From contig NZ_JAKMCS010000022.1 in assembly GCF_022662195.1 (NCBI RefSeq), forward strand, positions 1 through 51,475: a stretch of DNA of 51,475 nt, given 5' to 3'. The notes under the pieces are model-generated. The model had not been told where the DNA came from. It made no database searches and was given only the letters and a program-made list of their open reading frames with translations. The position numbers and the translations under genes are program-made. Positions 1-51,475 of this stretch are shown piece after piece. Source of the stretch: Aestuariivivens insulae. Its GTDB lineage: Bacteria > Bacteroidota > Bacteroidia > Flavobacteriales > Flavobacteriaceae. The stretch's first letter is position 1. The number at the start of each line of letters is the position of its first letter.

Positions 1-28
1 TTGTAAACTCAAATAGAAACGATTCTTA

Positions 29-128
29 GTGGCTCACTTTCGTCCGGCAAGCTATGCTCAATTTAGACCGGCAAGGGTGGCTCACTTTGCTCCGAAGTTA
101 GTGGTATACTTTGTCCGAATTTTGCACA
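29..128. mobile_element. End of an IS21-family-like insertion sequence
   Basis: Four degenerate copies of a GTGGCTCACTTT..TCCGG-like unit start at 29, 53, 77 and 101, exactly 24 bp apart. Multiple internal terminal repeats of this kind are typical of IS21-family ends in Bacteroidota. The element seems to end with CA at about 126-128, inside the neighbouring mobilization gene; its transposase genes (istA/istB) would lie left of the window. Seen: the repeats and spacing. Inferred: the family and the exact tip. Confidence 0.7.
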
Positions 129-1080
129 ATTGGACTTGGTTGGTTGGGATATTAAGGTCAGGGATGCGCATTCCGGATTTGCCCATAATCTTAAAGGCTG
201 TACTTTTTTCGTTTGTTGGAAGTGCCATCAGGTGCGCAAAGAATTTGTAGGTATCCTTCCTGTACATTTTATGGGCAGAATAGCGCTCCACAAAGTTCCG
301 GTCGTATTTGAACAGGGTATCAAAGGTCTTTTCTGCCTTTTCAAAAAAACCATCACGGTCAAAGCCCCGTTTTACGGGATTGCCGTTCAAAATGACTTCT
401 GAGGCCTTATGTGAACTCCCTGGGGACAGGCTGAGTTGGTTGGTCACATCCTTACGGCTGACAATAATATGCACATGGGTCTGGAACCCTTGTTTTTTCA
501 TGCCCTGTTCGATCATCTTGCCGTCCATGTGGTGCGGAGCCTCGGCCCTCAGCCTGTCAATGTTCTTTTGGATCGCTTTGCTATTGCCCTTTAGTTCCCC
601 TCTCCTGATCTTTACAAGGTCGTGTTCCAGTTTAACGATCTTGGCCCTGTAAGGCTGGTTCTCCTTGATCTCTTTGTCAAAACCTTTATAGGTACGTTCG
701 TACTCTATCTTGGCATAGTATTTTATGCTGTCCACCGATACCGGGACATCCCTGTAAAAGGAACTGGCGTAAGCTTTCATGGTCTCACGGACGTACTGAC
801 GTAATTTGTCCGGGTCATTGTCTATATGTTTCAGTTCCCTTTGGCTTGGGCTTATGGTGAGGGAATAAAATTTGGGCTCATTTTTTCTGAGCTTGGCGGT
901 ATTGCCGTCGATATCCCAGACGACATGCTTGACGGATACCTGATCATTGTGCTGGTCAAAAAAGTGCTCCTGGAGCTCAGGGGACTTGTCCCTGTTTTCC
1001 TTTTCCAGATAATCCACAAAATCACCACAGCTTTTTGAAAAAGTGGTGCCCGAATGTTGTTTGGTAATGGAGATGTACAT
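82..1080 (-). CDS. MobB/BtgB-like (DUF5712-type) relaxase-like mobilization protein, 3' end replaced by IS sequence
   Basis: 332 aa product that probably nicks or processes oriT during mobilization together with the BfmA-like protein encoded just upstream (2 bp gap). It starts MYISITKQHSGTTFSK and has a relaxase-like HVHIIV motif (His202, His204). The region before it is helical and charged. About the last 12 residues are read from the IS21-like terminal repeats at 82-126, so the native C-terminus is missing and function is uncertain. GC is visibly higher than in the genes further right, as for bfmA, which suits an acquired module. The family assignment rests on the start, the HxH motif and the bfmA pairing. 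Confidence 0.75.
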   Translation of the reverse strand: MYISITKQHSGTTFSKSCGDFVDYLEKENRDKSPELQEHFFDQHNDQVSVKHVVWDIDGNTAKLRKNEPKFYSLTISPSQRELKHIDNDPDKLRQYVRETMKAYASSFYRDVPVSVDSIKYYAKIEYERTYKGFDKEIKENQPYRAKIVKLEHDLVKIRRGELKGNSKAIQKNIDRLRAEAPHHMDGKMIEQGMKKQGFQTHVHIIVSRKDVTNQLSLSPGSSHKASEVILNGNPVKRGFDRDGFFEKAEKTFDTLFKYDRNFVERYSAHKMYRKDTYKFFAHLMALPTNEKSTAFKIMGKSGMRIPDLNIPTNQVQLCKIRTKYTTNFGAK

Positions 1081-1082
1081 AG

Positions 1083-1640
1083 TTAACTGTTTTTGATTTT
1101 TTCTTTAAGGGCTTCATAGTCTTCCAAGGCCATATCCAATTGGAGCCTGGGCTTTCCAAAACTGCTTTTTACAATACGTACCCTGGAAAACAGGATGTCC
1201 TCGAACTGTTGTTTAGTTTCTTTTAAGTCTCGCTTGAGTGCGTTCTTTTCCTTTCGGAGCTCGATGGCCTCCATGGAGGTGGCAAAAAAAGGGTCTTTGG
1301 AGGTTTTGCTGCCTTGTTTGACCTCCACCAAACGGGGTTGCTTTGGTTTGGATGGTGATTGTTCGAACAGCAATTGGAGCATGGCCGTGGTAGGCCTTGT
1401 TTGGTTCTTTTCGATATCCTTAACAATTGAGGTGAGTGCATTGATCCTTTTTTTGATATTGGCCTCCATGCCCCGCATGTTTGGGCCAAAATCTTCCATG
1501 GGTGACAATTGATAGGTATCAAAAAAATCCATCATATGGTCCAGGGTATCTGTATATGATCCGCCAACCTTGGCGCAAAAACCCTTGAACCGTTCTACGG
1601 TGTCCTTATGGAAATTGATACTTAAAAATCGGCGTTTCAT
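1083..1640 (-). CDS. BfmA/BtgA family mobilization protein
   Basis: 185 aa. The N-terminus (MKRRFLSINFHKDTVERFKGFCAKVGGSYTDTLD...) looks like the ribbon-helix-helix-type DNA-binding start of BfmA/BtgA proteins, the oriT-binding partner of MobB in Bacteroides mobilizable elements. The rest is lysine-rich and predicted helical, with a probable coiled coil around residues 125-150. It is the first gene of a two-gene mob operon, 2 bp before mobB, and follows a dyad-rich non-coding region that may hold oriT. Regulation is not evident. Confidence comes from the N-terminal pattern and gene order. Confidence 0.75.
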   Translation of the reverse strand: MKRRFLSINFHKDTVERFKGFCAKVGGSYTDTLDHMMDFFDTYQLSPMEDFGPNMRGMEANIKKRINALTSIVKDIEKNQTRPTTAMLQLLFEQSPSKPKQPRLVEVKQGSKTSKDPFFATSMEAIELRKEKNALKRDLKETKQQFEDILFSRVRIVKSSFGKPRLQLDMALEDYEALKEKIKNS

Positions 1641-1659
1641 TTGTTTTTTAATTGTTATT

Positions 1660-1870
1660 TCCTTGATTATGTTAATGCACCCCAGTGTTTATGCGGGTTT
1701 CCAAGGGCATTAACATAATTTTGGTGTTCACCCCAAGGAATAAACATGATTTTAAATATTTTAAACAACTGATTTACAGCTGTTTACAAAAACTAAAATA
1801 ACGCAATGTCGCTTTAGCGCATTGCCCTCTTGCTATTCTTTTCGTCACGCCAAAGCGTGACAAAATTTTT
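1660..1870. other. Candidate oriT / dyad-rich region upstream of the mob genes
   Basis: This non-coding stretch holds three inverted repeats. A perfect 13-bp pair (ATTATGTTAATGC) sits at 1666-1678 and 1707-1719. An imperfect palindrome lies at 1803-1825 (GCAATG-t-CGC/GCGCATTGC). A 7-bp perfect hairpin (GTCACGC CAAA GCGTGAC) lies at 1844-1861. Such symmetry directly upstream of bfmA-mobB fits an origin of transfer. No nick site can be assigned. The rest of the 1641-2100 gap shows no gene. Confidence 0.45.
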
Positions 1871-2051
1871 CTAAACGGAGTACTAATTTTTAGTCCCAAT
1901 CCGCTTATTTTAAATTTATAGGATTTGTTTCTAACTCAAAAATGGCGTTTGGTTTCAATTGGTTGGTTTTGGCATTAAAAAAAATGATTTTTGCCAATGT
2001 TGTGAATCTGGACGTCAGATTTTCAAAATGGTCTTAGATAATTTGCAAATA

Positions 2052-2080
2052 AAAAGACCTTCGAAATTCAAAGGTCTTGT
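2052..2080 (-). terminator. Rho-independent terminator of the ssb-radC-like operon
   Basis: The 8-bp arms AAGACCTT (2054-2061) and AAGGTCTT (2071-2078) enclose a 9-nt loop. On the minus strand they are followed by a T-rich tract (TTTTTATTTG). The hairpin sits just past the last gene of the operon. Confidence 0.7.
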
Positions 2081-2101
2081 AGGGTGTCATTATAGCATTT
2101 A

Positions 2102-2299
2102 TCAAATATTGAACACATACTGATACGTGTACAGGTTTTTAATAGCTTCTTCATCCAATAATGCATCGTAATCCAAATGGTGTTCTTTGGCGTATTGCTT
2201 CAAATCATTTCCAAACTTGTTTTCTACATCTTCCTTGGATACCGAAAGCAAATGGTTTTGCGTGTCTGCATCGAGGTTGTTATAATTCAAATAAATCAT
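2102..2299 (-). CDS. Small conserved-type hypothetical protein of a mobile element
   Basis: 65 aa, starting MIYLNYNNLDADTQNHLLSV. The ATG at 2299 is preferred because upstream codons would overlap radC. It is acidic and helical, with no signal peptide or membrane segment, and I recognise no domain. It lies 16 bp after the RadC-like gene and ends 22 bp before a terminator, so it is probably the last gene of that operon. Small acidic proteins of this sort are common beside RadC genes on Bacteroidota mobile elements; function unknown. Confidence 0.65.
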   Translation of the reverse strand: MIYLNYNNLDADTQNHLLSVSKEDVENKFGNDLKQYAKEHHLDYDALLDEEAIKNLYTYQYVFNI

Positions 2300-2315
2300 G
2301 GTTCTAATTTTTAAG

Positions 2316-2765
2316 TTATAACAATCCGTTATCTGAAAAGCTGTAATAGTCTCCATTTGGAACAACAATAATATGGTCCAATACTTTGACATCGAAAAAA
2401 GCAGCTGCATCCTTTATTTTTTCGGTGAGCTGTTTGTCCGCTTCGCTGGGCATCAGTTTACCGCTCGGATGGCAGTGCGATAAAATCACGCCCACTGAAA
2501 GGGATTTTAGGATGACCGCAAACAGAATGCGGATATCCACTAATGTGCCAGTAATACTGCCAGTCGATAATTGATAAATTCCTTTGATTTTATTGGAGTT
2601 GTTCAATAACAGCACCTTAAAGGATTCTTGTATGCCTATGGTGTCCTTGTCCCATGTCTCAAAAAGTAGTCTTCCTGCATCGGCTGAACTTTTGATAGAA
2701 GGAGATTTGGAAAGGGAAATTTTATCTTTGTAACTGATTTTTATTTCGTTAACTTTGTCTTTCAT
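2316..2765 (-). CDS. RadC-like JAB/JAMM domain protein
   Basis: 149 aa, essentially only the JAB (MPN+) domain of RadC. The metal-binding motif H-C-H-P-S-G...D is intact (His97, His99, Asp110), with a possible partner Glu47. It lacks the N-terminal helix-hairpin-helix domain of chromosomal RadC, so it is the short form found on mobile elements. Its biochemical role is not established; RadC is no longer thought to be a classical recombinational repair protein. It lies 78 bp after ssb and 16 bp before a small ORF on the same strand. Confidence 0.85.
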   Translation of the reverse strand: MKDKVNEIKISYKDKISLSKSPSIKSSADAGRLLFETWDKDTIGIQESFKVLLLNNSNKIKGIYQLSTGSITGTLVDIRILFAVILKSLSVGVILSHCHPSGKLMPSEADKQLTEKIKDAAAFFDVKVLDHIIVVPNGDYYSFSDNGLL

Positions 2766-2793
2766 TGTTTCTTTCTTTAGAAATTAATAATGA

Positions 2794-2838
2794 AAAGAGG
2801 GCGCATACTAATTGAAAACTGGTCTTTGTGCCCTCTTT
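2794..2838 (-). terminator. Hairpin between ssb and radC-like gene
   Basis: The arms AAAGAGGGC (2794-2802) and GCCCTCTTT (2830-2838) pair perfectly over 9 bp, and the pairing can extend with a G-T wobble and two more pairs. It lies a few bases after the ssb stop. On the minus strand only a short T-rich tract follows, so it could be a partial terminator or an mRNA-stabilising structure that lowers radC expression relative to ssb. Confidence 0.45.
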
Positions 2839-2843
2839 ACTTT

Positions 2844-3179
2844 TTACTTACTGCCTAACAGTAAAACTTCAGAAGCTACTACTTCGGTAACATAGCGTTT
2901 TGTACCGTTCTTGTCCTCATAGCTCCTTGAGGTCAGTTTGCCCGCAATGGCGACCTCTTTTCCTTTGGTCACATATCTTTCAATAATGTTTGCTGTTTTG
3001 CCCCAAGCCACGATATTGTGCCAATCCGTATCGGTCTGTTTTTCTCCTTTGGCATTCTTGTAATGTTCATTGGTCGCCAATGGAAATTTTGCTACTGTCT
3101 TTCCGTTTTCCAAAGTTGTAACCGTTGGGTCTTGTCCTACGTTTCCGATTAACTGTACATGGTTCTTTAATGTTCCCAT
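2844..3179 (-). CDS. ssb: Single-stranded DNA-binding protein
   Basis: 111 aa OB-fold protein. It has the usual start MGTLKNHVQLIGNVGQDP and the conserved stretches DTDWHNIVAWGK and YVTKGKEVAIAGKL. It is shorter than chromosomal SSB (about 140-180 aa) and lacks the acidic DDDIPF-type tail that recruits partner proteins, as is common for plasmid or ICE-encoded SSBs. It probably coats single-stranded DNA during transfer. It lies 2 bp after the ORF upstream and is read with the RadC-like gene. Confidence 0.92.
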   Translation of the reverse strand: MGTLKNHVQLIGNVGQDPTVTTLENGKTVAKFPLATNEHYKNAKGEKQTDTDWHNIVAWGKTANIIERYVTKGKEVAIAGKLTSRSYEDKNGTKRYVTEVVASEVLLLGSK

Positions 3180-3181
3180 AA

Positions 3182-3388
3182 TTAAATTGATTTAGCATCT
3201 ACTAAAAAGTAGACAGGATTAATATTCAGTGATTTACTTATTGTATCCAGAAGCGTTTTTCTTTTTTGATTTTTTTTAGTGCCACTTCCTTTTTGGATAT
3301 TTTGATATGATTTCATGGTCAGGTATTTTGATTTACTTCCCGTAGAGCCTTCAGCTGTTATCTTTTTTTGATGCTTGGTGTGATCCAA
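3182..3388 (-). CDS. Small hypothetical protein preceding ssb
   Basis: 68 aa, very basic (many Lys). The C-terminal part (TLLDTISKSLNINPVYFLVD) loosely resembles the end of an XRE-type helix-turn-helix, but there is too little to assign one. An internal ATG (MKSYQNIQ) would give a 44 aa version. The 2-bp gap to ssb favours a real, translationally coupled gene. It could also be the decayed end of a regulator. Confidence 0.4.
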   Translation of the reverse strand: MDHTKHQKKITAEGSTGSKSKYLTMKSYQNIQKGSGTKKNQKRKTLLDTISKSLNINPVYFLVDAKSI

Positions 3389-3410
3389 TATTCAGGCTTG
3401 GTAAGACGTA

Positions 3411-3434
3411 TAAAAAAGGGGCGTGTGCGCCCCT
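3411..3434 (-). terminator. GC-rich hairpin with T-run on the minus strand
   Basis: The arms AGGGGCG (3417-3423) and CGCCCCT (3428-3434) enclose TGTG. On the minus strand the stem is followed by TTTTTTA, a textbook terminator. No minus-strand gene lies upstream of it in 3435-3741, so it may be left from a deleted gene or act as a leader attenuator of the ssb operon. The remainder of 3389-3659 shows no gene. Confidence 0.5.
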
Positions 3435-3659
3435 GGCTTTATGCCGTTGTCCAAGAATGAATGTTGTTGTTTTGCTGTCAAAAAAAGTAGGACAGTGATG
3501 GCTCGGAAGTGGATTGAAAAACTATGTGAAATTTAAAATGTCAGGAAGTGGGACTAATACATACGAAATATAAAAGGTATGTAGAGAATCGTTATGAAAT
3601 TAGTTTTGTCCCTATAATTAACCATATTTGGAACTAAACAAGCGTTTCGAAACAATCTT

Positions 3660-3678
3660 ATATTGCATATCGCAATAT
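3660..3678. promoter_or_regulatory. Operator copy 1 of the HTH/nucleotidyltransferase pair
   Basis: Inverted repeat ATATTGC-ATATC-GCAATAT, identical over 19 bp to the copy at 3725-3743. It lies 65 bp upstream of that copy, about six helical turns, in the promoter region of the HTH gene. It is probably bound by that regulator. Confidence 0.6.
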
Positions 3679-3724
3679 CAAATATATTTAATTAAAACAT
3701 TGTTTATTAATTATTTAATATGTA

Positions 3725-3743
3725 ATATTGCATATCGCAATAT
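3725..3743. promoter_or_regulatory. Operator copy 2, overlapping the start codon
   Basis: Second exact copy of the 19-bp inverted repeat. Its right arm GCAATAT includes the A and T of the ATG at 3742, so protein bound here would cover the translation start. Two equal sites suggest cooperative autoregulation. Confidence 0.6.
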
Positions 3744-4272
3744 GAAATATATGCAACAATCCAGAAACAATTTGAAGCCTCAAGACATCGTAATACTCCT
3801 GAAAATAATAGCTTTAGGTAAACAATCATGGTTCCATCACACGATTGCCCAAGAATTGGGAATAAGCCAGTCGGAAGTAAGCCAATCCTTAAACCGTTCT
3901 AAATATGCGGGCTTAATTGATGGTACAAGAAAAAAAGTAAATAAATTAGCATTTAAAGAATTCTTGATGCATGGTATAGCCTATGCTTTTCCACAGCACC
4001 CAGGCCCCATTGTAAGAGGCATGTTAACTGCACATTCAGCGGAGCCTTTAAATAACATAATCCACGCCAATGATAAATATGTTTGGCCCTATGCCAAAGG
4101 ACAAGAACGAGGTCAAGCCATAGAACCATTATACAATACTGTTGTAGAAGCCTCATTAAAGGATAAAGAGCTGTATGAGTTACTAACATTGGTTGATGCC
4201 ATAAGGGTGGGAAGAGCTAGAGAAAAAGAAATAGCAAAAAAAGAACTGGAAAAGAGAATACAAAATGCATAA
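3742..4272 (+). CDS. Helix-turn-helix regulator, probable antitoxin of an AbiE-like pair
   Basis: 176 aa from the ATG at 3742 (an alternative start lies at 3751). A longer frame upstream would read through both operators and is unlikely. Residues of about 15-60 form a winged/HTH region (HHTIAQELGISQSEVSQSLNRSKYAGL). The rest is helical and ends in a Lys/Glu-rich tail. The gene overlaps the nucleotidyltransferase gene by 8 bp, so the two are translationally coupled. By analogy with AbiEi-AbiEii type IV toxin-antitoxin systems it would repress the operon from the 19-bp dyads and counteract the toxin. It is not a recognisable AbiEi, so the pairing is inferred from context. Confidence 0.65.
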   Translation: MKYMQQSRNNLKPQDIVILLKIIALGKQSWFHHTIAQELGISQSEVSQSLNRSKYAGLIDGTRKKVNKLAFKEFLMHGIAYAFPQHPGPIVRGMLTAHSAEPLNNIIHANDKYVWPYAKGQERGQAIEPLYNTVVEASLKDKELYELLTLVDAIRVGRAREKEIAKKELEKRIQNA

Positions 4273-4954
4273 CAAAGCCATCAATCTTGCATTAGTTGCC
4301 CAAGTTGCGAAAGGGTTAAAAGAGCTGAACGAAAAAATGGTTTTTATTGGTGGTGCTGTAATCAGTTTATATACTGATGACCCAGCAGCTGAGGAAATTC
4401 GTCCAACTACTGACATTGACATGACCATCAATTTGGCAAATTATTCTGAATGGGCTCAAATGCAAGAAAGACTAGCAGAACTTGGGTTTTCTCCTGACCC
4501 GCAAGGTCAATCCATATGCTCCTATAAATTCCAAGGTATTGCTATTGACATCATGCCGGCAGAAGACAGTAGTATTGGTGTTTCAAATGCATGGTACAAA
4601 CCGGGTTTCCAATTTATACAACAAATAGAACTACCTGAAGGCATATCCATAAATCTATTACCTTCCCCCTATTTCCTGGCAACCAAATTAGAAGCCTTTA
4701 AAGACCGGGGTAAAAATGATTTTTATGGCAGCCACGATTTCGAGGACATAATCTATTTATTGGACAACAGAACCACAATCGTGGAGGAAATACTAACAAG
4801 CGAAGAAACGTTACAACTATACATTAAACAGGAATTGAAAACTATTAAAAACCATCCACAGGCCGAGGAAATTTTAGCCATGCACATACATCCATTAATT
4901 CGCGAAGAACGCTTTAAAATGTTGATGGAGAAAATAGAGCTCATAATAAATTAA
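4265..4954 (+). CDS. AbiEii/AbiGii-like nucleotidyltransferase
   Basis: 229 aa DNA polymerase beta-type nucleotidyltransferase. The signature GG (29-30) is followed by TTDIDMTI (Asp50, Asp52), and the likely third metal ligand is Asp97 in IAIDIMP. Members of this group act as toxins in AbiE-type systems that limit growth or phage, possibly by adding nucleotides to tRNA; others have unrelated roles. Coupling with the HTH gene (8-bp overlap) supports a toxin-antitoxin or phage-defence role. The catalytic residues look intact. No phage-defence partner is seen nearby. Confidence 0.75.
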   Translation: MHNKAINLALVAQVAKGLKELNEKMVFIGGAVISLYTDDPAAEEIRPTTDIDMTINLANYSEWAQMQERLAELGFSPDPQGQSICSYKFQGIAIDIMPAEDSSIGVSNAWYKPGFQFIQQIELPEGISINLLPSPYFLATKLEAFKDRGKNDFYGSHDFEDIIYLLDNRTTIVEEILTSEETLQLYIKQELKTIKNHPQAEEILAMHIHPLIREERFKMLMEKIELIIN

Positions 4955-5439
4955 ATATATTATGGTATATCGAGCAAATCTTTTAAGAAAACCAAAAACC
5001 ATTATAGACTGGGGGTTTTAATGTCTAGGACCATTAATAGCAGATATATATGAAGAATCGGGGACTATCAGAAAGTGAAACTAAATGCAATAATGGAATT
5101 CCGATGAAGTGGGCTTAAGTTCGGGCTTCTCAATTAAAGTTGACATGAGTAAATTTTACATCTTTTTGCTAAACGAAGGTAATTTTTAACAATATTTACC
5201 CTTGTACAAATAACATATGTAATCATTACTTGCTTTGAGCGGATACTTAATATGCCATTAACTTATAGGCCTTAAAAAAGGAAATGTTACTTAATAACAA
5301 TAACTAAATTGTTGTAATGAAATTGCAGGGTTTGAGACCCTAATTAGAAATCAGTTCTTTATTTTTTGTTATTTAAGTAACTCTTGCAGGACTTTTTATA
5401 TATTTATATAAATGAACTTGTTACAAAAAGATCTTTTTA
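4955..5439. other. Non-coding gap before the hybrid regulator
   Basis: 485 bp with no convincing ORF, RNA gene or strong hairpin. It is AT-rich and presumably carries the promoter of the hybrid sensor gene. I found no clean TAnnTTTG element at a suitable place. Confidence 0.5.
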
Positions 5440-8400
5440 ATGCTAACAAATAATAGGATCGTTATTATTGTTTTATGTCTTTTAGTTAGCCTTTCTACCT
5501 TGTCTCAAATTGTTGACCCTAGAGTAGAATATCTTTCTATTGATGATGGAATGTCTCAAGTTTCTGTTAACGATATGGTCGTTGATGATGGTTTTGTATG
5601 GATAGGGACTGCTGATGGTTTGAATAGATATGACGGAAATTCTTTTAAAATTTATAAACATAATTCTAAAGATTCTACTTCAATTTCAGGGAATTACATT
5701 ACAAAAATAACTAGAGGTCATAAAGGTGAGCTTTATATAGGAACGAAAGGTAACGGTCTCAATATTTTTTATCCTGAAAAAAATATTTTTAAGAGAATTA
5801 CCCTTGCATTTGATTTTGAAGATGAAACCATTTCAGGAGTTGTAATAAAAAAAAATAGCGATGCAATAGTGTCCACAGCCAACAAAGGGCTCTATCTAAT
5901 AAAAGATTCTGACGGAAATAAACATACAGTAAAAAAGTTACTCTTGGGGCAAACCATTACAAGTCTATATTATGATGAAATGGGATTATTGTGGGTTGGG
6001 AGTTTAAACGGTAAAGTTTATGGTTATGATGACAAATTCAGTAAATCCATAGTAGAGTTTAACATCGTTGGAAATGTGCAGTGTTTTTTTAGGACAGGTA
6101 ATCTTTTGTTTATAGGAAGTTATGATGGATTTTTTGTGTACGACTTCGAGACACAAAACACAGAGTCTATAGAATTGGAGGAAACCGGAAATTTTAAAAC
6201 CATGCATGTGGTCGATTTTCTAAAAGAAGATGATACTAATTTATGGGTTGCAACCGGTCGTGGCCTATACCTATATAATCATTCAAATCTAAAAGTTATA
6301 AAGAAAATTGAATACAAGGAAACCATAGGTAATAGTTTAAGTAATAACACTGTACAATCTTTACTTAAGCTGTCACCAACATTATTGTACGTGGGTACTG
6401 CTAACGAACTTACATGTTTAGAGTTCAAAGAACCGGTTTTTAATAATATTTCCAAGAACAAAAAAGGATTGAATATCCTAAATGACAATGTTATTTTTTC
6501 AATCTACAAAGATGACAACCTATGGATAGGAACATCAGATGGAGGGCTCAATTTGAAGACCAAGGATAGTGTATATTATTACATTGACAACAAAAACAAT
6601 CCTTCAAGCATTGCGGGCTCAGTTGTCAGAGCTATAGTTCATGATACCGTTAACCAGCGTATGTGGTTTGCCACAACTAGAGGTTTGAGTTTATTAAAGT
6701 TAAAGGGGTTTAATCCTAATAATCCTGAATTTGTGAATTTTTACCACACCCCTTCAAATCCTAATTCTATAAACTCCAATTTTTTAAAGGATTTGGTTTT
6801 AGATTGTAATAATAATCTTTGGGGCGCCACACACGAACATGGTATTTTTAGGTTGGAATACTACGAGAATGGTACTTATGAAATTATAAGATATGTTTCT
6901 GGTGATGGAAATGAAAATGCATTGATCAATAATGAGGTTAATTGTTTGGAAATTGATAAAAACAATACTATTTGGGTTGGAACTCAACATGGCATGTCCA
7001 ACATAGTATTTGACAAAACATACCAAAGGATAAAGTTCGAGAACTTTAAAAGCGATGCTACTACTGCCCAAACCCTTCCTCACAATGCCATAAATGATAT
7101 TTTAATAGATAGCCAAGACAGGGTGTGGATTGGTACCAGAAATGGTTTAGGGCTTTTGGAAAAAGAAGTGTTTTATGCATGGACAGCCCAAAATCAATTC
7201 CCTAATGATTTAATATATAGTATTCAAGACGATTTGGATGACAATTTATGGATAGGAACTAACGATGGGTTAGTTAAGTTTGACACGCATAACCAAAAGT
7301 TTTCACATTTTTCTGTTCTAGATAACATTCAGGGTAGGGAATTTGACACCCATGCAAGGTTTAGGGATAATGAAGGGAACATTTATATGGGAGGTGTAGA
7401 TGGGGTTACTTATTTTCATCCCAACGATGTTATCGCATTGGACAAACCCAAACCATTATATTTTTCCCAATTACAAATTAAGGATGAAATTATTGGAGTT
7501 GACACCAATAACGGTGTGTTGGGGAAGGTGTTGGAAAAAACACAAAAGCTAACGTTTAAACATGACCTGTTCCCTTTCAATTTGAAATTTTCGTCCAAGG
7601 ATTTTCGTTTTGATAAGAATGTTCAATTTGCATATAAATTGTTGCCCTTAGATAATCACTGGAATTTTTTAAATAACAATACCATACAGTTTTTAAGTCT
7701 TCCCAAAGGAGAGTACATGCTCCAGGTTAATGGCTTTTCCCGCGGAGAGGAATGGAACCAGGAACCACTTACTCTAAAAATTAGAGTAAAGTCTCCATGG
7801 TGGTCTTCCCATTTGGCATTTTTGACTTATGCTTTGGTAATAATAGCATTGGCGTATTGGTTTTACCAGTTTCAGCTGTCCAGAAAATTGGCTTTAGAGG
7901 AAACCAAAAGATTAATGCAAATTGATGGTTTAAAAAGTTCTTTATATATCAATATTACGCATGAATTTAGAACACCTGTTACTGTTATTTTGGGTATGGT
8001 CGATGAGATAGGTTCAAAGTTTAACATTAGGGAGAAAAAGCCTTTAAGGCTTATAAAGCACAATGCAGGGATTTTGCTTAAAATGGTAAATAATATGCTG
8101 GATCTTGCCAAATTGGAAAATGCAGGAATGCCGTTGGATTTGGTTCAGGACAATGTGGTTGGCTTTATAAAATATGTTTTTGAGAGTTTTGAATCCTTAG
8201 CTGAAGAAAAACGAATAAAATATACCTTTTATTCAGAGATAGATACTTTGCTAATGGATTTTGATAGTGAAAAGCTTTCGACCATTTTAACAAATCTTAT
8301 AGTTAATGCTATTAAATTCACACCAGAGAATGGACAGGTAATTTGCCATTTAAAAAAGACGGAAAATAATTTATTGCATTTAAAGGTTGTAGATTCAGGT

Positions 8401-9453
8401 GTGGGAATACCCGAAAAAGATTTACCTAATGTTTTTGAAAAGTTCTATCAAGTAAGTCAAAGTACAACCAATCAATTCAATGGTACAGGCATAGGTTTGG
8501 CGTTAACCAAAGAGTTGGTGGAACTTATGGAAGGGGACATAAAAGTAAATAGCAAAGAACATGAGGGCAGCGAGTTTATAATAAAGCTCCCAATAAAAAA
8601 TGAAGCTAAATTAAGGGCCTCTGTAGAAGAGCCAATTAAAACGAAACTCAATACACAGGAAAAAGGCAAAGGTTTAAATACTAATCTGGGATTGGATCTA
8701 AATGATAAATCGGCAATAGCATTAATTATTGAAGACAACGAAGACGTTGCTTATTATTTAAAAGGGTGTTTGGAAACTAAATATAACATACTTTGCGCCC
8801 AAGATGGTGAAGAAGGCATAAAACTGGCGTTAAAATTTATTCCAGATATTATAATAAGCGATGTCATGATGCCAAAAAAAGATGGTTTTGAAGTATGCAA
8901 AACTTTAAAATCTGAAATAATAACCAATCACATACCCATTATATTGCTTACAGCAAAAGCTACAAATAAAGATAGGATTGAAGGTCTAAGCTATGGTGCA
9001 GATGCTTACTTGGTAAAGCCTTTTAACAAACAGGAACTTTTTACAAGGATAGATCAATTGGTAGGTGTTAGAAGGAAAATGATTGAAAAATTTGCTAAAG
9101 AAGATTTTAAGGAATTCATTAACAGAAAGGATAAAACCCCACAAACAATATTCATAAAAAAAGTTGTTGATGTGGTTAGTGAGTGTATTGACGATACAGA
9201 ATTTGGGCCATCCAAACTGGCAAGTAAATTAAATTTAAGTGAATCTCAACTCTATAGAAAAATTAAGGCTACTACAAACCGATCTACAGCTGTATTTATT
9301 AGATCTATAAGGCTAAATAAAGCTAAATTACTGATACAAAACTCTAATAAAACCATTTCGGAGATAGCCTATGAAGTAGGCTTCAACGACCCTTCCTGGT
9401 TTAGCCGTGCCTATAAGGATGAGTTTGGTAAATCGCCAAGCGACATAGGTTAA
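5440..9453 (+). CDS. Hybrid two-component system sensor kinase/response regulator/AraC regulator (HTCS)
   Basis: 1337 aa membrane sensor that senses in the periplasm and controls transcription in one polypeptide. In order: signal peptide (1-23); two-component-regulator propeller repeats to about 670, with blades such as WIGTADGLNRYD and WIGTNDGLVKFD; a Y_Y_Y domain (about 690-770); one membrane segment (about 780-805); HisKA with phospho-acceptor His841 (ITHEFRTP); HATPase with N, G1 (DSGVGIPE) and G2 (GTGIGLAL) boxes; receiver with Asp1141 (ISDVMMPK); and a C-terminal AraC-type HTH. All catalytic motifs look complete. Such proteins usually control polysaccharide utilization loci, but no susC/susD is in the window. 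The adjacent small exported proteins are candidate targets. Confidence 0.93.
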   Translation: MLTNNRIVIIVLCLLVSLSTLSQIVDPRVEYLSIDDGMSQVSVNDMVVDDGFVWIGTADGLNRYDGNSFKIYKHNSKDSTSISGNYITKITRGHKGELYIGTKGNGLNIFYPEKNIFKRITLAFDFEDETISGVVIKKNSDAIVSTANKGLYLIKDSDGNKHTVKKLLLGQTITSLYYDEMGLLWVGSLNGKVYGYDDKFSKSIVEFNIVGNVQCFFRTGNLLFIGSYDGFFVYDFETQNTESIELEETGNFKTMHVVDFLKEDDTNLWVATGRGLYLYNHSNLKVIKKIEYKETIGNSLSNNTVQSLLKLSPTLLYVGTANELTCLEFKEPVFNNISKNKKGLNILNDNVIFSIYKDDNLWIGTSDGGLNLKTKDSVYYYIDNKNNPSSIAGSVVRAIVHDTVNQRMWFATTRGLSLLKLKGFNPNNPEFVNFYHTPSNPNSINSNFLKDLVLDCNNNLWGATHEHGIFRLEYYENGTYEIIRYVSGDGNENALINNEVNCLEIDKNNTIWVGTQHGMSNIVFDKTYQRIKFENFKSDATTAQTLPHNAINDILIDSQDRVWIGTRNGLGLLEKEVFYAWTAQNQFPNDLIYSIQDDLDDNLWIGTNDGLVKFDTHNQKFSHFSVLDNIQGREFDTHARFRDNEGNIYMGGVDGVTYFHPNDVIALDKPKPLYFSQLQIKDEIIGVDTNNGVLGKVLEKTQKLTFKHDLFPFNLKFSSKDFRFDKNVQFAYKLLPLDNHWNFLNNNTIQFLSLPKGEYMLQVNGFSRGEEWNQEPLTLKIRVKSPWWSSHLAFLTYALVIIALAYWFYQFQLSRKLALEETKRLMQIDGLKSSLYINITHEFRTPVTVILGMVDEIGSKFNIREKKPLRLIKHNAGILLKMVNNMLDLAKLENAGMPLDLVQDNVVGFIKYVFESFESLAEEKRIKYTFYSEIDTLLMDFDSEKLSTILTNLIVNAIKFTPENGQVICHLKKTENNLLHLKVVDSGVGIPEKDLPNVFEKFYQVSQSTTNQFNGTGIGLALTKELVELMEGDIKVNSKEHEGSEFIIKLPIKNEAKLRASVEEPIKTKLNTQEKGKGLNTNLGLDLNDKSAIALIIEDNEDVAYYLKGCLETKYNILCAQDGEEGIKLALKFIPDIIISDVMMPKKDGFEVCKTLKSEIITNHIPIILLTAKATNKDRIEGLSYGADAYLVKPFNKQELFTRIDQLVGVRRKMIEKFAKEDFKEFINRKDKTPQTIFIKKVVDVVSECIDDTEFGPSKLASKLNLSESQLYRKIKATTNRSTAVFIRSIRLNKAKLLIQNSNKTISEIAYEVGFNDPSWFSRAYKDEFGKSPSDIG

Positions 9454-9641
9454 ATGGATACTATGTAAAGGATTGTCTCATCTCTTAATATGCAAGAATA
9501 CTACCAATTGGATATTGGCATGCATTAATACTCCTACACTTTGATTAATTAGTTAAAGCCCTCTGGTCTTTTTAAATATACTTTTGAAGTATAGCTTTCC
9601 CTTTTTACTTTTCAATTTCGATAACCATAAATCAGGATAAT

Positions 9642-10094
9642 ATGAAAAATGTAATTAAAACAATACTACTGCTCTCCTTATTTGTAGTTTTTGGGTGTAG
9701 CTCTAATGATGACAACAATACGGAATCTGATTCCAGTTTATTCATAGGAATATGGAAGCCAATCAAATCTGTTTATGTCTGCTCTAGTGGAACCGATATA
9801 GAAAATTATACAGCATGTGAACAAACAGGCAGATTAACTGTTAGAGAGAATGGTACGTGGACAGAAACTTATTTCTATGAGTATAATGACATTTGTGAAG
9901 ATGATGGTACGTCTAGTGGTACCTGGGAAATAGTTAATGATAAATTAATAGTGACCGAGAACGGTTCTGGTGATATTGAGATTACTTTTTTTGAGATTAT
10001 TGGGAATACCTTAAAGCTAGGGCAATACGATGATGAAATATGCGGAGAAGTAGATGAGTCTGCCCATTATTACGGAGAGTATGTAAAGATTTAA
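9642..10094 (+). CDS. Lipocalin-like lipoprotein
   Basis: 150 aa. The lipoprotein signal ends at the lipobox VFGC (Cys19), followed by SSNDDNN. The mature part has the pattern of small Bacteroidota lipocalin-like domains (GIWKPIKS..., GTWEIVNDKLIVTENG). It has four or five further Cys, perhaps forming disulfides. It opens a run of co-directional exported-protein genes (24 bp to the next). Ligand and role unknown. Confidence 0.65.
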   Translation: MKNVIKTILLLSLFVVFGCSSNDDNNTESDSSLFIGIWKPIKSVYVCSSGTDIENYTACEQTGRLTVRENGTWTETYFYEYNDICEDDGTSSGTWEIVNDKLIVTENGSGDIEITFFEIIGNTLKLGQYDDEICGEVDESAHYYGEYVKI

Positions 10095-10118
10095 TAGAAA
10101 ACGGTAAGCATTATTGAT

Positions 10119-10667
10119 ATGATAAACAATATAAAGTTTAAACAACTGACTTTGTCTCTCTTTTTTGTTATGGTTGTAGCAACAAGTTATAGCCAAGAAG
10201 CATCTAAATTTAAATTTAGGAGCGTCAGTTTAGATATTGGATATTTTGAATCCCTTGGTGATAATGATATTGAATCAGACTTTTTTGGTATATGTTTTAA
10301 TGCAGATGTAGGATTTAGTCTAAATAATATTATTCTTTCTGCATACTTTGATTATGGTTTAGATGTAGGCTTTTTAGGAATATATGATCAATCTTACTTT
10401 GGAAGTTATTTAACCATTGGAAAAGAATGGATGTTAAATGATTGGTTAGGTGTAGAAGGGCACATTGGCGCGGGATATATTTTATTTAATACAAGTGTGT
10501 CCATTAACGATAATAAAACATCAGGTGAGTTTGGTGTTCCCCTGCGTTTAAAGGGAAACATTTATTTCAGTGATCATTTTTCTCTAGTACTAAACCCTAG
10601 TATTAATTTCAACACATTCACATCATCCATCTTGGCACTTAGTATTGGTTTGCAATATAAAATTTGA
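10119..10667 (+). CDS. Small outer-membrane beta-barrel-like protein, copy 1
   Basis: 182 aa with a Sec signal ending at SYS-QEA. The mature part alternates hydrophobic and polar residues with many aromatic strand ends and finishes IGLQYKI, typical of a small outer-membrane barrel with about 8 strands. It shares its layout with the next gene, including ...EGHIGAGYILF / EGHFGIGYFQ, F(G)VPLRLKGNIYFSDHFSLVLNP and a final strand, so the two look like diverged tandem duplicates. Role unknown. Confidence 0.6.
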   Translation: MINNIKFKQLTLSLFFVMVVATSYSQEASKFKFRSVSLDIGYFESLGDNDIESDFFGICFNADVGFSLNNIILSAYFDYGLDVGFLGIYDQSYFGSYLTIGKEWMLNDWLGVEGHIGAGYILFNTSVSINDNKTSGEFGVPLRLKGNIYFSDHFSLVLNPSINFNTFTSSILALSIGLQYKI

Positions 10668-10724
10668 AGCAAATTCTAACCATCGACAGGCACATGAAAA
10701 GTATCATTAAAAAAACAATTAAAA

Positions 10725-11300
10725 ATGAAACATGTAAAATTTAATGTGAGGGTTACTGCTTTTATACTATTCATGACATTTTTTAGCTCAGCTCAACAAG
10801 AGGAAGAGCCTAGGCTTTCTTTAAGTTTTGGAGTTGGCTATTTTGGGTTTTTATCTTCGGGCGGTGTATATGGTGATTATGGTAATGTGTCATTTGCAAA
10901 CGAACCCGATAAGCAAACCCAAATAAACTTGAGTGGGGATGTAGCACTTAGGTTAGATGAATACATCTTTTCATTTTATTTAGGTTTTGGGCTTGTAGAC
11001 CCAATTCCCTACAAACAAGCAAATTATTCTGAGTTTAATATTACCGCTGGGAAGGAGTTGATAAGCAATAAAGGGTTTGTCCTGGAAGGGCATTTTGGTA
11101 TTGGTTATTTTCAAACCAAAGAGGAATATTCATCTGGGACTATTGAAACTTGGGGTAATGTAGGTTTTCCGTTTAGAATAAAAGCTAATTTTTATTTAAG
11201 TAAACATTTTGCAATTGGTATAAACCCTAATGCAAACTTCAACTTAGGTCAAAACTCTTCAATTTTAAGTGTTAACTTAATAAGTCAGATAATATTTTAA
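10725..11300 (+). CDS. Small outer-membrane beta-barrel-like protein, copy 2
   Basis: 191 aa with a signal peptide ending around SSA-QQE and a last residue Phe, as in many outer-membrane barrels (SQIIF). It resembles the preceding protein in the central EGHFGIGYF and PFRIKANFYLSKHFAIGINPNANFN stretches. It lies between that gene and a large lipoprotein gene (22 bp gap), so all may be one operon. Function unknown. Confidence 0.6.
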   Translation: MKHVKFNVRVTAFILFMTFFSSAQQEEEPRLSLSFGVGYFGFLSSGGVYGDYGNVSFANEPDKQTQINLSGDVALRLDEYIFSFYLGFGLVDPIPYKQANYSEFNITAGKELISNKGFVLEGHFGIGYFQTKEEYSSGTIETWGNVGFPFRIKANFYLSKHFAIGINPNANFNLGQNSSILSVNLISQIIF

Positions 11301-11322
11301 AACAACCCATAATAACATTAAT

Positions 11323-13080
11323 ATGAAACCTTTAAACCCTTTTTTTAGTCGCTCCTATATTTCGTTAAGGTTAAGCCGAAAGCAATCTGTTTTTATTTCA
11401 ACTTTTTTGATATTAACCATTTTATGTTTTTCTATATCGTGCTCTTATTACAATGTTAGAAATGTTGCAACTACACAGGAGGAAATATCAACCGGAGTTA
11501 ATGAGTTTAACAAAGCCGATAAGTATGTAATACTCCATTTTGATGCATTACAATGGCACATAAGTGACATGGTAATTAGCGAAGATGACCAAACCATAAA
11601 AGGAACGCTAAAACCAGTGTCTAAAGAACACCAATTTGTAGGCAAGAAAACTATTAATAGAACGAAAAAGAGTAAAAAATCAAATGATACACTTTCTCAA
11701 AATTTGTCAACAAGGGACAGTAAGCGGACTCATAGATATAATCCAAAAAAATTACAACCTTTAAACGAAGTCCATTTTTATTTAAAAAACAACTACAACT
11801 ATGAAAACTATCAAATGGTAAGCATCCCTTTGTCGGAAATTAACAGAATTTCAGTTAACGATAAAAATACGGGTCGGGCGGTTGCTAATGTATTGTTGGG
11901 TACGGTGGGGACTATATTTGTTGCAGCACTTCTATATGCCGCTTTAAAATCTTCGTGTCCTTTTGTATATGTTAAAAATGGAGAAGAATACTATTTTATT
12001 GGAGAACTATATCCAGGCACTATAACTCCAAATATGCAAAAAGATGATTATTTGCAATTACCGCCCTGTGAACTTGAAAATGATGAGTATGTACTTAAAA
12101 TAACAAACTATTTAAAGGAAATTCAATATACGGACGTTGTTCAATTGGTTAGGTTTATCCATGATGAGGATGTTGAGGTGCTTTTAGATAGCCAAGGAAA
12201 ATTACAAACATTCAAAAACATTATTGCTCCCCGAGAAGTTACTTTAGATGATGGTTTAAAAAGCATTGAACCAGCTTTAGAGAAAGATGGCGATTTTTAT
12301 GCTTTTAACACAACATTAAAAACAGAAAATAGCACTAGGCACATTGTTTTGGATTTTGCAAAACCAAATCATGCCAAACAAATGAAGCTATACTTAACCA
12401 CCAAAAATTCGGTTTGGCTGGATTATGCCTTTGGAAAGTTTAATGAACAATTTGGACAGTACTATAATACATTTCAAAAGAAACAACAAAAGGTGTCCAA
12501 TGATAGTATTAGGGCCTGGGCAAATAAACAGCATATTCCGTTGTCGGTTTATCTAAAAACGACTAATGGTTGGAAATTGATAGAACGAATTAGCACCGTA
12601 GGCCCAATGGCTATGAGGGATTTAGTAGTGCCGATTCCATTAAACGAAGTAGTACAAGGCAATGTTCAAATAAAATTGGAAACGGGATTTATGTTCTGGG
12701 AAGTTGATTATGTTGGAATGGATTTCTCTGAAAATGTCGATTTAACACCCGAATACATTAGTCCTTATGAAGCCATCGATCAGAACGGGGAAGAAGTCAC
12801 CAAGCTAATAACAAAACATGACCAAAACTATCTTGTACAGCCTAATATAGGGGATGAGGTTACTGTGACCTTTAAAGTTAAAGAACCTAAACCAGAATCG
12901 AAACAGTCCTTTTTCTTGAAAAATAGGGGGTATTATAATTATATTAGGGATTATAAAGGAATACCAGATTTTGAGACTTTAAAATCGTTTAAAAAGGATC
13001 ATGCTTTTACCCAATTTTCAGAAAAACGTTATTTCGACTTTGTGAATTTTAATGTAAACGAATTGGCTTATTATGAATGA
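11323..13080 (+). CDS. Large lipoprotein with internal membrane segment, coupled to radical SAM gene
   Basis: 585 aa. A hydrophobic segment ends at the lipobox SISC (Cys40) after an unusually long basic N-terminus. A second hydrophobic segment (about 190-212, NVLLGTVGTIFVAALLYAAL) is directly followed by SSCPFVYVKNGEEYYFIGEL. The middle and C-terminal parts are beta-rich. I cannot assign a family with certainty; the SCPFVYV..GEEY block looks like a conserved Bacteroidota domain of unknown function. The stop overlaps the radical SAM gene by 8 bp, so the two are almost surely co-translated and may act together, for example as enzyme and exported substrate or scaffold. Confidence 0.6.
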   Translation: MKPLNPFFSRSYISLRLSRKQSVFISTFLILTILCFSISCSYYNVRNVATTQEEISTGVNEFNKADKYVILHFDALQWHISDMVISEDDQTIKGTLKPVSKEHQFVGKKTINRTKKSKKSNDTLSQNLSTRDSKRTHRYNPKKLQPLNEVHFYLKNNYNYENYQMVSIPLSEINRISVNDKNTGRAVANVLLGTVGTIFVAALLYAALKSSCPFVYVKNGEEYYFIGELYPGTITPNMQKDDYLQLPPCELENDEYVLKITNYLKEIQYTDVVQLVRFIHDEDVEVLLDSQGKLQTFKNIIAPREVTLDDGLKSIEPALEKDGDFYAFNTTLKTENSTRHIVLDFAKPNHAKQMKLYLTTKNSVWLDYAFGKFNEQFGQYYNTFQKKQQKVSNDSIRAWANKQHIPLSVYLKTTNGWKLIERISTVGPMAMRDLVVPIPLNEVVQGNVQIKLETGFMFWEVDYVGMDFSENVDLTPEYISPYEAIDQNGEEVTKLITKHDQNYLVQPNIGDEVTVTFKVKEPKPESKQSFFLKNRGYYNYIRDYKGIPDFETLKSFKKDHAFTQFSEKRYFDFVNFNVNELAYYE

Positions 13081-14299
13081 ACATGTAACATTAGAAGCCA
13101 ATATCATACCGATTTCATCTGAAAGTTTGGACAAGTTTGAAGAAGTTACAAATGATGAATTGTCGGTTAAGGTACTTCATGGGGTTTTAAAAAGTTGGGC
13201 TTTATTTCGAATTCGATTAACCCTTCTGTATGTTCTTATGATGAATTACACTAATCCTAAAGATTGGATACTTGGAATAAAGTATTTAATACAATTACGG
13301 AAAAAGTTTTTAGGGGATTATAAGCTAAAAAAAATGGTGAAGGTCGGAAGTAAATATTATATGGGGCTATATACACCAGGGTGGAACGATGTAATTTACA
13401 GGTGTTTTATAGCTTCGGAATTGAACCACTTTAAGCCTGTTAAGCAAAACACATTAAGGTTTAACCATGTGCATTTGGCGATAACAAAAAAGTGTGCATT
13501 ACAGTGCGACCATTGTTATACTTGGGACATTCTAAACCAAAAAGATGTACTTGACCAAGAGGACATCTCCAATATTATTGAAAAACTTCAAGTGCTTGGT
13601 ACTGGTCAAATTCATTTAACAGGAGGGGAGCCGATGCTTAGAATGGATGTTTTGGTAAGTGCACTAAAGAAATATAATACGACTTCAAATTTTTGGATAA
13701 ACACTTCGGGATTTAAGCTTACAGCGGAAAACGCCAAAAAATTAAAAGATGTAGGGCTTACAGGGGTATTTATAAGTTTAGATCATTATGAAGAGACCAT
13801 GCATAATGAATTTAGAAAGTTTAAAGATGCTTATTATTGGGCAATTAATGGAGCTAAAAATGCTATTGATAACAATTTGGTTGTGGCTTTTTCAGTGTGT
13901 GTAACCAAAGACTTTGTTACAGAAAAAAACCTTACCGCCTATATGCAATTAGCCAAAGAAACAGGAGTACACTTTGTTCAATTTTTAGAGCCAAAAGCAG
14001 TTGGTCATTACAAAAATAAAGATGTAAGCTTAACCCAAAAGCACACCCAAATATTGGAATCCTTTTACGTTAAAATGAATTTTTCCAATGACTATTTGGA
14101 TTTTCCAATTATAAATTATCATGGTTATTACCAAAGACGCCAAGGGTGTTTCGCAGGAGGTAATAGGAGTATTTATGTCGATACTGATGGCAATATCAAT
14201 GCATGTACATTCTGTCATACTAGTTCAGGAAATATACTGGATGATGATTTTGACTCCCAATTAAATAATATGACGAAACAAGGCTGTCCAACGTATTAA
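13073..14299 (+). CDS. Radical SAM protein with C-terminal SPASM-like cysteines
   Basis: 408 aa. The [4Fe-4S]-SAM motif is CALQCDHC (Cys141, Cys145, Cys148), followed by the GGEP-type block HLTGGEPML. The C-terminal region has more cysteines (GCFAGGNRSI..., INACTFCHTSS, final QGCPTY) resembling an auxiliary-cluster SPASM/twitch domain. The N-terminal 125 residues are an extra helical domain. Proteins like this often modify peptides, but no short precursor peptide is evident nearby. It overlaps the lipoprotein gene by 8 bp and is followed 11 bp later by a fatty-acid-hydroxylase-type gene. Confidence 0.85.
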   Translation: MNEHVTLEANIIPISSESLDKFEEVTNDELSVKVLHGVLKSWALFRIRLTLLYVLMMNYTNPKDWILGIKYLIQLRKKFLGDYKLKKMVKVGSKYYMGLYTPGWNDVIYRCFIASELNHFKPVKQNTLRFNHVHLAITKKCALQCDHCYTWDILNQKDVLDQEDISNIIEKLQVLGTGQIHLTGGEPMLRMDVLVSALKKYNTTSNFWINTSGFKLTAENAKKLKDVGLTGVFISLDHYEETMHNEFRKFKDAYYWAINGAKNAIDNNLVVAFSVCVTKDFVTEKNLTAYMQLAKETGVHFVQFLEPKAVGHYKNKDVSLTQKHTQILESFYVKMNFSNDYLDFPIINYHGYYQRRQGCFAGGNRSIYVDTDGNINACTFCHTSSGNILDDDFDSQLNNMTKQGCPTY

Positions 14300-14310
14300 A
14301 TAAGGTCGTT

Positions 14311-15030
14311 ATGGAGAAATTGTTAGAATTATCTGCTTTTAAGTTATGGTTGTTATTAATGTCTGTATTGACATTGCGTTATTTTTTTGTTGCTGGAATT
14401 CCTTATTTATGGTTGTATGTAATAGGCAAGGATAAATATAGGGGTTATAAAATACAAAAGAAGCAACCAAGCGTAAGCCAAGTTGTTTTAGAGGTAAAAT
14501 ACTCGTTAATTACATTTTGTGTGTACAGTTCTGGTATTTGGCTATTTTTGAATTGGCTTAAAAATGGTTATACCCAAAATTATACAAATATTGATGAGTT
14601 TGGAAATGTCTATTTTGTGTTTAGTGTTTTTATTATGATAATTATGCACGATACCTATTCGTATTGGATACACAGACTAATGCATCATAACGCCATATTT
14701 AAATACACCCATTTGTTGCACCATAAATTTAAAAACCCTTCGCCTTGGAGTGCATTTGCATTTCATCCTTTTGAATCTGTTTTAACCATGGGTATTATAC
14801 CTATCATTATTTTTACAATCCCTTGGCATAATTGGTCATTGGTGATTTTTATTACCTGGATGATTTTTTATGATACGTTTGTACATTTAGGTTATAACAT
14901 AAAACAATTAAAACTATTTAAATTTCAAAATACACCTTTAGACCACGATGTACATCATCGAAATTCTAAATACAATTTTGGATTATATTTTACTTTTTGG
15001 GATAGGTTAATGGGAACGTATAAAACTTGA
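14311..15030 (+). CDS. Sterol desaturase / fatty acid hydroxylase superfamily protein
   Basis: 239 aa integral membrane di-iron oxygenase. The histidine clusters are complete: HDTYSYWIHRLMHH (His113-His126), HLLHH (134-138) and HDVHH (212-216), with the downstream NSKYNFG common in the family. About four hydrophobic segments surround them. It probably hydroxylates or desaturates a lipid; the substrate cannot be told. It is the last gene of the run with the radical SAM gene. In other bacteria relatives act on carotenoids, sterols or fatty acids. Confidence 0.85.
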   Translation: MEKLLELSAFKLWLLLMSVLTLRYFFVAGIPYLWLYVIGKDKYRGYKIQKKQPSVSQVVLEVKYSLITFCVYSSGIWLFLNWLKNGYTQNYTNIDEFGNVYFVFSVFIMIIMHDTYSYWIHRLMHHNAIFKYTHLLHHKFKNPSPWSAFAFHPFESVLTMGIIPIIIFTIPWHNWSLVIFITWMIFYDTFVHLGYNIKQLKLFKFQNTPLDHDVHHRNSKYNFGLYFTFWDRLMGTYKT

Positions 15031-15206
15031 AAACCGGTTGGGTTTTAAAATGAAAAAAGATTAGTTCTTTCCAACTCTAAAGCGCGGTACGAAAGGTGTA
15101 GGTAGAGTTTATACATTTCCAAAAAATGTACGTGAGCTTGATTTGTATGCCTCCATACGCAGTTGAGACCATGATTGACATAAGTAATTAACTTAACATA
15201 TAGAAC

Positions 15207-15581
15207 ATGAGAATTAATTTAATGTTTTACAAAATATTACTAGTGATTCTTTTTTTGAACAATGGATGTTCTGGTGATGATAAAGAAGAGGAAGATGTTT
15301 TAGTATCAAGATGCTTTGTGGTTAAAGAAAAAGGAACAAATATTCTTATTAGTGGCGCCAGAGTTTTTTTAGAAGGGGATTTTGATTGTATGTATGGAGG
15401 GTGTGGTTATGCGCAATTTGGCTATGAAGAAACAGATGGCACTGGAGAAACTTGCGTGACCATTAAAGAATCACAGATGAAAAAAGTCGATCATATTTCT
15501 TGCTATAAAGAAGGGTATAAACATTTTGCTATTGACAACCCTCCACTCCATTTTAACGAAATCTTATTGGAAAAATATTAA
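15207..15581 (+). CDS. Small Cys-rich lipoprotein
   Basis: 124 aa. Signal peptide with lipobox NNGC (Cys21) and an acidic linker (SGDDKEEEDV). The mature part (VVKEKGTNILISGARVFLEG..., CVTIKESQ) looks like a short carboxypeptidase-regulatory/Ig-like beta-sandwich and has at least five Cys. No close family recognised. A non-coding gap of 176 bp separates it from the hydroxylase gene; a TTGAC sequence at 15175 has no 21-bp partner. Confidence 0.55.
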   Translation: MRINLMFYKILLVILFLNNGCSGDDKEEEDVLVSRCFVVKEKGTNILISGARVFLEGDFDCMYGGCGYAQFGYEETDGTGETCVTIKESQMKKVDHISCYKEGYKHFAIDNPPLHFNEILLEKY

Positions 15582-15677
15582 AACAGCGCATGTATTAGAT
15601 AAAAAAAAATAGCCAAAAGGGGTTAGATGATGATGTTTTACCTAAAATTGTCTTGAGACTAGCATATTGTGCCTATA

Positions 15678-15711
15678 AGTGTTTGCCTCCTGAACCACCA
15701 TGTTTGACGAA
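15678..15711. promoter_or_regulatory. 21-bp-spaced direct repeat, site A
   Basis: Half-sites GTTTGCC at 15681 and GTTTGACGAAA at 15702, exactly 21 bp apart and 72 bp before the start at 15774. The same arrangement occurs at sites B, C and D. Two direct repeats two helical turns apart are how LytTR regulators bind DNA, and one is encoded at 18531. Confidence 0.55.
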
Positions 15712-15773
15712 ATAATTATAATGATGATAACCATTAACTTACTTTTAATTCAGAATCTTAAAATCTGAATATC

Positions 15774-16427
15774 ATGAAAACAATTAAATCCTTTTTTTTA
15801 TTTACCGTATTTGCACTATTGTTGACCTCTTGCATTGTAAATTCTCTGTATCCTTTCTATACAAATGATGTGCTTTTTTACGAACCAAAATTTGAAGGTA
15901 ATTGGGTAGATCAGGAAAATGGTGTTTGGAATGTAAAATCATTTTTGGAAGTTTTTAAGGAAGTGGAACGAGATCTCGATAAGGAATCGTACAAAAAGTA
16001 TAGTAAGTATAACAACATAAGCTACTATGTATATTATGAAAAAGACAGTTCCAAATCCGCTTTTCTTGTAGTGCCTTTTAAAATTAAGAATCAGCTATTT
16101 CTAGATTTTACCCCAGTAGATGATAACGAAAGTCTAAAACATATAAATGATGTCTACAAAATGCATTTAATCGGCTCCCATGCCTTGGTCAAGCTAAACA
16201 TAGATTCCAAAGAAAACATAAGTATTAAATGGCTTTCCTCAGAAAAACTTGAAGCCCTTTTAAAAGCAAATAAAATCAATATTAAGCATGAAAAAATTGG
16301 ATTAGACGAAGACATTGTTTTAACCGCTTCTTCAGAAGAATTAGTGAAATTCATAGAAAAATATATCGCTTCTGAAGATATAGACAAATGGAAAACGGAT
16401 GTTGAATTTATCCTTAAAAGAAAATAA
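15774..16427 (+). CDS. Lipoprotein of a local paralogous pair, copy 1
   Basis: 217 aa lipoprotein (lipobox LTSC, Cys20). It shares blocks with the next gene product: PFYTxDVxxxEPKxxGNW, PFKIxNQLFLDxxP, hALVkLxI and a terminal SEELVKFIxKY. It starts 72 bp after direct-repeat site A. The fold looks mixed alpha/beta and the function is unknown. The pair probably arose by tandem duplication, as both genes also kept the upstream regulatory repeat. Confidence 0.6.
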   Translation: MKTIKSFFLFTVFALLLTSCIVNSLYPFYTNDVLFYEPKFEGNWVDQENGVWNVKSFLEVFKEVERDLDKESYKKYSKYNNISYYVYYEKDSSKSAFLVVPFKIKNQLFLDFTPVDDNESLKHINDVYKMHLIGSHALVKLNIDSKENISIKWLSSEKLEALLKANKINIKHEKIGLDEDIVLTASSEELVKFIEKYIASEDIDKWKTDVEFILKRK

Positions 16428-16481
16428 GTTAGTTACCGTTGCTTAATATATGACAAAATTGGGTGTGACTGAGATACAAAA

Positions 16482-16516
16482 ATTGTTTGCCTTCTAAATC
16501 AATGTGTTTGACGAAA
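16482..16516. promoter_or_regulatory. 21-bp-spaced direct repeat, site B
   Basis: GTTTGCC at 16485 and GTTTGACGAAA at 16506, spacing 21 bp, 67 bp upstream of the ATG at 16573. The half-site sequences match site A almost exactly while the 14 bp between them differ. Confidence 0.55.
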
Positions 16517-16572
16517 TTGCTTGAAATGGTTTGGTTTTTCTTCTTAAATTGTAATTAATAAGCTTGGGTCTA

Positions 16573-17430
16573 ATGAAGATAATCAAATTTTGGTTGGCAA
16601 TTATAGGTGCAACATTGTTTTTCAACTCATGTTCAAATATTGTTATATCCTATAACCCATTTTACACAAAAGACGTAGTTTATTTTGAACCAAAACTTAT
16701 AGGCAATTGGATGGAATGTGAACTTGTAAATGATGATGAAGTTTATGAAATTCCAAGAGGCAGTTGGGAGGTACAAAAATTTAAAGATTTTCTTCTTAAC
16801 TATCATTTAAATCCATACATCCCCCTCGAAAATAATAAAGATAATTATAAAAATATTGGTAAACACACACAAATATCATTAAATGATGTCTTATTCAGAT
16901 ACGAATACGATTTAAAGAATTACGACGGTTATAAGAATTCGTACGCCATAACTCATAGGAGAGGTGAAACTAGTACCATATTCCTCGGCACCCCTTTTAA
17001 AATTGACAACCAATTGTTTCTTGATTTAATGCCCATATACCAAAGTGATTGCAGTAACAATAATTATGATGACGATAAATTAGACAATAATTTTATTTTT
17101 AAAGCCCACTTAGTTGTTACACATTCACTTGTAAGACTGAAAATTATATCTAACAACCTAGTTTATATGGATTTTATTAACGAACGGCGACTTAGTGACC
17201 TTATTAATGCCCGTAAAATAAAAATAAGCCACCAAAAAGCGACCAATGCCTATGATTATTTACCTAAAAGCACTGCCTACGGTGTGGGGTACGAGGATTA
17301 TTTATTATTGACGGCTACATCAGAAGAGTTGGTGAAGTTTATAAAAAAATATACCAAAGATGAAGATAACTGGGATAAATCCGATGATGAATATGAAATT
17401 AATGAGATACATTATCTAACAAGAGATTAA
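16573..17430 (+). CDS. Lipoprotein of a local paralogous pair, copy 2
   Basis: 285 aa from the ATG at 16573; the TTG at 16564 is an unlikely start. The lipobox is FNSC (Cys20), followed by SNIVISYNPFYTKDVVYFEPK. It has the same conserved blocks as the product of 15774 but about 70 extra residues, including a longer region after GNW and an Asn/Asp-rich loop. Function unknown; expression is probably under the same control as copy 1 (site B). Confidence 0.6.
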   Translation: MKIIKFWLAIIGATLFFNSCSNIVISYNPFYTKDVVYFEPKLIGNWMECELVNDDEVYEIPRGSWEVQKFKDFLLNYHLNPYIPLENNKDNYKNIGKHTQISLNDVLFRYEYDLKNYDGYKNSYAITHRRGETSTIFLGTPFKIDNQLFLDLMPIYQSDCSNNNYDDDKLDNNFIFKAHLVVTHSLVRLKIISNNLVYMDFINERRLSDLINARKIKISHQKATNAYDYLPKSTAYGVGYEDYLLLTATSEELVKFIKKYTKDEDNWDKSDDEYEINEIHYLTRD

Positions 17431-17482
17431 AAAGATAGCTAGGATTTCTCTTCGCCACATTAGTGATTAAAAAATAAAAAAC

Positions 17483-18541
17483 ATGAACAATTTTGTTACG
17501 CGATCGGTCAGTATGTCTTTACAGAGTAATATTATATTCAATTTAGTATTATGGGTCTGCTTGCTTTTTGTATTACTTTTTATTTTTGCAGAAAGCCTCC
17601 ATCCCTACTCCATCGATGTTATTTATACGGTCGGTTTTTTATCAACAGCCCTAATCCCTGTACTCATTAACTTTTATATCTTGATTCCCAAGTTTTTAAA
17701 AACTGAAAAATATTTGCTGTATCTCTTCACTTTTGTAATTACCCTTTTAGCGTTTAATAAGTTAAGTACCCTGTACTTTGAACGTTGCATCGACTATCTT
17801 TTTCCGGATTATTACTTTATAAGTTACCACTCCAATACCACTTTGTTTGCCATTTACAGCTTATTGTTGGTTGGTACCACCTTAATAAAACTCTCGGTAG
17901 ACTGGTTCTATTTTAACCGCCAGGAAAATCGGGAACTTAAAATTAAGACCCAGCAGATACAGACCCAGCTTTCTTTGTTAAGATCTCAAATAAACCCTCA
18001 TTTTTTGTTCAATTCGCTCAATGTGATTTACGCCTTAGCCATTGAAAAAAAGATAGAAACCAAAGATGCCATTGTGCAACTTTCTGATATTTTGCGGTAT
18101 GTGATTTACGACTCTAACACGCCACGTGTATCTTTAAAGGACGAAATGACCTTGTTGAAAAATTATATCGAATTTCAGAAGTTTAGGCAAAAGGAAACAG
18201 GAAATATCAAGTTTAATTGTAAGGTTGACAACGAAAATTACCAAATTTATCCTATGTTATTGATACCTTTAGTGGAGAACAGTTTTAAATATGGGATTAA
18301 AGGAGATATAAGCAATACCTTTCTTAATATCGATTTATCGCTGCAAAACAACGAATTTCTATTTCACATTGAAAATAATTATTCGCAAGACCAATTGAAG
18401 CCGAACCAACATTCGGGTGTTGGATTGGAAAATATTAAGAAAAACCTTGAGATTGTTTATGCCAAAAAACATGAATTTAACATAGTGAAATCCAAGGATA
18501 CCTTTGGAGTGATTTTAAAACTACATAAGCATGAAAATTAA
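17483..18541 (+). CDS. LytS-type sensor histidine kinase
   Basis: 352 aa. Four hydrophobic segments in the first 140 residues form the membrane part. A short coiled coil follows, then the His_kinase domain with SLLRSQINPHFLFNSLN (His173) and a C-terminal ATPase (PMLLIPLVENSFKYG, HSGVGLENIKKNLEI). This architecture belongs to the AlgZ/LytS family paired with LytTR regulators. It overlaps the regulator gene by 11 bp. The signal is unknown; no periplasmic sensor domain is present, so it may sense the membrane or a partner protein. Confidence 0.9.
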   Translation: MNNFVTRSVSMSLQSNIIFNLVLWVCLLFVLLFIFAESLHPYSIDVIYTVGFLSTALIPVLINFYILIPKFLKTEKYLLYLFTFVITLLAFNKLSTLYFERCIDYLFPDYYFISYHSNTTLFAIYSLLLVGTTLIKLSVDWFYFNRQENRELKIKTQQIQTQLSLLRSQINPHFLFNSLNVIYALAIEKKIETKDAIVQLSDILRYVIYDSNTPRVSLKDEMTLLKNYIEFQKFRQKETGNIKFNCKVDNENYQIYPMLLIPLVENSFKYGIKGDISNTFLNIDLSLQNNEFLFHIENNYSQDQLKPNQHSGVGLENIKKNLEIVYAKKHEFNIVKSKDTFGVILKLHKHEN

Positions 18542-19232
18542 TTGCTTAATAATAGATGATGAGCCTGCTTCTCAAATTGTTTTAAAAAATTTTATTGCAG
18601 ATGTTGGTTTTTTAGAAATGAAAGCCATTTGCAATAACGCCATTGAAGCTATTGATAAACTAAAGGAATTCAATGATATTGACTTGCTATTTTTGGACGT
18701 AAACATGCCCAAAATTTCAGGGTTAACCTTTTACAAATCATTACAAAATCCACCTCATGTAATTTTTACAACGGCCTATCCGCAATATGCGGTAGACGGG
18801 TTTGAAGTCAATGCCATTGACTATTTACTAAAACCCTTTTCTTTTGAACGCTTTTTTATTGCTGTGAATAAGGTGTTGGAGAAGCGTTATAATAATGGTA
18901 ATAACACAAGTGAAGAGCAGTTTTTCCTTGTTAAATCAAACAAAACACTTCATAAAATTAACTTTAAAAATATTTTATATATTGAAGCTTTTGGCGATTA
19001 TGTGAAAGTACATCAGGAACAACAATGCCTATTGACCAATGCGACATTTACATCTGTACTTGAATCCTTACCTAAGGATATTTTTGTAAGAACCCACAAA
19101 TCTTTTGCCATTAATTTCAAAAAAATGAATGCTATAAGTGGTAATCAAATTACCATACAAAAACATAAAATCCCCATTGGGCAAAAATATAGAGTCGAGT
19201 TCTATAAGTTTATAGATCAGGCCAACAGATGA
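18531..19232 (+). CDS. LytTR family response regulator
   Basis: 233 aa. The receiver domain (1-120) has the acidic pair Asp9/Asp10, phospho-acceptor Asp56 (FLDVNMPK) and the late KPF motif. The LytTR DNA-binding domain is at about 130-233 (NKTLHKINFKNILYIEAFGDYVKVH..., RTHKSFAINFKKM). It partners the overlapping kinase. The four 21-bp-spaced TTTGAC-type repeats upstream of flanking genes are the natural candidates for its binding sites. Confidence 0.92.
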   Translation: MKINCLIIDDEPASQIVLKNFIADVGFLEMKAICNNAIEAIDKLKEFNDIDLLFLDVNMPKISGLTFYKSLQNPPHVIFTTAYPQYAVDGFEVNAIDYLLKPFSFERFFIAVNKVLEKRYNNGNNTSEEQFFLVKSNKTLHKINFKNILYIEAFGDYVKVHQEQQCLLTNATFTSVLESLPKDIFVRTHKSFAINFKKMNAISGNQITIQKHKIPIGQKYRVEFYKFIDQANR

Positions 19233-19326
19233 CGACAAGGTTAATGTGCATGTTTTTTTAGGGATTAACATTAGATATGAAAGGCTTTTTAATTTTTAAG
19301 TTATTAACTAATACTTCATTTTAATC

Positions 19327-20406
19327 ATGTACAATTTTATTATTACAATAGTTTTAAAAATTAGATATTCGTATTGGCTTAACTTAATGGTTTTGCTCTT
19401 AACTGTGTTTTGTTGTAATAATAATAAGCATAATCCAGCATTTCAAATTACCGACCCCTGTGAAAGCACCAGCCCAACGCCGGATAGTTTGCTATATACA
19501 CCTGTCTATGAAAAGCCCGTTATAACTTCTCCGAATAATAATTCAATTATTCCTATAATTTATGGGGATGAAGTCGTTGAAATTAAGTGGGAATCACCAA
19601 AAGATTTGGTTCGTTTAGAATTAGAATATTTTAAATTAGATCATCCTTATGATTGTTTGGATTATGAAAAATTTCGTCCGTCATATCCTATAATGGTAAA
19701 TGGTGTTGTTGGTGAAGGTTCGACAAGCTTTCCGAATAATACCGGAAGGTGTCATTATTGGTTGATCAATGGGTTTTATGATCCTTTCAAAACGGATTAT
19801 TTTGAAATCATAAAAGATACTGTTTATGTGGCCTATAGAATGCGGTCAAAATCAATTTGGAGTGATCCTTCCAAAAAATTTAGCTTATGGACCGATGTAA
19901 AAACTTTTGCAATGGTTCCTCTTGTAAATTTAAAGAAGGATATTATTGAGGTTTCTTATCATTTTAATTTTATTGCAGAAGAAACGCATGAATACTATTT
20001 TTCAGGGATGGCTAAAGCGAATAATTATCGCCTTAATAACATGGCTTCTGATAACCATTTAAATTTGGAAAAAATCAGATCCATAAGACCAGTAAAATTT
20101 GTAACCAATTTTGTAAGTGGGTTTGCGCGCAATAAAAATCCATTTTTATTGCTAACGATTGGGTTCAATGAAGATTATGAATACAAAAAACTTTTTTGCC
20201 CTTTTGAACTAATTGGTAGTGTTGCTCCAAGCTCGAATCAAGAAAGTCGTTCTATTGAGGGGCAGTTTTTGGAAACTTATTCAAATAACTTCCTATCCCA
20301 AATGAAAGATTATGATTTAAAATTGGCTTATAAACTGGAAGGTGCTTCGGGTACTGAACAGAAGGTGTTAATAACTCTGACCTATGAAGTTTTTAGTGAT
20401 TATTAA
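19327..20406 (+). CDS. Hypothetical lipoprotein
   Basis: 359 aa. A hydrophobic segment (18-33) ends in Cys-Cys (VFCCNNNK), suggesting a lipoprotein; the first residues before it are unusually long, and the second ATG (Met24) lies within the hydrophobic segment. The mature part begins with a fibronectin/Ig-like region (YEKPVITSPNNNS..., VEIKWESPKDLVRLELEY) and later looks beta-rich. No family recognised. It has no 21-bp repeat upstream and follows the LytTR gene by 94 bp, so it could be read from that operon. Confidence 0.55.
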   Translation: MYNFIITIVLKIRYSYWLNLMVLLLTVFCCNNNKHNPAFQITDPCESTSPTPDSLLYTPVYEKPVITSPNNNSIIPIIYGDEVVEIKWESPKDLVRLELEYFKLDHPYDCLDYEKFRPSYPIMVNGVVGEGSTSFPNNTGRCHYWLINGFYDPFKTDYFEIIKDTVYVAYRMRSKSIWSDPSKKFSLWTDVKTFAMVPLVNLKKDIIEVSYHFNFIAEETHEYYFSGMAKANNYRLNNMASDNHLNLEKIRSIRPVKFVTNFVSGFARNKNPFLLLTIGFNEDYEYKKLFCPFELIGSVAPSSNQESRSIEGQFLETYSNNFLSQMKDYDLKLAYKLEGASGTEQKVLITLTYEVFSDY

Positions 20407-20456
20407 ATCATTTTCATTGTGTAAGTGTAAAGTTCGACGGACTATTACAATTTAGG

Positions 20457-20490
20457 CTTTTGACGTTCAAACATTCGTGTTTGACGAAAA
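20457..20490. promoter_or_regulatory. 21-bp-spaced direct repeat, site C
   Basis: TTTGACGTTC at 20459 and TTTGACGAAA at 20480, 21 bp apart, 80 bp before the start at 20560. Here both halves carry TTTGACG, the best-matching pair of the four sites. Confidence 0.6.
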
Positions 20491-20559
20491 AAATTTAATT
20501 AACACTCTTTTTCTTTAATTTTAATATACTACTTAAAACTGGCTAACTAAAACCAACCA

Positions 20560-21504
20560 ATGAAAAAAATATTAACACTTCTGTTCCTAATTCCTTTTAT
20601 TCACTTTGGTCAAGAGGAAAAAATTATTGATTATAATGACATTAACAAAATGGGGGAGCTTTTTGTTTCAAAAAACGACTCGACCTTAATTACGGGCAAA
20701 GTCAAATATTATTATGAGAATGGACAATTAAAGGAAGAAGTAACCATCAAGAATGGTAGATTAGATGGGGTAGGTAAAAAATGGTATGAAAATGGGCAGT
20801 TAAGTTATGAAGCGGTACATAAGGATGGTATATCCAACGGTGTTAGTAAAAAATATTATGAAAATGGCCAACTAATGAGACAAATACCAAAAATAAATGG
20901 CAAAATTAATGGGGTTCAAAGGGAGTGGTATGAAAACGGTCAATTAAAGAGAGAGGTTGAAACTAAGGATGATAAAATAGACGGGGTTGATAAAGAGTGG
21001 TATGAAAATGGTCAATTAAGTTTTGAAGGAACTTATAAGGATGGTAAGGCCGAAGATGTTATGATAGAATGGTATGAGAATGGGCAATTAAAATATAAGG
21101 TATTATTCAAAAACGATAAAAAGGAAGGCCTTGCACAATGGTGGCATGAGAACGGAGAATTAAAAGAGAAAGTAACATTCAAGAACGATAAAAAAGAAGG
21201 GGTTTCACAATGGTGGTATGAGAATGGGCAGTTAAAAGAGGAGGAAACATTTTTAGACGGGCAACCTAATGGGTTAGCGAGAGAGTGGCACCAAAATGGG
21301 CAATTAAAGGGTGAAGGTGTGTTCAAAAATGGTCTACTAGAAGGTATTTCGAAATGGTGGTATGAGAATGGGCAGATGGAAGATGAATGGACCTATAAAA
21401 AAGGAAAACCTAATGGAACTTGGAAAAAATGGAATACTGATGGTAAACTACTTAAAGAGCAAACGTATAAAAGAGGCCGTTTAATTTCTGAGAAAAGTTA
21501 TTAA
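20560..21504 (+). CDS. Exported MORN-repeat (YwqK-like) protein
   Basis: 314 aa with a signal peptide ending at HFG-QEE. The mature protein is about eleven tandem repeats of 23 residues with the core WYENGQLKEE..KNGKxxGV, MORN-variant repeats as in YwqK proteins. These are often annotated as toxin-antitoxin proteins without evidence; here the protein is exported and more likely a surface or periplasmic binding scaffold. The 69-bp DNA period is visible throughout, so copy number may vary by recombination. It is preceded by direct-repeat site C. Confidence 0.8.
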   Translation: MKKILTLLFLIPFIHFGQEEKIIDYNDINKMGELFVSKNDSTLITGKVKYYYENGQLKEEVTIKNGRLDGVGKKWYENGQLSYEAVHKDGISNGVSKKYYENGQLMRQIPKINGKINGVQREWYENGQLKREVETKDDKIDGVDKEWYENGQLSFEGTYKDGKAEDVMIEWYENGQLKYKVLFKNDKKEGLAQWWHENGELKEKVTFKNDKKEGVSQWWYENGQLKEEETFLDGQPNGLAREWHQNGQLKGEGVFKNGLLEGISKWWYENGQMEDEWTYKKGKPNGTWKKWNTDGKLLKEQTYKRGRLISEKSY

Positions 21505-21559
21505 TCCTTAATATTTCTTGCAATGGTGTACACTGTATACATAAATTGACCATTAAGTC

Positions 21560-22054
21560 ATGAAAAAAAATATCGTTGTTTTTATCGCAATCTTATTGAT
21601 TATTGAATGTCAGGGTCAAGAAGGAATTTCACTCTCCCAATCTACAAACAATACCTTTATAATAGATATTTTCGCAAGAGGAGATAACAATAGGCTGCAT
21701 TTTGGATATTCACATCAATTTAACGGTCAGAAAGGGAAAGTTGAGAAAACAAAATTGGATGGATCTACAGAGACTGAAAAAGGAAAATATTTTTGGACCT
21801 GTGATTTAGGATATAGTAGGATATTTTTCAACCATATAGCCGTGCATTCTGAGCTAAGTATTGGAGGTTCAAAAAAGTTTACCAATTTTAAAGACGAAAG
21901 AGATTATATTGATGATTATTCTGTCATTACTAGTAGAAACTTAGCGGTTGGTATTGGATTAAAACTTGGTTACTCATTTAAATTTGGTTTTGAACCTTTC
22001 ATTGGATTTAATACACTCAAAAAGGTGGATATTGGAGCTCGGGTTTTCTGGTAA
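21560..22054 (+). CDS. Small outer-membrane-protein-like hypothetical
   Basis: 164 aa with a signal peptide (MKKNIVVFIAILLIIECQGQ). The mature part has beta-strand alternation and ends in ...GARVFW, with a terminal aromatic residue as in outer-membrane barrels. It follows the MORN gene by 55 bp on the same strand and may be co-transcribed. No family recognised. Confidence 0.5.
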   Translation: MKKNIVVFIAILLIIECQGQEGISLSQSTNNTFIIDIFARGDNNRLHFGYSHQFNGQKGKVEKTKLDGSTETEKGKYFWTCDLGYSRIFFNHIAVHSELSIGGSKKFTNFKDERDYIDDYSVITSRNLAVGIGLKLGYSFKFGFEPFIGFNTLKKVDIGARVFW

Positions 22055-22158
22055 AAATTCTATTAATTTAAATTAGAGAAGAAAGTAATTTAAAAATGAA
22101 TAACTTGATTGTAAAAATGAAAAAATAAGCAAAGGATTTAAACATAATAATAAATAAA

Positions 22159-22190
22159 GTGTTTGACCTTTGAATAACAGTTTTCGACAA
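22159..22190. promoter_or_regulatory. 21-bp-spaced direct repeat, site D
   Basis: TTTGAC at 22162 and TTCGAC at 22183, spacing 21 bp, upstream of the gene starting at 22283. The right half deviates by one base, so this is the weakest of the four sites. Confidence 0.45.
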
Positions 22191-22282
22191 AAATATCGAA
22201 TCCACAATTTCTTTTCATTTTATTTAGCATGCTCTAACTTTTATAAAAAACATATGTGTCAACTATATCTAATATTTATAAA

Positions 22283-23074
22283 ATGAAAACTACCGCTCAT
22301 TTAAAAACAATATATATTATTATACTTTTCTTGCTAACTACAGTTGTTTTTGCACAAGATTCTATCAGACTTTTTGAACCATTGCCCCGTAATTCAGAAA
22401 AAATAAATTTAATCCAACCAAAAGGAGCTATTATTTGGGGTAATTCGGACAAATACACCTTAGAGAATTATGGTGCCGCAAAAGTTAAAAACGGGATAAC
22501 CTCAACTGGAACAAATAGAAAACGTGGTGTTTATTATTCTGTTGTGAAACAAAAAATCACTATCAATTTAACAACTTTCAATAATATGACTTCTACTTTA
22601 AAAGTACAAACTGTGCAAAATGAAGAATATACTCTTAAAGATACTTCTTTCGAAAATGCCTTATTAAATATAGCAGGCACTGGAGTTGAAACCGAAGAAG
22701 TTCAAAGCTATGCTCCATTTGAAAAAACAATAAGGGGCTCAATTACCACCAGTTCTGAAATTTCCAAAAATTGGGATATTAATCTAATAATTGATAAAAC
22801 TCCTTCATTATTTTTAGAACTAGGCAATCTTACTAACGGCAATCAAACCATAAAAATCATTAGAACAAATTTAGACGATAACAAAAATATTAATGAAAAT
22901 GGCAACATTCCTGAAGCAACACAATTTTATGAGCTTTTGGAAAATGGTATATCATTAGGTGCTGTTACTACTAAAAATTATAACGGAGACAATTCAATTT
23001 GGCTAAAGCCAGGATTAGATGCCTCAACAAAATTAATTTTATGTTCAGCTTTGTTGTTATTAAAGAAATTTTAA
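22283..23074 (+). CDS. Exported hypothetical protein
   Basis: 263 aa from the ATG at 22283, which opens a clear signal peptide (MKTTAHLKTIYIIILFLLTTVVFA-QD); the ATG at 22256 is less likely. The mature region is beta-rich with Asn/Thr-rich stretches, and the last residues are hydrophobic (LILCSALLLLKKF), perhaps a membrane-touching tail. No family recognised. Candidate member of the LytTR regulon through site D. Confidence 0.55.
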   Translation: MKTTAHLKTIYIIILFLLTTVVFAQDSIRLFEPLPRNSEKINLIQPKGAIIWGNSDKYTLENYGAAKVKNGITSTGTNRKRGVYYSVVKQKITINLTTFNNMTSTLKVQTVQNEEYTLKDTSFENALLNIAGTGVETEEVQSYAPFEKTIRGSITTSSEISKNWDINLIIDKTPSLFLELGNLTNGNQTIKIIRTNLDDNKNINENGNIPEATQFYELLENGISLGAVTTKNYNGDNSIWLKPGLDASTKLILCSALLLLKKF

Positions 23075-23130
23075 TTGCGTTTATCTTAAACTATTCAAAA
23101 ATTAATCAAACATTTTAATTGAATATAGTT

Positions 23131-23634
23131 ATGCAAAAATTTATGTTATTAGTTTTCAGTCTGGTTGCTTTTAATAGCCTGATTGCACAAGAAAGAGGTC
23201 TTAGTATTTATAATGATCAAGAATCTAAAAGCATCATTATTAAGGAAAATAAAAGGATTCGCATTAAAACTTTTGATGGGATAAAGTTAACAGGGAAGTT
23301 TAAAATAATAGACTATGAAACTATTCATATAAAGAATAGACACATAAAACTTAATCAGATTGAAAAAATAAAAAAGCATCCCTTGGTTATTTCTATTTTA
23401 ATAAACGGATCACTTTATTGGTTGGGAGCAGCATTTTTCATAGGTGGAGTTGAACTAGCAATTTTAGCTTTTTCTGGAGGTGATGGTTCTGGTTTACTTT
23501 TGGCTCCCGTTGCTTTACTTATAATGACACCCTCTCCATTTTTAATTTATGAAGCAATTAAATCGCCTAACATTCTTAAAGGCTATAAAAACACAAGTCA
23601 TTGGAAATATGAAATAATAACAATATCAGACTAG
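23131..23634 (+). CDS. Exported protein with two C-terminal membrane segments
   Basis: 167 aa from the ATG at 23131 (MQKFMLLVFSLVAFNSLIA-QE signal). A short beta-rich part (IKTFDGIKLTGKFKIIDYETIHIKNRHIKL) resembles SH3/LSM-like small domains. Two hydrophobic segments follow (about 90-112 and 118-138). It lies 47 bp before the acyltransferase gene on the same strand, so it could be the first gene of the lipid operon or an unrelated neighbour. Function unknown. Confidence 0.5.
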   Translation: MQKFMLLVFSLVAFNSLIAQERGLSIYNDQESKSIIIKENKRIRIKTFDGIKLTGKFKIIDYETIHIKNRHIKLNQIEKIKKHPLVISILINGSLYWLGAAFFIGGVELAILAFSGGDGSGLLLAPVALLIMTPSPFLIYEAIKSPNILKGYKNTSHWKYEIITISD

Positions 23635-23681
23635 AAGTGTTTTCTTCCTGTTTAAAGCATGAATAATTTAACAAGTTTAGT

Positions 23682-24422
23682 ATGGCATATTACTTCAAAA
23701 TAAAAGAAACATTCATTACCATTTACCGATGGACAACCGCCCTTAGCATTACCTTTATTACAGGAAGCATTGCTTTAATATTTGTTGTGATAAGTTTTGG
23801 GAAGCTAAGAAACCTTTGTGTAACCTTTATTATCAAACCTTCTTCCCGCTCTATTTTATGGGTCAATGGTTTCCGTGGTTATTATCCTCCTTTGGATAAA
23901 TTTCCCAAACATCAAGTACTTTATACTTTCAATCATAATGCCGAACAAGATCTTTTTCTTTTAACAGCCTTAGGGCTTCAAAATACAAAATTTCTTCTTT
24001 CTGAAAAAACATGGATTTATATACCATTGGTTATTTCTGCTTTGGCAACAGGGACATTTTATATCCCTCAAAAAAAACATGCCCGAAGAAGATTGAAATT
24101 TTTTAAAAAGACCACTAAATTTCTTCAAAAAACCAACTACTCTATTGCCGCTTCATCTGAAGGAGTACATGAACATTTTCATGGAATAGCTCCTTTTAAT
24201 CGAGGGATATATAGAATGGCATTAGAGGCAAATTTACCGATTGTCCCTTTGTTTATTAATGTTCCTAAAGAAAGTGATAATAGAACTTTTGGCATCGAAT
24301 TATTAGATGAAATTTCTACAAAGGATTGGCAAGTTTATAATCTTGATAAGCATATTGAACATGTTAGAACCATTTTTGTTAATCGATTCAATGAGTTAAA
24401 TCCAAATTGTAAAACTACATGA
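23682..24422 (+). CDS. PlsC-like acyltransferase
   Basis: 246 aa, glycerolipid acyltransferase family. Motif I is HNAEQD (His85, Asp90, the HX4D catalytic pair). Motif III is SEGVHEHFHGIAPFNRG, replacing the usual EGxRS..G, and motif IV is NLPIVPLFIN. One N-terminal membrane segment (about 15-40). It should transfer an acyl chain to a hydroxyl of a phospholipid precursor or other lipid alcohol. First gene of a tight seven-gene operon; its stop overlaps the next start (ATGA). Confidence 0.75.
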   Translation: MAYYFKIKETFITIYRWTTALSITFITGSIALIFVVISFGKLRNLCVTFIIKPSSRSILWVNGFRGYYPPLDKFPKHQVLYTFNHNAEQDLFLLTALGLQNTKFLLSEKTWIYIPLVISALATGTFYIPQKKHARRRLKFFKKTTKFLQKTNYSIAASSEGVHEHFHGIAPFNRGIYRMALEANLPIVPLFINVPKESDNRTFGIELLDEISTKDWQVYNLDKHIEHVRTIFVNRFNELNPNCKTT

Positions 24423-26743
24423 AAATAAAGTATCAACAAGCACCTGGCAGAGGGTTAATGAACCCAACTGCATTTGAGTTAAGGATGAATTATTTGGAGA
24501 CCTTATCTAAAGATATAAGTAAGGATATAAAGTCTGAATCTATAGCACTGTCCCAAATACAAAACAATATTGAAAGTTTTATTGGTACCGTTGAAATTCC
24601 ATTAGGATTAGTTGGTCCCCTGTTATTTATTGATAAAAACAAAACCCCTGAATGGGTTCATAGTGCTGTTGCCACAACAGAAGGTGCTTTAGTAGCAAGT
24701 ATGAATAGAGGGATTAAGGCTATTAGTGAGTGTGGAGGCTTTGAAGCTCATATTGTACATCAAAAAATGGTCAGAACTCCCATGTATACCTTTAAGCGTT
24801 TGTCTGAATCTATTGCTTTTGATGATTGGATTAAAAGAAATTTCAAAAAAATAAAGGCAAAGGCACAAATGCATAGTAACCATGCTGAATTACTTGAAAT
24901 TGGAAGTGTTGTTATTGGAAAAATTGTACATCTAAAGTTTGTGTATACCACAAGCGATGCTTCCGGACAAAACATGACTACGTCTTGTACTTGGAATGCC
25001 TGTTTGTGGATCGAACAGAACTTTGAACAGGAGACCAATATAGATATCATAAATTTTGTAATTGAAGGCAATGGGGCATCAGACAAAAAAGTTTCTTTTT
25101 ATGCAATTCAAAACGGAAGAGGATGCCATGTAATAAGTGAATGTTTTTTAACAAATGAAATCATTGAAAAAACATTGAGGACAAACGCAAACGATATGTT
25201 TAGCTCCTATAATCATTCGCTTTCCATTAGTCGTTTAGATGGCATGGTCGGACATAATGTTAATGTGGCAAATGCCATTGCAGGAATCTATGCTGCTACA
25301 GGTCAGGATTTGGGATGTATTCATGAATCCTCTGTCGGTATTTTGCAAATAGAGCAAACCAAAGAGGGTTTATATCTATCACTAGTACTTCCTAACTTAG
25401 TTATAGGCACTGTAGGTGGCGGCACCCATTTACCTGTACCTTCAAGAATATTAGAATTGATGGATTGTAATGGAGCAGGAAAGATTGAACGGTTTGCAAA
25501 GTTAATTGCGGGCTTTGCGTTATCCATAGAAATTTCGACGTTGGCCGCCATTGTAAGTGGTCAGTTTGCTCGTGCACATCAGAAATTGGGAAGGAATAAG
25601 CCTGTAAAATGGTTACTCAGAAATGAAGTGGATATGGATTTTATAAAAAAAAACACTCCTTTTTTTAACGCAGATATTACCAGTATAAGTTTTGTTAATG
25701 ATATTCATTTAGATAATGGAATTCTTACCGATTTAACAAAGAAGATTACTAAAAAGGTCATAGGGTTTATCCTAGCTGATATCGATACGATCGATGGGAA
25801 ACAATATCCCTTATTATTAAAAAGTAAAGCACTTGGTAAAGAGGTTTTAGATGGCTTACACTTTATGGCGAATAATGTTAATGTCGATTTAGCTGATATT
25901 CTTTCAAAAAATTACCATACATTAGAATACAAAGACAACCACATTAAGGAAATAGAGGTTTATAAAGCTTTGCAAAAAATCGGTTTTCAGTTTATGCCTA
26001 TTTTATATGGAACAAAAGAGGATATTGATAGAGAAATTTACATGATTATTATGGAGCGATTAGTGAAAGAAAACTTGTTGCTCATAAATTCTGAATTAAA
26101 TCCGGAGAAATGGTGTATTCCAATCCTAAAAAAAACTATTGACAGCATTCATATTGTGCATTACAATTTTCAATACGATACCAATAAAATTGAATCCATC
26201 GAAGCTTTTGCCATTGAAAATGCACTGGAGCTTTACAGTGCTTTTGTAGCTTTAAACAGAAAAGACTATGATCATTTAAAAGCAGATCATCGTTTTGATG
26301 AATTAACAGATTTCATAGAGGATTGGAGTAAAAATGGATATAAACCCAAAAGTAAAATGACCTTGATCCATAATGATTTTAACCCAAGGAATATAGCAAT
26401 CAGAACCAACGGCGACCCCTGTATTTATGATTGGGAGTTAGCGACTTACGGAATTCCTCATCGCGATATATTTGAGTTATTAGCTTTTACATTAACCCCT
26501 GATTTTGAGAGTTCGAATTTCGTTGACTTATTGAAATATCATTTTGCTCTGGTTAAATCAATAAATAATAACACCTACAATTGGCCTGATTATTTGGATG
26601 ACTTTAAAATGGCAGGTCGGGTATTTTTAATTGCAAGAGTTAACTTTTATTTGACAGGAAGTATTTTAATGAATTATCCATTTATCGAAAATGTGTTTAC
26701 CACCTCTTTTAAAATGTTGGATGTGCTAAAAAAAATATCTTAG
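24419..26743 (+). CDS. Fusion of class I-type HMG-CoA reductase and APH-like kinase
   Basis: 774 aa. Residues 1-395 match class I HMG-CoA reductase: VEIPLGLVGPL, ATTEGALVAS (Glu88), SDKK (Lys223), ATGQD (Asp297), VGTVGGGTHLP and the catalytic His387 in SGQFARAHQK, so all four catalytic residues are present. From about 445 it continues as an aminoglycoside/choline-phosphotransferase-like kinase: LLLKSK (nucleotide Lys), catalytic loop HNDFNPRN (His651, Asp653, Asn658) and metal-binding DWE (671-673). The first half would reduce HMG-CoA, or another acyl-CoA, to an alcohol; the second could phosphorylate that alcohol, for example mevalonate. The fusion is unusual to me and the kinase substrate is inference. 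Confidence 0.85.
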   Translation: MKIKYQQAPGRGLMNPTAFELRMNYLETLSKDISKDIKSESIALSQIQNNIESFIGTVEIPLGLVGPLLFIDKNKTPEWVHSAVATTEGALVASMNRGIKAISECGGFEAHIVHQKMVRTPMYTFKRLSESIAFDDWIKRNFKKIKAKAQMHSNHAELLEIGSVVIGKIVHLKFVYTTSDASGQNMTTSCTWNACLWIEQNFEQETNIDIINFVIEGNGASDKKVSFYAIQNGRGCHVISECFLTNEIIEKTLRTNANDMFSSYNHSLSISRLDGMVGHNVNVANAIAGIYAATGQDLGCIHESSVGILQIEQTKEGLYLSLVLPNLVIGTVGGGTHLPVPSRILELMDCNGAGKIERFAKLIAGFALSIEISTLAAIVSGQFARAHQKLGRNKPVKWLLRNEVDMDFIKKNTPFFNADITSISFVNDIHLDNGILTDLTKKITKKVIGFILADIDTIDGKQYPLLLKSKALGKEVLDGLHFMANNVNVDLADILSKNYHTLEYKDNHIKEIEVYKALQKIGFQFMPILYGTKEDIDREIYMIIMERLVKENLLLINSELNPEKWCIPILKKTIDSIHIVHYNFQYDTNKIESIEAFAIENALELYSAFVALNRKDYDHLKADHRFDELTDFIEDWSKNGYKPKSKMTLIHNDFNPRNIAIRTNGDPCIYDWELATYGIPHRDIFELLAFTLTPDFESSNFVDLLKYHFALVKSINNNTYNWPDYLDDFKMAGRVFLIARVNFYLTGSILMNYPFIENVFTTSFKMLDVLKKIS

Positions 26744-27268
26744 ATGAATAGCCTTCATATCCATTTGTATCTGTTTTTTCTTCCCTTAATTCTCGGCAAT
26801 GTAATGCACATGATTATTATTAAACGTAATTGGTTTAATGGTCTGGCATTCCCTATTTCCAAACCATGGTTTGGGAACAATAAAACATATAGAGGTCTTA
26901 TTGTCATTCCCAATTTAACAGGGGTAATAGCCCTGCTATGCAGTATTTGGTTAGGGCCATTTAAGACATCTATAATCTATGATGCTTTTTTTGGTTATGG
27001 ACTTGGATTGGCTTACATTTTGGCCGAATTACCTAACTCATATATTAAAAGGAGATTAGGAATAGCTCATGGTGAGCTATCAAAAAAATACAAATACCTA
27101 CAATACTTTACAGACAAAGCAGATTCTATAATTGGTGTTTTAGCCTTTTATTTTTTGGCTACGGACACTTCTTTTAAGATTATTCTAATTATGTTTTTTC
27201 TAAGTATAATTATACACATTGGCATTAGTCAATTCTTAGTAAAACTAAATATAAAGAGATCATTTTGA
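26744..27268 (+). CDS. CDP-archaeol synthase-like (CarS/DUF46) membrane protein
   Basis: 174 aa with about five membrane segments. The CarS/CdsA-type signature is clear: SKPWFGNNKTYRGLI, ELPNSYIKRRLGI and DKADSIIG. CarS activates an unsaturated archaeal phosphatidic acid analogue with CTP; bacterial relatives have unknown substrates. It starts directly after the HMGR fusion stop and its stop overlaps the next gene by 4 bp. Probably a CTP-dependent cytidylyltransferase for a phosphorylated lipid made by this operon. Confidence 0.75.
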   Translation: MNSLHIHLYLFFLPLILGNVMHMIIIKRNWFNGLAFPISKPWFGNNKTYRGLIVIPNLTGVIALLCSIWLGPFKTSIIYDAFFGYGLGLAYILAELPNSYIKRRLGIAHGELSKKYKYLQYFTDKADSIIGVLAFYFLATDTSFKIILIMFFLSIIIHIGISQFLVKLNIKRSF

Positions 27269-29697
27269 GCTATATATATTCACTTAACGAACCTCTGTCG
27301 GCCAACCTAGTTGGAGCAAAAGCTGCAAGCCTTTCTTCCTTAATTTCTTATGGGTGTGCTGTACCTACGGGATTTGCCATTAGTAAAAGATTGCAGGAAG
27401 TGTATCATAAAAACGAGTCCTTTCCCACAGATTTTAAATATAGCTTAGAACGTTGTATGGACGGAATTAATTCTAATAAGATCATTATAAGAAGCTCTGC
27501 CATTGGTGAAGATTCCGATAACTATTCTTTTGCAGGACAGTTAGACTCCTTTGTTGTTAGCAACAATATAAATGATATCCTACTTGCAATTCAAAACTGT
27601 TGGTCTGGTCTTAATAATGATAGGATTTCGGCATATGAAAAACATGCGGGCAAAAAGCTTTTGGAAATGGGGGTGGTTATCCAAGAATTTTTGGAGGCAG
27701 ATTACGCAGGAGTAACATTCACATGCTCACCCTATAATGCAGCCCATATGTATACCGAATATGTTTACGGTGGTGGCGAACAATTGGTTTCCGGGAAAGT
27801 AACACCTAATAACTTCTCGATAGACTTTAAAGGAACACCCAAAGATAAACTTCCTTTTAATGGTATTAAATTAATCCAGACAGCCAGAAGATTAAAAGAA
27901 AAATATGGGTATCATATCGATATAGAATGGGTTGCTATAAAACAAAGCATCTTTTTTGTACAAGCAAGACCTATTACTGTTGTGCAAAAAAAGAAAGTAC
28001 ATTGGACGAACACAAATTTAAACGAAAATTACCCAGCACCAATATCACCACTATTGTATTCTATAGCCCGGGATGCCTATTACCATTATTTTAAAAACCT
28101 AGCTGGTCTTTTGCAAATAAATAAAAGCAGTATTCGAAAATTGGAGTATGATTTCAGTAATATAGTTGGCATTTGGGGTAACAGACTGTACTATAACATG
28201 ACAAGTATCCACAATATACTTTCCTCATCACCTTTAAAAGTATACTTAAAGGATGCTTTTAACAAATTTGTAGGATATACTGAAAAAGATGTCACTCAAA
28301 TAGACACTTCCAAGTCCACCTCTATTGTTCGTTTTATATTTAGACTCATTCGATTAAATTTTTCTTTAGAAAAACATGTTAGAAGGATTGAACAAATGGT
28401 TGATGATTTTGCTTCGAATGCTACTAAAAAAGAACAACATCTTCCATTGGCATCACTTTTCTATACTTTTTTAGACCTAAGATTCAATCAATGGTATCGG
28501 GCAAGCTTAGCTGATTTTTTCGCCATGATTCACTATAAGGTTTTAGGAGAAATAACCAAGATATTTTATGGTGAACAAAAGGTTGGCATGCATAATACTT
28601 TGGTTCAGGCCATTCCTGGTTTAATAAGTAGTGAACCGTCATATTATATTTATGATATGGCTGAAGAAATCAATAAAAATAAGGACATAAAGTCCTTCTT
28701 TCATTCGCATTCATCAAAAGAAATATACCAAGAAACCCAGGAAAATCCGAGTTTTTTGAACATTAAAAAAAAACTGGATTTATATCTTGAAAAATGGGGC
28801 TTTAGATGTTCTGGTGAACTCATGTTTTTTAGTACAAATTATATTGAAGAGCCTACTAAGTTTATCGAGTTATTACAGGCATATATATTCCAAGACTTGC
28901 AAAATCCTCGAGAGGTAATTGCGATTAATGATCGAGAAAGAAGACTAGCTATGCGCAGTTTTGCATGGAAAATAATAAAGAAAAGGACAATATTTTTTCC
29001 TGTGTCTATTTTAGAGGTAGGCTTACTTTATTTAAGCGCAAAATTATGCAAGCAAGCTATTTCCTGCAGAGAAAGAGTGCGTTACAAACAAGCAGAAATG
29101 TATTATCATTTTAAAACCATTGTTAAAAAAATCGGTGCTCAATTTGTTGAAGAAAAGAAGATGATAAATGCTGACGATTTATTTTTTATGAGTTACAAAG
29201 AGATTGGAGAATTATTATCCTCCTCATCCATGTTTTCAAAAGACATTAACGAGGTTATTCAAGAACGACGTACACGATTTAATTTGGAATCAAACAATGA
29301 ATATCCTGAGAATTTCTCAACTAATTTTGGAGAAAGACCGGAATTGAGAAAGGAAGATGTTTTTTTTAATGGAGAGTTTACAGAGTTTAATGGATTAGCT
29401 GTGAGTGGTGGAAGGATTAAGGCAAAGGTAAAAGTGCTAGAATCTGTATTAGATAATGCCAAACTTAACAAAGGAGATATACTGGTTACCAAACAAACTG
29501 ATCCGGGATGGGCCATGGTATTCCCTCTAATTGGAGGGCTTATTGCCGAGCGTGGCGGGGCTTTATCTCACGGTGCAATTGTAGCAAGAGAATTTGGAAT
29601 TCCAGCGGTAATAGGAATCCCAAATATTACAGATATCTTAAATGACAATGATGAAGTAATATTAGATGGTGATCTTGGTAAAATTCAAATGTTGTGA
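27265..29697 (+). CDS. PEP-synthase/rifampin-phosphotransferase-like dikinase
   Basis: 810 aa. Start codon TTG at 27265, overlapping the previous stop by 4 bp. N-terminal PEP/pyruvate-binding ATP-grasp domain (about 5-240: VGAKAASLSSL..PTGFAIS, IIIRSSAIGEDS, VQARPITVV); a central region of about 480 aa with no family resemblance I can name; and a C-terminal swivelling phosphohistidine domain (GGALSHGAIVAREFGIPAVIG, His769). It lacks the C-terminal PEP/pyruvate-binding barrel of true PEP synthase. The layout is like rifampin phosphotransferase, which uses ATP to phosphorylate a small molecule through phosphohistidine. Expected product: a phosphorylated lipid or alcohol made by the operon. Confidence 0.82.
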   Translation: MSYIYSLNEPLSANLVGAKAASLSSLISYGCAVPTGFAISKRLQEVYHKNESFPTDFKYSLERCMDGINSNKIIIRSSAIGEDSDNYSFAGQLDSFVVSNNINDILLAIQNCWSGLNNDRISAYEKHAGKKLLEMGVVIQEFLEADYAGVTFTCSPYNAAHMYTEYVYGGGEQLVSGKVTPNNFSIDFKGTPKDKLPFNGIKLIQTARRLKEKYGYHIDIEWVAIKQSIFFVQARPITVVQKKKVHWTNTNLNENYPAPISPLLYSIARDAYYHYFKNLAGLLQINKSSIRKLEYDFSNIVGIWGNRLYYNMTSIHNILSSSPLKVYLKDAFNKFVGYTEKDVTQIDTSKSTSIVRFIFRLIRLNFSLEKHVRRIEQMVDDFASNATKKEQHLPLASLFYTFLDLRFNQWYRASLADFFAMIHYKVLGEITKIFYGEQKVGMHNTLVQAIPGLISSEPSYYIYDMAEEINKNKDIKSFFHSHSSKEIYQETQENPSFLNIKKKLDLYLEKWGFRCSGELMFFSTNYIEEPTKFIELLQAYIFQDLQNPREVIAINDRERRLAMRSFAWKIIKKRTIFFPVSILEVGLLYLSAKLCKQAISCRERVRYKQAEMYYHFKTIVKKIGAQFVEEKKMINADDLFFMSYKEIGELLSSSSMFSKDINEVIQERRTRFNLESNNEYPENFSTNFGERPELRKEDVFFNGEFTEFNGLAVSGGRIKAKVKVLESVLDNAKLNKGDILVTKQTDPGWAMVFPLIGGLIAERGGALSHGAIVAREFGIPAVIGIPNITDILNDNDEVILDGDLGKIQML

Positions 29698-30422
29698 TAG
29701 CAGTTTTAAAGGAATATATAAAAATTAGAATTGACCTTATTAAACTAATAGGACTAACAATACTAATGACTATTCTAGTTTTATCGACTGGTGATGCTGG
29801 AGAGGTATGGATATATTCAATGCTATTTTTAGCTTCTTCTTTTACCGTGTTTAGAGTTTTTGATGATGCTTTTTCTGTGGTAACAGACAGAAAAGAGCAT
29901 CCAGAAAGGACATATTTAATTCCTCAGAAATTCAAATCATTTAAAATAATAACTTCAGTAATTCTTGGCGCCTATTTATTGAGTATAAAGTTCCTTTTTT
30001 CAGATGCTTTTTTAATTATACTGTTGCTGCTAATTAGTTCATTGGTTTTTTACCTTTTATTAAGGAAACAATTGATAATGTTAAAATTAATTCCATCATT
30101 AAAATACCCTATTCTACTTTATTGTACTTCAATGATTTCATCAAACGAGGTTGAATTAGGAATACTATTCTCCTCATTTTTATTAATATTAGGGTTTGAT
30201 AGTTTTGATATTGTGAAAAAACAATCAAATAACATTTGGAAACCCATGTTTTTTCTTTTTTGTTGTAGCATATTACTTTTTAAGCCTTGGCTGAACTACA
30301 ACAATATTCTGTTTAGTATATTCCCATTGTTCATCATTTATTTGATTAGGAATAAAAGGGGCGTTCAATATTTCTCGATACTCTATTTGCCTATAATGTA
30401 TTTTATATTAACAAATTTGTAA
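29694..30422 (+). CDS. UbiA-like prenyltransferase-family membrane protein
   Basis: 242 aa, GTG start overlapping the dikinase stop by 4 bp. Seven or eight hydrophobic segments. The loop after the second, FRVFDDAFSVVTDRKEHPERTYL, matches the aspartate-rich prenyl-diphosphate site of UbiA relatives (DDxxxxxxDRxxHPxR). A second weaker site is GFDSFDIVKK. UbiA enzymes move prenyl chains onto aromatic or glycerol-phosphate acceptors. It is somewhat short for the family (about 280-300 aa), so it may be a divergent or partner form. Confidence 0.6.
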   Translation: MIAVLKEYIKIRIDLIKLIGLTILMTILVLSTGDAGEVWIYSMLFLASSFTVFRVFDDAFSVVTDRKEHPERTYLIPQKFKSFKIITSVILGAYLLSIKFLFSDAFLIILLLLISSLVFYLLLRKQLIMLKLIPSLKYPILLYCTSMISSNEVELGILFSSFLLILGFDSFDIVKKQSNNIWKPMFFLFCCSILLFKPWLNYNNILFSIFPLFIIYLIRNKRGVQYFSILYLPIMYFILTNL

Positions 30423-30423
30423 T

Positions 30424-31395
30424 ATGGACAGACTATTTTTAAAAAAACTCAAGAATCCGGACAGATATCGATTTGAAGCTACAAGTTGCTATTCTTGTAA
30501 TGGTGATGATTATTCTTTTTTCTTAAAGGGAGAAGAAGACTTAACAGGTAAAGAAGGGGAATTTCAATTTGTAAAATGCAATAACTGTGGGTTGGTTTAC
30601 CAAAATCCAAGAATTGCTTTAGACCAAATTAAAGAATTTTATGATGGAGAATATATTGCGCATCGTAAAAAGAAAAACTGGGGTTTATTAACGCCATTAT
30701 ATGAATGGACAATGAATAAGCACGATCGGGATAAAGAAAAGCTAGTGGCTAAACATGTTGAATTAAATGGCCAAACCGAAATTCTTGATGTTGGTTGTGC
30801 TGTAGGTACATTTTTATTGCACATTCACCAAAAATACAATGTTAACATAAGTGGTGTAGATTTTAAAGAAGGATTGGAATATCCAGACTTCAATAAAATT
30901 GAATTCTATGAAGGCTTATTTTATGAACAGGACATAGAAGAAAATAGATATGATGCCGTAACCATGTGGCATTTTTTAGAGCATTGTTACGACCCAAACA
31001 AATCCATACAAATGGCCAAAAAAGTATTGAAAAAAGGAGGAAAACTGATTGTTGAAGTACCGAGGCTAGATAGTATCACATTCAAGTTATTTGGCAGAAA
31101 ATGGCCAGGAGTCCAAGCGCCCCAACATACAGTATTATATGATAAAAAGTCATTTATTAGTATGATGAAAAAAAATGGTTTTAAGGTTACTACATATTTG
31201 CCTTATGGCGCTTTCCCACCTTATTTTTATGTGTTTGCCGGATCTTATTTTAGAATTATTGGAAAGAATTTAAATTTAAACCGTATTATTTTTCCTTACT
31301 TCTTAGGACAACTTATATTGACGCCTATATTATGGTTTCAAAATTATTTAAACCTTGCCATGCAAACGGTAATTTGTGAAAAGATTGAATCTTAA
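30424..31395 (+). CDS. Class I SAM-dependent methyltransferase with zinc ribbon
   Basis: 323 aa. An N-terminal four-Cys ribbon (CYSCNGDDY...CNNCGLVYQNPR) precedes a Rossmann methyltransferase: motif I ILDVGCAVGTFL (about 118-129), VTMWHFLEHCYDP, and GGKLIVEVPRLDS. A hydrophobic stretch near the C-terminus (FPYFLGQLILTPILWF) may anchor it to the membrane. It lies 1 bp after the UbiA-like gene. Similar ribbon-methyltransferases act on sugars or lipids; the substrate is unknown. Confidence 0.8.
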   Translation: MDRLFLKKLKNPDRYRFEATSCYSCNGDDYSFFLKGEEDLTGKEGEFQFVKCNNCGLVYQNPRIALDQIKEFYDGEYIAHRKKKNWGLLTPLYEWTMNKHDRDKEKLVAKHVELNGQTEILDVGCAVGTFLLHIHQKYNVNISGVDFKEGLEYPDFNKIEFYEGLFYEQDIEENRYDAVTMWHFLEHCYDPNKSIQMAKKVLKKGGKLIVEVPRLDSITFKLFGRKWPGVQAPQHTVLYDKKSFISMMKKNGFKVTTYLPYGAFPPYFYVFAGSYFRIIGKNLNLNRIIFPYFLGQLILTPILWFQNYLNLAMQTVICEKIES

Positions 31396-31404
31396 TTTAA
31401 ACCT

Positions 31405-32346
31405 ATGACGACACGTAAAATGATACCATCTCATTTAAAAGCCAGAAATGATCTTGCCTTTTACAGTCTAATCATTCCGCTAGTGCTTTTAGTCTCCGGC
31501 GTAGGCCTTTCAACAAATCATGACTGGCCACTATATTGGATTGGCCAAGTTATACTATCATTTTTCTTTCTTCAGACATTTATATTATTACATGAATGTG
31601 CTCATTTATCTTTTTTTAAAACACGTTTTTTTAATATAGTAATGGGACATTTGTTTGGCTTCCTATCAATGATCCCCTATTATTCTTGGCAGCAAATGCA
31701 CAACCAACATCACCGATGGACAGGCTGGAGAGATAAAGATCCAACTACTGAAACCACCACGAAGCCAAGTTCTTCCACAACAAAAAATTTAATTATAAAT
31801 ATAGCTTGGAGATTATTCATCCCTGTATTTTACCTTAGTTATAAACTAAGCAATTATTGGAATTTGTTTAAAATTAAACGGTTCTTAAACCAAAGAAAAT
31901 ATAATAAAGTTAAGACTCAAATCATAATGTATTTTATCATGTATATGCTTTTTAATTACTTTTTTGGTGAGCTAATAGTCCATTTTTTTATTCCTTCCTT
32001 CACCATAAGTCTATTGCTTAAAGAATTGATTATTATGACTCAGCATTCCCATATTGAAATACCAGTTTCTAATAAAAAAGAAGTAAAACCCATATCATAT
32101 TTAGACCAAGTCAAATATACAAGGAGTTTTTATATCAATCCATATCTTGCTAAGTACTTCCTGTTTAATTTCAACCTTCATGAGGCTCATCATGCATACC
32201 CAGCGATACCTGCCTATAAATTATCATTTATTGATCTAGATATTCCTAAAAAACCGAAGTTTCTCAATTGGTTTATTAAAGCAAAAAAAATGAAAGGTGT
32301 TAATTATATATTTAAAACTTCAAAGCATACGGGAGAGACATTTTAA
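31405..32346 (+). CDS. Fatty acid desaturase family protein
   Basis: 313 aa membrane di-iron desaturase. The three histidine boxes are HECAH (63-67), HNQHH (99-103) and HEAHH (259-263), with two pairs of membrane segments between them. It would introduce a double bond into a fatty-acyl or prenyl chain. Last gene of the operon, 9 bp after the methyltransferase gene. After it, 32347-32627 shows no convincing gene; a 46-codon frame at 32522 overlaps the end of the convergent gene and is not supported. Confidence 0.82.
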   Translation: MTTRKMIPSHLKARNDLAFYSLIIPLVLLVSGVGLSTNHDWPLYWIGQVILSFFFLQTFILLHECAHLSFFKTRFFNIVMGHLFGFLSMIPYYSWQQMHNQHHRWTGWRDKDPTTETTTKPSSSTTKNLIINIAWRLFIPVFYLSYKLSNYWNLFKIKRFLNQRKYNKVKTQIIMYFIMYMLFNYFFGELIVHFFIPSFTISLLLKELIIMTQHSHIEIPVSNKKEVKPISYLDQVKYTRSFYINPYLAKYFLFNFNLHEAHHAYPAIPAYKLSFIDLDIPKKPKFLNWFIKAKKMKGVNYIFKTSKHTGETF

Positions 32347-32627
32347 TTCTGAAAATTATACAATAGTCTAGATGTATTGCTAAAATCAAAAATGTAATAC
32401 AAACTTTATATTAACATTTATAGTACTTTATTCGTAAACATTTCTTTTACATTATTTAAATGATAATTAGTTTTCTCACGGAATAAATTGACAATAAGTA
32501 GCTACATTCAATAATAACAGAATGATAATTATTAAAGCATTTTCTTTATTTTTCATGATTTTGTCTATTCAACCTACAGTATATATTATTAGCAATGATA
32601 TTATTTATCTTATAAAACTAAGGTCTC

Positions 32628-33539
32628 TTAATAGAAGGCTTTTTTTATTTGTCTCCAAGTGACCAATTTTATATTCTCTTTCTTTAAAAGTTCTTTGCAC
32701 GTCTCACTTGTAAAGAAATTAAAGTCTTTTTGCCTCCATACGCTGCCCCAGTCAGGATGGCCAAAAGTCATACCTTTCATTTCTTCATTGTCATATGCCG
32801 TATGTATTGAAAAATATGATAAACCCGGTTTTAAATTTTTAAGAACGCGAACATAATAGGCCTTCTCCCCTTTTGCAAAAGTTTCAGGTGTTAGATTATA
32901 AAAATAATCTACAACGACTCTTACATTATATTTATCCTTTAATACTGGTGTGAGAAGTTGTTCGACAACAAGGACCGGCAAATGATACAACTTCCCTATT
33001 TTTAAATAGAGCTCTGTTAATTCCCTCGTTTGTAAGACACAACCCATATGTGGATCCAAATGGGTAGGCTCAAAACCCATCGCATAGGCCAGATCCACTT
33101 GAGCTTTTAGCTCTTCTTCTACCTCTTTCAAATTTAAATCTGTTCTACAAGCCTCATGAAAGTAACCATATTCATCTATAAGGCTAGGCACCTTGCCTTT
33201 TGAACTAACCGGTCCCCATTTATAATGTTTCCATTCAGAGGACAGGACGAGATGTACACCAAAATCATGAGTATCCGGATTTGATTTGGCATGGGTAACA
33301 GCTTCCAGTGCCCAAGGCGCTGGCATCATAACACTTGCAGAATTCACAGAGCCTTTTTCTATAGCTTTGAAAGTAGCCATATTCTCTGAATGCGATACCC
33401 CTAAATCATCGGCATGAATAATTAATAGCTTGGAATCTTCCGAATAACCTAATTTTGTTGCGATATTTTCTTGAGATAATAAATTACCATTTACTCCTAA
33501 AAATAGAGCTGTTAACATAAAAACGGATTTAGTATACAT
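32628..33539 (-). CDS. Exported ChbG/HpnK (YdjC)-family carbohydrate deacetylase
   Basis: 303 aa from the ATG at 33539, which starts a signal peptide (MYTKSVFMLTALFLGVNGNLLS-QE). The catalytic metal site is visible: IIHADDLGVSHSEN near the N-terminus and THLDPHMG with two His further on. These enzymes remove acetyl groups from N-acetyl sugars, including oligosaccharides. Being exported and convergent to the lipid operon, it may act on a cell-surface glycan or on a glycosylated product; no direct link is shown. Confidence 0.82.
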   Translation of the reverse strand: MYTKSVFMLTALFLGVNGNLLSQENIATKLGYSEDSKLLIIHADDLGVSHSENMATFKAIEKGSVNSASVMMPAPWALEAVTHAKSNPDTHDFGVHLVLSSEWKHYKWGPVSSKGKVPSLIDEYGYFHEACRTDLNLKEVEEELKAQVDLAYAMGFEPTHLDPHMGCVLQTRELTELYLKIGKLYHLPVLVVEQLLTPVLKDKYNVRVVVDYFYNLTPETFAKGEKAYYVRVLKNLKPGLSYFSIHTAYDNEEMKGMTFGHPDWGSVWRQKDFNFFTSETCKELLKKENIKLVTWRQIKKAFY

Positions 33540-33972
33540 CGTAAATACTTTTATAGTATAGGTCAATGATTATGGAGATCAAGGTATGTTTGGTATACAA
33601 CAGTTTGCAAATAGTTTGTTGCGTATTTTGAGTACCTAATTTAACAAATACAAACCGAATGGAAAATCCACAAAGATTTTCAGAAGTAAGATAGGACAAA
33701 AAATACTAAAATGAAAAAAACACGTTGCAACAACAGCTCATATAATCTACTAAAATTAAAGACTATCATCGGAAATAATCCATTACCTCTATTTTTTATT
33801 AAAAATTTTTCTTACATTTAAAGCATCGTGACTCCTACTTGGAAATTGCTGACGGTGGCAAATCGTTTCCAATACAATTAAAATCCTGTATTTGAACTAT
33901 AAACTGGCTCCGAAAGAACGCTCTGCAATACAAAGCGATAAAAGGAAATAATAACATTCTAAATTTTTGAGT
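33540..33972. other. Non-coding gap between divergent genes
   Basis: About 430 bp without a convincing gene. Short frames on both strands have no recognisable content. It presumably holds the divergent promoters for the deacetylase and the ligase; a TTTG (33604) followed by TATTTTG (33624) is near, but not equal to, the Bacteroidota consensus. Confidence 0.5.
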
Positions 33973-35601
33973 ATGGAAGGCCTGATGATGGATTATCCGC
34001 TTACTACCAATACAATATTGGAGTATGGCAATAATGTTTTTCACCACAAGAAAATAATCACCTATTTACCTGATTGGAGCAGACATGAATATACGTTTGG
34101 CGATATGTATAAACGATGTAAAAAGTTGGCCAATGCACTCACCAAAAGATTAGGCGTAAAAAGGGGCGATATTGTGGGCACTTTTGCGTGGAATCACGGA
34201 CCACATGTCGAGTTATACTACGGCATACCGGGGATTGGGGCTGTTTGCCATACCATCAATATTAGATTATCCCATCAACAAATAGAATATATTATCAACA
34301 ACTCCGAAGACAAAGTGCTCTTTGTTGATGCGACTTTAGTTCCATTAATCGAAAAAGTAGCACCTCTTTTGGAAACCGTGGAGTATTATATCATTATTAA
34401 TGCAAATAAGGATTTTAAGACCTCTTTACCAAATACCATACACTATGAAGACTTATTAGCAGAACAGTCAGACGCTTTTGAATGGCCTCAATTAGATGAA
34501 AACGAAGCCAGTGGCATGTGTTACACCAGCGGAACAACAGGCTTACCAAAAGGTGTTTTGTATTCACACCGCTCCACCTATTTACATGCCTCCGTGGTCA
34601 TGTCGCCAAATGTTGCAAATGTTGGGAACAAGGATATATTATTATCCATTGTACCTCAGTTCCATGTTATGGCCTGGGGCGTTCCTTATACATGCTTACT
34701 ATCTGGTACCGATATGGTTATGCCGTCATCCCATCTTAATCCGGAAGATCTTATCAAAATTCTTAAAGAAGAAAAGGTAACAAAGGCCACAGGAGTACCC
34801 ACTATTTGGCTGGGCATTTACCATGAAATGAAAAAAAATCCCCCTAAAGAAAAACTAGCGCTTAAAGAATATGTTGTTGGAGGCTCGGCACTTCCCGAAA
34901 GTCTTATTGAAGCCTTTGAAAAAGATTTTGGTGTGAAAGGCGTTCATGCCTGGGGAATGACTGAAACCTCTCCCGTTGGCACCGTAAGTCAGCTTCAATT
35001 AAAACACGAGGCTCTTCCATATAAGGAACAGCTAAAAATAAGGGCTAAACAAGGGATTCCTGCTCCGGGAGTTGAACTCCGGATTGTTACGGAAGATGGT
35101 TCTATTGCCCCCCGGGATGGACAAACTATGGGCGAATTACAGGTAAAAGGCGCCTGGATTGTTAGTGCCTATTTTAAAACAAACAATCGGGAAAATTTCA
35201 CTGAAGACGACTGGTTTAAAACAGGCGATGTAGCCACAATCGATGAAGATGGCTATATGGTCATTACAGACAGACTGAAGGATTTAATAAAAAGTGGAGG
35301 TGAATGGATTTCAAGTGTAGAATTGGAATCTGTTTTGATGTCGCATCCCAAAATAAAAGAGGCCGCCGTAATTGCCATCCCTGATAAAAAATGGCGGGAA
35401 AGGCCTCTGGCAACATTGGTTATGATAGATCATGAGGAAAAACCAAGTGTTTCCGAACTTAAAGAATACTTATCGAGAGACTTTGCAAAATATCAAATAC
35501 CTGATGACTATGTTTTTATAGACGAAGTCCCGAAAACCAGTGTGGGCAAATTTGACAAAAAAGAAATTAGAAAACGTTACGCCGAGGGAAAACTTACTTA
35601 A
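33973..35601 (+). CDS. Fatty-acid-CoA ligase (AMP-binding enzyme)
   Basis: 542 aa from the ATG at 33973. ANL-family motifs: CYTSGTTGLPKGVLYSH (P-loop), HAWGMTETSP, the DWFKTGD-type motif, DRLKDLIKSGGEWIS and the C-terminal catalytic lysine in PKTSVGKFDKKEIR. The pattern resembles medium/long-chain fatty-acid CoA ligases (AlkK/DmdB-like). It would activate a fatty or branched carboxylic acid to acyl-CoA using ATP. No signal peptide, so cytoplasmic. Three exported hydrolases follow on the same strand (46 bp gap), suggesting uptake and activation of acids released outside, or supply of acyl-CoA to the lipid cluster; inference. Confidence 0.88.
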   Translation: MEGLMMDYPLTTNTILEYGNNVFHHKKIITYLPDWSRHEYTFGDMYKRCKKLANALTKRLGVKRGDIVGTFAWNHGPHVELYYGIPGIGAVCHTINIRLSHQQIEYIINNSEDKVLFVDATLVPLIEKVAPLLETVEYYIIINANKDFKTSLPNTIHYEDLLAEQSDAFEWPQLDENEASGMCYTSGTTGLPKGVLYSHRSTYLHASVVMSPNVANVGNKDILLSIVPQFHVMAWGVPYTCLLSGTDMVMPSSHLNPEDLIKILKEEKVTKATGVPTIWLGIYHEMKKNPPKEKLALKEYVVGGSALPESLIEAFEKDFGVKGVHAWGMTETSPVGTVSQLQLKHEALPYKEQLKIRAKQGIPAPGVELRIVTEDGSIAPRDGQTMGELQVKGAWIVSAYFKTNNRENFTEDDWFKTGDVATIDEDGYMVITDRLKDLIKSGGEWISSVELESVLMSHPKIKEAAVIAIPDKKWRERPLATLVMIDHEEKPSVSELKEYLSRDFAKYQIPDDYVFIDEVPKTSVGKFDKKEIRKRYAEGKLT

Positions 35602-35647
35602 ACAAAGTTAACAGCTCATTAAAATTTATTATAAAAACATAATAGCA

Positions 35648-36553
35648 ATGAAAAAACTTAGACCTTTAAAATTAACATTTCTACTACTATTTCTTAGTAG
35701 TACTATTGCTTTTGCCCAAGAGCTATATGCCGATTTCAGTTATTTCCCAAAAATAGAATTCAACGATAAAATAGTAGGAAGTAAAACGGATGATAAGGGT
35801 GCAACTTTTGAAAAAATAGTCATTGATGGTTTCGATTCCAAAATTCCATTTTACTTTATAAGTCCCAAAGATAGAAAAGAGGTCAAATTTGTAATACTTC
35901 TTCACGGCATAACCAGTAATAAAGAGAGCTGGCTTCCCCCTTCAAACAATACGGAAAAAAACATATACCTTTTAGATTTATTATTAGCAGAAGGATATTC
36001 TGTTATCATTCCTGACGCCAAGTATCATGGTGAAAGGAGCTATGAAGGGAACTTTACTTCACCCATATACTTTTTTCCATCCCAAGATTGTCAAAAAGTT
36101 TATAATATGTTTGCTACTACGGTTAAGGATATTAGAATCCTAATGGATTATTTTCAATCTCGTTTTGCAGATACTTCCATTACTTTTGATGTGGTTGGCT
36201 ATAGCATGGGTGGAATGCTATCCATTTATTTAAATTCTGCAGATAATAGATTGCATCGTGTAGTTGCATGTGTTACCCCTTTGGATGCTCAAAAAGGTTC
36301 TAAAATTATGGGAATGACTGATGAGAATGCAAAAAAAATGAAGAACTTGTCCGTGAAAAACTATGCAACGGTACAAAAATCACCTATAACCTTATTAATG
36401 GGAACAAAAGATCTTCACTACAGCACCGCCGAAGTTGAAGATTTTTTTGAAAAAATAGCCATTACAGATAAAGCATTGAAATTCTATGAATCGGGACATG
36501 CATTACCACACGATTATATTTTTGATGCGATTAAATCATTAAACAAAGAATAA
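35648..36553 (+). CDS. Exported alpha/beta hydrolase, tandem copy 1
   Basis: 301 aa with a signal peptide (cut near TIAFA-QE). Alpha/beta hydrolase: oxyanion HG (LLHGITS), nucleophile Ser in GYSMGG, a later acid and a terminal His (ESGHALPHD). The next gene encodes a close relative with nearly identical first 75 residues. Probably an esterase or dienelactone-hydrolase-like enzyme; substrate unknown. Confidence 0.8.
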   Translation: MKKLRPLKLTFLLLFLSSTIAFAQELYADFSYFPKIEFNDKIVGSKTDDKGATFEKIVIDGFDSKIPFYFISPKDRKEVKFVILLHGITSNKESWLPPSNNTEKNIYLLDLLLAEGYSVIIPDAKYHGERSYEGNFTSPIYFFPSQDCQKVYNMFATTVKDIRILMDYFQSRFADTSITFDVVGYSMGGMLSIYLNSADNRLHRVVACVTPLDAQKGSKIMGMTDENAKKMKNLSVKNYATVQKSPITLLMGTKDLHYSTAEVEDFFEKIAITDKALKFYESGHALPHDYIFDAIKSLNKE

Positions 36554-36579
36554 AAAACATAAATAAATCAATAATAGCA

Positions 36580-37488
36580 ATGAAAAAACTTAGATCCTTA
36601 AAATTAGCATTTCTACTAGTATTTCTCAGTAGTACTATTGCTTCTGCCCAAGAGCCATATGCCGATTTTAGTTATTTCCCAAAAATAGAGTTCAACGATA
36701 AAATAGTTGGAAGTCAAACAGAAGATAATGGCACAACCTTTGAAAAAATAGTCATTGATGGATTCGATTCCAAAATTCCATTTTACTTTATAAGCCCCAA
36801 AAATAGAATAGAGGACAAATTTGTAATACTTCTTCACGGTATGAGTGAAAGTAAAAACCTTTGGGTTAACCCCCGTATAAACAGTAAAAATAAAAAATTT
36901 GTAAAGCTCAAGGATTCATTATTAACATTAGGATATTCTTTAATAATCCCGGATGCCAAATACCATGGCGAAAGAAGCTATGAAGCAAACTTTGCCTCGC
37001 CTGTAACTTTTATCCCGTCAAAAGATTACCAAAAATTATTTAATTTATACACTACAACAGTCAAAGATATTAGAATCCTAATGGATTATATCCAATACAG
37101 ATTGAAAACCTCATCGATTACGTTTAATGTGGTTGGCTATAGTATGGGCGGAATGATGACGCTCTTTTTAAACTCGGTGGATGATAGATTAAAACATGTA
37201 GTGGTGTGTGCCGCTCCTTTAGACGGTAAAAAAGGCGCCAAATTAAGTGGAATGAGCGAGGAAGACTCTAAAAAAGTAGTACTGTCGCCAATGGACTTTG
37301 CAACATTTCAAAAAGCACCCGTTACCTTACTTATGGGCACAAAAGATTGGTGGTACACTAAAGAGGAAGCCCAAGATTTTTTTGATAATATTTCCGTAAA
37401 AGATAAATCACTGAAATTCTATGAATCGGGACATTTCTTACCAGATGAATTTATTTTAGATGTGATTGAAGCATTAAACAAACCATAA
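36580..37488 (+). CDS. Exported alpha/beta hydrolase, tandem copy 2
   Basis: 302 aa. A clear tandem duplicate of the previous gene: the same start MKKLRxLKLxFLLxFLSSTIA, the same HGMSES oxyanion region, nucleophile in GYSMGG and ESGHFLPDE near the end. Even the bases before the ATG (AATAGCAATGAAAAAACTTAGA) match copy 1. The proteins differ most around residues 90-115 and in the region after the nucleophile, where substrate pockets usually lie, so specificity may have diverged. Confidence 0.8.
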   Translation: MKKLRSLKLAFLLVFLSSTIASAQEPYADFSYFPKIEFNDKIVGSQTEDNGTTFEKIVIDGFDSKIPFYFISPKNRIEDKFVILLHGMSESKNLWVNPRINSKNKKFVKLKDSLLTLGYSLIIPDAKYHGERSYEANFASPVTFIPSKDYQKLFNLYTTTVKDIRILMDYIQYRLKTSSITFNVVGYSMGGMMTLFLNSVDDRLKHVVVCAAPLDGKKGAKLSGMSEEDSKKVVLSPMDFATFQKAPVTLLMGTKDWWYTKEEAQDFFDNISVKDKSLKFYESGHFLPDEFILDVIEALNKP

Positions 37489-37526
37489 AAATGTTATTCA
37501 ACAGAAGAATACTAAACAATACTGAT

Positions 37527-38450
37527 ATGAAAAAAATCGTATTCCTTCTCCTAACTATTGTGAATTGTGTTGTGTCTAATTCACAGACAGCAACTCATGA
37601 AAAAACGGCTGCTCTCGATACTGGATTACCCTTAGTTAGTGAAGAAGTCTATCAAGCCCTTGCTCAATTTTTTGAGTATGACAAAAATATTCCCCTAAAC
37701 GCCAAAATAATTTCGAAGGATAAATTTGAAGGCTGTAATAAAGAGAAGCTCATGTTTACAGGAGTTAATAATAGTAAAGTGCCTGCTTACCTTATTACCC
37801 CTAATAATGGAGAAGATAAGCACCCTATCGTATTTTTGGTAGATGGCATATATGGTTCCAAAGAACGGTGGTTACAAGACGACAGTTGGCCTAAAGGCGG
37901 ATTGGTAACAAAGGCCTTCCTTGATAAAGGCTTTGCAGTAATAACACTGGATGCTGTGTATCATGGCGAGAGAGCTTATGAAAATGACTTTAACCCTCCA
38001 CCATGGCCACGCTCCTTCCCATACGAAGCCAGACAGATGTTTATGCAAACTGCGGTTGAATACAGAAGAGCCTTGGATTATATTTCTACCCGAAACGACA
38101 TTGATGCTTCCAGAATTGGTTTTTTGGGTCTAAGCATGGGTGGACTCATAACCTTTGAAATAACAAGTACCGATTCTCGAATTAAAACTGCTGTTGCCGG
38201 ATTAACCCCTATATGGAAAAACCCAGAATATCAACCTTGGGCACCTTACACTTATGCCGGCCACATCAAGTGCAACTCTTTCCTCATGTTTATGGGAAAT
38301 AAGGATCCAGTGTATACCATGGAAGACGCCCATCAACTTTTTGATTTAATTCCTTTAACAGAAAAAGATTTTGTTGAATATAGCGTAAAACACGAACCGC
38401 CTAAAGAATACGTTAAAATGGTAACTGATTGGTTTATCAACAATCTATAA
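37527..38450 (+). CDS. Exported alpha/beta hydrolase, third and more distant member
   Basis: 307 aa from the ATG at 37527, which opens the signal peptide (MKKIVFLLLTIVNCVVS-NSQ); the ATG at 37491 would add 12 polar residues. Nucleophile Ser in GLSMGGL, oxyanion region FLVDGIYGSKERW, AVYHGERAYEN shared with the two preceding enzymes (DAKYHGERSYE), and a terminal basic-acid region with His at KHEPPKEY. Related to but clearly diverged from the tandem pair. Likely the last gene of the operon with the ligase. Confidence 0.78.
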   Translation: MKKIVFLLLTIVNCVVSNSQTATHEKTAALDTGLPLVSEEVYQALAQFFEYDKNIPLNAKIISKDKFEGCNKEKLMFTGVNNSKVPAYLITPNNGEDKHPIVFLVDGIYGSKERWLQDDSWPKGGLVTKAFLDKGFAVITLDAVYHGERAYENDFNPPPWPRSFPYEARQMFMQTAVEYRRALDYISTRNDIDASRIGFLGLSMGGLITFEITSTDSRIKTAVAGLTPIWKNPEYQPWAPYTYAGHIKCNSFLMFMGNKDPVYTMEDAHQLFDLIPLTEKDFVEYSVKHEPPKEYVKMVTDWFINNL

Positions 38451-38471
38451 TAGTAAAAAGCACTTAGAAAG

Positions 38472-38606
38472 CTAGCAAGTGCCATAGTGTCTTTCCAAAT
38501 ACCATTTAATACTCCATGTACCAAGTTTGTGTTCTTTTCTAAGATCCAATATGAGATCAAACCGTTTTTTGATTGAGTCTCTTATGATTAAGATATTATT
38601 ATCGCA
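38472..38606 (-). pseudogene. IS481-like transposase fragment
   Basis: About 44 codons remain open. The reading ...RFDLILDLRKEHKLGTWSIKWYLERHYGT matches the helix-turn-helix part of IS481-type transposases (LRKEHxLGPxRIxWYLERYHGI). It lacks a start and everything after this point, so it is a remnant, squeezed between the hydrolases and the integrase. Confidence 0.5.
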
Positions 38607-38619
38607 TTATTCTTTAGAG

Positions 38620-39879
38620 TCATAAATTTTGACAGGCTCTATCGGATTTCTTTTTTGAGTTCAAAAATTGGTCTCTTAACCTTTTCATATCCTCACTGAC
38701 CTTTCGCTCTATGACCTTGGCATAGATTTGGGTCGTGGATATTTTAGAATGACCTAACAATTTAGATACCGTCTCTATTGGGATACCATTACTTAGTGTG
38801 ACCGTAGTGGCAAAGGTATGTCTGGCTATATGAAAGGTTAGATTTTTTTTGATGCCACATACATCGGCAATTTCCTTTAAATAGGAATTCAATTTCTGAT
38901 TTGATATTTTAGGGAATATGCTTCCTTGTGCTTTCGTTATATGGTTGTTTTTATACATCTCAATAATTTGTAAAGCTTTAGGCAATAAGGGAATTCTAAT
39001 GACCTTGGTCGTTTTTTCCCTTCTATAATGAATCCACAATTCACCGTCAATCCCAATATTGATGTTATCTGCTGTTAGGTTAATCACATCGATATAGCTT
39101 AAACTAGTATAGCAACTGAACACAAACAGATTCTTTACTAGTTGCAATCGCTCAATTGTAAACTGTTTCTCCTCTATCGCATATAATTCATCTGCACTCA
39201 AAAACCCTCTTTCTGTTTTTATAATATGGGCCTTAAAGTTTATAAATGGGTCTTTTTCAATCCATCCTAATTTGAGCGCTAGATTAATAAGTTTTCGAAA
39301 GCGTTCTATATGTTTCATCACCGTATTATTACCCATTTTCCTTTGGTGGTCCGTTGGAACATACCCTCTCAGGTATTTTTCAAACTTAAGTATAAAATTA
39401 TAATCGAGTTCTCGCAAATACATATCGGTAGTCTTATAACGCTTCAACAGAAACTTTGATATATACTTTTCGGTAGTGTAGTAATTCTTTTGAGTGCCCC
39501 ACTTTAGTTTGTCCTCCATGTCCTCTTGATGGTAGCTGATGATATCCATAATGGAATGATTCTGTTCATCGTCTCCTAGGTATCTTGCCTTGATGGCATT
39601 AGAGGTTATGAGCTTACGCTCTGCCTTCAAGTCTTGGTAACATTTAAAAAGGTCGCTGTTAACTTGTTCTAGGTAGTTATTAAGTTTCCTTGCATTTTGG
39701 TTTGTTCCACGCGCCCTTCCCCTATGGGCATCCCAATCCGATACGGGAACTTTTCGTTTTAAACTCAGCGTTGCTCGCTTGCCATTTACCGTGATTCTTG
39801 CATAAATAGAGGCTTGATTGTCTTTTGCCCTGGCGAAGTCTGCCCAAAGCAGAATACCTAAAGTGCTTGTTGTTTTCAT
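38620..39879 (-). CDS. Tyrosine recombinase / integrase, IntDOT-like
   Basis: 419 aa. Arm-binding N-terminus (1-90), SAM-like core-binding domain (about 105-205) and catalytic domain (about 225-405) with His350, Arg353, His377 and nucleophile Tyr386 (HIARH, LLGHS, TTQIYAKV) and a lysine at 289. The position of the first catalytic Arg reads CYTSLSYIDV, without Arg, as in the CTnDOT integrase IntDOT where it is Ser. It lies about 250 bp from the 3' end of tRNA-Pro, pointing to integration there. Probably moves the element to its left. Confidence 0.9.
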   Translation of the reverse strand: MKTTSTLGILLWADFARAKDNQASIYARITVNGKRATLSLKRKVPVSDWDAHRGRARGTNQNARKLNNYLEQVNSDLFKCYQDLKAERKLITSNAIKARYLGDDEQNHSIMDIISYHQEDMEDKLKWGTQKNYYTTEKYISKFLLKRYKTTDMYLRELDYNFILKFEKYLRGYVPTDHQRKMGNNTVMKHIERFRKLINLALKLGWIEKDPFINFKAHIIKTERGFLSADELYAIEEKQFTIERLQLVKNLFVFSCYTSLSYIDVINLTADNINIGIDGELWIHYRREKTTKVIRIPLLPKALQIIEMYKNNHITKAQGSIFPKISNQKLNSYLKEIADVCGIKKNLTFHIARHTFATTVTLSNGIPIETVSKLLGHSKISTTQIYAKVIERKVSEDMKRLRDQFLNSKKKSDRACQNL

Positions 39880-40071
39880 GATTTCGTCTTTTTGTTAATA
39901 CATTTTATTACCAGACGAAAGCCAAATCACTTTAAAGATACATTTATTATTCTAACCAACAGATGGATTTTAACAATTCGGTCAACACGTTTCTAAAAAT
40001 TATTTTTGTTATCCGATTTGTTGACTTTTTTAACGGGATTGTTTGTCTTCCTTTAATACCCCTAAAAACAT

Positions 40072-40105
40072 AAAAACCTGTAAATTATACGATTAACAGG
40101 TTTTT
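40072..40105. terminator. Hairpin downstream of tRNA-Pro
   Basis: AAAAACCTGT (40072-40081) pairs with ACAGGTTTTT (40096-40105) across a 14-nt loop. It lies just past the tRNA 3' end on the minus strand and can act as terminator in either direction. The rest of 39880-40129 holds no gene; an attachment core would be expected near the tRNA end. Confidence 0.6.
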
Positions 40106-40129
40106 AATTTAGATTGATATACTATTTTG

Positions 40130-40204
40130 TCGGGATGACAGGATTTGAACCTGCGACCACACGGCCCCCAGCCGTGTACGCTAACCGGACTGCGCCACAT
40201 CCCG
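40130..40204 (-). tRNA. tRNA-Pro (anticodon GGG)
   Basis: 75-nt cloverleaf. Acceptor stem CGGGATG/CATCCCG with discriminator A, anticodon stem CACGG/CCGTG with loop CTGGGGG giving GGG, and T-arm with GGTTCAAATCC. The 3' CCA is not encoded. The 3' end faces the integrase gene. Confidence 0.95.
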
Positions 40205-40244
40205 TTTATCTTTTAATTTCATTGTTTAGCAACCATCTCACCAA

Positions 40245-40308
40245 TGTGTGGTATGCTAACCGAACGGAGTTTATCTCGAGCGAAGTCGAGAGACCACATC
40301 CCGTTTAT
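40245..40308 (-). pseudogene. Decayed partial tRNA-Pro copy with inserted palindrome
   Basis: A stretch resembling the 5' half of the neighbouring tRNA: GTATGCTAACCGAACGGAG against GTACGCTAACCGGACTGCG, then after an insertion CCACATCCCGTTTAT. That last part is an exact 15-bp repeat of 40195-40209, including the flanking GTTTAT. It may be a leftover of tandem duplication or of an old attachment event. Confidence 0.55.
40274..40291. repeat. Small REP-like palindrome (CTCGAGCGAAGTCGAG)
   Basis: The arms TCTCGA and TCGAGA enclose GCGAAG. Elements with this core are scattered in many Flavobacteriia genomes. Here it has landed inside the decayed tRNA copy. Confidence 0.6.
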
Positions 40309-40351
40309 TTTTGGATTTCAAAGAAAACACTTTTTAAAATAATTACAAAAC

Positions 40352-40385
40352 AAAAAACCAAAGCATTTTCATGCTTTGGTTTTTT
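40352..40385. terminator. Bidirectional terminator downstream of trxB
   Basis: A 14-bp perfect stem (AAAAAACCAAAGCA / TGCTTTGGTTTTTT) with a 6-nt loop, T-run on both strands. It lies 18 bp past the trxB stop codon. Confidence 0.85.
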
Positions 40386-40403
40386 TATATAATAGACTTA
40401 AAT

Positions 40404-41384
40404 CTAGTTATAAGTCGACGTGGAAACTTCAAAAGAAGCATCCTTTGCTGCCAAATAGCGTTCGGCATCCAAAGCAGCCATACAACCCGTTCCCGCAGCT
40501 GTTACTGCTTGCCTATACACATGATCGGCAGCATCTCCAGAAACAAATACGCCTTCTACATTGGTTTTTGACGTCCCAGGTGTGTTGATAATATATCCTG
40601 TTTCATCCAAGTCCAAATAATCCTTAAAGATATCTGTATTAGGTTTATGTCCAATAGCTACAAAAAAACCTGTTGCAGGAATCTCATGCTTTTCATTGGT
40701 TTTATTATTAAACACACGCACCCCTGTTACCACTTGTCCGTCTCCCAATACTTCATCGGTTTCGGTATTAAACAATATCTCTATGTTCTCTGTATTCTTT
40801 ACACGGGCTTCCATTATTTTAGAAGCTCTAAACTCATCCCTTCTAACCAACATGGTCACTTTTTTACACAACTTTGATAGATAATGGGCTTCTTCACAAG
40901 CCGAATCTCCTGCTCCAACGATAACAACCTCTTGGTTTCTATAAAAGAAGCCATCGCAAACAGCACAGGCAGAAACGCCTCCACCCAATTGTAAATACTT
41001 TTGTTCGGATTCCAATCCTAAATATTTAGCTGAAGCTCCTGTTGAAATAATTACCGTATCACAATGGATTTCCTTTGTTTCATTAACCCATACTTTATGA
41101 ACAGGACCAGAAAAGTCTACCTTAGTCACCCATCCATCACGTATATCGGTTTCAAAACGTTGTGCCTGGGCCTGTAATTGCATCATCATTTCCGGACCGG
41201 TTACCCCCTCAGGATACCCAGGAAAATTTTCAACTTCATTTGTTGTGGTTAACTGGCCTCCAGGTTGTGTTCCTTGGTATAAAACGGGATGCATATTTGC
41301 TCTGGCGGCATAAATTGCTGCTGTATAGCCTGCAGGTCCAGAGCCAATTATTAAACACTTTACCTTTTCTATTGTATCAGACAT
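40404..41384 (-). CDS. trxB: Thioredoxin-disulfide reductase
   Basis: 326 aa flavoprotein that reduces thioredoxin with NADPH. FAD-binding GSGPAGYTAAIYAAR near the start, redox-active CAVC (Cys140, Cys143), NADPH-binding GAGDSACEEAHYL, and the C-terminal FAD block VFVSGDAADHVYRQAVTAAGTG. Length is normal for the family. Monocistronic: a terminator follows and a -7-like element lies upstream. Typical core chromosome gene. Confidence 0.96.
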   Translation of the reverse strand: MSDTIEKVKCLIIGSGPAGYTAAIYAARANMHPVLYQGTQPGGQLTTTNEVENFPGYPEGVTGPEMMMQLQAQAQRFETDIRDGWVTKVDFSGPVHKVWVNETKEIHCDTVIISTGASAKYLGLESEQKYLQLGGGVSACAVCDGFFYRNQEVVIVGAGDSACEEAHYLSKLCKKVTMLVRRDEFRASKIMEARVKNTENIEILFNTETDEVLGDGQVVTGVRVFNNKTNEKHEIPATGFFVAIGHKPNTDIFKDYLDLDETGYIINTPGTSKTNVEGVFVSGDAADHVYRQAVTAAGTGCMAALDAERYLAAKDASFEVSTSTYN

Positions 41385-41409
41385 AATCTCTATTAATTTT
41401 TTATTGTAG

Positions 41410-41417
41410 CAAAAGTA
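41410..41417 (-). promoter_or_regulatory. Candidate -7 promoter element for trxB
   Basis: TACTTTTG on the minus strand fits the Bacteroidota TAnnTTTG element and lies 26 bp before the trxB ATG. No clear -33 TTG is found at the usual distance. Confidence 0.35.
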
Positions 41418-41560
41418 GTTTTTTTGATTAAAACCTTACTAACGAATTATCAACAGTTTTTATTTGTACATAACTGTATCCTATTGATTTCTTAAGATTA
41501 TGACTTTTTTTTTGTAAATTAGAGAATACTAACTACATATAACCTGTAAAATTCCACGTC

Positions 41561-42031
41561 ATGAAAAACTATTTATTCATCCTCTTCGTTGTTTTAGCCT
41601 TTTCCTGTAAAAACAATTCCAATACCGCTACAAATGATGACGTTTTGCCGAATCCGAATGAAAAAAACCCTTCTTTACAAGGGGCATGGGAACTGATTAG
41701 TTATTTTAATTATAGAAGCGATGGTTCTATCGATACCATTAAATCTTCAAATTCACTCAAACAAATTAAAATGTATTCACCTACTAAAGTGATGTGGTCT
41801 AGGTTACGTGTTTCCGATTCTTTAGATTGGTTTGGCTATGGAGACTATACGGCTAACGATAGTGTCTTAACAGAAGTATTGGATTATGGTTCTAAAGCCA
41901 TGAATAACATCATTAAAGAAAATAAAGAGTTTGTTTTCAAACTCATTTTAGAGGAAGATAAATTTTCACAAATTACATTGGACGAAATGGGCAACCCCAT
42001 GTTTGCAGAAAACTATAAACGTATAGAGTAA
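41561..42031 (+). CDS. Small lipoprotein, lipocalin-like
   Basis: 156 aa lipoprotein (lipobox AFSC, Cys16). The mature part LQGAWELISYFNYRSDGS..., then MYSPTKVMWSRL, matches the short lipocalin-like/DUF4488-type pattern seen in Bacteroidota. Alone between two convergent or divergent genes. Ligand unknown. Confidence 0.6.
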   Translation: MKNYLFILFVVLAFSCKNNSNTATNDDVLPNPNEKNPSLQGAWELISYFNYRSDGSIDTIKSSNSLKQIKMYSPTKVMWSRLRVSDSLDWFGYGDYTANDSVLTEVLDYGSKAMNNIIKENKEFVFKLILEEDKFSQITLDEMGNPMFAENYKRIE

Positions 42032-42164
42032 ACGTTTAAGTTTAGGTTTAAGTGAATATCCATCATTGACAATCTCTACGAGACTACATTTTAAAAGTGT
42101 ATCTATCACTAAACAATTTGGCTATGATGCTAAGTCACACACAAGACTCAAAAAAAAGTCCTTC

Positions 42165-42695
42165 TTAGGATTTACAACTATAAGATTTAGATGTAAACAG
42201 AAAGGATGAGATATTACCTTTTTTAATAAGCATAAGAGTATAATACATACGGCCTTCACTATTTTTCTTTGCAGAAATACCAACGTGAGTATAGTCTCCT
42301 TCAAGAATCTGTCTGTGTTGGTCACTATTAACCCATGCCTTGACGACACTTTCGGCTTTGGTATAACCATAGGCTACATTCTCAGCTACTTTAATTGCAT
42401 TCGTGGTTTCTTTTAGCTTTAGCTGTCGCGTATAGAAATTGTCGTGGCTTACTACCCCTTTTTCTATCATATAACTGCTATGTGTTGCAGCGACCTCTTT
42501 TATAATATCCATAGGTTCTAAATTAGGCAGGTTATTTTCTTCCCTATAAGCATTTACATAATCTATAATGTCTTCTTGGATATCTATTACTTCTTCTCCT
42601 ACATTTCTTATTTCCTGTTTCCCTTCATTTACATCTTCTTTGGCACATGAAAATAATATAAACAGCAAAGGAAATGCCAAAACTCTTATGTGCAT
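42165..42695 (-). CDS. CAP-domain lipoprotein
   Basis: 176 aa from the ATG at 42695, chosen because it opens a lipoprotein signal (lipobox LFSC, Cys17); the longer frame to 42806 adds an unrelated hydrophobic start. The CAP/SCP domain shows YREENNLPNLEPM, ATHSSYMIEKGVVSHDNF, AENVAYGY, VNSDQHRQILEGDYTHVGIS and MLIKK, the usual cavity motifs with His. Bacterial CAP proteins are secreted with unclear roles. Confidence 0.82.
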   Translation of the reverse strand: MHIRVLAFPLLFILFSCAKEDVNEGKQEIRNVGEEVIDIQEDIIDYVNAYREENNLPNLEPMDIIKEVAATHSSYMIEKGVVSHDNFYTRQLKLKETTNAIKVAENVAYGYTKAESVVKAWVNSDQHRQILEGDYTHVGISAKKNSEGRMYYTLMLIKKGNISSFLFTSKSYSCKS

Positions 42696-42857
42696 AGGTA
42701 TCTTATCCAAACCAACATTTATTCTTACCACAGTACCCTTAGCCCTTTTGCCTATACTAAAGCTACTGAAAAACACCAGTACAATGGAAATTACAAACAA
42801 AATCATATCAATGTTTTTTTAAATCAACTTTTCATTACAGTCCCAAGCTGTCCTTTT

Positions 42858-44801
42858 TTAGTCTGCTTGATGTTTAACAATGAATTCACTCCTTCTATTT
42901 TCTTGATGTTCTTCTCCTGAACATCTTATACCTTCCTTACAGCGATTTAACAGTTGTGTTTCGCCATACCCTTTAGCCTGTATTCTGTCTTTTGAAACTC
43001 CCAAACCAACCAAATAACTTAAAGTAGCTACGGCCCGTCTTTGGGATAGTTTTAAATTATAATTGGCATTTCCACGACTATCGGTATGCGATCGTATTTC
43101 AAGCTTTAGGTTAGAATGTTCAGTAAGAAAGTTGGCTACTTTTTGAAGTTCGATTTTTGAGTCTTCCCGTAGCTGGGATTCATTATAATCAAAATATATA
43201 GTATTCGGTTCTAGGACTTTCGAAAGATCAAAACCTTCAAAGAAAGAGGATTCCAAGCTTTCTAAATAAAAATCAAGCTTTTGTAAGGCAATCCCTTTTT
43301 CAGGGTATTGTTCTAAACTCTTATATTCTTCCTTGGTTACTTCAATATGCCTATCCTGATATCTATTGGCAATTTCCACTGTATATTTTCCATATTTATC
43401 AGAAAACGTATAATACAATTCATTTCCTGGGTTAACATTCCTAAGGCTTACCCTGGCACCTTCAATTGGTTTATTGGTCTTTTTGTCAATTACACTTCCA
43501 TAAATAACACCCTTAAAGGTTTCTATAATGTCTTTTATTTCTGTAAAGGCGTAAACATCATCTTTACCCAAGTTACCAGGCCTATTGGAACTTAAATAGC
43601 CTTTATGGGTATTAACATCTATGGAAAAAGCAAAATCGTCTCCTTCAGAATTTATTGGCTTGCCTACATTTACAACCCCATTGTCCATATTTTCATTTAA
43701 GAGCATGTAAAACACATCGTAACCTCCCAGACCAAAATGTCCATCCGATGAAAAATACAGCTCGTTTCTGTCTGTAACAAATGGAAACGATTCTCTTCCT
43801 GTAGTGTTTACTCCACCCTCAACAGGATGTGGGGTTTCTAGAGTTCCATCTGGATTTATATCGACTACAAAAATATCTGTGGCCCCTGTAGACCCTGGAC
43901 GATCTGAGGCAAAATATAACTTATCCTCAGACGGGCTAAGCGCTGGGTGTGCATTAGAATACGAGTTACTGTTTATAGAAAGATCCTCTATACTGCCCCA
44001 TTTACCATTTTCTCCTAAACGGGCTCTATAAATTTTTAAATTTAAGGTTTGTGCTTTTTTAGATTTGTTCCATCCCTTTTTATTAGTTCCGGTAAAATAC
44101 ATGGTCTTTCCATCCCTTGTTATAATAGGAGTCGATTCATGGTAATCGGTATTTATCTGTCCTTTTAACTGGCGTACTTTACCATAGGTACCATCTAAAT
44201 TTTCTGAAACCTCATACAAATCCAAAAAATTGAGATTGTTCCATACATCCAAATGTTTGGTCAATGAAGGCGCTCTATCCCTAGTAGAGGCAAAGAGCAA
44301 TTTATTGTTGGTTTTGGTAATTCCAAAATCTATTCCAGGGGAGTTAAAAGGCAATGGTTTTAGGTCGTACCTATCTGGTTCATTTTCAATTTCAACAAGA
44401 TAGCTTTTGTTATTTGCAAGATTCAATTCCAAGATTTTCATGTATTGGCGATACATCTCCTTAGCATCTTTCTCTTGTCCCACAGCTCGCATAGCTTGTG
44501 AATACCTTAAATAGTATACTGCTTCCTGTTCTTCATTAAGAGCAAATAGTTCTGAATACCATTTGTAAGCTTCTTTATATTGCGCATTGAAATAATGTGC
44601 ATTTCCTAACCTTTTAAATAGTTCTGGAGATTGATATCCGTCTTCTGCTAACCGCTCATAAATCTTTATGGCATCTATATAGGCCATATTATCGTATTTG
44701 GAATTCCCTTTCTTAAGTTTTTTATCTTGGGCAAAAACACAAATTGTAATAAATGACACAATAACATACAACAAAACTTTAGTAAAATAGTGTTGGTTCA
44801 T
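42858..44801 (-). CDS. OmpA-family protein with TPR, PD40 and regulatory domains (PorE-like)
   Basis: 647 aa with signal peptide. In order: TPR-like helices (about 35-125), a WD40-like/PD40 propeller (about 150-400, with SPSEDKLYFASDRPGSTGATDI and YLSSNRPGNLGKDDVY), a carboxypeptidase-regulatory-like sandwich (IYGSVIDKKTNKPIEGARVSL) and a C-terminal OmpA peptidoglycan-binding domain (IRSHTDSRGNANYNLKLSQRRA). This is the PorE layout of type IX secretion systems. It lies 13 bp after a PorP/SprF gene on the same strand. Probably links the secretion or surface complex to the cell wall. Confidence 0.82.
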   Translation of the reverse strand: MNQHYFTKVLLYVIVSFITICVFAQDKKLKKGNSKYDNMAYIDAIKIYERLAEDGYQSPELFKRLGNAHYFNAQYKEAYKWYSELFALNEEQEAVYYLRYSQAMRAVGQEKDAKEMYRQYMKILELNLANNKSYLVEIENEPDRYDLKPLPFNSPGIDFGITKTNNKLLFASTRDRAPSLTKHLDVWNNLNFLDLYEVSENLDGTYGKVRQLKGQINTDYHESTPIITRDGKTMYFTGTNKKGWNKSKKAQTLNLKIYRARLGENGKWGSIEDLSINSNSYSNAHPALSPSEDKLYFASDRPGSTGATDIFVVDINPDGTLETPHPVEGGVNTTGRESFPFVTDRNELYFSSDGHFGLGGYDVFYMLLNENMDNGVVNVGKPINSEGDDFAFSIDVNTHKGYLSSNRPGNLGKDDVYAFTEIKDIIETFKGVIYGSVIDKKTNKPIEGARVSLRNVNPGNELYYTFSDKYGKYTVEIANRYQDRHIEVTKEEYKSLEQYPEKGIALQKLDFYLESLESSFFEGFDLSKVLEPNTIYFDYNESQLREDSKIELQKVANFLTEHSNLKLEIRSHTDSRGNANYNLKLSQRRAVATLSYLVGLGVSKDRIQAKGYGETQLLNRCKEGIRCSGEEHQENRRSEFIVKHQAD

Positions 44802-44814
44802 GCTTTTCTATGCT

Positions 44815-45738
44815 TTAAAAAAATCTTGGACAAATAGCTCTTCTTAATCTTGTGGTTAATTCAAACCTAAGCAGAATCTCATGGGAGCCCGAATTGTATG
44901 CCGATAAAGGCGTAACATCATAATCGTAGGCATAACCTATAAATATCCCATCACTTACCTGAAAACCGGCCAGAGCACTAATTGCCGATCTCCCGCCCCT
45001 GTAGGCTGCTCCCAATGTAAGCTTCTCGTTCAATAGAAAGTTAGCCGACATGTCATAGGTAAATGGTGCTCCAGAAACTGCTCTCAATAGAAATGCTGGC
45101 TTAAACTGAAGTCTATAATTTAGGTCAAATACATAGCCTCCCATGGCATACCAATGTGCTTTTGAAGACACCGAAGTCGACTTAACATCGTCGTAATATT
45201 CGGTTTCTAATAAATTAGGTACCGACAGCCCCACGTACCATTTATCTGAGTATAAATATAATCCCGAACCAACGGCCAAGGCACTCCGACTAATATTCCC
45301 TAGGTTAGGATCTTGAGGGCTTTCTGGATTTAATTTGTTTACATCCAAACTAAAATAATTTAGCCCTGCCTTTAAACCAAACGCCCAATAAGTATATCGG
45401 CTTAATTGTATGGTATATGAAAAATCTCCAGACAGAAAGCCTGTATCTGTTGCCCCTACCTTATCACCTATATACGAAAGTCCCAAACCAACCCCTTTAA
45501 CCCCTATGGGGCTATTTACCGAAAAACTATGGGTTTCTGGTGCTCCTTCTATACCTACCCATTGCGAGCGGTAGGTTCCGATAACATTCAACACACCCCT
45601 ACTGCCAGCATAAGCTGGATTTAAGGTACTGGTGTTATACATATATTGGGTATATTGGTTTTCTTGCTGCCCAAAAACAAAACAATAGAACAACAGCAAA
45701 CACCACTTTATTTTTTTTATAATATCAACTTTTTTCAC
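44815..45738 (-). CDS. PorP/SprF family type IX secretion membrane protein
   Basis: 307 aa outer-membrane barrel. Signal peptide, then the hallmark QYTQYMYNTSTLNPAYAGSRG near the mature start, YRSQWVGIEGAPETHSFSVNSP and later SGSHEILLRF. SprF-like proteins work with type B C-terminal-domain substrates, here probably the product of the next gene upstream (45826-47085). Gene order CTD protein - PorP/SprF - OmpA is common in Flavobacteriaceae. Confidence 0.93.
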   Translation of the reverse strand: MKKVDIIKKIKWCLLLFYCFVFGQQENQYTQYMYNTSTLNPAYAGSRGVLNVIGTYRSQWVGIEGAPETHSFSVNSPIGVKGVGLGLSYIGDKVGATDTGFLSGDFSYTIQLSRYTYWAFGLKAGLNYFSLDVNKLNPESPQDPNLGNISRSALAVGSGLYLYSDKWYVGLSVPNLLETEYYDDVKSTSVSSKAHWYAMGGYVFDLNYRLQFKPAFLLRAVSGAPFTYDMSANFLLNEKLTLGAAYRGGRSAISALAGFQVSDGIFIGYAYDYDVTPLSAYNSGSHEILLRFELTTRLRRAICPRFF

Positions 45739-45825
45739 ACGTTTAAATTTCAGTAATTGATTGATAATAAATTAATTATAAAATCGAGAACGTGTACAAC
45801 CACTCCGTTCTCACATTAGTCTTTC

Positions 45826-47085
45826 TTAATCTGAGATAAGGTATAGATAGCCTACTTTGCTATAGGCTTTCTGCAATCCTGTTGTATCTTTAAAAACAGC
45901 CTTTACGGTATAGAAATAAGTTCCAGTGGGTAATGGCCCTCCTTTTCCAATAACCTCCAAACCACCGGAAACATTATAGCCTTTAAAAACATCTTCAGAG
46001 TAGGAATCACCATAATCCATGCTCTCATATAGTTTCACCCCCCACCTGTTATAAACAACGACTTCAAGGTTCTGGACTTCTCCACAAGAAAAGGAATCTG
46101 CAATATTAAATCGAAGGAAACTGTTCATCTGATCCCCATTCAATGTAATGGCATTGTTTACACCAAAATTTCCACAGTCTGCTCTAGCTTCTATCGAGGC
46201 CAAAGTATATACGCCACTACCCGTTACTGGGGCAGTTACCATCTTATTTTCCATATCTACGGTACCTCCAATATAACTCCACTTGTTCTGGTTGGTATCC
46301 CATTTTATAATGCTTAATACTGAGCCGTTAGCGATAAGGCCTGTAGGTGTAGTTCGGATCTCATCCCAGCTCAAGCTCAAGATAAAACCTTCTTCATCCT
46401 TAAATCCAGTAATCGCCCAATACTCGGCATTATCTATTTGTTCTATCTCTTTATCCTTATTTGCTTCAGAAAACTTAGTGAGCGGATTTTCGTAGAAGTA
46501 CTGCGCCGTAATCTCGGCCTTTTCCTTTAGGGTACCTATGGATGCTTTACGATAGTAATCTAAGTTTCCTATGGGATAGGTAAAATCGGTGTCTCCATAT
46601 TTCACCACTGGACCATTAACATGGCTTTCGTCTCCAACCCCTAAAGCTTCAGCGCTTTCTCCAAAGAAAATTGTACCGCCTAACCCTTCATTGGTCAATA
46701 TGCCATTTTGAAATTCGGCATCATTATCTATACTAATCCCACCGCTAAGCTCAAACGCTGTTTCTGGGGTTTGATTATTAAATATAACATTGTACAGGTT
46801 GCTCATGTTCAAACCTGTTATTCTCTGCATTTGGGTCCCTTCAAACTTTACAGTACCCGTACTACCAATGTAGTCCACCAAACCATCATTATTAAAATCC
46901 CCGTAGAGGTACAGCTCCCCTTCATTGATAAGCTCACCAGATGCTTTGTTGTTAAAACCGCTTACTATACCCATTTGGGTCTCAGGTTCTATATATAGCT
47001 TACCAATGTTTGCGGTTTGCCCAAACATGGCAAATGGCAATAGGGCTACGAGTAAGGCGTACTTGCTTATATGTTTAACTATCAT
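45826..47085 (-). CDS. Surface protein with type B (gliding-motility-type) T9SS sorting domain
   Basis: 419 aa. Signal peptide (cut near FG-QTAN), a beta-rich passenger with ELYLYGDFNNDGLVDYIG, and a C-terminal domain of the CHU_C/gliding-motility type (about 330-419: EVVVYNRWGVKLYES, GPLPTGTYFYTV, GYLYLISD). It should be exported by the type IX system and kept at the surface with the PorP/SprF partner encoded next. Its size suggests an adaptor for the large repetitive protein upstream rather than a long adhesin itself; inference. Confidence 0.85.
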   Translation of the reverse strand: MIVKHISKYALLVALLPFAMFGQTANIGKLYIEPETQMGIVSGFNNKASGELINEGELYLYGDFNNDGLVDYIGSTGTVKFEGTQMQRITGLNMSNLYNVIFNNQTPETAFELSGGISIDNDAEFQNGILTNEGLGGTIFFGESAEALGVGDESHVNGPVVKYGDTDFTYPIGNLDYYRKASIGTLKEKAEITAQYFYENPLTKFSEANKDKEIEQIDNAEYWAITGFKDEEGFILSLSWDEIRTTPTGLIANGSVLSIIKWDTNQNKWSYIGGTVDMENKMVTAPVTGSGVYTLASIEARADCGNFGVNNAITLNGDQMNSFLRFNIADSFSCGEVQNLEVVVYNRWGVKLYESMDYGDSYSEDVFKGYNVSGGLEVIGKGGPLPTGTYFYTVKAVFKDTTGLQKAYSKVGYLYLISD

Positions 47086-47278
47086 GGATAACTATTTTGA
47101 ATAGTTGTTTTTATAATTTATCTCCCTCTCTCCTAGGCATTTTTTATGACTCTTGGTTGGAGAGTTATAGGGTAATCTACTTGTTTTTAAAGGGTACAGT
47201 CCTTGGTCAAGGGGTTTATACCTCTCTTTAACCCCTTCCATGGGGTTACGAACTGGTATTGTTCGCTTCTGTAGCAGG

Positions 47279-47727
47279 TTATCGTGATTTACGAGTTGTA
47301 AAAAACTGTTTCATTTCCTGGTACAGGGTGGTAGTTCCTGCTACGTTTTCATTACTTAAATACCTAATGTTACTATAAAAAGACAGGGCATTGGTATAGC
47401 TATCGTGCTCCAATAATACTTTTGTATCTCTTAACTGTTCCACTAATTTACTAAGCTTTTGCAAGCGATTTTCTATTTGTTCTCTTGCTACATAATTACT
47501 GTCAAATTCAGCTTAATCTATAAAATTGGGCACGTGATGTGGGTACTGTTCCATAAGCATTTGGGCTTTATTTACAAATAGCTTGTTTTGTTCTGCAATG
47601 CTATCATATTGCCTGAGCTAGTCTGGAGTCAGGTTTACGGCCTTACCCTGGGACAACACTGCCTAATGCGGTATCTAACTTCTGTAATTCTTCTGTAGTG
47701 AAGCTTGTGGATATTAATGTTTGCCAT
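47279..47727 (-). pseudogene. Decayed hypothetical gene upstream of the surface locus
   Basis: Read with one frame change, the sequence gives MANIN(S)TSFTTEELQKLDTALGS.., then AEQNKLFVNKAQMLMEQYPHHVPNFID-stop-AEFDSNYVAREQIENRLQKLSKLVEQLRDTK. At least two in-frame stops and a frameshift interrupt it; only the last 61 codons are open. It resembles small helical proteins of unknown function found beside tail-fibre-like surface genes. The flanking 47086-47278 shows no gene. Confidence 0.65.
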
Positions 47728-47792
47728 TTTTTAGTTATTTATTATTAATAATTCGTTATTTGTCATTACTCCTTCAAGCTTCCATTTTCCAT

Positions 47793-50700
47793 CTACTTTT
47801 CACCTACCCCCAAAAGACACTCGATAGCTTCTAATCGTTCTTTAAGTGTTTTGTTTTCGGTTTTCAGGGCTTCAATTTCTTTGTGTTGTTCTATGGTATG
47901 CAGGTAAAGCTCTTCTACTTTTTCCAACAGTTGTGCAGAAAGCCCAGACACATTGATTAGATAATTACCTTTTTCGTCTTTTTTCAACTCGTCTATACCT
48001 GTTACCCCAGGCAAGTGCTTGTTTGCTTTTACAAAGGCTTCTACAGCTTCCAGGTTAAGGCGTTTATAATTGGAATTTAGGGTAGATGCGCCGTTTGCAT
48101 ATTCTTCAAAAACATAATCGGCATAGGTTTGGCTGGGGGCAATAAAACTACTTGCTTTTACATTGCCAGCTACTTCCAACTTTTCTGTAGGTGTAGCTGT
48201 GCCAATGCCTATTAAAGCTCCTGTGCTAATTCCTTGACCAAAAGCTCCATTTACGCCTGTACCAAAAATGGCTGAACCTATATTTAACTGATTGGAGCCT
48301 GCATTATTAGGTACATCTATTTTATATCCTAGAATAATATTATAGCTACCAGTCATAGGGTCTAACGTAGAAGATTGTCCCGCTTTAGAACCAATTACCG
48401 TATTACCATTACCTTTTGTGGCATATTTCATCGCTGCTTCACCAACAGCAGTATTCTCAGTCGATGCATCACCGGTCGTAATGCCTGTTATCGATTTTAA
48501 CGCTGATGAGCCTATTGCTGTATTAAAACTATTAAAATTTTGAGAACTACTCATGGTATCAGTACCAACTGCCGTATTATGGGCTCCACTAACATTTTGC
48601 ATCATTGAACCATCTCCCATGGATACATTTGCAAGTCCAGTTGTGTTATTTGAGAGTGAACTGGATCCAATTGCAACATTTGCAAATCCCGTTGTATTTT
48701 TAGATAAAACACCAACTCCTACAGCGATATTACTAGAAACGTTCCCTTTTCCTTTGCCCACGGTAATACCGTTAATTAAGGCATCGGCCGTGCCATCGGT
48801 AGCAGTGCTGGCCACCACAAGCCTGTTGGTTGGCGCTTTTGTACCTATACCTACATTGCCGTTATCTAAAACTACAAACTCGGTGCCTGCGGTACGTGCG
48901 GTGGTGCCATCGCTTTGTGTGCCCAGTTCAACCCTGTTGGGGTCGGCAGTTGTAGCCGTGGTAGGTCTTGTGTTTACCCAGGCATCGTTGGTGATGTCGG
49001 CACCGGCAGCAGCAAGAAACTGTGCTCTTGTACCGGCTTCTTTAAGCTCGCCCGTGGTGGCATCGGCCGTTACGATTACATCGGTAGCGGCATCGGTGCC
49101 TGTTAGGTTGCGTAACCTGGTTTTACCAGCTACGTCCAGCCTGTGTGTAGGTGCTTTGGTACCAATACCTATTAAAGGGTTGGTACTCTCATTCGAGTTT
49201 GTTCCCGTATTTATATTTAATCCAAAAATGGAAGATCCTATATTTAACTGGTTATCCCCTGATAGTATAGGTACATCTATATCGTAACCTATAACAATGT
49301 TTTTACTACCTGTTGTCGTATTATCTCCAGCTTTATAACCAATAGCTATATTTCCAATACCACCAGTAGAATTATTTAGGGTTAAATAACCGATAGCTGT
49401 GTTCCCAGCACCTGCTACATTATTAATCAATGCATTACGACCAACCGCAGTATTATAACTACCTTCATTGTTTTGTAACGAAAACGCACCAAGAGCAGTG
49501 TTATCTATGCCTGTTTCATTAGTCCGCATTGCATTACGACCAATAGCGGTATTATTGATACCTGTGGTATTGCTTAGTAATGAAGCTGTTCCAACAGCCG
49601 TGTTATCTGAGCCTGTATTATTTTGTAACGCAACAGAACCAACAGCAACATTACTACTTCCAATAACATTTGATTTTAAAGCCTCAAAGCCCAGGGCCGT
49701 GTTGCTAGCCCCAGTCGTTGTAGCTAGTAATGCAGAAGCCCCTATTGCAGTGTTTCTATCGGCAGAAGTGTTAGCCGCTAATGTCTTAAGCCCAACGGCA
49801 GTATTAGTGGAAACATTACCTTTTCCTTTACCAATGGTAAGGTCGTTTATCAAGGCATCTGCCGTACCATCGATAGCGGTACTGTTGGCTACCACAAACC
49901 TGTTGGTTGGTGCTTTTGTACCTATACCTACATTACCATTATCTAAAGCTACAAACTCGGTACCTGCGGTACGTACATTAATGCCGTCGCTTTGTGTGCC
50001 CAGTTCAACCCTGTTGGGATCGGTAACGGTAGGCATGGTGGGTCTTTTGTTTATCCATGCATCATCGGTAACGTCGGTGCCAGCTCCTGCGATCACCGTT
50101 GATAAATTGATCTTGTTCGGGGTTTCGTTCTCATCGGTATAAGTAAGCTCCTGGAAATCGTCAGCCGTATCGGCCACTCCATCGGGGCCCACGTTGTTCG
50201 CTATGGCGATGGTCGTCAAGGTCTCGGCAGTGCCGATAACCGTTGACAGGTTGATCTTGTTCAGCGTCCCGTCCTCATCGGTATAGGTAAGCTCCTGGAA
50301 ATCGTCCACCGTTCCAGAAGTTCCATCAGGGCCCACGTTGTTCGCTATGGCGATAGTGGTCAAGGTCTCGGCCGTGCCGATCACAGTCGACAGGTTGATC
50401 TTGTTCAGCGTGCCGTCCTCATCCTTATAGGTTAGTTCCTGGAAGTCGTCGGCCGTATCGGCAGTCCCATCGGGACCCACGTTGTTGGCTATCGCGATGG
50501 TCGTCAAAGTCTCGGCCGTGCCGATCACCGTTGTCAGGTTGATCTTGTTCAGCGTGCCGTCCTCATCCTTATAGGTGAGTTCCTGGAAATCATCGGCTGT
50601 ATCGGCAGTCCCATCGGGGCCCACATTGTTCGCTATGGCGATGGTGGTAAGGGTCTCTGCCGTGCCGATCACTGTTGACAGGTTGATCTTGTTCAACGTG

Positions 50701-51475
50701 CCGTCCTCATCGGTATAGGTAAGTTCCTGGAAATCGTCGGCCGTATCGGCAGTCCCATCAGCCCCCACGTTGTTCGCTATGGCGATGGTCGTCAAGGTCT
50801 CGGCCGTGCCGATCACCGTTGTCAGGTTGATCTTGTTCAGCGTCCCGTCCTCGTCCTTATAGGTGAGTTCCTGGAAATCGTCAGAGGCATCGGTCGGCGT
50901 ACCGTTGTCGTTGGTCGCCACTGCAAGGCTCGTCAGGGTCTCCTCCCCGGCTACGACCGTGGACAGGTTGATCTTGTTAGGCGTGCCGTCCTCATCCTTA
51001 TAGGTGAGTTCCTGGAAGTCGTCCGAGGCATCGGTCGGCGTACCGTTGTCGTTGGTCGCCACTGCAAGGCTCGTCAGGGTCTCCTCCCCGGCTACGACCG
51101 TGGACAGGTTGATCTTGTTAGGCGTACCGTCCTCATCGGTATAGGTAAGCTCCTGGAAGTCGTCAGAGGCATCGGTCGGCGTACCGTTGTCGTTGGTTGC
51201 CACTGCAAGGCTCGTCAGGGTCTCACTCCCGGACACCACATTGTTTATGTTATTGATAATGTCCTGCAAAGTCACGTTGTCGTCCTTAACACCATCACCA
51301 TCGATATCCACCGTGCCGTCGGGTACCTTTGTATTGGTCGATATCATGTCTCCTAAATTGTCGGTGATGTCCTTTAGAGTAACATTGTCGTCCAAAACGC
51401 CATCGCCATTGATGTCTACAGTACCATCGGGAACCATTGTATTTCCCGCCAGCACCGTATTGTTGTAATCTTTCT
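47793..51475 (-). CDS. Repetitive adhesin / tail-fibre-like surface protein (5' end outside the window)
   Basis: More than 1220 aa; the frame is open to the right edge, so the start lies beyond 51475 (the GTG at 51455 is internal). Order from the window edge: two NGDGVLDDNVTL-type Asp-rich units; eight near-identical 47-48 aa repeats (ETLTxxAxA...DDFQELTYxDEDGTxNKINLxTV); two copies of a DPNRVELGTQSDG..NGNVGIGTKAPTNR module, each followed by YadA-head-like NTAxGxxAL repeats; and a C-terminus like tail-fibre/S74-type ends finishing in a coiled coil (HKEIEALKTENKTLKERLEAI). No T9SS sorting domain at the end, so export may need the neighbouring CTD protein. GC is visibly higher in the repeats. 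Confidence 0.82.
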   Translation of the reverse strand, partial: KDYNNTVLAGNTMVPDGTVDINGDGVLDDNVTLKDITDNLGDMISTNTKVPDGTVDIDGDGVKDDNVTLQDIINNINNVVSGSETLTSLAVATNDNGTPTDASDDFQELTYTDEDGTPNKINLSTVVAGEETLTSLAVATNDNGTPTDASDDFQELTYKDEDGTPNKINLSTVVAGEETLTSLAVATNDNGTPTDASDDFQELTYKDEDGTLNKINLTTVIGTAETLTTIAIANNVGADGTADTADDFQELTYTDEDGTLNKINLSTVIGTAETLTTIAIANNVGPDGTADTADDFQELTYKDEDGTLNKINLTTVIGTAETLTTIAIANNVGPDGTADTADDFQELTYKDEDGTLNKINLSTVIGTAETLTTIAIANNVGPDGTSGTVDDFQELTYTDEDGTLNKINLSTVIGTAETLTTIAIANNVGPDGVADTADDFQELTYTDENETPNKINLSTVIAGAGTDVTDDAWINKRPTMPTVTDPNRVELGTQSDGINVRTAGTEFVALDNGNVGIGTKAPTNRFVVANSTAIDGTADALINDLTIGKGKGNVSTNTAVGLKTLAANTSADRNTAIGASALLATTTGASNTALGFEALKSNVIGSSNVAVGSVALQNNTGSDNTAVGTASLLSNTTGINNTAIGRNAMRTNETGIDNTALGAFSLQNNEGSYNTAVGRNALINNVAGAGNTAIGYLTLNNSTGGIGNIAIGYKAGDNTTTGSKNIVIGYDIDVPILSGDNQLNIGSSIFGLNINTGTNSNESTNPLIGIGTKAPTHRLDVAGKTRLRNLTGTDAATDVIVTADATTGELKEAGTRAQFLAAAGADITNDAWVNTRPTTATTADPNRVELGTQSDGTTARTAGTEFVVLDNGNVGIGTKAPTNRLVVASTATDGTADALINGITVGKGKGNVSSNIAVGVGVLSKNTTGFANVAIGSSSLSNNTTGLANVSMGDGSMMQNVSGAHNTAVGTDTMSSSQNFNSFNTAIGSSALKSITGITTGDASTENTAVGEAAMKYATKGNGNTVIGSKAGQSSTLDPMTGSYNIILGYKIDVPNNAGSNQLNIGSAIFGTGVNGAFGQGISTGALIGIGTATPTEKLEVAGNVKASSFIAPSQTYADYVFEEYANGASTLNSNYKRLNLEAVEAFVKANKHLPGVTGIDELKKDEKGNYLINVSGLSAQLLEKVEELYLHTIEQHKEIEALKTENKTLKERLEAIECLLGVGEK
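50093..51228 (-). repeat. Eight tandem 141-144-bp repeats in the adhesin gene
   Basis: Units encode 47-48 aa. Three units near the right end are almost identical with exact 141-bp offsets (for example 50881, 51022 and 51163); five more have 144-bp length and a VGPDG variant. The near-identity suggests recent expansion or gene conversion. Confidence 0.9.

What the first reader, a model, noticed from the sequence alone, without database searches (positions are those of the whole stretch)
23682..32346. Seven-gene operon that looks like an undescribed lipid or isoprenoid-lipid pathway
An acyltransferase, HMG-CoA reductase-kinase fusion, CarS-like cytidylyltransferase, dikinase, UbiA-like protein, methyltransferase and desaturase are packed with 4-bp overlaps or gaps of 0-9 bp. 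Seen: gene order and motifs. Known: each family acts on lipids, isoprenoids or small alcohols. Inferred: they build one molecule, by making and phosphorylating an alcohol, activating it with CTP, attaching a prenyl or acyl chain, and methylating and desaturating it. I know no described cluster with this set. The UbiA plus CarS pair recalls archaeal ether-lipid steps.
Basis: partly seen in the sequence, partly recalled or inferred. Interest (0 to 1): 0.87.

Follow-up and report, generated by a model that had tools for sequence, protein, structure and literature searches.

The report
Fatty-alcohol lipid operon, reductase-kinase fusion
Seven tightly packed genes in a flavobacterium, found together again in several other bacteria, look like an undescribed membrane-lipid pathway in which a cholesterol-pathway-type enzyme, remodelled to act on fatty acids and fused to a kinase, probably makes phosphorylated fatty alcohols.

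Summary
The operon is real: seven genes at 23682-32346, overlaps of 4 bp or gaps of 0-9 bp. The set recurs in 8 other loci, 5 with permuted order, one of these a Bacteriovoracaceae bin. Its pocket carries the FcrA signature (684 acidic, 735 small, 862 bulky: 51 of 51 fusion-clade sequences). [quoted passage not shown] Of 25 carrier genomes, 9 have the MEP marker IspG; none of these 9 has a convincing mevalonate-diphosphate decarboxylase, and in 8 the fusion is the only HMGR found. Best reading: fatty acyl-CoA to alcohol to alkyl phosphate on one polypeptide, CTP activation by the CarS-like enzyme, then head-group or ether transfer, acylation, methylation, desaturation. Simpler relatives (reductase-kinase, CarS, CDP-alcohol transferase; 11 loci) and a variant set without the fused kinase support this order. 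I found no published description of fusion or cluster in the held library. Roles of the RPH-like phosphotransferase, the short UbiA-like protein and the methyltransferase stay open.

The parts
23682..24422 (+). PlsC-type acyltransferase, 246 aa; probable O-acylation step
   Evidence: Pfam PF01553 E 1.3e-10; N84, H85, D90, E160, G161 invariant in 9 of 9, matching the HX4D and EG motifs (motif names recalled)
24419..26743 (+). Fusion of an FcrA-type (HMGR-like) fatty acyl-CoA reductase (about residues 1-395) and an APH-fold kinase (about 400-774)
   Evidence: PF00368 E 2.6e-97, PF01636 E 2.3e-10; E559, K691, D767, H866 kept and E/D684, small 735, F862 in 51 of 51 fusion-clade sequences; kinase K468, H651, D653, N658, D671 conserved in at least 97% of 47
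26744..27268 (+). CarS-like CTP:lipid-phosphate cytidylyltransferase, 174 aa
   Evidence: PF01864 E 2.2e-7; profile of 17 matches the solved CDP-archaeol synthase 5guf at E 0.0015, with G..KT, SF.KRR.GI..G and D..D aligned
27265..29697 (+). RPH/PEP-synthase-type phosphotransferase (ATP-grasp, middle domain, phospho-histidine domain), 810 aa
   Evidence: PF01326, PF00391; H769, R76, E221, R235 conserved in at least 96% of 28; model (pLDDT 79.7) best PDB match RPH 5hv1, E 1.2e-34, 21% identity
29694..30422 (+). Shortened UbiA-like membrane protein, 242 aa
   Evidence: hhalign to UbiA relatives 92.8%; AlphaFold pLDDT 85; Foldseek top hits DGGGP synthase 7bpu/6m31 and other UbiA, prob 1.00 but E 0.01, TM 0.58; RxxDDxxxxxxD invariant in 10
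30424..31395 (+). Class I SAM methyltransferase with N-terminal four-cysteine motif, 323 aa
   Evidence: PF13489 E 9.8e-21; C22, C25, C52, C55 invariant in 9; 62% identical between window and L064, the most conserved gene of the set
31405..32346 (+). Membrane fatty acid desaturase family, 313 aa, with three histidine boxes
   Evidence: PF00487 E 3.9e-34; HExxH, HxxHH, HxxHH invariant in 9

Best explanation
The operon makes a fatty-alcohol-derived membrane phospholipid. [quoted passage not shown] not assayed here). The fused APH-type kinase phosphorylates that alcohol to an alkyl phosphate (inferred from fusion). The CarS-like enzyme activates the alkyl phosphate, or a lipid phosphate built on it, with CTP (inferred from family and adjacency). 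The activated lipid then receives a head group: in simpler relatives from a CDP-alcohol phosphotransferase encoded next door; in this operon from a housekeeping enzyme or with help of the UbiA-like protein and the RPH-like phosphotransferase. PlsC, the methyltransferase and the desaturase finish the chain and head.
For: Pocket: 684 acidic, 735 small, 862 bulky, with all four catalytic residues kept, in 51 of 51 fusion-clade sequences against S/K/L in human, plant and archaeal HMGR; the same three changes are reported for FcrA, shown by expression and assay to reduce fatty acyl-CoA and not HMG-CoA (PMC11948995). Not housekeeping: of 25 carrier genomes 9 have IspG, none of those 9 has a convincing MVD, and in 8 of the 9 the fusion is the only HMGR found; the other 16 have a strong MVD match and at least one more HMGR. 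The window genome's own second HMGR looks class II. Mostly not wax esters: WS/DGAT in 2 of 25. Pathway order: CarS directly follows the fusion in 28 of 48 loci with room, then a CDP-alcohol transferase in 11, which has a complete D-x2-DG-x2-AR-x8-G-x3-D-x3-D motif. Variant set: plain reductase with a DolK-like protein, a CdsA-type enzyme and a related CDP-alcohol transferase in L019, L022 and L155. Fusions are one side of a branch, 100/99. Full set in 9 loci, with gene distances correlated 0.89-0.98 (0.30-0.86 without the close pairs).
Against: No substrate was tested. The assayed FcrA comes from Ca. Promineifilum breve, and the bulky residue named in print at 862 is Trp (N. pharaonis), whereas this clade has Phe. 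Position 735 depends on the alignment (one search gives Pro, His and others, Lys in 2 of 49), and 24 of 51 sequences carry a Lys or Arg within the stretch around it. CarS is not the next gene in 20 of 48 loci (in L065, L067 and L069 it lies farther down); some fusions have no lipid gene nearby or lie beside NTP_transf_5 and thymidylate-kinase-like genes, so the product may have several uses. The window operon has no CDP-alcohol transferase and the genome only one PF01066 match, elsewhere. CarS and UbiA normally act on diradyl or prenyl substrates (recalled). The DolK-like label is by eye: Pfam and NCBIfam gave no hit. Many carrier genomes are MAGs of unstated completeness, so single absences are soft.
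Confidence: 0.55

Rival explanations
1. Ether-lipid route on archaeal lines: alcohol to alkyl phosphate, a second phosphorylation by the RPH-like enzyme, then the UbiA-like protein forms an ether to a glycerol phosphate, PlsC acylates, CarS activates the alkyl-acyl-glycerol phosphate.
For: Best structural matches of the UbiA-like protein are DGGGP synthases; UbiA and the RPH-like gene lie together also next to plain reductases (12 of 38 loci); FcrA is suggested in print to feed ether lipids.
Against: UbiA needs allylic diphosphates as far as known (recalled); the UbiA-like protein is shortened and its second motif is weak; the minimal fusion-CarS-CDP-alcohol set (11 loci) mostly has no UbiA next to it (L059 has one nearby).
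Confidence: 0.2
2. The HMGR domain still makes mevalonate, used as a phosphorylated building block rather than for IPP.
For: Catalytic residues and R590, D690, K692, N755 are all kept, 49 of 49; it is encoded in 9 genomes without a convincing MVD.
Against: 684 is acidic in 51 of 51 and the carboxylate-binding Lys735 is replaced in the larger alignment, the changes reported for FcrA, which does not reduce HMG-CoA.
Confidence: 0.07
3. Ordinary isoprenoid precursor genes: a second HMGR plus kinase feeding the mevalonate pathway.
For: Family names; the window genome has a mevalonate-diphosphate decarboxylase match over the cut-off on contig C11.
Against: The genome has a separate class-II-like HMGR; in 8 of 9 IspG-bearing carriers the fusion is the only HMGR and no convincing MVD is found.
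Confidence: 0.03
4. A secreted or pigment-type natural product rather than a membrane lipid, with the RPH-like enzyme acting as a PigC-type condensing enzyme.
For: NCBIfam PigC is among the best sub-threshold hits of the RPH-like protein.
Against: PlsC, CarS, desaturase and CDP-alcohol transferase partners are membrane-lipid enzymes; none of the seven proteins has a carrier or thioester-assembly domain.
Confidence: 0.1

Closest known systems
FcrA fatty acyl-CoA reductase (Grossi et al. 2025, PMC11948995)
   Same: Class-I HMGR fold, catalytic Glu/Lys/Asp/His, acidic 684, small 735, bulky 862; also found in genomes without mevalonate genes
   Different: Fused here at the C-terminus to a kinase (the words kinase and phosphotransferase do not occur in that paper's main text; figures and supplements not seen); Phe at 862; no wax synthase match in 23 of 25 carriers
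Archaeal ether-lipid pathway and its FCB-group version (PMC7852524)
   Same: CarS-like and UbiA-fold proteins
   Different: No GGGPS in the operon, and none found in 2 of 14 carriers; carries PlsC, desaturase and an acyl reductase; the published Cloacimonetes MAGs lack CarS
Bacterial CDP-diacylglycerol phospholipid pathway
   Same: Acyltransferase, cytidylyltransferase, and in relatives a CDP-alcohol transferase with sub-threshold ClsA/PgsA matches
   Different: Starts with an acyl reductase-kinase and uses a CarS-type instead of a CdsA-type enzyme
Rifampin phosphotransferase / prodigiosin ligase PigC
   Same: Domain order and phospho-histidine of the 810-aa protein
   Different: 21% identity to RPH in the structural match; far below NCBIfam cut-offs

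Membership tests
FcrA fatty acyl-CoA reductase | Catalytic E559, K691, D767, H866 kept | tested here: met
   51 of 51 fusion-clade, 35 of 35 plain relatives
FcrA fatty acyl-CoA reductase | Ser684 replaced by Glu, Lys735 by a small residue, Leu862 by a bulky one | tested here: met
   E46/D5; S47/A2/G2; F51 of 51. 735 depends on the alignment (differs), and the reference pattern is read from the paper, not from an FcrA sequence aligned here
FcrA fatty acyl-CoA reductase | Groups with characterised FcrA in a tree | not tested
   No characterised FcrA sequence was at hand; the tree holds only plain relatives and three HMGR references
FcrA fatty acyl-CoA reductase | Reduces long-chain acyl-CoA, not HMG-CoA | not testable with these tools
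   needs assay
Mevalonate-pathway HMGR | HMG contacts Ser684 and Lys735 | tested here: not met
   Ser684 absent in 51 of 51 and Lys735 absent in the larger alignment (Lys in 2 of 49); contacts as stated in PMC9500038
Mevalonate-pathway HMGR | Needed for, and occurs with, the rest of the mevalonate pathway | tested here: not met
   9 of 25 carriers have IspG and no convincing MVD; the 16 with MVD each have a further HMGR
Archaeal-type ether-lipid pathway | GGGPS-type prenyl-glycerol-phosphate synthase present | tested here: inconclusive
   12 of 14 carriers have PF01884; none found in L027's or L064's genome
UbiA superfamily | UbiA fold and aspartate motifs | tested here: inconclusive
   fold matches (TM 0.58, E 0.01); first motif altered (RxxDDx6D), second weak
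CarS | Conserved CarS motifs | tested here: met
   profile match to 5guf E 0.0015 with motifs aligned; below the NCBIfam CDP-archaeol equivalog cut-off (46 of 148 bits), so the substrate is not implied

The most novel reading that the evidence does not exclude
A second way to build ether-type membrane lipids: bacteria make fatty alkyl phosphates (reductase-kinase fusion), raise them to an activated form with an RPH-type phosphotransferase, and join them to a glycerol phosphate with a shortened UbiA-type enzyme, then activate with a CarS-type enzyme, that is, archaeal membrane logic run on fatty chains instead of isoprenoids.
Probability: 0.17. Interest if true: 0.93.

Novelty: new variant of a known kind. 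Interest (0 to 1): 0.77.

Why it matters
If true it would give, as far as my searches show, a first enzyme that makes and phosphorylates a fatty alcohol on one chain, add a route to membrane lipids to the few known, explain proteins that databases call "HMG-CoA reductase" in bacteria without a mevalonate pathway, and name strains with the genes (Polaribacter filamentus ATCC 700397 and Aestuariivivens sediminis with the seven-gene set, Kordia periserrulae DSM 25731 with the minimal set) in which the lipid can be looked for directly.

Tried and rejected
Rejected: housekeeping isoprenoid role; wax esters as the general use (WS/DGAT in 2 of 25, the Polaribacter and the gammaproteobacterial genome); defence system (six of seven proteins without a hit, the methyltransferase with one partial match to mad2, E 1.2e-9). 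My interim idea, a 1,3-diol backbone from a 3-hydroxyacyl-CoA, is not excluded but lost weight once FcrA was found in print. HMG-CoA synthase absence was dropped as evidence because the two models miss it even in the window genome, which by its decarboxylase and class-II-like HMGR uses the mevalonate route. The Fe-ADH_2 search for a G1P dehydrogenase is uninformative: the model rings in 13 of 14 controls. Promoter matches were at chance level (48 against a mean of 50.8) and terminator-like sites few (8 against 4.9), none between the operon's end and 33000. PDB sequence searches gave no substrate hint for the kinase or the desaturase. Paper searches showed no description of the cluster; 46 and 49 looked for pocket residues; one found FcrA; one gave nothing used.

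Papers: PMC11948995 abstract, sections 18 and 19 and passages; PMC7852524 section 23 and passages; PMC9500038, PMC3875450 and PMC12419801 passages; all others search listings only.

Rows dropped: L028 and L063 repeat L015 and L017 and were left out of counts; L076 (contig ends inside the fusion's first 55 residues, PlsC-like gene before it) is in no reductase count; partial loci L071, L075 and L077 are in the 54 but not among the 51 aligned; L066 (398 aa) was grouped with fusions although its kinase part was not seen; L065 is split over several frames.
Full report
OBSERVATION. Seven ORFs on one strand fill 23682-32346 with spacings of -4, 0, -4, -4, +1 and +9 bp. The fifth protein has no Pfam or NCBIfam match. 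Its profile matches UbiA relatives over the first motif, and its AlphaFold model (pLDDT 85) finds DGGGP synthase, UBIAD1, archaeal UbiA and a membrane PRTase as best Foldseek hits, with probability near 1 but E-values of 0.01 and above, none under 0.001. The 810-aa protein is an RPH-type phosphotransferase by domain order, sequence and model.

RECURRENCE. A scan of 296 genomes of the order gave 14 with a match, four of them fusions, the window included. Of 395 genomes of the phylum, 32 matched, and only the window genome's match covers the kinase part, so the fusion is rare. A pattern scan of genome contigs, a lower bound, gave 53 loci with a relative, mostly Bacteroidota, plus records named Oligoflexia, Bacteriovoracaceae, Gammaproteobacteria, Desulfobacteraceae (two) and Sericytochromatia; most are MAGs, so single outliers may be misbinned. 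The reductase domains of the fusion group (51 rows) form one side of a branch (100/99); the program warned of long branches meeting there. All seven genes occur together in 9 of 54 reductase loci: the window, Aestuariivivens sediminis, Flavobacteriaceae S0862, Polaribacter filamentus, and with PlsC moved to the sixth place in L031, L038, L053, L073 and L064. In L064 an extra 147-aa ORF lies before the desaturase, and its 193-aa UbiA-like protein is assigned by position and by the motif; it did not join the family by similarity. On the tree the seven-gene label needs at least 6 changes against a shuffled mean of 8.4, a weak clustering, so the set was gained or lost several times. Pairwise identities of the seven genes correlate at 0.89-0.98; without the pairs among four near copies the range falls to 0.30-0.86.

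SIMPLER AND VARIANT SETS. CarS is the next gene on the same strand in 28 of 48 loci that have at least 600 nt downstream; in 11 of these a CDP-alcohol transferase follows. That transferase has the full catalytic motif (motif recalled) and sub-threshold NCBIfam matches to ClsA and PgsA (two proteins). Plain reductases without the kinase sit beside a DolK-like membrane protein, a CDP-alcohol transferase of the same family and a CdsA-type enzyme in L019 and L022, with L155 alike. The CdsA type was checked for L019: phosphatidate cytidylyltransferase E 4.2e-23, under the cut-off, with a weaker CarS match, so the two cytidylyltransferases are probably remote kin. The DolK label is by eye; Pfam and NCBIfam gave no hit. 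Read together: reduce, phosphorylate, activate with CTP, transfer.

THE REDUCTASE. In human numbering the fusion keeps E559, R590, D690, K691, K692, N755, D767 and H866 in 49 of 49, but Ser684 is Glu or Asp in 51 of 51, Leu862 is Phe in 51 of 51, and Lys735 falls on Ser, Ala or Gly in the larger alignment. The smaller alignment put Pro, His or others there, with Lys in 2 of 49, so the exact residue at 735 is unsure, and 24 of 51 have a basic residue in the stretch around it. In HMGR, Ser684 is a polar contact and Lys735 the salt bridge to the HMG carboxylate (PMC9500038, passages). I had inferred a non-HMG substrate before finding Grossi et al. 2025 (PMC11948995; abstract, sections 18 and 19 and passages read). 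They show that a class-I HMGR homologue, FcrA, reduces long-chain acyl-CoA to alcohol with NADPH, does not reduce HMG-CoA, and differs from HMGR at three named places (Ser684, a lysine printed as Lys795 that appears to be Lys735, and Leu862). They also report that bacteria with only the HMGR-like copy lack other mevalonate enzymes. Plain relatives share the pattern in part by length: of 20 long forms all have E684 and W862; of 15 short forms 14 have E684 and F862.

GENOME TEST. Of 25 genomes with the fusion, 9 have IspG and 16 do not. A strong mevalonate-diphosphate decarboxylase match (E below 1e-40) is in exactly those 16, though only 4 pass the curated cut-off; among the 9, two have weak matches (E about 1e-4) and seven none. 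The fusion is the only HMGR found in 8 of the 9; the ninth, a gammaproteobacterial genome, has four HMGR homologues. All 16 others have at least one further HMGR. I read seven further HMGR copies: four from three carriers (the window genome's own on contig C11, two of G312, one of G311) and two from genomes with plain reductases look class II by motif (motifs recalled); one of the gammaproteobacterial copies is class-I-like with Ser684 and Trp862. WS/DGAT is in 2 of 25. HMG-CoA synthase models were not usable.

MECHANISM. Shown: gene order, recurrence, and conserved catalytic-type residues of the kinase (47 sequences), RPH-like protein (28), methyltransferase, desaturase and acyltransferase (9 each) and of the reductase. 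Inferred: acyl-CoA to alcohol, alcohol to alkyl phosphate on the same chain, CTP activation, and onward transfer. Open: which acyl chain; what the RPH-like and UbiA-like proteins do; which head group. The window operon has no CDP-alcohol transferase; its genome has one PF01066 match, elsewhere.

AGAINST. In 20 of 48 loci CarS is not the next gene; in three of these (L065, L067, L069) it is farther down. Families of an NTP_transf_5 protein and two thymidylate-kinase-like proteins (named by Pfam in L072) lie near the fusion in about eight loci, which does not fit a simple phospholipid route. No activity was measured in this clade. The novelty claim rests on searches of an open-licence library that lacks most subscription papers; the HMGR phylogeny cited by Grossi et al. 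(Gophna 2006) was not read.

VERDICT. A real, recurrent and, as far as searched, undescribed lipid-type operon whose name-giving enzyme is best read as an FcrA-type fatty acyl-CoA reductase fused to a kinase.

Noticed in passing
L020, L021, L023, L024, L147-L154: A second conserved operon in Bacteroidota: plain FcrA-like reductase, UbiA, RPH-like phosphotransferase, DUF3419 (BtaA-like, recalled), DolK-like (by eye) and a GNAT-like gene, in those tested also an AMP-ligase (L147, L149) and a polyketide-cyclase/lipid-transport protein (L021, L147). It looks like another undescribed lipid pathway.
   Followed up: partly
L034, L037, L040, L041, L044, L048, L054, L057, L072: Fusion gene near an RPH-like gene, an NTP_transf_5 protein and two thymidylate-kinase-like proteins (not all members in every locus; Pfam run on L072 only), a different conserved context of unknown purpose.
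   Followed up: partly
L036, L043, L045, L046, L074: A small protein of one family (GtrA/DPMS type by Pfam in L043) follows fusion-CarS-CDP-alcohol transferase, perhaps a flippase-like partner.
   Followed up: no
20 long forms among L121-L146: Plain reductases of 518-612 aa (stop to stop) with Trp862 and none of the reference genes within 1500 nt; they may be FcrA with the published N-terminal domain.
   Followed up: partly
L111 and L122: HMGR-like proteins with Ser or Ala at 684 but Trp862, a further variant of the pocket.
   Followed up: no
window 20560-21504: Protein made of repeated Y-ENGQL units, MORN-like by eye.
   Followed up: no
window 33967-35601: Acyl-CoA ligase downstream of the operon, separated by a YdjC-like gene on the other strand; whether it serves the pathway was not tested.
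   Followed up: no
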